Assembly: GCA_902604695.1 (NCBI GenBank)
Contig: CACKZT010000008.1
Coordinates: 1 to 43,013 of the forward strand
DNA: 43,013 nt
Reading direction: 5' to 3'
Origin: an uncultured Pelagibacteraceae bacterium
Lineage (GTDB): Bacteria > Pseudomonadota > Alphaproteobacteria > Pelagibacterales > Pelagibacteraceae
In this document: in pieces, positions 1 to 43,013 of the stretch
How positions within the stretch are numbered: the first letter of the stretch is position 1
How the letters are laid out: each line of letters begins with the position of its first letter
Translations under genes and position numbers: made by a program
The notes under the pieces: generated by a model
The model's database searches: none
Told to the model about the DNA's origin: nothing
What the model saw: only the letters and a program-made list of their open reading frames with translations

Positions 1-315
1 TCCAAAAAGGAGTGCTTGTTCTTTTTTCACTTTTCCAGTCGGTATTGGTCTTAAACAAGTTCTGCTCATTAGCGCATCAAGATCTGACTCATACCACATA
101 TTAAGAACGCCTGCTGCTCCAGAGCCAATAGCTACTGCGATCAATGATAAGGCTGAAGTTAAAAAAGATACTTGCGTAGGTGCAATTAACATTCCAACCA
201 TACATGTAAATAAAACTAGAGACATAACTCTAGGCTTCATTAAATTAAAGAAAGATTGAAAATTGTAAGCTAAACTTACCTTAGAACTTTTAGATTTTAG
301 AATTATTTCACTCAA
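1..315 (-). CDS. ctaB: Protoheme IX farnesyltransferase (heme O synthase), partial
   Basis: This is the N-terminal 105 codons of the UbiA-superfamily enzyme that adds a farnesyl group to heme B to make heme O, the precursor of heme A for the cox genes next to it. The gene runs off the left edge. Visible: a hydrophobic segment after the MKPRVMSLVLFTCMVG stretch, then the prenyl-diphosphate binding region NMWYESDLDALMSRT and RPIPTGKV, typical of alphaproteobacterial CtaB. The frame is closed by a stop at 322-324, so the only normal start is TTG at 315-313, one base after the coxA stop. That implies translational coupling in a coxB-coxA-ctaB operon. The first Asp of the usual NxxxDxxxD motif is Glu here. 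Family assignment is secure; the TTG start is inferred. Confidence 0.93.
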   Translation of the reverse strand, partial: MSEIILKSKSSKVSLAYNFQSFFNLMKPRVMSLVLFTCMVGMLIAPTQVSFLTSALSLIAVAIGSGAAGVLNMWYESDLDALMSRTCLRPIPTGKVKKEQALLFG

Positions 316-316
316 T

Positions 317-2769
<2,453 letters not shown>

Positions 2770-2803
2770 ATTAATTAATTAACAATTTCATTTTATGCGA
2801 CAA

Positions 2804-3517
2804 TTAATGATCACTATTGATATAATTAATCAATGAAATAGCGCTTATCACGGCAGTTTCTGTTCTTAAAATATTTTTTGATAAAGAAAAGGATATTGTA
2901 TGCGGATTTGCTAATATAAGCTCTCTTTCAGTTGGTGAAAAGTCTCCTTCGGGACCTATTAGCAAGCTAATTGATTTTCTTTTTTTTATATCAGATGATG
3001 TAATTTTGTATTTAGAATTAACATCTGCAAAAAATATGCTTGAGTCTTTTTTTTTATAAACTATAAAATCTTTAAGTTTAACAATTTCAGATATTTCCGG
3101 TGGTTTTAATTGATTAGATTGCTCAGTTGACTCTATTGCTATTTTATTGGCTCTCTCAAAGTTTAAATCTTTTACTTCTGTGCGCTCAGAAATTATTGGA
3201 ATAATTTTTTTAACCCCAAGTTCAGACGCTTTTTGTAAAATCATTTCCATTTGATTCTTTTTAACTAAACAAACGCCTAGTTCAATATTATAAGTTTCTG
3301 AAGCTTCTTTTATCTTTTTTAAAAATTTTACTTCGACTCTATCTTTTTCTAGAAAAATTATTTCGCTTTCCCATTCACCTTCTTTATTAAAAATGTTTAC
3401 TTTAGATCCTCTTTTTAATCTCATTACATTAACAATATAATTAATATGTTCTTTAGAAAGTAAATTAGTAGAATTTTCAGCTATACTATCTGGATAATAT
3501 AATCTAATATTCTTCAT
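2804..3517 (-). CDS. rsmE: 16S rRNA (uracil-1498-N3)-methyltransferase
   Basis: SPOUT-class methyltransferase that modifies U1498 of 16S rRNA in the assembled 30S subunit. At 237 residues it is a normal RsmE length. An N-terminal PUA-like domain (about 1-75, with HINYIVNVMRLKRGSKVNIF) precedes the knotted SPOUT domain. Diagnostic motifs are visible: KKNQMEMILQKASELGV, IISERTEVK, the SAM-site LLIGPEGDFSPTE and the C-terminal SKNILRTETAVISAIS. It is the first gene of the minus-strand run leading into coxB. Its start (ATG 3517) faces the CDGSH gene across a 51-base divergent intergenic region, so a promoter for each direction must lie there or inside the gene ends. Confidence 0.96.
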   Translation of the reverse strand: MKNIRLYYPDSIAENSTNLLSKEHINYIVNVMRLKRGSKVNIFNKEGEWESEIIFLEKDRVEVKFLKKIKEASETYNIELGVCLVKKNQMEMILQKASELGVKKIIPIISERTEVKDLNFERANKIAIESTEQSNQLKPPEISEIVKLKDFIVYKKKDSSIFFADVNSKYKITSSDIKKRKSISLLIGPEGDFSPTERELILANPHTISFSLSKNILRTETAVISAISLINYINSDH

Positions 3518-3568
3518 TGAGATACATTAAGAAATTAAATCAGATTAATCAACATAAGGAGAATTAAA

Positions 3569-3808
3569 ATGCCAAAACCACAAAGAGCAGGAGATGCTCC
3601 GATAGGTGTCGATGTAATAGAAGGTAAATCTTATTACTGGTGTACTTGTGGAGTAAGTTCTAAGCAACCATTTTGTGATGGTTCGCATAAGGGATCAGAA
3701 TTCGGACCACTAACTTGGAAAGCAGATCAGTCTAAAAAAGTTTTTTTCTGTACTTGCAAAGAAACAAAAGATCAACCTATGTGTGATGGATCACATAACA
3801 ATAAGTAA
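3569..3808 (+). CDS. CDGSH iron-sulfur domain protein (two CDGSH motifs)
   Basis: Small soluble protein of 79 residues with two tandem mitoNEET-type motifs. Each has the 3-Cys/1-His 2Fe-2S ligand pattern CxCx(6-8)PxCDGSH: WCTCGVSSKQPFCDGSH (about residues 24-40) and FCTCKETKDQPMCDGSH (about 60-76). Two full motifs in one short chain resemble the mitochondrial-type CISD3/Miner2 group. The family transfers 2Fe-2S clusters or electrons; the partner is unknown. A strong Shine-Dalgarno (AAGGAG at 3556-3561) sits seven bases before the ATG, which fixes the start. It leads a plus-strand operon with the HAD, pirin and quinone reductase genes, and overlaps the HAD gene by one base (TAATG). Confidence 0.93.
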   Translation: MPKPQRAGDAPIGVDVIEGKSYYWCTCGVSSKQPFCDGSHKGSEFGPLTWKADQSKKVFFCTCKETKDQPMCDGSHNNK

Positions 3809-4470
3809 TGAAAAATATTAAGGCAATAGTTTTTGATGCTTATGGCACTTTATTTGATGTGAATTCTGCAGCGGAAAAATGTAAAGATAAAATAGGAGAG
3901 AAATGGGAAGGTTTTGCTAATTACTGGAGAACTACTCAACTTGAATATACTTGGCTTAGAAGTTTAATGAATAGACATAAAGATTTTTGGCAAATCACTG
4001 AAGAAAGTTTGGAAAAATCAATGAAAGTTTTTAATATCGAGCCATCTATGAAAAGTGAACTATTAAATCTTTATAAAAATTTATCTCCCTACTCTGAAGT
4101 AAAAGGTGTTTTAAAAGATCTTAAAAAAAAAGATTATAAACTTGCTATTCTTTCAAATGGCACTCCAGAGTTATTAAATGAATTAGTGAAAAGTAATGGA
4201 TTAGAAAATATTTTTGATAATTTATTTTCTATTGAAGATGTTAAGATTTATAAACCTGAAAGAAAAGTTTATGAACTTCCGGTAAATAAATATCAAATAA
4301 AAAAAGATGAAATTGCCTTTTTAAGTGCAAACACATGGGATGTTTCTGGTGGTGGAAATTATGGATATAATGCTATTTGGGTTAATAGAAATAATAGTAT
4401 TTTTGATAACCTTGATTATACGCCAAAAAATAAGATAATCAATTTAACGCAGTTGCTAGAAATTTTATAA
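3808..4470 (+). CDS. Haloacid dehalogenase type II-like HAD hydrolase
   Basis: HAD-superfamily hydrolase of 220 residues resembling L-2-haloacid dehalogenases. Motif I is VFDAYGTLFD, whose first Asp would be the nucleophile. Motif II is ILSNGTPE, with Ser binding the leaving group. The Lys is in IYKPERKVYELP. The type II dehalogenase block is LSANTWDVSGGGNYGY followed by WVNR, which holds the Asn and Asp of the active site. A helical cap (about 20-95) separates motifs I and II. The substrate may be a 2-haloacid, but many marine homologues are only assigned by family, so dehalogenase activity is inferred. It starts on the last base of the CDGSH stop codon, implying coupling. Confidence 0.88.
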   Translation: MKNIKAIVFDAYGTLFDVNSAAEKCKDKIGEKWEGFANYWRTTQLEYTWLRSLMNRHKDFWQITEESLEKSMKVFNIEPSMKSELLNLYKNLSPYSEVKGVLKDLKKKDYKLAILSNGTPELLNELVKSNGLENIFDNLFSIEDVKIYKPERKVYELPVNKYQIKKDEIAFLSANTWDVSGGGNYGYNAIWVNRNNSIFDNLDYTPKNKIINLTQLLEIL

Positions 4471-4486
4471 TTGTTAAAATGCGATT

Positions 4487-5329
4487 ATGTCTGAAATAGA
4501 AATCACAAAAATAATAAAAGCTATTAACACTTCAGATGGTGCGGGTGTTAAACTTAAAAGGAGCATTGGAACTCCAGAGGCAAATTATATTGATCCTTTT
4601 TTAATGTTAGATGAATTTGGGTCAGAAAATAAAGATGATTATATTGCTGGGTTTCCTCCCCATCCTCATAGAGGAATTGAAACAGTTACATACATGCTAA
4701 ATGGAGAGTTTGAACATGAGGATAGCACTGGATCGAAAGGTAGAATGACACCAGGAGATGTGCAATGGATGAAAACTGGCCGTGGAATTATTCATTCAGA
4801 AATGCCGGCAATGGCTGATGGAAAACTTTTGGGTTTTCAATTATGGATCAATATGCCTGCTAAAATGAAAATGAATAAACCAAAGTACGATTATATAAAG
4901 GCAAATAAAATTGCTCAATTTAAGGACGAAAATAAATCATTGAATATTATTGCAGGAAAGTTTGAAAATGTTGAAGGGCCAGTTAAAAAACATAATGTCG
5001 AACCAATTTTCTTTGATATCGAATTGAATGATAATAAAAAAATAAATTTAGAAGTTCCTAAGACACATAATTCTTTCGTTTATTTACTAAAAGGAGATGT
5101 TAAAATAGGTAAGAATAATACTAGAAAAATTAACGATTCAAATTTAGTCCTTTTAAGTAGAGGAACTGAGCTGGAAGTTTATGCAAACAAAAAAAGTAGG
5201 TTTTTATTCATTGCAGGAAAGCCTATAGGAGAACAAATAGCTAGAGGTGGTCCTTTTGTTATGAATACAAAACAAGAAATACAACAAGCTATTAAAGATT
5301 ATAACAACGGAACTTTTGCTAAGTATTAA
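4487..5329 (+). CDS. Pirin family protein (bicupin, possible quercetinase-like)
   Basis: Pirin of 280 residues with a double-stranded beta-helix N-terminal cupin and a C-terminal pirin domain. The metal-binding set is complete: His59 and His61 in FPPHPHRGIETVTY, and His103 and Glu105 in RGIIHSEMP. The typical PGDVQWMKTGRGIIH block lies at about 89-103. The C-terminal part ends with the family's GPFVMNT and ends near FAKY. Some bacterial pirins show quercetin 2,3-dioxygenase activity; others bind regulatory partners, so the function is open. It lies 16 bases after the HAD gene and overlaps the quinone reductase start by one base (TAATG), so all are probably on one transcript. Confidence 0.93.
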   Translation: MSEIEITKIIKAINTSDGAGVKLKRSIGTPEANYIDPFLMLDEFGSENKDDYIAGFPPHPHRGIETVTYMLNGEFEHEDSTGSKGRMTPGDVQWMKTGRGIIHSEMPAMADGKLLGFQLWINMPAKMKMNKPKYDYIKANKIAQFKDENKSLNIIAGKFENVEGPVKKHNVEPIFFDIELNDNKKINLEVPKTHNSFVYLLKGDVKIGKNNTRKINDSNLVLLSRGTELEVYANKKSRFLFIAGKPIGEQIARGGPFVMNTKQEIQQAIKDYNNGTFAKY

Positions 5330-6303
5330 TGCCTAAATCTATTATTATAAAAAAGAATGGTGGACCAGAAGTTTTAGAGCTTGATGAAGTGAATATTGGA
5401 AGCCCAGGATCTAAAGAAATAAAAATTACTAATCATGCTGTTGGTTTGAATTACATAGATACTTATCATAGGTCAGGGTTGTATCCTCTTAAGTTACCTA
5501 GCGGTATAGGTTTAGAGGGGGCTGGGACGGTTGATGAGATAGGACCGCAAGTTTCTGAATTTAATGTCGGAGACAATATTGCTTATGCGGCAGCACCAAT
5601 CGGAGCGTATTCCCAGCAAAGAATAATTCCTGCAAAAATAGCAGTCAAATTGCCAAGTGGAATTACTCATAAAATGGCTGCAGCATTAATGACTAAAGGT
5701 TTAACAACTTACTATCTGATATGTAAAACATACAAATTAAAAGCTGGAGAATTAATTTTATTTCATGCCGCCGCTGGAGGTGTTGGTCAAATATTTGCTC
5801 AATGGGCAAATAGTATTGGCGCCAAAGTAATTGGAACAGTTGGTTCTGACGAAAAAATAGATGTTGCAAAAGAAAATGGTTATGAACATGTTATTAATTA
5901 CACTAAAAATGATTTTGCTAAAGAGGTTATGAAAATTACTAGCAATGAGGGTGTTTCAGCCGTATTTGATGGTGTTGGTAAAAATACATTTCAAGGATCT
6001 ATTTCATGCCTTAAACCCAGAGGAATGATGGTAAGTTTTGGAAATGCTTCAGGTCCTCTAGAACCAATTAATGTACCTAAAGATATTCAATCTAAAAGTC
6101 TATATATAACAAGACCAACTATTGCTCATTATTTTTCTAGTAGAGAGGATTTTCAGGAAGGTGCTGATGCAATATTTGAAAAAGTTAAATTTGGAAAAAT
6201 AAAGATCAATATTGTAAAAGAGTATAAATTGGAAAACGCAAAACAAGCCCACGAAGATTTAGAGGCAAGAAAGCTAAAAGGCCCTTCTATATTAATCCCT
6301 TAA
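5329..6303 (+). CDS. qor: NADPH:quinone reductase (zeta-crystallin type, MDR family)
   Basis: Medium-chain dehydrogenase/reductase of 324 residues in the quinone oxidoreductase branch, which reduces quinones with NADPH. The N-terminal GroES-like domain shows GLNYIDTYHRSGLYP and GIGLEGAGTVDEIG. The Rossmann domain (about 130-260) has the AAAGGVGQIFAQWA nucleotide-binding loop and VFDGVGKNTF. No zinc-binding Cys cluster is present, consistent with the zinc-free quinone reductase subgroup. The C-terminus, HEDLEARKLKGPSILIP, is diagnostic for bacterial Qor. It closes the CDGSH-HAD-pirin operon. Two bases separate it from the convergent DUF2721 stop, with no terminator hairpin between them. Confidence 0.93.
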   Translation: MPKSIIIKKNGGPEVLELDEVNIGSPGSKEIKITNHAVGLNYIDTYHRSGLYPLKLPSGIGLEGAGTVDEIGPQVSEFNVGDNIAYAAAPIGAYSQQRIIPAKIAVKLPSGITHKMAAALMTKGLTTYYLICKTYKLKAGELILFHAAAGGVGQIFAQWANSIGAKVIGTVGSDEKIDVAKENGYEHVINYTKNDFAKEVMKITSNEGVSAVFDGVGKNTFQGSISCLKPRGMMVSFGNASGPLEPINVPKDIQSKSLYITRPTIAHYFSSREDFQEGADAIFEKVKFGKIKINIVKEYKLENAKQAHEDLEARKLKGPSILIP

Positions 6304-6305
6304 AT

Positions 6306-6716
6306 TTAAAGATCATCTTTCATTGACTTCATATCACTTAAGTGAAATTTTAATGCTTTAGTAGACAATCTAATCTCTTGCAGAAATAAAAAAATAGAAA
6401 CTATCATACAAAGACAACAAGCCGCAAATATTAACCTAGCAATCTGAATTTCATCTAAATATAAAGCGAATACAGTAAGCATATTAAATAAAAATCCAAA
6501 GCTTGCAAAACCCATCGTAAATTTCAATAAATTTGCCCTACTATTTAAATTGTGCAACTGTTTTTCCCACTCAGGAGGTATGTGCTTTTCAAAAACGTGT
6601 TCATCATGTAATTTTCGAATTAAAGCGCTTAGAGTATGAAATCTATTACTGTAAACAGTAATAATCAAAGGGATGGCGGGGAACATTAATGCGGTTACTG
6701 TATAATCTATATCCAT
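6306..6716 (-). CDS. DUF2721 family membrane protein
   Basis: Membrane protein of 136 residues matching DUF2721 (PF11026). The N-terminus reads TALMFPAIPLIITVYSNRF, then the amphipathic LSALIRKLHDEH segment, then two membrane helices (about 68-88 and 95-118). The family has no assigned biochemical role. It is a single gene between two plus-strand operons, convergent with qor. Its ATG at 6716 is only ten bases from the first possible ubiA start codon (and 55 from the preferred one), so its promoter must overlap the 5' part of ubiA. Confidence 0.82.
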   Translation of the reverse strand: MDIDYTVTALMFPAIPLIITVYSNRFHTLSALIRKLHDEHVFEKHIPPEWEKQLHNLNSRANLLKFTMGFASFGFLFNMLTVFALYLDEIQIARLIFAACCLCMIVSIFLFLQEIRLSTKALKFHLSDMKSMKDDL

Positions 6717-6770
6717 CGAATCAAATTGATTATGAACATAGTGTTTGATATTTACAAGTCATATTTCACA

Positions 6771-7646
6771 ATGAAGCATATAAAAATTTTTATAGATCTA
6801 ACCAGACTCAATAAGCCAATTGGATTCATGCTTCTTTTTTGGCCATGTAGTTGGGGTTTAGCGTTAGCATACTATTACGATCAAAATTTAAATTTCTTTT
6901 TACAAAACTTCATTTTATTTTTTTTAGGCGCTGTAATGATGAGAAGTGCCGGATGTATATTTAACGATATTGTAGATAAAGACTTAGATAAAAAAGTTTT
7001 AAGAACAAAAAATAGACCCATAGCTTCAAAAAAAATTTCAATTAAAAAGTCTCTTTTTTATGTCTTAGTTTTGTGTTTGTTTTCATTCTCAATCTTAATA
7101 CAATTTAATAAATTAACTATACTTCTAGGATTGGGTTCAATGTTTCTGGCTTTTGCATATCCTTTTATGAAAAGAATTACTTATTGGCCACAGTTGTTTT
7201 TAGGATTAACTTTTAACTGGGGGATAATAATGGCTTGGACGTCAATAATGAACTCCATTTCAGTTGAGATATTAGTTTTATATTTAGCAGCCATATTTTG
7301 GACATTAGGTTATGACACGATTTATGGTGTGCAAGATATTGAAGATGATGAAATAATAGGGATAAAATCAACTTCTATTAAATTTAAAAAAAAAATTAAA
7401 CCTTTTGTAACTTTATGCTATTTATTAACTACTTTTTTGTCTGCTAGCTTATTTTTAGATAAAATGAATTTATTCTTAGGTTTATCACTTTTTTTAATTT
7501 TTGTTTTTTCTTTATTTTATCAAATAAATATTTTCAAAACTAAAAGTCCTAAATCATGTTTAAAAGCATTTAAGTCAAATAATTTTTCTGGTTTAATGTT
7601 ATTTTTAGCTTTTTTTATGTTATCAATTAATTTAGGCTTACAATGA
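6771..7646 (+). CDS. ubiA: 4-hydroxybenzoate polyprenyltransferase
   Basis: Integral membrane prenyltransferase of ubiquinone synthesis that attaches the polyprenyl chain to 4-hydroxybenzoate. About eight hydrophobic helices are visible. The first Asp-rich motif, NDIVDKDLDKKV, is followed by RTKNRPI. The second is YDTIYGVQDIEDDEI. The start chosen is ATG 6771 (MKHIKIFIDLTRLNKPIGF), giving 291 residues, the family length and N-terminus. The frame is open to TTG 6726 and ATG 6732, which would add 13-15 residues without homology. Its stop overlaps the next start (ATGA at 7643), coupling it to the MsbA-like transporter. Quinone synthesis beside the lipid A block is context rather than a pathway link. 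Confidence 0.93.
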   Translation: MKHIKIFIDLTRLNKPIGFMLLFWPCSWGLALAYYYDQNLNFFLQNFILFFLGAVMMRSAGCIFNDIVDKDLDKKVLRTKNRPIASKKISIKKSLFYVLVLCLFSFSILIQFNKLTILLGLGSMFLAFAYPFMKRITYWPQLFLGLTFNWGIIMAWTSIMNSISVEILVLYLAAIFWTLGYDTIYGVQDIEDDEIIGIKSTSIKFKKKIKPFVTLCYLLTTFLSASLFLDKMNLFLGLSLFLIFVFSLFYQINIFKTKSPKSCLKAFKSNNFSGLMLFLAFFMLSINLGLQ

Positions 7647-9385
7647 AAGTAGATGAACTTTTTGAAATTTTAAAAAGACTATATAGAAATTATGTTAGAT
7701 ATCGTTTAAAGAGAATATTTTTAGCTTTAATTTTATCAATAATTGTTGCGGGTAGCACTGCTGCTACAGCTTGGTTACTTGATCCCGCAGTTAAAAAAAT
7801 ATTTATAGATCAAGATGCAACTTTGGCCTGGCTTATTCCTATCTTAATAGTTTTAGCTTTCTCAGCCAAAGGACTCTCATTATATTTTGCAAGAATTAAT
7901 ATTATTAAAGTTGGAAACAGCATTGGTGCAGAGTTACAGAAGCAGGTTGCTAATAATATTTTAACCGCTGATGTACAAACGCTAGAAAATAAACACTCAG
8001 GTCAGTATATTTCAAACATAATGTACGATGCTGGTCAAGTTCAACATCTAGTAAGTAATGGTGTTTTAAACCTCATGAAAGATAGTTTCTCTTTAATAGC
8101 TTTAGTGTCAGTTATGTTTTATCAAAATTGGAAGCTTTCAATATTTGCTTTACTTATGATGCCTTTGGCAGCAACTCTTGCTAAAAGTTTAGGTAAAAAA
8201 ATTGGAAAAGCTACCGGTGAAGCAGGAGAAATTTCTGGTAAACTAACATCTTTTCTCTCTGAAATTTTAAAAGGCTCAAAAATGATCAGAGTTTATCAAA
8301 GAGAAAATACTGAAAATAGTAATGCACATAAAGTGATAAATGAACTTGTAAAAAAACAAATTAAGATTGCAAGTGTAATGATTAGAGCTACTCCCATAAT
8401 GGAAATCTTGACGGGCTTTATGATCGCAGGTTTTATTTACTTCTCTGGTAAATTAATTACTGCTGGAGAATTAGAAGTAAATAATTTTTTCTCATTTTTA
8501 GCTGCTATGATGCTCGCTTATCAGCCTATAAGATCACTTGCCACTATCAACATGGTGGCATACCAAGGGTCAGCTGCAGCTAAAAGAATATTTACAGTTA
8601 TAGATACTCCAATAAGTATAAAAAATGAAAACCACCTTCCAAATATCAGTATTAAGAATTCAAACATAAATTTTAAAGATGTAAGTTTTAAGTATGACTC
8701 ATCAAAAGATAAGGCTGTTAAAGATATTAATTTGAATATTTCAGGAGGGTCAATGACTGCTTTTGTTGGTCACAGTGGCGCTGGAAAAAGTACAATAATT
8801 AATCTTTTGCCAAGATTTTATGATCCACAAAAAGGAGAAATTTATATCGATAATCAAAATACCAAAGAAATTTCATTACGTTCTTTAAGAAAGAATATTT
8901 CGTTAGTGAGCCAAGATGTAATTTTGTTTGATGACACTGTAAAAGCAAATATTTTATACGCTAACCCAGAAGCAACTGAAGAAGAGGTAATTAAATCATG
9001 TGAGTTTGCTGCAGCTGATAAATTTATTAAGGAGTTACCTAGTCTTTATGAAACTAAAATTGGAGAAAACGGTGTAAGACTGTCTGGTGGTCAAAAACAA
9101 AGAATTTCAATAGCTAGAGCTATCCTTAAAAAATCTCCTATTATTCTTCTTGATGAAGCAACCTCATCATTAGACGCTGAATCAGAACAAATAGTTCAAA
9201 ACGCAATAACAAATCTTACAAAAAATAAAACAACATTAGTAATAGCACATAGGTTATCGACAATTCATAACGCTGATAAAATCTATGTTTTAAAAGATGG
9301 AAGAGTAATTGATCAGGGAAATCATAATGATTTAATTTCAAAATGTGATGAGTACAAATCTCTTTATCAAAAACAATTAAAATAA
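7643..9385 (+). CDS. msbA: Lipid A exporter-like ABC transporter (fused permease/ATPase)
   Basis: Half-size ABC exporter of 580 residues that, as a homodimer, probably flips lipid A core across the inner membrane. Six membrane helices occupy about residues 20-310. The ATPase domain shows Walker A GHSGAGKST (376-384), a Q-loop (VSQDV), signature LSGGQ (480-484), Walker B IILLDE (500-505) and the H-loop His536 (IAHRLST). It is followed by waaA, lpxK and an LpxL-like acyltransferase, which supports the lipid A assignment over a multidrug role. It overlaps ubiA by four bases; waaA starts five bases after its stop. Confidence 0.9.
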   Translation: MKVDELFEILKRLYRNYVRYRLKRIFLALILSIIVAGSTAATAWLLDPAVKKIFIDQDATLAWLIPILIVLAFSAKGLSLYFARINIIKVGNSIGAELQKQVANNILTADVQTLENKHSGQYISNIMYDAGQVQHLVSNGVLNLMKDSFSLIALVSVMFYQNWKLSIFALLMMPLAATLAKSLGKKIGKATGEAGEISGKLTSFLSEILKGSKMIRVYQRENTENSNAHKVINELVKKQIKIASVMIRATPIMEILTGFMIAGFIYFSGKLITAGELEVNNFFSFLAAMMLAYQPIRSLATINMVAYQGSAAAKRIFTVIDTPISIKNENHLPNISIKNSNINFKDVSFKYDSSKDKAVKDINLNISGGSMTAFVGHSGAGKSTIINLLPRFYDPQKGEIYIDNQNTKEISLRSLRKNISLVSQDVILFDDTVKANILYANPEATEEEVIKSCEFAAADKFIKELPSLYETKIGENGVRLSGGQKQRISIARAILKKSPIILLDEATSSLDAESEQIVQNAITNLTKNKTTLVIAHRLSTIHNADKIYVLKDGRVIDQGNHNDLISKCDEYKSLYQKQLK

Positions 9386-9390
9386 GTTTG

Positions 9391-10653
9391 ATGTTTATTA
9401 TTTACCAGGCGTTAACTATAATTTTTTATCCAATTTTTACCCTAATAATATATATAAGAAAATTTATTGGAAAAGAAGATACAATTAGATTTAAAGAAAA
9501 AATTTTTTTACCACCTAGTTCAGAATATTTTAAAGATAAAAAAATAATTTGGTTTCATGGAGCTAGTATTGGAGAAATACAAAGTGTTATTCCAATTATC
9601 AATTATTTTCTGGATAAAAAGGAATTAAAAATTCTTATTACATCGTCCACATTAAGCTCTGGGAAAATGATTGAAAATGAATTTAGTAAAAATGAAAATA
9701 TATTTCACTATTATTTTCCCTTTGATGCTAATTTTTTAATTAATGGATTTTTAAATAATTTTAAACCGAACGCCGTGGTTTTTATTGACTCAGAAATATG
9801 GCCTAATTTTATGAGGGAAATTAAAAAGAGAGAAATTCCACTTATTTTAATTAATGGAAGAATTACAAAAAAAACTTTTAAAAGATGGAGTTTTGTAAAA
9901 AGCTTTTCAAACAATATTTTTTCTTTATTTGACCTTGTGCTTGCATCAAGCAAAGAATCATTTAAACATCTTTTAGAACTAAATTGTAAGAACATAAAAT
10001 TTTTTGGTAATTTAAAATTTATAACAAAAGAGAAAACTAAAAATTTAGATAAAACCTTAAGAAATTTTTTTGATAATCGAAAGGTATGGTGTGCAGCAAG
10101 TACACATAGAGGAGAAGAGGTAATTTGTTTAAAAGCGCATCGAGAAATTAAAAATATTTATCCTGAATTGGTTACAATTATAATACCTAGACATATTAGC
10201 AGAATAAAAGAAATATTTTCTGAGTGTAAAAAAATGAATTTGCAAGCTCAGGTTTTAAATAACGATGAGGCAATTAATGAAAAAACAGAGGTAATTCTAA
10301 TAAATTCATTTGGAGTTTTAAACCAATATTATAATTATTGTAAAAGTGTTTTTATAGGAAAATCGTTATGCAAAAAATTAATTGCTGTAGGAGGTCAAAA
10401 TCCTCTAGAAGCATCAAGATCAGGATGTAAAATTTATGTTGGCCCTTATGTTTATAATTTTAATGAGATATATATTTACCTTGAGAGCATTGGAATTGTT
10501 GAGCGAATAAACAATGAGTTTGAACTTTCATCAAAAATTATTAATGACCTCAAATCCCCAAAAACAATAAATAGTGATAATTTAAATAAGATAAAAATAC
10601 TAGGAAATGAAATTTTTGATAAAAGTATAAAAGAATTGTTAAAGTTTATCTAA
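9391..10653 (+). CDS. waaA: 3-deoxy-D-manno-octulosonic acid (Kdo) transferase
   Basis: GT30 glycosyltransferase that moves Kdo from CMP-Kdo to lipid IVA on the inner face of the cytoplasmic membrane. An N-terminal hydrophobic anchor (about 1-22) is followed by the catalytic IIWFHGASIGEIQSV block, whose Glu62 is the expected base. The C-terminal nucleotide-sugar domain contains IIPRH, IGKSL and GGQNPLEASRSG. The ATG at 9391 is preferred to the in-frame TTG three bases upstream. The protein is 420 residues, normal for WaaA/KdtA. kdsB, which makes the CMP-Kdo donor, is at 35106-35843. The number of Kdo residues added cannot be read from the sequence. Confidence 0.94.
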   Translation: MFIIYQALTIIFYPIFTLIIYIRKFIGKEDTIRFKEKIFLPPSSEYFKDKKIIWFHGASIGEIQSVIPIINYFLDKKELKILITSSTLSSGKMIENEFSKNENIFHYYFPFDANFLINGFLNNFKPNAVVFIDSEIWPNFMREIKKREIPLILINGRITKKTFKRWSFVKSFSNNIFSLFDLVLASSKESFKHLLELNCKNIKFFGNLKFITKEKTKNLDKTLRNFFDNRKVWCAASTHRGEEVICLKAHREIKNIYPELVTIIIPRHISRIKEIFSECKKMNLQAQVLNNDEAINEKTEVILINSFGVLNQYYNYCKSVFIGKSLCKKLIAVGGQNPLEASRSGCKIYVGPYVYNFNEIYIYLESIGIVERINNEFELSSKIINDLKSPKTINSDNLNKIKILGNEIFDKSIKELLKFI

Positions 10654-10655
10654 AC

Positions 10656-11612
10656 ATGAAAATATTAAAACCTAATTTCTGGAATTATAAAAAAGTTATC
10701 TTCGTTCCCTTGTACTTACTGCTAATGCCATTCGCTTTTATTTTACAGATCTTTGATCACATGAAATCATTTTTATCAAAACCTCATCAAGAAAAAGGCT
10801 TAAAAGTTATATGTATTGGTAACATATATTTAGGAGGTACGGGCAAAACTCCTCTTTCAATAGAATTAGGTAACTTGTTTAAAAATAAAGGCAAAAAATC
10901 AGTAATAATAAAAAAAAATTATAAAAATCAATATGATGAGATGGAGTTAGTTAAAAGTAAGAATATAAATTTAATTGTAGAAGATAACAGAGTGCTTGCC
11001 ATAAAAAAAGCATCTAAAGAAAATTATGAAATTGCAATTTTAGATGATGGATTTCAAGACTATTCTATTCAAAAAGATTTGAATATTTTGTGTTTTGGAT
11101 CTCAATGGTTAGGAAACGGTTTTACAATACCTGCTGGTCCTTTAAGACAAAATCTTAATGCAATAAAAAAAAGTAAAATAATAGTGTTAAATTCTGTTAA
11201 CGAAAAAATAATACATAAAATTGAAAATAAAATTAAGAAGATTAAAAATGATATTATGATTTTTCACTCTTACTATGAGCCGGATATAAAAATTTTAAAG
11301 GAGGTCAAAGAAGAAAGAGTTTTTGCCTTTGCAGGAATAGGAAATCCAGATAATTTCTTTAAATTATTAAGTCGTTCAGGTTTAGAGATTTATAAAAAAA
11401 TTCCTTTTCCTGATCACTACATGTACAGTAAAAAAGATTTAGATAAAATAATTTTAGAAGCAAAAAATAAAAAATGTAAAATAATTACTACTGAAAAAGA
11501 CTATTTTAGATGTAAAAAATACGGAATGAAAGAAATTGATTATTTGCCTGTAAATCTGATAATTAAAGAGAAAAGTAAATTTGTAAATGAAATAGAAAAA
11601 CTGATTAAATGA
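10656..11612 (+). CDS. lpxK: Tetraacyldisaccharide 4'-kinase
   Basis: Membrane-associated kinase that phosphorylates the 4' position of disaccharide-1-phosphate to make lipid IVA. The 318 residues start with a hydrophobic segment (about 13-33), then the P-loop GNIYLGGTGKTP (about 55-66). The family DDGFQD motif follows, with the acidic YDEME region ahead of it. The C-terminal half has FAFAGIGNPDNFF, PFPDHY and TTEKDYFR, all LpxK hallmarks. It starts two bases after the waaA stop, and its TGA overlaps the next ATG (ATGA at 11609). The pathway position between MsbA/WaaA and an LpxL-like enzyme is consistent. Confidence 0.96.
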   Translation: MKILKPNFWNYKKVIFVPLYLLLMPFAFILQIFDHMKSFLSKPHQEKGLKVICIGNIYLGGTGKTPLSIELGNLFKNKGKKSVIIKKNYKNQYDEMELVKSKNINLIVEDNRVLAIKKASKENYEIAILDDGFQDYSIQKDLNILCFGSQWLGNGFTIPAGPLRQNLNAIKKSKIIVLNSVNEKIIHKIENKIKKIKNDIMIFHSYYEPDIKILKEVKEERVFAFAGIGNPDNFFKLLSRSGLEIYKKIPFPDHYMYSKKDLDKIILEAKNKKCKIITTEKDYFRCKKYGMKEIDYLPVNLIIKEKSKFVNEIEKLIK

Positions 11613-12475
11613 AAATAATAAAATATTTTATAGAAGCTTTTTTTATTTACATTTTTTTTCTATTTATTAAAATAATTGGTTTAAAATATTCTAGAAAAAT
11701 ATTTGCCAAAATATTTAATTTTATCGGCCCTTTAATTAAATCAAAAGATATTGTTAATTCAAACATAGATAGAGTTTTTGGAGATTGTGGTGAAAAGAAG
11801 AGAAGAGAAATAATTGATAACATGTGGAATAACTATGGAATGACTTTTGTTGAATATTTGTATTTAAATAAATTTAAAAAAAGCAGTTCTCATATTAATA
11901 TAAAAGGTATTCATATCCTCGAAGAAATTAAACGAAAGAAAAAACCTGTCATATTTATTTCAGGACATTTTGCTAATTACGAATTAATGTCAATGGAACT
12001 TATTAAAAGAAATTTAAATTTAGCTACTATTTATAGACCTTTAAATAATTGTTTTTTAAACCCTTTTATGGAATATGTAAGAAGAAAATATGTTTGCAAA
12101 AATCAAATTAAAAAAGGAATTGTTGGAATAAGAGAGGTAGTTCAATTTTTAAAAAAGGATTACAGTATTGCTCTAATGGTTGATCAAAGAGTAAGTGAAG
12201 GAAAAAAGTTGCCATTTTTTAATGAGAATGCTTTAACAACTACATTGCCTGCGCAGATATCATTAAAATATAACTATGATATAATTCCTATTTCTATAAA
12301 AAGAAATTCTAACAACACTTTTGATATGGAAATAATGAGTCCGGTGCGTTCGATTGATAGAAAAAATTCAGATAAAAATAGGTTAAATGTTTCTCTTGAA
12401 ATAAATAAGATTATTGAAAAAATGTTGCTTACAAATCCAAATCAATGGATTTGGACTCACAATAGATGGAAGTAA
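11609..12475 (+). CDS. lpxL: Lipid A biosynthesis acyltransferase (LpxL/HtrB family)
   Basis: Late acyltransferase of 288 residues adding a secondary acyl chain to Kdo-lipid A. It has an N-terminal membrane anchor (about 7-25) and the catalytic HX4E motif in FISGHFANYELM (His120 and Glu125). IYRPLNN and the MVDQRVSEGKKLPFF block follow, characteristic of the family, and the C-terminal WIWTHNRWK is the standard LpxL ending. Which acyl chain or position it uses cannot be told; HtrB, MsbB and LpxP are related, so the symbol is a best guess. It ends the plus-strand lipid A operon; its stop abuts the convergent DUF2093 stop with no space. Confidence 0.9.
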   Translation: MKIIKYFIEAFFIYIFFLFIKIIGLKYSRKIFAKIFNFIGPLIKSKDIVNSNIDRVFGDCGEKKRREIIDNMWNNYGMTFVEYLYLNKFKKSSSHINIKGIHILEEIKRKKKPVIFISGHFANYELMSMELIKRNLNLATIYRPLNNCFLNPFMEYVRRKYVCKNQIKKGIVGIREVVQFLKKDYSIALMVDQRVSEGKKLPFFNENALTTTLPAQISLKYNYDIIPISIKRNSNNTFDMEIMSPVRSIDRKNSDKNRLNVSLEINKIIEKMLLTNPNQWIWTHNRWK

Positions 12476-12676
12476 TTATTTTTTTTTCTTTAGCTCTTCG
12501 TACCTAATTTGAGCTTCGACAGGTGAAAAATAAGCCTCTTGAAGATCTACATTCCAATAATTTAAGCTATCTAAGGGTATTTCTTTTTTTGAAACTGAAC
12601 AAATAACAAAATCTCCTTTTTCAATTATTTCAAATGTATTTGCTTCGAACTTAATTTTAGCTTTTATTTTGCTCAT
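12476..12676 (-). CDS. DUF2093 domain protein
   Basis: Protein of 66 residues belonging to DUF2093, a small alphaproteobacterial family often found beside lpxK and lipid A genes, as it is here. Recognisable features are the FEIIEKGDFVICSVSKKEIP strand region with one Cys and the conserved LNYWNVDLQEAYFSPVEA block, ending in a lysine-rich tail. No catalytic residues or membrane segment are seen, and the function is unknown. It is transcribed toward lpxL and divergently from purD, with only 34 bases to the purD ATG. Confidence 0.83.
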   Translation of the reverse strand: MSKIKAKIKFEANTFEIIEKGDFVICSVSKKEIPLDSLNYWNVDLQEAYFSPVEAQIRYEELKKKK

Positions 12677-12692
12677 AATAGAAAATAATATA

Positions 12693-12703
12693 TATAATAT
12701 AAT
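12693..12703 (+). promoter_or_regulatory. Candidate purD -10 elements, close to the start codon
   Basis: Two overlapping perfect TATAAT hexamers lie at 12693-12698 and 12698-12703. The second ends seven bases before the purD ATG at 12711, so transcription from it would begin at or next to the start codon. No convincing -35 is seen. The surrounding sequence is nearly all A/T, so either hexamer could be chance. Confidence 0.4.
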
Positions 12704-12710
12704 TCTTCAT

Positions 12711-13979
12711 ATGAATATTGCTTTGATAGGTAGTGGGGGTAGAGAACATGCAATCTGCAAAACATTATTAAAATCAAATAAAATTGATAAAATATACGTT
12801 ATACCTGGAAATGCTGGAACTGCGGAAATAGCAATAAATTTGAATATTGATTACTCTAACCGATCTGAGTTACTCAAAACAATTAAAAATAAAAAAATTG
12901 ATTTAGTTATAATAGGTCCTGAGGAGCCTTTAGTTAATGGAGTTGTTGATTTTTTAAGAAGTAAAAAAATTTATGTATTTGGACCAAATAAATACGCAGC
13001 TCAACTTGAGGGCTCAAAAGCGTTTATGAAACAATTATGCAAAAAAAACAAAATTCCGACTGCTAACTTTAAAATTTGTAATAAAAAAGACGATGTTGAA
13101 AGCTTTCTTAAAAAATCTGGAATGCCAGTAGTAGTTAAAGCAGATGGACTAGCTGCAGGTAAAGGAGTTGTAATATGTAAAAGCAAAAAAGAAGTATTAA
13201 AAATAAGTAATGAAATATTTTTAGGAAAGTTTAAAAGTTCTAATAAATGTATATTGGAAGAATTTTTATCTGGTGAAGAAGCTAGTTACTTTGTGGTAGT
13301 GGATAGAAATTCTTTCTTATTTATGGGAAGTGCACAAGATCATAAAAGAGTTGGAGAAGGTGAGACTGGTCCCAATACTGGTGGAATGGGCGCTTATTCT
13401 CCTGCGCCTATTATAACTTCTAAAATAGAAAAAAAAATTATTAATAGAATAATAAAACCAACTTTATTAGCTATGAAAAAATCTAAAAATCCTTTTACAG
13501 GATTTTTGTATGCTGGCTTAATGATAAAGAATAGTAATCCGTTTCTAATTGAATACAACATAAGAATGGGAGATCCTGAATGCCAAGTAATTTTACCCAG
13601 ATTAGATACTGACTTAATAGATATATTCATGAGTTCGGTAAAAAATAATTTAGATAAAATAAAAATTAAATGGAAAAAAAATAAGTGTATGACAATAGTT
13701 CTCTGTTCGAAAGGTTATCCTTTAAAGTACAAAAAAAATAAAATAATTAAGAATATTAGAAAAATTAAATTAGATAAAAACTCCATTATTTTTCATGCGG
13801 GTACAAAATTTTTAAAAAAAAACTTTTTTTCTATTGGAGGGCGTGTACTTAATATAACTGTCTTAGGTAATAATTTTGACAAAATTAGAAAAAAAATATT
13901 TAAGATTTTAAAAAAAATTAATTGGAAACATGGATTTTATAGAAAAGATATTGGTTGGAGAGTAATAAAGCATCGATGA
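12711..13979 (+). CDS. purD: Phosphoribosylamine-glycine ligase
   Basis: GAR synthetase, the ATP-grasp enzyme of the second step of purine synthesis. The start is placed at ATG 12711, giving MNIALIGSGGREHA, the standard N-terminus and 422 residues. The 14 codons upstream in frame add nothing homologous. ATP-grasp features: PVVVKADGLAAGKGVVI, CILEEFLSGEEASY, GPNTGGMGAYSPAP, and the metal-binding EYNIRMGDPECQ. The C-terminal domain has SIGGRVLNI. There is no Shine-Dalgarno in front of the ATG. It overlaps rsmD by four bases (ATGA at 13976), so the two are coupled. Confidence 0.97.
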   Translation: MNIALIGSGGREHAICKTLLKSNKIDKIYVIPGNAGTAEIAINLNIDYSNRSELLKTIKNKKIDLVIIGPEEPLVNGVVDFLRSKKIYVFGPNKYAAQLEGSKAFMKQLCKKNKIPTANFKICNKKDDVESFLKKSGMPVVVKADGLAAGKGVVICKSKKEVLKISNEIFLGKFKSSNKCILEEFLSGEEASYFVVVDRNSFLFMGSAQDHKRVGEGETGPNTGGMGAYSPAPIITSKIEKKIINRIIKPTLLAMKKSKNPFTGFLYAGLMIKNSNPFLIEYNIRMGDPECQVILPRLDTDLIDIFMSSVKNNLDKIKIKWKKNKCMTIVLCSKGYPLKYKKNKIIKNIRKIKLDKNSIIFHAGTKFLKKNFFSIGGRVLNITVLGNNFDKIRKKIFKILKKINWKHGFYRKDIGWRVIKHR

Positions 13980-14536
13980 GAGTAATTAGTGGAAAACATA
14001 AAGGAAAAAAAATATTTTACGTAAATAATTCAACGACTAGACCACTAAGAGATTTTGTCAAAGAAAATATATTTAACATTATTTATCACTCAAATTTAAT
14101 AAATATAAAAATTAAAGACGCAACAGTACTTGATCTTTATTCTGGCATAGGTTCTTTTGGAATTGAATGTATTTCAAGAGAAGCAAGCGCTGTAACATTT
14201 GTAGAAAAAGATAAAAATACACTTAATTATTTAAACAAAAATATAAAAGCACTTTTAATTGAAGATAAAATTTCTTTGTTTAAAGGAGATACCTCTCAAT
14301 TTCTTAAGCAAAAAAAGGGAAAAAAATATGATGTTATTTTTCTTGACCCTCCCTATGCTGAAATAGATTACTTAAATGATCTTAAGATTATAAATAATCT
14401 AGATATCCTTAATAAAAAACACCTAATAATTATTCATAGAGAAAAAAACTCAAAAGAAAAATTAGAAAAATTAATCGATATAAAAATAATTAAGTATTAT
14501 GGAAGATCAAAAGTAATTTTTGGTTGCTTGTTCTAA
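13976..14536 (+). CDS. rsmD: 16S rRNA (guanine-966-N2)-methyltransferase
   Basis: SAM-dependent rRNA methyltransferase modifying G966 of 16S rRNA. The ATG at 13976 gives MRVISGKHKGKKI, the family N-terminus and 186 residues; a TTG seven codons upstream inside purD is less likely. Visible: TRPLRDFVKENIFNII, SAM motif I DLYSGIGSFGIECISREA, and the catalytic DVIFLDPPY (motif IV). It is translationally coupled to purD. Its stop TAA shares bases with the stop of the convergent pgi gene (CTAA at 14533-14536). Confidence 0.95.
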   Translation: MRVISGKHKGKKIFYVNNSTTRPLRDFVKENIFNIIYHSNLINIKIKDATVLDLYSGIGSFGIECISREASAVTFVEKDKNTLNYLNKNIKALLIEDKISLFKGDTSQFLKQKKGKKYDVIFLDPPYAEIDYLNDLKIINNLDILNKKHLIIIHREKNSKEKLEKLIDIKIIKYYGRSKVIFGCLF

Positions 14537-15753
14537 CTCAATAATTTTTTTGTAGTTTTTTTTACTTCGTCTACAGCCGGTTGATTAAAAGGATTTATTT
14601 TTAAGCATTTACCGATGATAATTGTCTCAATTATAAAATATGAGAATAATTCACCCAGAGTTTCTGCTCCAGGATTTTTACTTATAATTTCCTTAAAAGA
14701 GATTTTTTTTCTTTTAAAAACATCTGTTAAAGAGTCCTTTTGAGCTTGGATTATATTATCTAAACTTTTATTATTTAAAAAGTTTAATGATTTTTTAAAA
14801 AAATTATTTTTGATGTAGTTTTTTTCTAAACCTTTGCCACTAAAAATATAAAATAGTTTATCTTTAGGTCCGTCCAAAAAAAGTTGCAAAAGGCTATGAT
14901 GATCTTTGGGTCCAAAAGAAAGAACCGGCAAGATACCTTTTCCTTTTTTTCCTAAACTTTCTGAAATTAATTGCTGACTCCAATAAATAAAATCATTTAA
15001 TTTTGAGTCATAATTGAGAAATATAATAGAATTGATTTTTTTTGAGGAGTAAACTTGACATAAGCTAGATATGTTCGCTATCATTTTATTTTTATTTTTA
15101 CCGCTCACGTGAGTTAAAATATTTTTTCTGAATTGATTTATATTTAGGCCCATTAAAAAGGCTGGCAGCATTCCTACTTCTGATAACACGGAGTATCTTC
15201 CACCAATATAGTTTTTATGTTCAATTAAAGGTATTTTTTTTAACTTCGAAAAATTATTCAAAATATTATTTTTATTTTCTGTAATTATAATTGTATTTTT
15301 AAAATCAAATTTTGGTTTAAAAATTAAATTTATATTTGTAATAGTTTCCAAAGTATTTCCAGATTTTGAAATAAGAATAAAAAGAACTTTTTTAAATTTG
15401 AGTTTTTTCAACTCCATAAGTTTTTTTTCATCAAGATTATCAATAAATATGAATTTTTTATTTATCTTATGTTCTAAGTAACTATATATTGCTTTAGCTC
15501 CCAAAATTGAACCGCCCATTCCGATTAAAACAATCGTTTTAAATTTCTTATATTTTTTAAGTTTTTTTAAATTTAAATTTAATCGGAATTTTTTGCTGAA
15601 CAAATGTAAAGTATCTTTTTTTTTTTCGATACCTGCAATTGTATCGTTAAAAATTTTTTTTACATTAATTGAATATTTTCCAGATTTTTTAATTTTAAAA
15701 TCTTTTGATAAGATATGATTGTTAATCTTTAAATTTTTGCTATCTATATTCAC
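14533..15753 (-). CDS. pgi: Glucose-6-phosphate isomerase
   Basis: Interconverts glucose-6-phosphate and fructose-6-phosphate. The 406 residues are well short of the roughly 550 of the E. coli enzyme but cover both SIS subdomains. Motifs: IGMGGSILGAKAIYSYL, the sugar-phosphate loop LISKSGNTLETITN, the PGI signature IGGRYSVLSEVGMLP, and GPKDHHSLLQLFLDGPKD. The NPFNQPAVDEVKK stretch is the conserved C-terminal block with the catalytic Lys region. The codon at the start is GTG (15753-15751), overlapping the lipoprotein stop as GTGA. It is the last gene of the HAD-ribF-ileS-lspA-DUF3035-pgi run. Confidence 0.93.
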   Translation of the reverse strand: MNIDSKNLKINNHILSKDFKIKKSGKYSINVKKIFNDTIAGIEKKKDTLHLFSKKFRLNLNLKKLKKYKKFKTIVLIGMGGSILGAKAIYSYLEHKINKKFIFIDNLDEKKLMELKKLKFKKVLFILISKSGNTLETITNINLIFKPKFDFKNTIIITENKNNILNNFSKLKKIPLIEHKNYIGGRYSVLSEVGMLPAFLMGLNINQFRKNILTHVSGKNKNKMIANISSLCQVYSSKKINSIIFLNYDSKLNDFIYWSQQLISESLGKKGKGILPVLSFGPKDHHSLLQLFLDGPKDKLFYIFSGKGLEKNYIKNNFFKKSLNFLNNKSLDNIIQAQKDSLTDVFKRKKISFKEIISKNPGAETLGELFSYFIIETIIIGKCLKINPFNQPAVDEVKKTTKKLLS

Positions 15754-16067
15754 TTTTGAATCTGATTTATTATAGATTTTTCTGTTGTTGTCTCTTGTTT
15801 ATTCTGAGTTGTATTTTCTTCAACACCCAACCTTATCTTCTGTTCTATAGACTCATTTTTATTTCTTTTTTTAACTTGAGACTTGGGTTGAGGTAATTCA
15901 TCAAAATTAGGAGGCACACTAAGTGGCTGTCTTTTTTTAACTAAAAATTCATCTGAAGTTCTCACTTTCTCGTTCCTTAAAACCTTACCTGCATCGCTTA
16001 AACCAGAACAAGAATATAAAAAAAAACTTACAAAACAGATTTGAAATATAAATTTAATTCTTTTCAT
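15750..16067 (-). CDS. DUF3035 lipoprotein
   Basis: Short outer-envelope lipoprotein candidate of 105 residues. The start at ATG 16067 gives MKRIKFIFQICFVSFFLYSC, a classic lipoprotein signal peptide with lipobox LYSC. Earlier in-frame ATGs at 16085 and 16091 would add charged residues ahead of it. The mature part contains TSDEFLVKKRQPLSVPPNFD followed by LPQP, the hallmark of alphaproteobacterial DUF3035 (PF11233), and a low-complexity Gln/Glu/Lys/Thr tail. Function is unknown. The gene starts inside the 3' end of lspA, the signal peptidase that would process it, a suggestive pairing common in alphaproteobacteria. Confidence 0.85.
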   Translation of the reverse strand: MKRIKFIFQICFVSFFLYSCSGLSDAGKVLRNEKVRTSDEFLVKKRQPLSVPPNFDELPQPKSQVKKRNKNESIEQKIRLGVEENTTQNKQETTTEKSIINQIQK

Positions 16068-16551
16068 TTTTAAAAAGTATTTCATTTCCAATTAATAAAA
16101 TTATACCAAAAGATATAAATATGTCTGCAACATTAAATGTAAACCAGTGATAATCATTAATATGAAAATCGATAAAATCAGGTACAGAATAATAGATAAT
16201 TCTATCATACAAATTTCCTATTGCACCACCAATTATTAATGCATAAAAAAATTTATCATTTTTTTTAGTTTTACCCATCAAAATTAAGATTACTAATATC
16301 ACAATTAATATTGTTCCAGATAAAATATGATAAAAAATTGATGCTTCCAAATCAAGCAAACCAAAACCAATCCCGCTGTTCCAAACTAAATCAAAATTTA
16401 AGAAATCATTGATGAAAGTTTTATTTTCATTATTAGAAACTTTTTCTATAATTATATTTTTTGAAAATCTATCAATAACGAAAATTGCTACTATTAAAAA
16501 TGTACTTAGCAAATTTTTAATTTGTGCAAAAAATTTAAATAAATTTAGCAT
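16054..16551 (-). CDS. lspA: Lipoprotein signal peptidase II
   Basis: Inner-membrane aspartyl protease that cleaves prolipoprotein signal peptides. The 165 residues have four membrane helices (about 15-30, 68-92, 99-113 and 138-158). The catalytic aspartates are in GNLYDRI and FNVADIFISFG, and the WNSGIGFGLL block matches the conserved NxGxxFG region. The ATG at 16551 sits on the last base of the ileS stop (TGATG); a TTG one codon upstream is also open. The ileS-lspA order is widely conserved. Its 3' end overlaps the DUF3035 lipoprotein start. Confidence 0.96.
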   Translation of the reverse strand: MLNLFKFFAQIKNLLSTFLIVAIFVIDRFSKNIIIEKVSNNENKTFINDFLNFDLVWNSGIGFGLLDLEASIFYHILSGTILIVILVILILMGKTKKNDKFFYALIIGGAIGNLYDRIIYYSVPDFIDFHINDYHWFTFNVADIFISFGIILLIGNEILFKNEKN

Positions 16552-19298
16552 CAATTTTTAGTTGAATTTTTAATTTTTTCACAACGTTCACATTTATTAT
16601 CTAAAATTTTCCAACATCTAGGGCATTTTATACCATTAGATTTTTTTACTATTATTTTTGTCTCATCTTTTTCATTATTATTTTTAGACCTATTAGCTTT
16701 TGAAGTAATAAAATATTCTGCCAAATCAAGTCCCTCCATTAAATTAAAATTATCTTGATTGGTGAAAATTTGAAGTTCTGCTTCCAAACTTGATCCGATT
16801 TCTTTGCTTGCTCTTTTTTCTTCAATTGCAATATTGGCTTCTTGTTTAATTTTAAATAAAGCTTTCCACTTTTTATCCAAATTTTCATTTTTCCATGAGT
16901 TGGGAATTTTAACGAAATTAGTAGTATGAATACTTGTTTTGCTGTCTTTATTAATTAAATAAAATATCTCCTCTGTTGTAAATACAAAAATTGGTGCCAA
17001 CCACTTTAGTAAACACTCTAAGATTATATTTAAAACAATTATGCACTCTTTTCTTTTTTTAGAATTTGTGTCATCACAATACAAAACGTCTTTTCTTATA
17101 TCAAAATAAAAAGACGAAAGATCAAGATTACAAAAATTCAATAATTCTTTATAAAGCTTGTGAAAACTATAATTTTTTAAATTATCTTTAATTGATAAAT
17201 CTATGTGAAATAATCTATTTAAAATATATCTTTCTAACTCAGAAAAATTTTTAATTTCTAATTTTGAAAAATTTTGAGGTTCAAATTTGTCTTGAATATT
17301 TCCTAAAATAAATCTAAAGGTATTTCTTATTTTTCTATAAGACTCAGCGTGTTGTGTTAAAATAGATTTATCAATTCTTAAATCTTCTGAATAATCTGAA
17401 GATGCAACCCAGGCTCTAAGTATATCGGCTCCATAGTTCTTTAAAATCTCTTCAGGAGAAATAACATTTCCTGAAGATTTAGACATTTTCATTCCCTTTC
17501 CATCAACTACGAATCCATGAGATAAAATATTATTATAAGGAGCTCTTCCTCTTGTGCCGCAAGCCTCTAGTAAAGATGAGTGAAACCAACCTCTATGTTG
17601 GTCAGATCCCTCTAAATACATGTCAGCTGGCCATTTTAAATCTTTTCTTTTTTCTAAAACAAAACTATGAGTTGATCCGCTATCGAACCACACTTCCACT
17701 ATGTCATTAAGTTTTTCATAATCTTTAGCATTGTAATCTTTTCCTAAAAATCTTTGTGAATCCTCAGTAAACCAGCAGTTAGAACCCTCTTTTTCATAGA
17801 TCTCTGCTATTCTGTCAATTACCTTTTGATCTCTTAACGGCTCATTAGTTTTTTTATTTATAAAAATTGGTAATGGCACTCCCCAAACTCTTTGTCTAGA
17901 AACACACCAGTCTGGTCTACCTTCAATCATTGACATTAAACGTTCTTTTCCTTTTGAAGGGAAAAATTTAGTTTCATTTATAGCTTTTATTGCTTTTTTT
18001 CTTAAGGAATTAGTATCCATTGAAATAAACCATTGTGGAGTGGCTCTGTAAATTAATGGGGCTTTTGATCTCCAAGAATGAGGATAACTATGTCTTAGTT
18101 TGTCATTTTTTAATAATTTTTTCTCCTCTTTTAGTTTTTCAATTACTAATGCGTCTGCTTTAAAAATATGTGTATTTGAGAAATGTGGAACCTTATCAGT
18201 ATATAAACCTTTGTTATCTACCGTATACTCTGAAGATATATTATTTTTTAAACATAAATTAAAATCATCTGGACCATGACTTGGTGCGCAATGCACAATA
18301 CCTGTTCCTTGATCGAGATTGACAAAGTGAGCATCTAGCATTGGAACATCGTAATCAAAACCAAAATTTTTAAATGGATGTGAACAAATAGTATTTCTAA
18401 ATTCAGCCCCTAAAAAATTTTTTAAAATTTTAAATTTTTCAATACCACATGACTTAATAACCGAGTCTACTAATTTTGTTGCTAAGATTATTTTTTTTTC
18501 TTGAAAATTTTCAAGATTACTAATTTCTACTAATGAATATTCTATAGAACTATTAAACGCCAGTGCCTTATTTGCAGGAATGGTCCAAGGTGTCGTAGTC
18601 CAAATAATTATACTAGTATCCTTTAGAAATTCTTTATCTGTTTTTTTTATCTGAAAGGAGGTGAATATAGTATTTGAAGTATGATCTAAATATTCAACTT
18701 CAGCATCTGCTAAGGCTGTTTTTTCAACAGTTGACCAAAGAACAGGTTTAAATCCTTGATATAAACTTTTGTCTAATAAAAATTTTCCAAGCTCTCTTAC
18801 GATTTGAGCTTCAGCATCATAGCTCATTGTAGAATAATAATTTTCAAAATCACCTACAACTCCAAGTCTTTTAAATTCTTTTATGTGAACGTTAATCCAA
18901 TTTTTTGCAAATTCTCTGCACTCATTTCTAAAATCTTCTATTGGAACTTCATCTTTATTTTTTTTATTTTTTTTATATTGTTCCTCAATTTTCCACTCTA
19001 TAGGTAACCCATGACAATCCCATCCAGGTACATAAATGGAGTCTTTCCCACTCATCTGGTGAAACTTAATAATCATATCTTTTAAAATTTTGTTCAGAGC
19101 AGTACCCATGTGTATATGTCCATTTGCATATGGAGGACCATCGTGAAGAATAAATTTTTCTTTTCCTTTAGAACTATCTCTTATTTGTTGAAAAATTTTA
19201 TTCTTTTCCCAATTTTCTAAAATTACCGGTTCTTTTGAAGGTAAGTTTGCTTTCATTGAGAAAGCAGTTTTAGGTAAATGTAAATTCTCTTTAGACAT
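16551..19298 (-). CDS. ileS: Isoleucyl-tRNA synthetase
   Basis: Class I synthetase of 915 residues charging tRNA-Ile. The HIGH-type motif is PYANGHIHMG (about 56-65). The CP1 editing domain is visible from IIWTTTPWTIPANKALAF through DQGTGIVHCAPSHGPDDF. The catalytic WFDSGSTHSFV and GSDQHRGWFHSSL blocks follow, then MKMSKSSGN. At the C-terminus a four-Cys zinc site (Cys892, 895, 903, 906 in CPRCWKILDNKCERC) matches the long bacterial form. It lies between ribF and lspA, a common proteobacterial arrangement; three bases separate it from ribF. Confidence 0.98.
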   Translation of the reverse strand: MSKENLHLPKTAFSMKANLPSKEPVILENWEKNKIFQQIRDSSKGKEKFILHDGPPYANGHIHMGTALNKILKDMIIKFHQMSGKDSIYVPGWDCHGLPIEWKIEEQYKKNKKNKDEVPIEDFRNECREFAKNWINVHIKEFKRLGVVGDFENYYSTMSYDAEAQIVRELGKFLLDKSLYQGFKPVLWSTVEKTALADAEVEYLDHTSNTIFTSFQIKKTDKEFLKDTSIIIWTTTPWTIPANKALAFNSSIEYSLVEISNLENFQEKKIILATKLVDSVIKSCGIEKFKILKNFLGAEFRNTICSHPFKNFGFDYDVPMLDAHFVNLDQGTGIVHCAPSHGPDDFNLCLKNNISSEYTVDNKGLYTDKVPHFSNTHIFKADALVIEKLKEEKKLLKNDKLRHSYPHSWRSKAPLIYRATPQWFISMDTNSLRKKAIKAINETKFFPSKGKERLMSMIEGRPDWCVSRQRVWGVPLPIFINKKTNEPLRDQKVIDRIAEIYEKEGSNCWFTEDSQRFLGKDYNAKDYEKLNDIVEVWFDSGSTHSFVLEKRKDLKWPADMYLEGSDQHRGWFHSSLLEACGTRGRAPYNNILSHGFVVDGKGMKMSKSSGNVISPEEILKNYGADILRAWVASSDYSEDLRIDKSILTQHAESYRKIRNTFRFILGNIQDKFEPQNFSKLEIKNFSELERYILNRLFHIDLSIKDNLKNYSFHKLYKELLNFCNLDLSSFYFDIRKDVLYCDDTNSKKRKECIIVLNIILECLLKWLAPIFVFTTEEIFYLINKDSKTSIHTTNFVKIPNSWKNENLDKKWKALFKIKQEANIAIEEKRASKEIGSSLEAELQIFTNQDNFNLMEGLDLAEYFITSKANRSKNNNEKDETKIIVKKSNGIKCPRCWKILDNKCERCEKIKNSTKN

Positions 19299-19301
19299 AT
19301 T

Positions 19302-20207
19302 TTATTTTACTCTTTTTATATCTTTTTTAATTTGATTTTTTAGTTCTCTTATATCTTTAAATTTTTTTTCTGGTCTAATAAATTTTACAAAACTTACCTT
19401 TAAATTCTTATTATAAAGATTTTCTTTTAAACCAAATATATTTACCTCTAATAACAAAATTTTTCCATTAAATGTAGGCCTATATCCAACGTTAGCTATA
19501 CCCTTTTTTTTAATATTGTTAACTAAAACTGTTACAGAATAAACTCCTAATTTTGGTACCACATACCCTGCAAGCTTAATGTTGCAAGTTCGGAATCCAA
19601 TTTTTCTTCCTCTTTTATTTCCTTTGATTACTTTTCCTTCGATAGTCCAATTTCTTCCTAATAAACTATTAACTTTTGAAATATTTCCTTTAGAAATTTC
19701 TGATCTAATAATTGAAGAAGATAATACTTTAGATTTTCTTTTTAAAGGTTTAGAAATAATAGTTTTATAGTTATAAAACTTACCGTTTCTTTCCAAATTA
19801 TAAATATTTCCTTGTCTATTTTTACCGAATCTAAAATTTTTACTAATAAATATAAATTTACAATTCAATTTTTTATATAGAATTTCTCTTATAAATTTTA
19901 TGTAACTTAAATTTGAAAATTTTTTATCAAATTTAATTATATTTAAGAAATCAACTTTTAATTTTTGAAATTCACTAATTTTTTGATTTAAATTATTTAT
20001 TCTATGATGTTTAATTTTTTTATTAAAAAACATTACCGGAACTGGTTCAAAAGTTACGATTCCAAATGGTAACTTATTTTTTTTTGCTTTTTCTTTGGCT
20101 TCTTTTAAAACTTTTTTATGTCCTTTGTGTAGACCATCAAAATTTCCTATCGCAACAACTGATCTTTTAAAATTTTTTTTAATTTTATTGTTTTTTATTA
20201 TTTTCAT
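19302..20207 (-). CDS. ribF: Bifunctional riboflavin kinase / FAD synthetase
   Basis: Makes FMN and then FAD from riboflavin. The 301 residues carry an N-terminal nucleotidyl-transferase domain with VAIGNFDGLHKGHKK and FRFGKNRQGN. After it comes SSSIIRSEISKG. The C-terminal riboflavin kinase barrel (about 185-300) contains IEGKVIKGNKRGRKIGFRTCN, KLGVYSVTV, GIANVGYRPTF and LLLEVNIF. The sequence is very Lys/Asn-rich, in line with the base composition. It follows the HAD gene after one base and precedes ileS. Confidence 0.95.
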   Translation of the reverse strand: MKIIKNNKIKKNFKRSVVAIGNFDGLHKGHKKVLKEAKEKAKKNKLPFGIVTFEPVPVMFFNKKIKHHRINNLNQKISEFQKLKVDFLNIIKFDKKFSNLSYIKFIREILYKKLNCKFIFISKNFRFGKNRQGNIYNLERNGKFYNYKTIISKPLKRKSKVLSSSIIRSEISKGNISKVNSLLGRNWTIEGKVIKGNKRGRKIGFRTCNIKLAGYVVPKLGVYSVTVLVNNIKKKGIANVGYRPTFNGKILLLEVNIFGLKENLYNKNLKVSFVKFIRPEKKFKDIRELKNQIKKDIKRVK

Positions 20208-20208
20208 T

Positions 20209-21015
20209 TTACCAGCAAAGTTTCTTCTGGAAATATTTAGAATGAACTTTATATTTATGCATTAATTCATCTAATTTATTTTCGTCCGTATATTCTGCCC
20301 TATGAACTCCATCTAGTATAAATAGTGAGTCTGCGTTTATGTTATTAGCTCCTTTAATATCTGTATTTAAATTATCTCCAATAATAAAATTTTTTTCTTC
20401 TTTTTTTAAACATAAACTATAAATTTCAGAATGCGGTTTTCCGAAATATACTACTTGTCCACCCATTGATTTAAATACTTCTGCTACTGACCCAGCACAA
20501 TATTCTTTTATATCTCCTTTATAAACAGTTAGATCTGGATTTGTACAAATTAATTTTTTTTTCTCATTACCTTTTAATAATTCTTTGTAGAATTTTAAAT
20601 CATCTTTTTTATTGTCAAATAATCCAGTACACAAAATAAAATTTGATTTTTCTAAAGTAGTAACATTTTTTTCTAATCCACTAAAGAGTGGTTTATCTCT
20701 CTCAGGCCCAAGGTGAAAAAAATTTTCTCCAAATTTTTTTTCTTTTAGAGAATTTACAGCTGCTTCTCCTGAGGTTAAAACGTATTGTAAATATTCTTCT
20801 TTCATTTTAAGTTTTTTTAAGAATTTGATTACACTAGCGTTAGGTCTTGGAGCATTAGATAAAAATGTTATTCTTTTATTGTGGATTAATAGATTTTCTA
20901 CAACCTCTAACGCTTCAGGATTAAGTGTAAAACCATCGTGCATAACTCCCCATAAATCGATTATGAAAGAATCATATTCTTTAAAGATTTCTGATAAGTG
21001 TTCTAATTTTTTCAA
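20209..21015 (-). CDS. HAD-IIA family hydrolase (TIGR01459-like)
   Basis: Sugar-phosphatase/NagD-type HAD protein of 268 residues. Motif I is IIDLWGVMHDG, where the usual second Asp position is kept. Motif II is ITFLSNAPRP; the cap spans roughly 70-180. Motif III/IV is GKPHSEIYSLCLKK then FIIGDNLNTDIKGANN. This matches the TIGR01459 subgroup, often found near ribF in alphaproteobacteria. The substrate is unknown. There is no ATG near the conserved N-terminus, so the start is TTG 21015, preceded by an AAGGA about ten bases upstream and by an in-frame stop at 21040-21042. It heads the minus-strand operon, divergent from groES. Confidence 0.87.
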   Translation of the reverse strand: MKKLEHLSEIFKEYDSFIIDLWGVMHDGFTLNPEALEVVENLLIHNKRITFLSNAPRPNASVIKFLKKLKMKEEYLQYVLTSGEAAVNSLKEKKFGENFFHLGPERDKPLFSGLEKNVTTLEKSNFILCTGLFDNKKDDLKFYKELLKGNEKKKLICTNPDLTVYKGDIKEYCAGSVAEVFKSMGGQVVYFGKPHSEIYSLCLKKEEKNFIIGDNLNTDIKGANNINADSLFILDGVHRAEYTDENKLDELMHKYKVHSKYFQKKLCW

Positions 21016-21107
21016 TTTATTAGATTCCTTTTTAGACCTTTATAGGAAAGTTAATAAAATATAGCAATATAAGCCTTTTTTGGATAATAAAAACTGGGTT
21101 AAGTGCA

Positions 21108-21135
21108 CTTGAAATTTTAACAAAACTCACCATAT
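21108..21135 (+). promoter_or_regulatory. Sigma-32 (RpoH)-type heat-shock promoter for groESL
   Basis: CTTGAAA at 21108-21114 and CACCATAT at 21128-21135 are separated by 13 bases. This closely matches the RpoH promoter pattern CTTGAAA, 11-16 bases, CCYYATnT. It sits 34 bases before the groES ATG. No CIRCE inverted repeat is seen in the 153-base divergent region, so control by HrcA at this site is not supported. Confidence 0.75.
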
Positions 21136-21168
21136 CAAGCATACATATAAATTACAGGAGCAAAAAAT

Positions 21169-21465
21169 ATGAAATTTAGACCTCTACATGATCGTGTACT
21201 TATTAAAGTGCTTGAAAGCGAAGAAAAAACAGCTGGTGGAATAATTATTCCTGATACAGCTAAGGAAAAACCTCAAGAGGGTGAAGTTGTTGCGGTAGGA
21301 CCGGGGGCAAAATCAGAAGATGGTAAAATATCTCCAATGGACGTAAAAATTGGTGATATTGTACTTTTTGGAAAATGGTCTGGTACTGAAGTAAAAATAG
21401 ACGGAAAAGAATATAGTATCATGAAAGAGTCTGACATCATGGGGATATCAAAAGGTAAAAAATAA
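21169..21465 (+). CDS. groES: Co-chaperonin GroES
   Basis: Ten-kDa lid of the GroEL folding chamber. The 98 residues contain [19 protein letters not shown], the mobile loop [15 protein letters not shown] that contacts Gro[12 protein letters not shown] and the C-terminal [17 protein letters not shown] at 21156-21160 is eight bases before the ATG. It is in an operon with groEL 21 bases downstream, driven by the RpoH-type promoter upstream. Confidence 0.99.
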
Positions 21466-21474
21466 CTGAATTAA

Positions 21475-23154
<1,680 letters not shown>

Positions 23155-23175
23155 TCCCACTCTTAAACAGTTTAG

Positions 23176-23209
23176 AAAAACCCCAGCATAAAACCTGGGG
23201 TTTTTTTTT
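23176..23209 (+). terminator. Rho-independent terminator of groESL
   Basis: The stem CCCCAG (23181-23186) pairs with CTGGGG (23195-23200) around an eight-base loop. It is preceded by A5 and followed by a run of nine T. This is the clearest intrinsic terminator in the window and lies 21 bases after the groEL stop. It insulates the metal transporter gene that follows. Confidence 0.93.
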
Positions 23210-23216
23210 GCCAAAC

Positions 23217-23260
23217 TTGCAAAGTACCAGTTTTTTAGTTTATAATAATTATAAACTAAA
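23217..23260 (+). promoter_or_regulatory. Promoter with overlapping palindromic operator, metal transporter gene
   Basis: A -35-like TTGCAA (23217-23222) and a perfect -10 TATAAT (23241-23246) are spaced by 18 bases. A perfect inverted repeat with 12-base arms, TTTAGTTTATAA (23234-23245) and TTATAAACTAAA (23249-23260), is centred on the -10 and ends two bases before the ATG. Binding there would block both RNA polymerase and the start codon. The regulator is unknown; a Fur/Mur- or MntR-type metal sensor is a guess from the gene it controls. Confidence 0.55.
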
Positions 23261-23262
23261 TT

Positions 23263-24426
23263 ATGAATGCTTTTATTGCAGCTGTTATAGAAAAAAAAAC
23301 TATTCTCATAGCTAACGAAGGTAGGCTTTTAAAAAAAAGCTTTCTTGGTTTTGCTGTTTTAATGATGGCATTCCAAGTTAATGATTTTGGTGATTTGGTT
23401 CGCCAAACTTTGGTTGATGCGTACCTTCAAGTTTCAGTATTTGTAGGGTTTACACTTTTCATATTTATTGGGATGGATGCACTAACAAGATTTAATATAT
23501 CTTTTATCCTTGATAAAACAAAAAAATTTCATGTAATAATGGCATCCTTATTAGGTGCCCTTCCAGGATGTGGTGGAGCAATTGTTGTAGTTACTCAATA
23601 CATTCAAGGAAAAATTAGTTTTGGATCACTAGTTGCTGTTCTTACTGCTACAATGGGTGATGCTGCTTTTTTATTGTTAGCCACTGAACCTTTAACTGGG
23701 TTTTTTATATTTGGTTTAGCTGCTTCTGCTGGGGCTTTGACTGGTTATGTTGTTGATAAATTTCATGGCACTAATTATTTACAAAGTAGTTCAAAAATAA
23801 AAATAGAATTCGAAAAATTAAAAAAAACATTTGTATCAAAATTTAATATTTTTTGGGTGTTAATTTTTTTACCTGGTTTTATAGTTGGCTTTTTAATGGC
23901 TTTTCAAATAAATGTAGATCAAATTTTAAATATACCCAATGGCTACAGCTTAGTAACCTCCCTTGGTCTGGCTGGAGCAATTATATCTATTTTTATGTGG
24001 TCACTAAACCCTTTAAGTGATTTTCAATGTTCAACGGATAGAACTCGATCTCTTTTACCAAGAGTTGTTGATACAACTAATTTTGTGACGACTTGGGTAA
24101 TATGTGCTTTTTTAATATTTGAAATTTTTATGTATTTCACTTCTTTTGATTTAAAAACACTTTTTAATATTTGGACACCATTTATACCTCTACTAGCAAT
24201 ACTATTAGGTTTTTTACCAGGATGTGGTCCGCAAATTATCGTTACTTCTTTTTATTTAAATGGCTCTATCCCTTTATCTGCAGAAATTGGTAATGCTATT
24301 TCTAATGATGGAGATGCTTTGTTTCCTGCAATTGCATTGACTCCTAAAGCAGCGATAATAGCGACTCTTTATAGTGCGATCCCAGCATTTATTTTTGCTT
24401 ACGGATACATGTTTTTGTTTGAATAA
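23263..24426 (+). CDS. Putative manganese/heavy-metal transporter (PF11449 family)
   Basis: Membrane protein of 387 residues with about ten hydrophobic helices, matching the family annotated as putative manganese transporter or 10-TM metal exporter (ArsP_2, PF11449). Two halves carry related motifs: GALPGCGGAIVVVTQYIQG with TATMGDAAFLLLA (about residues 100-150), and GFLPGCGPQIIVTSFYLNG with SNDGDALFPAIALTP (about 318-365). This suggests an internal repeat with paired Pro-Gly-Cys-Gly and Gly-Asp elements in the transport path. Metal and direction are not shown by the sequence. The gene has its own promoter and palindrome and no Shine-Dalgarno. It is monocistronic, between the groESL terminator and convergent hisG. 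Confidence 0.8.
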   Translation: MNAFIAAVIEKKTILIANEGRLLKKSFLGFAVLMMAFQVNDFGDLVRQTLVDAYLQVSVFVGFTLFIFIGMDALTRFNISFILDKTKKFHVIMASLLGALPGCGGAIVVVTQYIQGKISFGSLVAVLTATMGDAAFLLLATEPLTGFFIFGLAASAGALTGYVVDKFHGTNYLQSSSKIKIEFEKLKKTFVSKFNIFWVLIFLPGFIVGFLMAFQINVDQILNIPNGYSLVTSLGLAGAIISIFMWSLNPLSDFQCSTDRTRSLLPRVVDTTNFVTTWVICAFLIFEIFMYFTSFDLKTLFNIWTPFIPLLAILLGFLPGCGPQIIVTSFYLNGSIPLSAEIGNAISNDGDALFPAIALTPKAAIIATLYSAIPAFIFAYGYMFLFE

Positions 24427-24439
24427 AATTGTTTTTATT

Positions 24440-25108
24440 TTAAAATTTGAGAGACTGAATTTTATTTCTACTTTTTTTTGAAGTTAAAAGGCATGCTTGT
24501 GATCTTAAAATTAACCCGTCTTTGAGTACTCTTAAATTATTATCGACTAAAGTTTTACCAGTTGAAGTAATATCTGAAATAATTTCAGATGATCCAATAA
24601 AAGGATAAGTCTCTGTAGCACCTAAGCTAGATATCAGTTTGTATTGAGTAACTCCTTTTGATATTAGAAAGTCATTAGTTAAATTTGGATATTTGGTTGC
24701 TACTCTTAATCTAGAATTTCTTTTAAATCTGATATCAAAAGCCACCTCCTCTAAATCAGCGATTGTTTGTACATCTATCCAATCATCTGGAACTGCGATC
24801 ACTAAATTTGCACTCCCAAAATTAAGTTTTTGTTTAATGTTTATTTTGTCTTTTAAACTCTTTTTAGACTCATTCAAAAGATCCAAACCCGATATGCCAA
24901 TGTCTAATGTTCCGTCTCCTAATCTTTGAATAATTTCTTTAGCATGTAAATATATTATTTTTATATTTTTTCTGTCTTTAACAGTTGCAAAATAATTTCT
25001 TTCTTTGTCACTTTGTAAAATTGTAAAACCTTTATTGTCAAGAAAAGTTACCGATTTTTCTTTTAATCTTCCTTTGCTTGGTAATCCTATTGTAATTAAA
25101 TTTTTCAT
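24440..25108 (-). CDS. hisG: ATP phosphoribosyltransferase catalytic subunit (short form)
   Basis: First enzyme of histidine synthesis, condensing ATP and PRPP. At 222 residues it is the short HisG that lacks the regulatory C-terminal domain and needs HisZ. Visible: LITIGLPSKGRLKEKSV, the GDGTLDIGISGLDLL block, FGSANLVIAVPDDW, RVATKYPNLTNDFL and the PRPP-type SSLGATETYPFIG region. hisZ is one base upstream on the same strand, giving a hisS-hisZ-hisG operon in which both subunits of the HisGZ complex are made together. Confidence 0.95.
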   Translation of the reverse strand: MKNLITIGLPSKGRLKEKSVTFLDNKGFTILQSDKERNYFATVKDRKNIKIIYLHAKEIIQRLGDGTLDIGISGLDLLNESKKSLKDKINIKQKLNFGSANLVIAVPDDWIDVQTIADLEEVAFDIRFKRNSRLRVATKYPNLTNDFLISKGVTQYKLISSLGATETYPFIGSSEIISDITSTGKTLVDNNLRVLKDGLILRSQACLLTSKKSRNKIQSLKF

Positions 25109-25109
25109 A

Positions 25110-26150
25110 TTAAAAAATATTGTTTAAATTAATTGCCGCTCCAACTGCTGGTATATTTTTCTTTGCTCCTAGACTTTTAAGTAGATCATCATATCGTCCA
25201 CCTCTTGCGATCTCTTTCTTTCCTGAAAATATTTCAAATACAATACCAGTGTAATATTCGATATCTCTTCCGAAGTTTGTTATAAAATTCACTTCTTGTT
25301 TTAATTTCTTTAAGTTTTGAATTGATTTAATTTCTTTAAAAATATTACTTTTAAGATTATTTTTTTTTATAAAATTTAATAATTTTTCGTCTAATTTAGA
25401 TAACTTACAGTTGATTTTTAAAAATGATCTAATAATTTTAGCAATTCGTTTTCCATCACTGAATGATCTTGGATCTTTTATCTTTTTATCAAATCTATTT
25501 AAAATTTCAGAAATAGAACGTCCGGCTATATTTTTGTCTGATTCCATTTTTTTCATCTCATAAAATCTTTTTTTATCTACATCAAAAGTAACAGAGTCTA
25601 TATCTGAATTTTTTTCTAATCTTTTTAATAATTCCTCAAAATATTTTGGGCGCCAAAAGTGTCTTATTAGTCTTAATTTCCATCTCTCCGGCATATCAAG
25701 AGAGTTAATCAATCTTTTAAATAAACTAATATCTCCAATCTTAACTTGAATTTTTTTTCTTCTTATTTTTTCAGCAGAGTCTAAAATAGTTTTAATTACC
25801 TTGAAATCATCTTTCGATTGATTTTTTGATCCTAATATTTCTATACCTAGTTGATCGTTGAATAAATCAGAGCTTTTATTATTATTTCGCCTAAAAGCTT
25901 TTCCCGAGTAATAAATTTTAGATTTTGATTTTTTTTCAATATACTTTATACAAGAAGCCACAGTAAGATCAGGTCTAAGACACATTATTTTCCCATCTTC
26001 ATTTTCAAAGGTAACCATTGTTCTTTTAAAATTTTCACCAGATCTTTGGATAATATATTCAGAATCTAAAATGACGTCAGGTTCTGACAAAACAAAACCA
26101 TTTTTCTTAAAAATTTTTATAATCTTCTCAGATAATTTTTTTGATTTCAT
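25110..26150 (-). CDS. hisZ: ATP phosphoribosyltransferase regulatory subunit
   Basis: HisRS-like paralogue of 346 residues without tRNA charging activity that activates short HisG and carries histidine feedback control. It keeps class II fold remnants: FVLSEPDVILDSEYIIQRSG, MCLRPDLTVASCIKYI (a motif 2-like region), FNDQLGIEILGS, and the histidine-site FGRDIEYYTGIVFEIF followed by EIARGGRYDDLL. The anticodon-binding domain of HisRS is absent. Its ATG lies 23 bases inside the end of hisS, so the genes overlap out of frame. Pairing with short HisG next door makes the assignment firm. Confidence 0.93.
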   Translation of the reverse strand: MKSKKLSEKIIKIFKKNGFVLSEPDVILDSEYIIQRSGENFKRTMVTFENEDGKIMCLRPDLTVASCIKYIEKKSKSKIYYSGKAFRRNNNKSSDLFNDQLGIEILGSKNQSKDDFKVIKTILDSAEKIRRKKIQVKIGDISLFKRLINSLDMPERWKLRLIRHFWRPKYFEELLKRLEKNSDIDSVTFDVDKKRFYEMKKMESDKNIAGRSISEILNRFDKKIKDPRSFSDGKRIAKIIRSFLKINCKLSKLDEKLLNFIKKNNLKSNIFKEIKSIQNLKKLKQEVNFITNFGRDIEYYTGIVFEIFSGKKEIARGGRYDDLLKSLGAKKNIPAVGAAINLNNIF

Positions 26151-27462
26151 TGACTAACTCTTTAATTTCAACAGATATTTCTTTTCCAGAATTTAAATCT
26201 CTTAAAGTTGGTTTTTTTGATTTAATTTCATCTTCTCCATATAGAATAACTGCAGGAGCTTTAATTTTGTTTGCATATTCCATTTGTTTTTTTAATTTAC
26301 TCTCTCCAGGAAAGATTTCAGTGCTAATATCAGCCTCTCTTAGTATTTTTTGCAAACTTATATATTCCTTCATTAAATTTTTATCAAAAACACAAATAAC
26401 AACAGGTTTGGATTGTTTAATCTTGAATTCTTTTTTTTGCATCAGCGCATAAACCAAACGGTCTAAGCCTATTGATATTCCGGTTGCAGGTGCATCATAA
26501 TTACCGAAATTATTTACTAAGTTATCATATCTTCCACCGCCTCCAATAGAACCATACTGAATAACCTTTCCCTTGTTATTTTTAATGTCGAATTTTAAAT
26601 TAACTTCAAAAATTGGACCTGTGTAATATTCAAGCCCCCTAATGATAGAAGAGTCAAACTCATAATTAGAAAAATCATAATCTTCAAATATTTTAAAAAC
26701 TTCTAAAAGATCTTTGGTACCCGGAGATTTTTTATTTAATTCTTTTTCTATTATTTCTATATTTGATAAACTTAGGTTAGCCCCTTTTGTAAAATCTCCT
26801 GATTTATCTTTTCTGCCTTTTCCAAGTAACTGTTTCACTTCATTCCAACCTAATCGGTCAATTTTATCTAAAGCTCTTAGAGTTATAAGTCTTTGTTCAT
26901 TATTATCTATTTTAATTTTTTTAAAAAGTTCCTCTGTAATTTTTCTTGAAGAAATTTTAATAATATATTCTTCTTTACTCAATCCACATCTTTCAAGTAT
27001 TTCAGATATTAATACACATAGTTCAGCATCTGCTTGTAGACTTTTTGTGCCAACGAAGTCAGCATCGAATTGTAAAAATTCTCTAAACCTTCCAGGACCA
27101 GGTTTCTCATTTCTCCAAACGGTGCCTAGCTGATATCTTTTAAAAGGTTTTGGAATTTCCAAATAATTTTTTGCAACATAACGTGCTAAGGGAGCTGTAA
27201 GATCGTACCTGAGTGACAACCATTTTTTTTCATCTTTAAATGAAAAAACCCCTTGATCAGGTCTATCTTTATCAGGTAAAAATTTTCCAATACTATCTGA
27301 ATACTCGAAGCTTGGAGTTTCGAGATACTGAAAACCATACTTGATCATAACTTCTTTAATATTAGAAATTACAAAATCACGTATTAATAATTCTTTTTCT
27401 TGTCTATCTACAAACCCTAATGGTAGTTCCTTAGAGGGTTTTTCTTTTTTTTCTATTGTCAT
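26128..27462 (-). CDS. hisS: Histidyl-tRNA synthetase
   Basis: Class II synthetase of 444 residues charging tRNA-His. Motif 1 lies in YGFQYLETPSFEYSD, motif 2 is GTVWRNEKPGPGRFREFLQF, and the histidine-binding loops are RGLEYYTGPIFEV and GGGGRYDNLV with GISIGLDRL as motif 3. The C-terminal anticodon-binding domain runs from about 350. The PGPGRFREF type of motif 2 is that of the alphaproteobacterial HisRS that works on tRNA-His lacking G-1. The ATG at 27462 must be the start, because the frame further upstream runs through the tRNA-His gene. Only five A residues separate the tRNA CCA from this ATG, so there is no room for a Shine-Dalgarno. Confidence 0.96.
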   Translation of the reverse strand: MTIEKKEKPSKELPLGFVDRQEKELLIRDFVISNIKEVMIKYGFQYLETPSFEYSDSIGKFLPDKDRPDQGVFSFKDEKKWLSLRYDLTAPLARYVAKNYLEIPKPFKRYQLGTVWRNEKPGPGRFREFLQFDADFVGTKSLQADAELCVLISEILERCGLSKEEYIIKISSRKITEELFKKIKIDNNEQRLITLRALDKIDRLGWNEVKQLLGKGRKDKSGDFTKGANLSLSNIEIIEKELNKKSPGTKDLLEVFKIFEDYDFSNYEFDSSIIRGLEYYTGPIFEVNLKFDIKNNKGKVIQYGSIGGGGRYDNLVNNFGNYDAPATGISIGLDRLVYALMQKKEFKIKQSKPVVICVFDKNLMKEYISLQKILREADISTEIFPGESKLKKQMEYANKIKAPAVILYGEDEIKSKKPTLRDLNSGKEISVEIKELVNEIKKII

Positions 27463-27466
27463 TTTT

Positions 27467-27543
27467 TGGTACAGCAGGGTGGATTCGAACCACCGACCCC
27501 TAGTTCCACAAACTAGTGCTCTAACCAACTGAGCTACTGCTGC
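27467..27543 (-). tRNA. tRNA-His (anticodon GTG), CCA encoded
   Basis: A full cloverleaf is visible. The seven-base acceptor GCAGCAG pairs with CTGCTGT, with G1·U72 at the end. The D arm is GCTC/GAGC, the anticodon arm CTAGT/ACTAG around loop TTGTGGA (anticodon GTG), and the T arm GGTGG/CCACC around TTCGAAT. The discriminator is A73, followed by encoded CCA (27469-27467). The base before G1 is C, so no G-1 is encoded. This A73, G-1-less form is known from a subgroup of Alphaproteobacteria. The gene abuts hisS on the same strand. Confidence 0.97.
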
Positions 27544-27710
27544 GTCCTTTCTATATTTATCTTAATTTTTATTAAATTTATATGTTTTTGATTATAAGCT
27601 AAGCAATAGCCTAGCATGCATTCTGTGAGAATGTGATTTTAGGATGGAAAATTTATTTCGTACAATCATTGATGTATATTTAGGAAATAATTGTGTCTTT
27701 TTCAAGAACT

Positions 27711-27754
27711 ATTAACGGGACAAAAAACTAGCTAAAGCTCAATGTCCCGTTAAT
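27711..27754. repeat. Perfect 12-bp inverted repeat in the cspA-tRNA-His gap
   Basis: Arms ATTAACGGGACA (27711-27722) and TGTCCCGTTAAT (27743-27754) flank a 20-base centre that contains AGCTAAAGCT. It lies 20 bases beyond the cold-shock gene stop. As RNA from the minus strand it would form a strong hairpin, but no T run follows on either strand. It may be a 3' end or processing structure, or a protein site. The rest of the 231-base gap (27544-27774) has no recognisable gene; a TATAAT at 27596-27591 is a possible -10 for the tRNA-hisS unit without a clear -35. Confidence 0.8.
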
Positions 27755-27774
27755 TTGTGATTTTGGAATAAGAT

Positions 27775-27987
27775 TTAAGATGTTTTCTGCAATTTTACTG
27801 CGGAAGGACCTTTTTCTCCATTCTCCACTTCAAACGTTAACTCATCACCTTCGTTTAAGTATTTTAAACCAGCTTCTCTAACTGCTGAAGAATGAACGAA
27901 CACGTCTTTTTCTTTGTCTTCTCTTTCAATGAAACCATAACCTTTAGTACCATTGAACCACTTTACTTTACCTTTTAGTGTACTCAT
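27775..27987 (-). CDS. cspA: Cold-shock domain protein
   Basis: Single cold-shock domain of 70 residues that binds single-stranded RNA and DNA. RNP1 is KGYGFIE and RNP2 is DVFVHSS, both intact with their aromatic residues; [15 protein letters not shown] opens the protein. Such proteins act as RNA chaperones; which Csp paralogue this is (A, C or E) cannot be told. The 146-base leader upstream holds a short palindrome and small start-stop frames, discussed separately. It is monocistronic, downstream of accA on the same strand. Confidence 0.94.
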
Positions 27988-28021
27988 ATTATTTACTTTT
28001 CCTTATTAGTTATTATCTTAA

Positions 28022-28076
28022 GTTAGTAAAATTACTAACCATGCATCCTTTAATATATTTGATTATAAAAAGTCAA
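28022..28076 (-). promoter_or_regulatory. cspA leader: candidate -35 and palindromic 5' UTR hairpin
   Basis: TTGACT (28076-28071) is a good -35 sequence. The best -10-like hexamers (TATATT at 28057-28052 or TATTAA at 28055-28050) give short spacers of 13 and 15, so the promoter is tentative. Downstream is a perfect palindrome, GTTAGTAA and TTACTAAC around a two-base centre (28022-28039), 34 bases before the ATG. It could fold in the leader RNA. Long structured leaders are typical of cold-shock genes. Confidence 0.35.
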
Positions 28077-28133
28077 GGAGTGTTTAATAAAAAATTAAGA
28101 AAATCGATTATTATTGTTTAAATACAACAAATA

Positions 28134-29240
28134 TTATTTAAAAATAGTTATTAAAATTGCAATTAACACAAGAGATAGGCCTAAATATATTTGTTTGTTA
28201 AGTCGTACGTGTCTATGAATTTTATGTAATAATGGTTCTTGGTAGCTTAATCCTTTATCGCTTAAATTAGAAGATTTAACGAAACCTTTATTTCTCCCAA
28301 TTTTTAAAAATTTAACTTTTCTATTATCATAGATTTCTTCACCAGATAAATTTTCAAAAAATTTTAGATTTTCAATAATAGAATTTTTAACATTATTAAT
28401 TATAATTTCTGGATCTCTGTGTGCACCACCTAAGGGTTCATCTATAATTTCATCTATGATACCAAGATTTAATAAATCTTTAGCTGTAAGCTTCATAGCT
28501 TCAGCAGCTTGCAACGCTTTGCTTGGGTCTCTCCAAAGTATTGATGCACAGCCTTCTGGTGATATCACAGAGTATATTGAATTTTCCAACATAATTACTT
28601 TATTTGATGACGCAAGTGCAATAGCCCCTCCAGAGCCACCTTCTCCTATTATTATAGCGATGTTTGGAACTTTAAGGGACATACAACACTCTATAGAGTG
28701 AGCAATAGCAGATGCTTGACCTCTTTGCTCTGCACCTATTCCAGGATAAGCTCCGGGTGTATCGACAAAAGTAATCACAGGAATTTTAAATCTATTAGCT
28801 AATTGCATTAATCTCACACATTTTCTGTAGCCTTCTGGTTTCATCATTCCAAAATTTCTTTCAATTCTACTATTTAGATCTTCACCTTTTTCTTGGCCGA
28901 TTACTAAAACTGATTTATTTTCAATAATTCCAAAACCGGCTATGACTGATTTATCATCACCAAAATATCTATCACCAGATAAAGAAGTGAAGTTAGAAAA
29001 AATTTTTTCTATGTAAAATTTGGCTCTTGGCCTGTCTTCGTGTCGAGCAACTAAAGTTTTTTGCCAGCTATTTAGATTGGAGTAAGTTTTTTTTAATAAA
29101 TTATTTATTTCCTCTTGAGTACTTCTTATTTTTTGAGTGTCCACTTCAGATATACCCTCGGATCCAAAAGGGTTTTTAAGACCATCTACTTCATCTTCTA
29201 AATTTTTGATTTCTTTTTCGAATTCTAAGTAATTTTTCAT
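28134..29240 (-). CDS. accA: Acetyl-CoA carboxylase carboxyltransferase alpha subunit, with hydrophobic C-terminal tail
   Basis: Transfers the carboxyl group from biotin to acetyl-CoA with AccD, the first step of fatty-acid synthesis. The crotonase-like core is clear: RAKFYIEKIFSNFTSLSGDR, GQEKGEDLNSRIERNFGMM, PVITFVDTPGAYPG, IGEGGSGGAIALA and SVISPEGCASILWRD. The core ends near residue 320, the usual full length (about 317). Here 48 more residues follow, ending in IYLGLSLVLIAILITIF (about 351-367) as a probable single membrane anchor after the basic HKIHRHVRLNK. The start MKNYLEFEKEI is the family N-terminus. A strong Shine-Dalgarno upstream serves a five-codon minicistron instead of this ATG. 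Confidence 0.96.
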   Translation of the reverse strand: MKNYLEFEKEIKNLEDEVDGLKNPFGSEGISEVDTQKIRSTQEEINNLLKKTYSNLNSWQKTLVARHEDRPRAKFYIEKIFSNFTSLSGDRYFGDDKSVIAGFGIIENKSVLVIGQEKGEDLNSRIERNFGMMKPEGYRKCVRLMQLANRFKIPVITFVDTPGAYPGIGAEQRGQASAIAHSIECCMSLKVPNIAIIIGEGGSGGAIALASSNKVIMLENSIYSVISPEGCASILWRDPSKALQAAEAMKLTAKDLLNLGIIDEIIDEPLGGAHRDPEIIINNVKNSIIENLKFFENLSGEEIYDNRKVKFLKIGRNKGFVKSSNLSDKGLSYQEPLLHKIHRHVRLNKQIYLGLSLVLIAILITIFK

Positions 29241-29247
29241 ATAAATC

Positions 29248-29265
29248 TTATATTAGAAATAGCAT
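29248..29265 (-). CDS. Five-codon minicistron ahead of accA
   Basis: ATG CTA TTT CTA ATA TAA (M-L-F-L-I-stop) is preceded at four bases by AAAAGGAG (29277-29270), one of the best Shine-Dalgarno sequences in the window. It stops seven bases before the accA ATG and is in another frame. It may couple ribosomes onto accA or attenuate it. Whether it is translated is unknown. Confidence 0.35.
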   Translation of the reverse strand: MLFLI

Positions 29266-29346
29266 ATTTCTCCTTTTAATAGAATTTAATTAAGACAAAA
29301 AAATGATTGATATATTGTTCAGATCGGGTAAAAAAATCGCCTGTGT

Positions 29347-31494
29347 ATGAATACTGTAAATAATAATGGCCTAAAAATTGATCAAGCTTTATTTGACTTT
29401 ATAAATAAAGAGGCAATCCCTGGAACGGGAATAGACATAAATGAATTTTGGAAAAAATTTGCAGATGCTGTGAATGAACTTTCTCCTATTAATAAAAGAT
29501 TGTTAGAAAAAAGAGAAGAAATACAAAAAAAAATAGATGATTGGCACAAATCTAGAATAGGTAAAGATTTAAATCAGAAGGAATATTATCAATTCTTAAA
29601 ATCAATTGGCTATATTGTAGAAGAGAAAGATGATTTTGAAATTACAACCTCTAAAGTAGATAGTGAGATTTCATTAATTGCAGGTCCACAATTAGTTGTT
29701 CCTGTTGATAACGCGAGGTATGCTTTAAATGCTGCAAATGCGAGATGGGGAAGTTTATACGATGCCTTGTATGGTACGGACGTTATTGCTGGAGATAAGA
29801 ATAAAAATTTTAATGAAGATAGAGCAAAAAAAGTTATTACTTATGTTAGAAACTTTTTAGATGAAACTTTTCCAATTGTTGATGCTAGTTGGAAAGAAAT
29901 AACTAATATAAAGATAAAAGATAAAGATATAATTTTTCTATCTGCAAAAAAGGAATGTTTTTTAAAGGATAAAAAACAATTCATTGGTTTTAATGGTGAA
30001 AAAAATAAACCAAAATCAATTTTAATTAAAAACAATAATCTTCATATAGATATTTTTATTGATTCTGATCATAAGATCGGGAAATCCGACAAAGCATCTA
30101 TTTCAGATATTATTGTAGAATCAGCTATATCTACAATTATTGACAATGAGGACTCTGTAGCAGCAGTTGATGGGGAAGATAAAGTTAAATGTTACCGTAA
30201 TTGGTTAGGCCTTATGAAAGGTGATCTAACAGCTAACATGGAAAAAAATGGCAAAAAATTTGTTAGAAAATTAAATTTAAATAGAAATTACATTTCCAAA
30301 GAAGGAAGCAAAATAAGTTTGCATGGTAGAGCACTTCTCCTAAATCGAAACGTAGGTCATTTAATGACTAATCCTGCAATAGTTTTAAAAGATGGATCAG
30401 AAATACATGAAGGTATAATGGATGCTTTCGTGTCTACACTTTGTGCTCTACATGATTTTAAAAACAAAAATAATTCAAGAACTGGATCAGTTTATATTGT
30501 CAAACCAAAAATGCATGGACCTGAAGAAGTTGCATTTACGAATAACCTTTTTGGAAAAGTTGAAGAAACTTTGGGAATAAAAAAATATTCAATAAAAGTT
30601 GGAATCATGGATGAAGAAAGAAGAACTACTGTAAATTTAAAAGAATGTATAAGAGAAGTTAAAAATAGAATTGTTTTTATTAATACTGGTTTCTTAGATC
30701 GTACAGGTGATGAAATGCATACTTCATTTGAGTCTGGACCAATGATTTTTAAAGGAGAAATGAAAAAATCAACTTGGCTAAACACTTATGAAAATTGGAA
30801 TGTTGATATTGGTTTAAGTTGTGGATTTTCTGGTAAAGCTCAAATTGGAAAAGGAATGTGGGCAATGCCAGATCAAATGGGTAATATGATGGAGCAAAAA
30901 GTAGCTCATCCGAAATCAGGAGCTAATTGTGCTTGGGTTCCGTCTCCAACAGCAGCAACTTTGCATTCGATGCATTACCACAAAATAGATGTTTTTAAAG
31001 AACAAGATAAGATTAAATCTCGAGATAGAGCTAAATTAGATGATATTTTAAAAATACCTAAAGCAGATAGACCTAATTGGTCAGTGGATGATATTAATCT
31101 CGAGCTAGAAAATAATGCTCAAGGTATTTTAGGTTATGTAGTTAGATGGATTGACCAGGGAGTGGGTTGTTCTAAAGTCCCTGACATAAATAATGTAGGT
31201 TTGATGGAAGATAGAGCTACTCTAAGAATTTCCTCTCAACACATAGCAAATTGGTTGCACCACGGTATATGTTCAAAAGATCAGGTAATGTCAATAATGA
31301 AAAAAATGGCTAAAATTGTTGATGCTCAAAATGAAAAAGATTTAAATTATAAAAAGATGTCTAGTGACTTTGAAAATTCAGTAGCATTTTCAGCTGCATG
31401 TGATTTGGTTTTTAAAGGCAGAGTTCAGCCTTCAGGATATACTGAACCATTATTACATAAAAGAAGATTGGAAAAAAAAAGTTTAATTAAATAA
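29347..31494 (+). CDS. glcB: Malate synthase G
   Basis: Condenses glyoxylate and acetyl-CoA to malate. At 715 residues it is the long monomeric G isoform (E. coli about 723). Visible: [51 protein letters not shown], the catalytic barrel with [32 protein letters not shown] and [17 protein letters not shown], and the C-terminal [17 protein letters not shown] with [14 protein letters not shown]. No Shine-Dalgarno is present. In cultured Pelagibacter this gene is reported to sit behind a glycine riboswitch; the 106-base leader here (29241-29346) lacks the recognisable aptamer core. Confidence 0.97.
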
Positions 31495-31498
31495 TTTT

Positions 31499-32104
31499 TT
31501 ATTCACCAGTTACTGGTACTCTATTTTTAAAAGCTGAGAATAAAGTTCCATCGTCTAATTGTTCTATCTCCCCGCCAACCGGTAAACCTTGGGCCAACTT
31601 CGTAATCTTTAATTTGTCATTTTTAATCGCATCTTCAATATAGTGCGCGGTAGTTTGACCTTCAATTGTCGCGCTTGTTGCGATTATTACTTCTTTTAAA
31701 CTATTTTTTTTTATTCTATTAACTAAAGAGTCTATTAATAAATTTTTTTGCTCATAATTATCATTTGAGTTTAAAGTACCTCCTAAAATATGATAATAAC
31801 CTTTAAAAATATTTGCAGACTGTATTACCCACATATCAGCAAGATTTTCTACCACACATATTTTATCAAATTGAGTTGTCTGTTCACAAATACACGTTTT
31901 TTCAGTTATCTTTAAATTTCCACAATTAATACATCTAACTACATTTTTATAAACTTGTGCTAGAGATTTAGCCAAAGGCTTAACCATATTTTCTTTATTA
32001 TTGATTAATTTAAGTATTATTCTTTTAGCTGACTTAGGTCCTAAACCTGGTAATTTAGAAAATTGCTTTATTAGTTCCTCAATTTCTGGAATATCATTAA
32101 CCAT
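31499..32104 (-). CDS. recR: Recombination mediator RecR
   Basis: RecFOR pathway protein that helps load RecA at gaps. The 201 residues show the N-terminal helix-hairpin-helix LPGLGPKSAKRII, a four-Cys zinc finger (CINCG and CICEQ, about 56-71), and the Toprim domain with CVVENLADMWVIQ, YHILGG and EVIIATSATIEGQTTA. It ends the conserved dnaX-ybaB-recR series. Its ATG directly follows the ybaB stop. Four bases separate it from the convergent glcB stop. Confidence 0.97.
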   Translation of the reverse strand: MVNDIPEIEELIKQFSKLPGLGPKSAKRIILKLINNKENMVKPLAKSLAQVYKNVVRCINCGNLKITEKTCICEQTTQFDKICVVENLADMWVIQSANIFKGYYHILGGTLNSNDNYEQKNLLIDSLVNRIKKNSLKEVIIATSATIEGQTTAHYIEDAIKNDKLKITKLAQGLPVGGEIEQLDDGTLFSAFKNRVPVTGE

Positions 32105-32425
32105 TTAAAAAGGCAGTTTTAAATCAAAAGGAAGGTTCATTCCACCAGTCACTTTGGAAAGTTCATCAGCTGATTTTTTCTTTAAATTGTTTTTAGCATT
32201 ATTATAAGCGGCTTTAATTAGATCATTAATTATTTCTTGTTCTTCTTTTTTTGCCTCATCACTTATTATGATTGATTTTATCTCATAATCACCAGTTAAA
32301 ATTACCTTTACCAAATTACCTCCTGCCTCTCCTTCTACTTCAATTTTTTTTATAGAATCTTGTACCTCTTTCATTTTATCTTGCATTTCTTTTGCTTTCG
32401 AAAGCATATCTGAAAAGTTAGGCAT
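32105..32425 (-). CDS. ybaB: YbaB/EbfC family nucleoid-associated protein
   Basis: Small dimeric DNA-binding protein of 106 residues in the conserved dnaX-ybaB-recR block. Features: MPNFSDMLSKAKEMQDKMKEVQ helix at the N-terminus, VEGEAGGNLVKVILTGDYEI, and KVTGGMNLPFDLKLPF at the C-terminus, all standard for the family. It shares eight bases with the 3' end of dnaX. Its role in DNA organisation or repair is known only in general terms. Confidence 0.95.
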   Translation of the reverse strand: MPNFSDMLSKAKEMQDKMKEVQDSIKKIEVEGEAGGNLVKVILTGDYEIKSIIISDEAKKEEQEIINDLIKAAYNNAKNNLKKKSADELSKVTGGMNLPFDLKLPF

Positions 32426-34106
32426 CCTTTTCCTCTTTAATTTTAACTAAATCTGCATCTGGAAAAGCAGATAAAAGTTTTTTAGCAACATCGCTATTTT
32501 TTGCGTCTGCTACTTTATTTGATTCATTTTCAATTTTTTGTTCGTAAAAAGTTTTTAAACCTGCATCTTTATTTTTACTAAATGATATTACCCACCTTTC
32601 ATCAGTCCATATTAGTAATTTTTCGGTCAAAAGTTTTATAAAATTTTTGTTTAATTTTTCATTAAAACATATGTCTATTTTTCCCTTGCTAAAGCTGAGA
32701 AGTTTAACATTTCTCTCTAAATCGTATTTTAATTCAACTTCTTTTTCTTTGTTGGATGTTTTAATCAAATCCTCAAAATTATTTATTTCAAATCTTTTTT
32801 TGTTTTTAATAGAAGAGGATTCCTCAATATTTTCTTTGATTTGATTAATACTTTTCATTTGATTTTTAACAAGATTTGTAACTTTTTTTTCATTTGTTTT
32901 ACTTTCAATTTTTTCTTTTTTTAAATTCATCTCTTCATTTTTATTTGAAGTTGCTTCTATATCAATGTTCGAAAATTCTTTTTTAGTTATATCCTTTAAA
33001 TGCATTAATTGCATAACATACATTTCTAAGGTTAAATTTTCATTTGCAACAATTTTTAAATCATCTAAAGTTTTTATAGTAAGTTGCCAAAATAAACCCA
33101 GATCTTGCATATCTAAATTTTGAGTATAATTATTTAGAAGTTCTATCTCTGCTTCTGAAATCATCATATCTTTGTCGATCTCTCCAAGATTTATTCTCCT
33201 ACTGAATAAATATAAAGTTTCTAGAATATCGTTAAGGAAATTTTTAGCATCTAGTCCACTGTCAATTAATTCTTTTAATAGAAAAATTGCTTTTTTTTGA
33301 TTTCCTAATAAAATTTCTTTAAATAATGCAATCAGCTTACTTTTATCTGCTAGACCGAGCATATTTCTTACATCTTTATCTTCTATTTTTTTATCTGGAT
33401 TGATGCTTTGAAAGATAAGTGCCCGGTCAAGCAAGGATATTGCATCCCTGACAGAGCCTTCTGAAGCACGTGCTATTAGTTTTAAAGCATCTTCAGAGAT
33501 GTTGCCTTTCTCTAATTTTGCAATATTTTTTAAGTGACTAAACAATTGATCGAGTTTTGCTCTTTTTAAATCAAATCTTTGACATCTTGATAAAATTGTA
33601 ACTGGAATTTTTCTGACTTCAGTTGTTGCCAAAATAAATTTTAGTCTTGGTGGAGGTTCTTCTAAAGTTTTAAGTAAACCATTAAAAGCTTGTTTAGAAA
33701 GCATATGAACTTCATCTATTATAAATATTTTATATTTAGCGCTGGTTGGGCTATATTTTGCATTTTCAATTAATTCTCGTATATCATCTATACCTGTCTT
33801 AGAAGCAGCGTCCATTTCTAGAATATCGATGTGATTAGAGTTAACAATTTCCTTGCAAGAATTGCAGAAATTTTCTGCCGAACATTTTTCTTTATCATCT
33901 AAATTTTTTAAACAATTTAAAGCTTTGGCAATAAGTCTTGCAGTTGTGGTTTTACCCACACCTCTTATTCCTGTAAGTAAATATGCATTGGGAGTTTTGC
34001 CAATTTTAATTGCATTGGTAATAGTTTGAGCTATTACTTCTTGACCTATTAAATCCTTAAATTCCTGCGGTCTATATTTTAAAGCTAAAATTTTGTTATC
34101 AATCAT
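32418..34106 (-). CDS. dnaX: DNA polymerase III subunits tau/gamma
   Basis: Clamp-loader ATPase of 562 residues. The AAA+ domain has Walker A GIRGVGKTTTARL, a zinc module with cysteines at about 63-82 (CLKN, CSAENFCNSC), Walker B IFIIDEVHML, and the SRC box ILSRCQRFDLKR. Domain III follows to about 370, then a Lys/Glu/Asn-rich linker and a C-terminal domain with the INICFNEK-like fold and a LLSAFPDADLVKI ending. An A8 run at codons 406-408 (32890-32883), just after domain III, could allow frameshifting to a gamma-like short form. Downstream ybaB overlaps it; the SRP RNA lies just upstream. Confidence 0.96.
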   Translation of the reverse strand: MIDNKILALKYRPQEFKDLIGQEVIAQTITNAIKIGKTPNAYLLTGIRGVGKTTTARLIAKALNCLKNLDDKEKCSAENFCNSCKEIVNSNHIDILEMDAASKTGIDDIRELIENAKYSPTSAKYKIFIIDEVHMLSKQAFNGLLKTLEEPPPRLKFILATTEVRKIPVTILSRCQRFDLKRAKLDQLFSHLKNIAKLEKGNISEDALKLIARASEGSVRDAISLLDRALIFQSINPDKKIEDKDVRNMLGLADKSKLIALFKEILLGNQKKAIFLLKELIDSGLDAKNFLNDILETLYLFSRRINLGEIDKDMMISEAEIELLNNYTQNLDMQDLGLFWQLTIKTLDDLKIVANENLTLEMYVMQLMHLKDITKKEFSNIDIEATSNKNEEMNLKKEKIESKTNEKKVTNLVKNQMKSINQIKENIEESSSIKNKKRFEINNFEDLIKTSNKEKEVELKYDLERNVKLLSFSKGKIDICFNEKLNKNFIKLLTEKLLIWTDERWVISFSKNKDAGLKTFYEQKIENESNKVADAKNSDVAKKLLSAFPDADLVKIKEEKDA

Positions 34107-34115
34107 TTAATAAAA

Positions 34116-34205
34116 GAGGCAGGCAACAACCTGAAAAATTTTCACTACGGCTGCTTCTTTTCAGACCTGACCGGGTTTATGAAACATCCACCTGATGCCA
34201 ACCTC
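34116..34205 (-). ncRNA. ffs: Signal recognition particle RNA (4.5S, small bacterial type)
   Basis: The conserved SRP domain IV is plain: GGTCAGGTC, an apical loop, then GAAGCAGCC. The apex reads T-GAAA-A, a GNRA tetraloop, where many bacteria have GGAA. Terminal strands GAGG/CCTC and GGCA/TGCC close the hairpin with an internal TT/TG mismatch, giving about 90 nt. It lies immediately upstream of dnaX, a common bacterial location. A TATAAT is six bases upstream of the predicted 5' end. Confidence 0.95.
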
Positions 34206-34211
34206 ATTATG

Positions 34212-34241
34212 ATTATATCAAGATCAATTTGATTACTACAA
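34212..34241 (-). promoter_or_regulatory. Promoter of the SRP RNA gene
   Basis: A perfect -10 TATAAT (34217-34212) is followed after six bases by the predicted RNA 5' end at 34205. A TTGTAG at 34241-34236 is a fair -35 at an 18-base spacing. The position agrees with the RNA end deduced independently from base pairing. Confidence 0.65.
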
Positions 34242-34263
34242 GTGTAGAATTTAATTATGTGGA

Positions 34264-35106
34264 CTATTTTTGCCTAAATTTTGAAGCCTCATATACTCCT
34301 AAAATATCTAGGATTTCGGTATGGAATCCAAGTTCTTCCATAGCGTTTTGAACAGGCTTATCATCCAAGTGACCCTCAAAATCTAAGTAGAAGTTAGTTT
34401 GGGCGAAAGTATTTTTTACTGAGAAGCTTTCCAACTTTGTCATATTAATCTGATTTGTGGCAAAACCTCCAAGTGATTTATAAAGAGCTGATGGTTTGCT
34501 TTTTAATCTAAAAATACATGTAGTAATAAATTTCTTATTCTTTTGAAATTCCGGCTGTTCTACTTTTTTACCCATTATCAGGAATCTAGTAACATTTCCT
34601 TTTTCATCTTCAATATTTTTTTTTAAAATTTTTAAATTATAAATTTCTGCTGATAACTTTGATGCAATAGCGGCGATATTTTTGTCTTTACTGTCTGCTA
34701 GTTCTTTTGCAGACCCTGCTGTATCAGCTGAGATTATAGTTTTATATTTATTTTCCATTATTATTTTTTGACATTGTCCAATAGCTTGAGCATGACTTCT
34801 TACAAATTTTATATCCTTCATTTCAGCATCTGGTTTTGCTATTAAATTATGTTCTACTGTTTGAAAATGTTCTCCGTGTATTTGAAGTTTATACTTAGGA
34901 AGGAGGTAGTGTATATCTGCAACTCTTCCTGCAAGAGAATTTTCTAAGGGAATTAAAACTTTATAGGAGTCGTCTTCGAAGGCTGTTTTGAAAGTCTCTT
35001 CAAAAGTAGAACAAGTTTTTATAATTGCATCCTTAAAGATTTCATTGATAGCAATATGAGAATATGCCCCTAGCTCTCCTTGAAAGGCAATCTTAATTTT
35101 ACTCAT
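34264..35106 (-). CDS. pheA: Prephenate dehydratase
   Basis: Converts prephenate to phenylpyruvate in phenylalanine synthesis. The 280 residues hold a periplasmic-binding-like catalytic domain (IAFQGELGAYSHIA at the start, VLIPLENSLAGRVADI, GSAKELADSKDKNIAAIAS, NVTRFLIM with the Thr-Arg catalytic pair) and a C-terminal ACT domain (about 185-275; KPSALYKSLGGFA, NMTKLESFSV, FYLDFEGH) expected to bind phenylalanine. There is no chorismate mutase domain. The ATG at 35106 overlaps the kdsB stop (TGATG), rather than the TTG a codon upstream. The SRP RNA lies next downstream. Confidence 0.95.
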   Translation of the reverse strand: MSKIKIAFQGELGAYSHIAINEIFKDAIIKTCSTFEETFKTAFEDDSYKVLIPLENSLAGRVADIHYLLPKYKLQIHGEHFQTVEHNLIAKPDAEMKDIKFVRSHAQAIGQCQKIIMENKYKTIISADTAGSAKELADSKDKNIAAIASKLSAEIYNLKILKKNIEDEKGNVTRFLIMGKKVEQPEFQKNKKFITTCIFRLKSKPSALYKSLGGFATNQINMTKLESFSVKNTFAQTNFYLDFEGHLDDKPVQNAMEELGFHTEILDILGVYEASKFRQK

Positions 35107-35843
35107 CAATTATTTTCCATAATTTTTTTAATTTTGATAAGGTCTTCTTCTGTATCAATACTTAATGGATACGAATTAATATTGCCTACATGTATTTCCA
35201 TTTTATTTTCCAAAGCTCTTAACTGTTCAAGTTTTCTCTTTATTTCTAATTTTGATCTATTAAGACTTACATATCTTATTAATGCATCATTGGTAAAGGC
35301 ATAAATTCCAATATGATGGTAGATTAGTTGAGATTTAGTTTCAGCTTTAAATCTATAAAAATCTAGTGCTTTACCAAATTCGTTAACAGCTATTTCTTTA
35401 CGTGTTTCAACTTTACAAATATTTTCATTTTTAATTTCTTCAGCACTATTTAACTTAGAGGCTAATGTAGCAATATCGCAAGGTTTTTTTTGCATATATT
35501 TTACTAATAGATTTATATACTCATGTTCAAGATTTGGCATGTCACCTTGAAGGTTAACAACAATGTCTATTTCTTTTTTAAACTCTTTTTCAAATACTTC
35601 ATAAATTCTGTCCGTACCCGTTTGGTGATTGTTATTTGTCAAAAATGATTTACCGCCATGATTTTTGACTAAATCGAATATCTTCTTATCTGGAGTAGCT
35701 ACTACTACTTCTCCCACCTGAGCTTTTAAAGCTAAGTCGTGAACATGGAGAATCATTTCTTTTCCATTAATTAATTCGAGTGGTTTATTAGGCAATCTCA
35801 ACGCATTAAGTCTAGATGGGATTATAATTGCAATCTTTTCCAT
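35106..35843 (-). CDS. kdsB: CMP-Kdo synthetase (3-deoxy-manno-octulosonate cytidylyltransferase)
   Basis: Activates Kdo with CTP, supplying the donor used by WaaA. The ATG at 35843 gives MEKIAIIIPSRLNALRLPNKP, the family N-terminus and 245 residues. Other motifs: VVVATPDKKIFD, GGKSFLTNNNHQTGTDRI, IVNLQGDMPN (metal Asp) and YHHIGIYAF with RSKLEIKRKLEQLRALENK. A further five in-frame codons exist back to a TTG at 35858 but they fall in a hairpin. A 7-bp hairpin ends five bases before the ATG. It is coupled to pheA by a stop/start overlap. Confidence 0.95.
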   Translation of the reverse strand: MEKIAIIIPSRLNALRLPNKPLELINGKEMILHVHDLALKAQVGEVVVATPDKKIFDLVKNHGGKSFLTNNNHQTGTDRIYEVFEKEFKKEIDIVVNLQGDMPNLEHEYINLLVKYMQKKPCDIATLASKLNSAEEIKNENICKVETRKEIAVNEFGKALDFYRFKAETKSQLIYHHIGIYAFTNDALIRYVSLNRSKLEIKRKLEQLRALENKMEIHVGNINSYPLSIDTEEDLIKIKKIMENN

Positions 35844-35933
35844 ATTTGTGCGTCTCAAAGACGCAAAAAATCAAATTAATTTTAAGTTCTTTTTAATTAA
35901 GTCGTGTTATATGTCTAAGTAATTATCAAATTT

Positions 35934-36476
35934 ATGGATAGTTTTGAAATAAATAAAATTATAGCTGCAATTCTCTTGACTGCTTTAATTATCATTGGGA
36001 TAGGGAAAATAACGGATTCTTTGTTTCATATCGATAGACCTGAAAAATCTGCATATAAAATTGAGGGTATTGAAGTCTCTGGCGCCAAGGATAATGTCGT
36101 AGAAGCTAAAGTTGAAGAAAAAATTGATATCGCTGAACTTTTGGCTTTAGGAGATCTAACTCATGGAGAAAAAGTTTTTAAAAAATGCTCTGCCTGCCAC
36201 ATGATAGCAGATGGTGGAAAAAATTTAATTGGACCTAATCTTTGGGGAACTTTAGGAAGAAAAGTTGGTTCTTATCCTGATTATAATTATTCGAAAGCTT
36301 TAGCATCTTATAACAAAAATTGGACATTTGAAGAGCTTAATGGTTTCTTAATAAAACCAGCTTCCTATATTAAGGGAACAAAAATGGCATTTGCTGGTTT
36401 AAGAAAAGAAAAAGATAGAGCTTCAGTCATTCTTTATATTAATTCAAAAAGCAGTAGCCCTTTACCAACTCCTTAA
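35934..36476 (+). CDS. Membrane-anchored cytochrome c (CycM-like)
   Basis: Class I cytochrome c of 180 residues held by an uncleaved N-terminal helix (about 9-30, IIAAILLTALIIIGIG). A charged linker follows, then a heme domain with CSACH (Cys85, Cys88, His89), the conserved GPNLWGTLGRKVG block and a distal Met151 in KGTKMAF. This matches alphaproteobacterial CycM/c552-type proteins that pass electrons from the bc1 complex to the aa3 oxidase, encoded at the left end. It is monocistronic. Its stop shares the palindrome TTAA with the stop of convergent argF. Confidence 0.93.
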   Translation: MDSFEINKIIAAILLTALIIIGIGKITDSLFHIDRPEKSAYKIEGIEVSGAKDNVVEAKVEEKIDIAELLALGDLTHGEKVFKKCSACHMIADGGKNLIGPNLWGTLGRKVGSYPDYNYSKALASYNKNWTFEELNGFLIKPASYIKGTKMAFAGLRKEKDRASVILYINSKSSSPLPTP

Positions 36477-37399
36477 GTTAAACACCAATTAATTATACTC
36501 TTTTGAGCGTGAACTCTATTTAAAGCTTGGGTCCAAACAACGGATTGTTTACCATCAATAACTTCATCGGTGACTTCTTCTCCTCTTCCAACAGGAAGAC
36601 AATGCATAAATATTGCATCTGACTTTGCGAAACTCATCAATTTTTTATTTACCTGATAGTTTTTAAGAGATTTTTTTTTAGCTTTTTTGTTTACCTTGTC
36701 ATTCATAGAAACCCACTTATCTGTCATTATACAATCTGAATTAACAACAGCATCTTTTGGTTTTCCAAATATCTTTATGTTAGCATTATTTTTTTGCGCC
36801 CATTTAATGATTTTTTTATTTGGTTTATATTTTACAGGACAGCCAATTTTTAAATTAAAATCAAATTTTGCTGCTGCTTCTATTAAAGAGTTGCACATAT
36901 TATTATTGCCGTCACCTATCCATGTAATTGTTTTTTTACTTATATTTCCCTTGATTTCTTCAAAAGTTAAAATGTCTGACATTATTTGGCAAGGATGACT
37001 TTGCTCTGAAAGTCCATTTATAACCGGTATTGATGAATTTTTTTTGAACTCTACTAAATTTTTATGAGCGTCTGTTCTTATCATAACAATGTCTGCGTAC
37101 TCTGAAAGAACTTTCGCAGTATCTTTTATAGTTTCATCACCTTTACCGTAATGTATCCCCGTTGGATTTAAAATTATCGTAGAGCCACCAAGTTGTTTGA
37201 CGGCTATATCAAAAGAAATTCTAGTTCTTGTGGAGGGTTTTTCAAAAATCATGATCAAAGATTTTCCTTCAAATGGTTTATCCTGATCAGGAGCCGATTT
37301 ATTTAAATTTTTTCTGCTGATTTTTCTAGATCTTGCACTATCAATTATTGATCTCAATTCTACACTGGATAAATCAGAAATATTTAAAAAGCTTTTCAT
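36473..37399 (-). CDS. argF: Ornithine carbamoyltransferase
   Basis: Makes citrulline from ornithine and carbamoyl phosphate in arginine synthesis. The 308 residues have the carbamoyl phosphate loop FEKPSTRTRISFD, HPCQIMSD, WIGDGNNNMCNSLIEA and the ornithine-binding MHCLPVGRGEEVTDEV. The ATG overlaps the argD stop (ATGA at 37396). It is the last gene of the ABC-2 permease, argD, argF unit. The catabolic and anabolic forms cannot be told apart by sequence alone, but pairing with argD favours biosynthesis. Confidence 0.96.
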   Translation of the reverse strand: MKSFLNISDLSSVELRSIIDSARSRKISRKNLNKSAPDQDKPFEGKSLIMIFEKPSTRTRISFDIAVKQLGGSTIILNPTGIHYGKGDETIKDTAKVLSEYADIVMIRTDAHKNLVEFKKNSSIPVINGLSEQSHPCQIMSDILTFEEIKGNISKKTITWIGDGNNNMCNSLIEAAAKFDFNLKIGCPVKYKPNKKIIKWAQKNNANIKIFGKPKDAVVNSDCIMTDKWVSMNDKVNKKAKKKSLKNYQVNKKLMSFAKSDAIFMHCLPVGRGEEVTDEVIDGKQSVVWTQALNRVHAQKSIINWCLT

Positions 37400-38562
37400 T
37401 TATAATTTTTGCATACTTTAGCTAAAATTTCCATAGCTAGGTCAATTTCTTTTTTATTTACATTAAGTGGTGGCAATATTCTCACAACATTTTCTGCAGC
37501 TCTAATTGCTAACATCTTATTTTCAAATAATTTTTTAATAAATTTAGTATTATCCTCAAATAACTGAATGCCAATTAATAACCCCATCCCTCTAATTTCT
37601 TTAATAATATTTGGATATTGGTCTTTAAGTTTATTAAGATTTTTATGAAAATATTTTGAACTTTCTTGCACTTTTTTTTGGAATTTTTTTTTCAAGATTA
37701 TATCTAAGACAGCATTTCCTACACTCATCGCTAAAGGATTGCCTCCAAATGTTGAGCCATGCGATCCTTTTGGAATTCCACTGGCAACCCTTTTATTTAC
37801 TAAACAAGCTCCTAATGGAAAGCCTCCTCCAATTCCTTTTGCTATTGGAACAATATCAGGCTTTATTTTTGCGTGCTCGAATGCAAAGAATTTACCTGTT
37901 CTTCCAATTCCGCATTGAACTTCATCTAAAATAAGTAAAATATTTTTTTTATTACATAATTTTCTCAAGTGTCTTAAACAAAAATCTGGTATGACTTTTA
38001 TTCCCCCCTCTCCTAAAATTGTTTCAATCATTATTGCTGCAGTTCTTTTAGTAATAATTTTTTCTAAAGATTTATGATCACCAAAACTAAAATGATCGAA
38101 TCCATCAACTTTAGGTGAAAAGCCTTCAGTTGCCTTTTTGCTACCACTCGCATATATCGTAGCCAACGTTCTTCCATGAAAACTTCCTTTGAGACAGATT
38201 ATTCTATTTTTTTTTGATTTTCCTTTTGAATAAAAATACCTTCTAGCAAATTTTATTGCTACTTCTGTTGCTTCAGCACCAGAATTTTGAAAAGTTACAT
38301 AGTCTGCAAAACTATTTTGCGTCAGTCTTTTCGCAAGTTTTTCCTGTTCAGGAATTTGAAAAGCATTAGAAACATGCCAAAGTTTTTTGGATTGATTGTT
38401 AATTTTTTTAATAAGGTGTTTGTTGCTATGTCCCAAGCAATTTACAGCAATACCTTGAACAAAATCTAAATATTTTTTTCCACTTGTAGAATATAAAAAA
38501 CTACCTTTTCCTTTTTTAAAAGAAATTTTTCTTCTATTATAGATTTTTAGTATTGAGCTCAT
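37396..38562 (-). CDS. argD: Acetylornithine aminotransferase
   Basis: PLP-dependent class III aminotransferase of 388 residues in arginine (and possibly lysine) synthesis. Visible: YLDFVQGIAVNCLGHSNKHL, NSGAEATEVAIKFARRY, GSFHGRTLATIYASGS, LILDEVQCGIGRTG, the PLP-lysine region IVPIAKGIGGGFPLGA and HGSTFGGNPLAMSVG. The C-terminus ends in IRAAENVVRILPPLN, typical of ArgD. It begins one base after the stop of the ABC-2 permease gene and overlaps argF by four bases, so the three are probably on one transcript. Confidence 0.95.
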   Translation of the reverse strand: MSSILKIYNRRKISFKKGKGSFLYSTSGKKYLDFVQGIAVNCLGHSNKHLIKKINNQSKKLWHVSNAFQIPEQEKLAKRLTQNSFADYVTFQNSGAEATEVAIKFARRYFYSKGKSKKNRIICLKGSFHGRTLATIYASGSKKATEGFSPKVDGFDHFSFGDHKSLEKIITKRTAAIMIETILGEGGIKVIPDFCLRHLRKLCNKKNILLILDEVQCGIGRTGKFFAFEHAKIKPDIVPIAKGIGGGFPLGACLVNKRVASGIPKGSHGSTFGGNPLAMSVGNAVLDIILKKKFQKKVQESSKYFHKNLNKLKDQYPNIIKEIRGMGLLIGIQLFEDNTKFIKKLFENKMLAIRAAENVVRILPPLNVNKKEIDLAMEILAKVCKNYK

Positions 38563-38563
38563 T

Positions 38564-39376
38564 TTAAGTTCTTATTTTATAACCTTTTTTATATAACAAA
38601 AATGCAATAAACCAAATAATTATACTTAAACAAGTTAAATAAATTAATCCAAATTCAATCGAGCTGTCTGCTTTATCTATAAAACTATATCTAAAACCAT
38701 CGATCATATAAAAAAAGGGATTTGCTTTACTTATTGTTTGAAGATAAGTGGGCAATACTTCAATTGAATAGAAAGTTCCTGAAAGAAAAGAAAGAGGCAC
38801 TATTATAAAATTTGTTGCTGAAGCCATATGATCAAATTTTTCAGCCCACAAGCCTATTATGATACCTATTGCACCTAATATAAATGAAGATAAGAAAGTG
38901 AAGATAAAAAGAAAAAAATAATTTTTTATTTCAAGACCAATCAAAAAATAAAAGACAATTATCGATATAGTTGCAATCATAAAGCTCCTCGTTACTGAAG
39001 CTAAAGTAATTGCAATAGTTACTTCAGCCGCTGATAAAGGTGCATACAAAATATCAACAATATTTCCTTGAATTTTTCCAATCATGAATGATGATGATGA
39101 ATGAGAGAATGATTGTTGAATGACTTGCATTGCAATCAGACCTGGTGCAAGAAAATCAATGAAACTAACTCCTAAAACATCTCCTCTGCTATTCCCAATT
39201 GCTAAAGATAAAACTAAAAGAAACAATAAAGAAGAAACAAGAGGTGAAAATATAGTCTGTATCCAAACATTTAAAAACCTTAGGGTCTCTTTTTGATACA
39301 AAGTCCAAACGCCAATCCAGTTTATTAAACCAAATCTTCTTACTCCAATTTTATATTTTGTATTAATTTCAACCAT
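38564..39376 (-). CDS. ABC-2 type transporter permease
   Basis: Inner-membrane permease of 270 residues with six hydrophobic helices, of the ABC-2 (PF01061) family, YadH-like. Visible: LYQKETLRFLNVWIQTIFSP, GVSFIDFLAPGLIAMQVIQQ, and the C-terminal LSFLSGTFYSIEVLP and ANPFFYMIDGFRYSF, which are the family hallmarks. A cognate ATPase is not encoded in this window. The substrate is unknown. It lies upstream of argD, which looks like operon sharing rather than a link in function. A 138-base gap separates it from divergent gcrA. Confidence 0.92.
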   Translation of the reverse strand: MVEINTKYKIGVRRFGLINWIGVWTLYQKETLRFLNVWIQTIFSPLVSSLLFLLVLSLAIGNSRGDVLGVSFIDFLAPGLIAMQVIQQSFSHSSSSFMIGKIQGNIVDILYAPLSAAEVTIAITLASVTRSFMIATISIIVFYFLIGLEIKNYFFLFIFTFLSSFILGAIGIIIGLWAEKFDHMASATNFIIVPLSFLSGTFYSIEVLPTYLQTISKANPFFYMIDGFRYSFIDKADSSIEFGLIYLTCLSIIIWFIAFLLYKKGYKIRT

Positions 39377-39464
39377 GGCTAGTCTTATAACTCCTAATTA
39401 AAAAAAAACTGTGTAAAACTAAAATAATAGATTTATTTACTAGCTTTCTTTTATTGGACCACTA

Positions 39465-39479
39465 TATAATGTATATAAT
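39465..39479 (+). promoter_or_regulatory. Candidate gcrA -10 elements
   Basis: Two TATAAT hexamers (39465-39470 and 39474-39479) lie 35-50 bases before the gcrA ATG, in the 138-base gap shared with the divergent permease gene. No good -35 at a standard spacing is visible; TTGGAC at 39454-39459 is only 14 bases from the second. No GANTC methylation site is present in the gap, although GcrA works with GANTC methylation in Caulobacter. Confidence 0.35.
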
Positions 39480-39514
39480 ATTTTTTTTAAACTATATATA
39501 GTAAAGGTTGAATT

Positions 39515-40012
39515 ATGAGTTGGACTGACGAAAAGGTAGCAAAGCTAAAAGAACTTTGGGCTAAAGGTCATACCGCAAGTCAAATTTCAGAAATGTTGGG
39601 GGATACAACCCGTAACGCTGTGATTGGAAAAGCTCACAGACTTAACCTTGAAGCTAGGGCTCCTTCAAAACAATCTTCTTCGACTAATTTATCAAATGTG
39701 AAAAGAACTAAAAAACAAGCTCAACCACAGAGCAGAAAAGCGAAATTTCAGTCAATTTTGCTTGATAAGAATTTTGAAGCAGAAAATCCTAAGTCGTTGG
39801 AGGAACTGACTGATCAAACTTGTAAATGGCCAATAGGTCATCCCAATGAAGAGAATTTCTATTTTTGTGGCAGAAAACCTGAAAGTGAATTTCCATATTG
39901 TAAGTTACACATACTGTACGCCTTCCAGCCTAAAAACCAAAAAGATGATGTGCTTGATAAAGAGGACGAGGTGCCAGAATTTATTGAGAAAAAAGTTAAG
40001 TCTGCAGGTTAA
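39515..40012 (+). CDS. gcrA: GcrA-family cell cycle regulator
   Basis: Alphaproteobacterial transcription factor that joins sigma-70 RNA polymerase at promoters with methylated GANTC in Caulobacter. The N-terminal DNA-binding domain is canonical: MSWTDEKVAKLKELWAKGHT, ASQISEMLGDTTRNAVIGKA and HRLNLEARAPSK (about 1-53). A basic linker follows, then the C-terminal polymerase-binding module with a Cys/His cluster (TCKWPIGHP, FYFCGRKP, PYCKLH). The total of 165 residues is normal. AAAGG lies before the ATG. Two small membrane-protein genes follow within 20 bases on the same strand. Confidence 0.93.
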   Translation: MSWTDEKVAKLKELWAKGHTASQISEMLGDTTRNAVIGKAHRLNLEARAPSKQSSSTNLSNVKRTKKQAQPQSRKAKFQSILLDKNFEAENPKSLEELTDQTCKWPIGHPNEENFYFCGRKPESEFPYCKLHILYAFQPKNQKDDVLDKEDEVPEFIEKKVKSAG

Positions 40013-40027
40013 CAGTAATCTAACCGT

Positions 40028-40252
40028 ATGAATTTCATAAAAAAATACCTTAAATGGTTAAGCACTTTTTTAGTTTTAACAGGTATTTTATTAACCAACT
40101 TAAATATGTATCCAATTAACATAATGTTTCATGGGGCTGGAGTTGTGGGCTGGACTGTAGCTGGTTTTTTATCAAAAGATAAAGCAATACTTACAAACTT
40201 TGGGTTGCAAATACCTTTATTTATTATTGGGTTTTATCAATTGTTGTTTTAA
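40028..40252 (+). CDS. Small two-helix membrane protein, unknown function
   Basis: Protein of 74 residues with two likely membrane helices (about 10-27 and 32-46) and a third hydrophobic end (about 56-74). It contains the MFHGAGVVGWTVAGFLSKDK segment, conserved-looking in character but not recognised by me as a named domain with certainty; DUF6552-like proteins are a possibility. It starts 15 bases after gcrA and its stop overlaps the aquaporin start (TAATG), so it is probably coupled with the channel gene. Confidence 0.7.
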   Translation: MNFIKKYLKWLSTFLVLTGILLTNLNMYPINIMFHGAGVVGWTVAGFLSKDKAILTNFGLQIPLFIIGFYQLLF

Positions 40253-40896
40253 TGAAAAATAGAATATTTATAGGTGAATTTATAGGTAGTGCTTTTTTAG
40301 TCATGGTCATTGTTGGTTCTGGAATAATGGCTCAAAACTTAACTAGAGATTTTGCCGTAATGTTATTAGCTAATACTCTAGCTACTGGTGCTGGTTTATT
40401 TGTTTTAATTAATTCAATCGCAAATATTTCTGGAGCTCACTTTAATCCCGTTGTTACGATGACGATGTATTTCACAAAAAAAATTAAAAAAGACTTAATT
40501 TTTACTTATATATGTGCGCAAATTTTAGGATGTTTATTGGGCGTAATGCTTGCAAACTTAATGTTCGATTTGCCTCCGATAGAATTATCTAGAAAGATAA
40601 GACCTGGAATTAATATTTTTGTTGCAGAGCTTATTGCTACTTTTGGTTTAATTTTTATTATATTTGGCTCATTAAAAAAAGGCTCAACTTCTGTAGCTGC
40701 ATCAGTTGCAACTTATATTACTGCTGGCTACTGGTTTACTTCATCAACCTCTTTTGCTAACCCTGCGGTTGCATTAGCAAGAACTTTTACTGATACATTT
40801 ACAGGTATAAACTATTTAAATACTCCTAGTTATATAATTGCTGAAATACTCGGTGCCTTAATCGCTTTATTTGTAATTAAAAAAATTTTTTCATAA
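40252..40896 (+). CDS. MIP family channel (aquaporin, AqpS-like)
   Basis: Membrane channel of 214 residues with six helices in the two-repeat aquaporin fold. The first half-helix has NPV (Asn65-Val67 in GAHFNPVVT) instead of NPA. The second has NPA (Asn170-Ala172 in FANPAVALARTFTDTFTGI). The NPAVALARTFTDTF pattern is that of the alphaproteobacterial AqpS-type group, whose Sinorhizobium member exports arsenite; no other arsenic gene is nearby. Water, glycerol or metalloid transport cannot be decided from sequence. It overlaps the small membrane protein gene by one base. Confidence 0.88.
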   Translation: MKNRIFIGEFIGSAFLVMVIVGSGIMAQNLTRDFAVMLLANTLATGAGLFVLINSIANISGAHFNPVVTMTMYFTKKIKKDLIFTYICAQILGCLLGVMLANLMFDLPPIELSRKIRPGINIFVAELIATFGLIFIIFGSLKKGSTSVAASVATYITAGYWFTSSTSFANPAVALARTFTDTFTGINYLNTPSYIIAEILGALIALFVIKKIFS

Positions 40897-41011
40897 AAAT
40901 AACCTTGTGAAATGAACGTGTGAAACATTTTTTTTAAATTAATTTATTGAAATATAATGCTATTTAATTTGTTAAGGTAATTTTTAATTTTACAGAGAAT
41001 TAGTTTGTGTT

Positions 41012-41083
41012 ATGTCAAAAAACTTTTATAACCGATCCAAGGCTCTTTCCAAAAAAAAAATAAATAAACTCTATTATAGATAA
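41012..41083 (+). CDS. Short basic ORF in the leader of the PiT-like gene
   Basis: A 23-codon frame reading MSKNFYNRSKALSKKKINKL and three more residues, in the 274-base gap after the aquaporin gene. It is very basic. No Shine-Dalgarno is evident and in such A-rich DNA a short frame can be chance. It is listed because the gap is otherwise unexplained; no riboswitch or terminator was recognised in it. Confidence 0.2.
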   Translation: MSKNFYNRSKALSKKKINKLYYR

Positions 41084-41112
41084 AGTTTTATAATAAGTTA
41101 TAAAATTAATTC

Positions 41113-41169
41113 ATGAAAGATGATTCGAACGTCAAGAATAACAATAATAAAATGACAAAAAGGAAATAA
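41113..41169 (+). CDS. Short ORF ending one base before the PiT-like gene
   Basis: An 18-codon frame, MKDDSNVKNNNNKMTKRK, stops at 41167-41169, one base before the ATG at 41171. It contains the AAAAAGGA that serves as the ribosome binding site of the next gene. Such placement would allow translational coupling, as for a leader peptide. Whether it is translated is unknown. Confidence 0.25.
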   Translation: MKDDSNVKNNNNKMTKRK

Positions 41170-41170
41170 T

Positions 41171-42139
41171 ATGGAACTTACGTTAATATACACGATTATA
41201 GGGTTCGGTTTAGCAGGTTACAGTGTAATCGCTAATGACTCTATACAAACACTTGGAACGTTTATTGCTTCAAAGCAAAAATGGTTCAAATGGTACACAC
41301 TAGCAAGTGCTGCATCACTAGTAATGATTGTTGCAATAACTTGGGGTTGGTACAGTTATGATGGAGATATTTCTTATGGAAGACTAACTAGAATACCTTT
41401 CCAAGAAATACAATGGTACCACGCAGTTGCTCCGGCAATTCTATTGCTACTAACAAAAATTGGTATTCCTGTATCTACAACTTTTTTAGTTTTATCTGCA
41501 TTTGCCTCAACAATAGTTTTAGAGAAAATGCTTGTAAAAAGTATTGTAGGTTATGGTATAGCAGCAACAGTTGCTTACTTCTGCTGGATAGCAGTTTCAA
41601 AATTCATAAATGAAAAATTAGATGAAGTTAAAGGTGAAAAATGGATTGCATTTTGGCGTAATTCAGTTTGGGTATCATCTGGCTGGTTATGGTGGGTCTG
41701 GTTATCACATGATGTTGCAAACATTGCTGTATACTTACCTAGACAATTAGATATTTCATTACTTTTAATTGTATTGGCATATTTTACCGCCTTACTTTTT
41801 TACATCTTCTACATTAGAGGTGGTCCAATACATAAAGTGGTCTTAGAAAAAACTGGTACAAGGTACGCTAGATCAGCAACAATAATAAACGTTATTTATG
41901 CTGCGGTATTATTCTATTTCAAAGAATTAAATGATCTTCCAATGTCAACAACATGGGTATTTGTTGGATTGTTGTGTGGAAGAGAACTAGCAATTTCTAC
42001 AATGAATAAAGACTATAAATTCAAATATGTGTTTCCACTCATAGGAAAAGACTTTGTGAAAATGATATTTGGCTTAAGTGTTTCAGTGGCAATTGTGCTA
42101 GCAATTCATTACTTTATAATTCCTAGGGGATTATATTAA
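41171..42139 (+). CDS. Divergent PiT-like membrane carrier
   Basis: Polytopic protein of 322 residues with about eight helices. It has two repeats of paired motifs reminiscent of inorganic phosphate (PiT, PF01384) carriers. Repeat one has VIANDSIQTLGTFIASKQ (about 19-36) and GIPVSTTFLVLSAF (about 98-111). Repeat two has WLSHDVANIAVYLPRQ (about 177-192) and LPMSTTWVFVGLLCGREL (about 256-273). PiT proteins carry ND(V)AN and PVSTTH elements in both halves, so the resemblance is structural. Phosphate, sulfate or another anion is possible, and the exact family is not certain. AAAAAGGA (41157-41164) gives a fair ribosome binding site. It is monocistronic. Confidence 0.72.
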   Translation: MELTLIYTIIGFGLAGYSVIANDSIQTLGTFIASKQKWFKWYTLASAASLVMIVAITWGWYSYDGDISYGRLTRIPFQEIQWYHAVAPAILLLLTKIGIPVSTTFLVLSAFASTIVLEKMLVKSIVGYGIAATVAYFCWIAVSKFINEKLDEVKGEKWIAFWRNSVWVSSGWLWWVWLSHDVANIAVYLPRQLDISLLLIVLAYFTALLFYIFYIRGGPIHKVVLEKTGTRYARSATIINVIYAAVLFYFKELNDLPMSTTWVFVGLLCGRELAISTMNKDYKFKYVFPLIGKDFVKMIFGLSVSVAIVLAIHYFIIPRGLY

Positions 42140-42148
42140 TTAGTAAAA

Positions 42149-42379
42149 CTATTTTTTCTTCTGGAGATCTTCATAAATTTTTTTAAGATCTTCAGGAGAT
42201 AAATTTTTATCTTTTAACTTGTCTAAAATCTCTTCATCTTCTTGACTAACATTTTCATTTCTTTGCTGCTCTTTTACTTCGCCTCTAGCATCAAATCCGG
42301 CTTTGATAAATTTTGCAGAAACTGCAATAACAACAATTGCAATAATTACAGCTAACGATAAAAATAATAAAGTCATCAT
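42149..42379 (-). CDS. Small single-helix membrane protein, unknown function
   Basis: Protein of 76 residues. A strong N-terminal membrane helix (about 3-22, FLSLAVIIAIVVIAVSA) is followed by a charged, probably coiled-coil tail (QEDEEILDKLKDKNLSPEDL then KKIYEDLQKKK). I do not recognise a family. The gene starts on the last base of the SMR-like stop codon (TAATG), so the two are coupled and may function together. ATG 42376, one codon in, is an alternative start. Confidence 0.65.
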   Translation of the reverse strand: MMTLLFLSLAVIIAIVVIAVSAKFIKAGFDARGEVKEQQRNENVSQEDEEILDKLKDKNLSPEDLKKIYEDLQKKK

Positions 42380-42723
42380 TACTTAAGTTTTCCTAAAGTG
42401 TTTAAAAGAATAACTCCTACAATAATAAATCCAATTCCTAGTGTACCATATATATTTGGAGTTTGTTGATATTTAAAAATTCCAAATAAAGTAACTGCTG
42501 TAATAGTGAGCGCTCCATAAGTTGCATAAGTGAATCCGACAGGGATTACAGACATAGCTTTAGATAAACAGAAAATACAAAATATAATGCTAATGATACA
42601 AAAAAATGTTGGAGTTAATTTAGTAAATCCAGCAGTTGTTTTTAAAAAACCGTTTGAAAGTATCCCGCTAATAATTGCTAGTATTAAAAAAATATAACCT
42701 GAAAATAAACTTAGACTTTTCAT
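42379..42723 (-). CDS. SMR-fold membrane protein lacking the essential glutamate
   Basis: Four-helix protein of 114 residues aligned without gaps to EmrE-type small multidrug resistance transporters at the start: YIFLILAIISGILSNGFLK then GFTKLTP matches the EmrE helix 1 region. The family's proton- and substrate-binding Glu14 falls on Gly20 here, and the EmrE Trp63 position is Tyr in FTYATYGALT. The rest (IPVGFTYATYGA, helix 4 GTLGIGFIIVGVILLN) fits the fold. Proton-coupled efflux by the known mechanism is unlikely without Glu. It overlaps the NDUFA9-like gene by four bases (ATGA) and is coupled to the small membrane protein downstream. Confidence 0.8.
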   Translation of the reverse strand: MKSLSLFSGYIFLILAIISGILSNGFLKTTAGFTKLTPTFFCIISIIFCIFCLSKAMSVIPVGFTYATYGALTITAVTLFGIFKYQQTPNIYGTLGIGFIIVGVILLNTLGKLK

Positions 42724-43013
42724 TTTGCTTTTGCGAATTGCCCTCCATCTCTAAATCTCCATAACCACTGCTTCATAGCCTCTTCCACGTCAGAAGGTTT
42801 GATATTTATATCTTCTAAAGTGAGATTGTTATTAGATACAATATTATCTTCCTCGGACAATATATTACACTGATCTTTTGTTAGAATTGGAGGAATTGGA
42901 AGAAGATCAGTAATACTGCTTTGTATCTTTGCGATAGCCATTGGCATTTCAATAACAAATCTTTTTTTATCAATAGTTTTTAAAATCGATCTTACCATTT
43001 CACCGAAGCTTAT
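42720..43013 (-). CDS. NDUFA9-like NAD(P)-binding protein, partial C-terminus
   Basis: The C-terminal 97 codons of a gene that continues beyond the right edge; the frame is open to 43013 (ISFGEMVRSILKTIDKK...). The ending LLPIPPILTKDQCNILSEED and then DVEEAMKQWLWRFRDGGQFA matches the tail of complex I NDUFA9-subfamily proteins, short-chain dehydrogenase/epimerase-like proteins of Alphaproteobacteria and mitochondria. Its nucleotide-binding N-terminus is outside the window. The apparent ATG at 42998 is internal and is not the start. It leads into the SMR-like gene by a four-base overlap. Confidence 0.82.
   Translation of the reverse strand: MSFGEMVRSILKTIDKKRFVIEMPMAIAKIQSSITDLLPIPPILTKDQCNILSEEDNIVSNNNLTLEDINIKPSDVEEAMKQWLWRFRDGGQFAKAK

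Follow-up and report, generated by a model that had tools for sequence, protein, structure and literature searches.

A predicted C-terminal membrane anchor on the acetyl-CoA carboxylase subunit AccA of Pelagibacterales

An AccA with a C-terminal extension

The analyzed stretch of DNA, hereafter the window, comprises 43,013 nucleotides from an uncultured Pelagibacteraceae bacterium, and its minus strand encodes at positions 28134..29240 (stop codon included) a protein of 368 residues, with an ATG start. The gene is accA, for the acetyl-CoA carboxylase carboxyltransferase subunit alpha. In fatty-acid synthesis, acetyl-CoA carboxylase (ACC) catalyzes the committed step; the bacterial enzyme is usually regarded as soluble. 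Among the NCBIfam models, PRK05724 is the best match to the protein, with 437.1 bits over a cut-off of 357, and TIGR00513 reaches 386.4 bits over a cut-off of 319.3, both at the equivalog level. The motif EGGSGGA (residues E200-A206), which we take to be the active-site region of AccA, is invariant across a 22-sequence alignment of the order that includes the window AccA. Ranked by AccA protein, the best 80 of 364 named loci belong to Pelagibacteraceae, Pelagibacterales, SAR11 or Candidatus Pelagibacter and are 72-81% identical. Judged from its sequence, the ORF is a true AccA, and it is the single AccA of the window's assembly (815 kb, 78.6% complete).

The PRK05724 match is limited to residues 1-317, which delimit the AccA core (28290..29240, minus strand). 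The best three PDB chains of AccA (2f9y, 2f9i and 8uxz) align over residues 3-315 of the window AccA, with ends at 312-315, and the likeness to known bacterial AccA covers the whole 317-residue core. The alignment stops only a few residues short of the ends of these chains, whereas the window AccA runs on for about 51 residues and ends in a predicted membrane helix. The extension described in an earlier note on this DNA is thus real, but longer than the 48 residues given there.

Anatomy of the tail

Three segments follow the core, all on the minus strand: a polar linker (residues 318-336; 28233..28289), a juxtamembrane basic stretch LLHKIHRHVRLN (residues 337-348; 28197..28232) with a net charge of +3 and three histidines besides, and a predicted membrane helix (residues 349-368; 28137..28196) that ends the protein. 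In the AlphaFold2 model, the linker is predicted to be disordered (pLDDT <50 for residues 319-336) and leads to a basic helix of 11 residues (337-347) and a separate hydrophobic helix of 19 residues (349-367). The mean pLDDT rises along the tail from 49 (331-340) and 78 (341-350) to 88 (351-360) and 90 (361-368), and the first turn of the basic helix is uncertain. The model as a whole is middling, with a mean pLDDT of 78.9 and a pTM of 0.75 from 22 sequences, and represents the chain without membrane and partner chains.

The terminal segment QIYLGLSLVLIAILITIFK (residues 350-368) has a predicted insertion dG of -1.5 kcal/mol, and its Kyte-Doolittle mean over 17 residues peaks at 2.77. The dG values were calculated with a re-typed copy of a published position-dependent scale, which gave plausible control values for poly-Leu (-7.5), poly-Ala (+1.5), poly-Ser (+10.9) and a Leu4/Ala15 peptide (-0.2). 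The most hydrophobic segment of the core has a dG of +3.8, so the protein is predicted to possess neither an N-terminal signal nor a second span. By prediction, it also displays two other hallmarks of a C-tail anchor, namely a single span at the extreme C-terminus and positive charge before the span, as expected for an N-in orientation. Both the basic stretch and the hydrophobic helix at the very C-terminus had been pointed out in the earlier note, and both are borne out.

Conservation of the tail within Pelagibacterales

A segment predicted to insert into the membrane (dG<0) lies at the AccA C-terminus in all 177 loci of the order, which represent two families and ten genera and were drawn from overlapping collections that are not independent. 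They comprise 47 loci from the two families (L001-L047, among them that of the window), 80 named loci (L048-L127) and 50 further loci chosen for the remaining genera and for the lowest-scoring AccA genes (49 plus L221). One script parsed 174 of the 177 and yielded 159 distinct C-termini; the motif was missed in L052, L228 and L229, the tails of which were read separately. The dG is below zero in each of the 159 distinct sequences, ranging from -4.92 to -0.59 with a median of -2.18, and the value of the window is moderate. In all 159, moreover, the span keeps a length of 19-23 residues and a positive flank, with a net charge of at least +1 in the 15 preceding residues (mean +2.88), and it is followed by only 0-5 residues.

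Tail loss was not seen among the 177 loci. AccA is present in 189 of the 197 genomes of the order sample, those beyond the 177 loci being assessed by frame length only; the frames measure 362-428 aa among the full-length matches listed and 367-406 aa in those re-searched. The linker varies with lineage. In the window's genus it mostly reads GF(S)KSS...GLSYKE, in the second family GLFSxKxxxAN.VLDxKYGK, and the remaining genera have other forms. One AccA of genus g7 (L221; G090:C38:46183-47118) keeps the membrane tail and differs in the active-site region, where GEGSGNSANALAV replaces GEGGSGGAIAL and TPGPYP replaces TPGAYP; its E-value is 2.5e-111, compared to 2.1e-131 for G065 of the same genus.

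A lone tail of this kind would be unremarkable, because similar ends arise by chance: shuffling the order tails gave dG<0 near the end in 161 of 3180 cases, and such an end is also present in 10 of the 119 window frames of at least 60 aa, real membrane proteins included. Its presence in 177 of 177 order loci rules chance out. For the same reason a sequencing error or a lone oddity was rejected, including the case, allowed for in the earlier note, that the tail is absent from all relatives and stems from a read error.

Constraint on the linker and the span

Pooled over 45 non-overlapping close pairs and given without a significance test, Ka/Ks is 0.10 for the core, 0.26 for the linker (alignment columns of window residues 318-348) and 0.40 for the span, the least constrained part of AccA. 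These values and the identities below refer to the window and 141 loci, 142 proteins in all; the 36 omitted loci are all from genus g6, to which the figures do not extend. Linker and span both look constrained at the sequence level, less strongly than the core.

These data bear on the idea that the anchor is a neutral relic, gained once in the order's ancestor when the frame was read through into AT-rich DNA downstream, and tolerated unused. AT-rich DNA readily encodes hydrophobic stretches, as the 10 window frames ending in one illustrate, but a useless tail would have been kept in every one of the 177 loci, with no loss, in an order of streamlined genomes, and Ka/Ks lies below 1 in both linker and helix. 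We regard this origin and fate as highly improbable.

Among close relatives with a core identity of 0.8-0.9, the mean identity of the helix is 0.37, and between distant pairs the aligned span is only about 0.16 identical, a low value that may stem in part from poor alignment of the tail. Hydrophobicity is nevertheless retained, as expected of a membrane span more than of a packed surface. The partial conservation of helix residues in close relatives could suit a soluble packing element that folds back on AccA or AccD, or joins carboxyltransferase complexes through hydrophobic helix contacts. However, the divergence between distant pairs at constant hydrophobicity, the disordered linker predicted before the helix and a charge pattern matching that of an inner-membrane span all argue against packing, which is very unlikely.

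A weakly constrained hydrophobic tail would also fit a degron, so that the C-terminus might chiefly be a handle for proteolysis by which a membrane protease, e.g. FtsH, sets ACC levels, with membrane contact serving turnover instead of location. In E. coli, a protease yet to be identified degrades AccA depending on growth phase, and the amount of AccA is linked to lipid flux (PMC12977641). A degron, however, would have no need of a constrained linker, nor of the 19-23 residue span and positive flank that all 159 distinct sequences keep. We consider turnover unlikely to be the chief role of the tail, although such a handle is compatible with anchoring.

Absence of the tail outside the order

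The class sample contains 385 genomes, 359 of them with AccA, of which 354 lie outside the order and were all covered (149+66+80+59). No tail like that of Pelagibacterales was found in these 354, of which 130 were judged by the C-terminus itself and 224 by the open frame. The directly read C-termini (59, with L156 not parsed, plus 59, 1 and 11) are devoid of a span. The 224 remaining genomes have frames shorter than 350 aa, except G456, compared to the full-length order matches listed, which start at 362 aa; this length criterion is blind to short anchors of about 25 residues. Every class frame of at least 350 aa had its C-terminus read, again except G456, whose match runs into a contig edge. 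In G377, G441, G448, G456 and G519 the family match is incomplete and the C-terminus lies outside view; for three of these, the coordinates place the break at the edge of a contig. The longest or early-stopping tails outside the order are non-hydrophobic, e.g. those of 16-17 residues in L246, L272, L295 and L376.

In the phylum sample (140 genomes, 130 with AccA), a span is absent from 25 further long-frame AccA genes, of which 20 come from other classes; shorter frames, below 350 aa, were assessed by length, and the matches of G643 and G669 are partial. One AccA from another class of the phylum (L338 in G685) bears a 34-residue extension rich in Thr, Gln and Pro at its C-terminus, in which a hydrophobic span is absent. 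Within these limits, we rejected a general alphaproteobacterial feature. The comparison of C-termini suggested in the earlier note thus separates the order, with the tail in 177 of 177 loci, from other alphaproteobacteria, with none in the 130 read.

Other proteins of acyl synthesis

We also considered that such a tail might be common to other subunits of ACC or proteins of acyl synthesis, which was rejected for AccD, AccC, an AccB-like protein, FabD and a FabG-like protein in a few relatives. No such tail occurs in the 8 of 18 AccD loci that were parsed, in AccC and the AccB-like ORF directly upstream of it in five genomes, or in FabD and its FabG-like neighbor in two genomes; AccB and FabG are names that we presume from position and sequence character.

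AccD was found in 18 of the 19 Pelagibacterales genomes searched; the one genome in which it has no match is the window's own, assembled to 78.6% completeness. The AccD of Pelagibacteraceae is divergent, as all 13 matches in the window's family score below the TIGR00515 cut-off of 317 bits, at 243-314. In two AccD loci of genus g5 (L312 and L313), TTGGAALQEN stands where L298 and L300 have SGGARMQE. In addition, each genome of the second family of the order (f2) matches the carboxyltransferase family at up to five further places, mostly in frames of about 500-550 aa, compared to one match per genome in the window's genus (in two pieces in one genome).

Discussion

Taken together, the AccA of Pelagibacterales is probably a C-tail-anchored membrane protein, in which sequence and structural model predict a cytoplasmic core, a flexible linker, a basic helix and a single terminal membrane helix. 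The best reading of the tail is that of a cis-encoded anchor that would hold acetyl-CoA carboxylase at the inner membrane. The tail-anchor interpretation of the earlier note is in this way backed by prediction and by conservation across the order, and as a whole, with its conjecture that the site lies close to phospholipid synthesis, it is supported in part.

Concerning membrane insertion, topology and stoichiometry, we infer that the tail would be inserted post-translationally, like bacterial tail anchors, and that the catalytic core would stay in the cytoplasm with the membrane helix oriented N-in and C-out. The carboxyltransferase is an alpha2-beta2 complex, so each complex would hold two anchors. 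AccA alone would then bring AccD, and through AccD the biotin carboxylase half, permanently to the inner membrane. Permanent placement is favored because a built-in anchor is not switchable by partner binding alone; it may be combined with control of the AccA level by a membrane protease. More speculative is the purpose, which might be that malonyl-CoA is made at the membrane, or that the activity or stability of ACC responds to the membrane.

The architecture resembles that of known bacterial tail-anchored proteins, which have no N-terminal signal and a single span at the extreme C-terminus (PMC3087755, PMC6794478). The inward-facing ones have positive residues just before the span, as in the AccA tail (the same sources). 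In the text of the S. coelicolor survey of such proteins, the word “carboxylase” does not appear (PMC3087755). For model tail anchors in E. coli, neither YidC nor SecYEG was strictly required; some of the moderately hydrophobic ones localized independently of SRP, whereas the most hydrophobic ones required SRP and one required DnaK/J (PMC6794478). Special insertion machinery may likewise be unnecessary for the AccA tail.

Membrane placement of ACC has counterparts elsewhere. In plants, the alpha-carboxyltransferase is held at a membrane, the plastid inner envelope, by one transmembrane span of CTI1-3, and in the light this docking attenuates the synthesis of fatty acids (PMC7712654). The plant span, however, lies in a separate, light-regulated protein that binds the coiled-coil C-terminus of an alpha-carboxyltransferase itself without a predicted span (PMC7712654), whereas the span of Pelagibacterales is within the AccA reading frame and a long coiled coil is absent from the model. 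YhcB, an inner-membrane protein of E. coli, contacts AccA and thereby ties ACC to the membrane; this contact was detected, by crosslinking, only in early stationary phase, and sequestration of AccA was proposed (PMC12977641). YhcB again is a separate protein, compared to the span built into the AccA of Pelagibacterales. The polar protein YqhY of B. subtilis has been suggested to restrain ACC (PMC5437119). In view of these three cases, control of ACC through the membrane is plausible, in either direction.

Taken singly, AccA and tail anchors are known kinds of protein. Among the matches listed from the open-licence PubMed Central literature (titles and starts of abstracts), there is no description of an AccA that is itself tail-anchored throughout an order. 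Many SAR11 protein records must contain the tail, so others may have noticed it and not remarked on it.

Our wider proposal, to which we give about even credence, is that fatty-acid synthesis in Pelagibacterales begins at the membrane, with ACC permanently bound through the AccA anchor, an order-defining gain through which the state of the membrane would bear on the supply of malonyl-CoA or the turnover of AccA. If this is true, a single subunit carries the docking for which plants and E. coli use separate proteins, and would represent an independent route to it. It would also be a direct case, open to experiment, of lipid supply controlled in space in the streamlined cells of SAR11, one of the most abundant cell types of the ocean.
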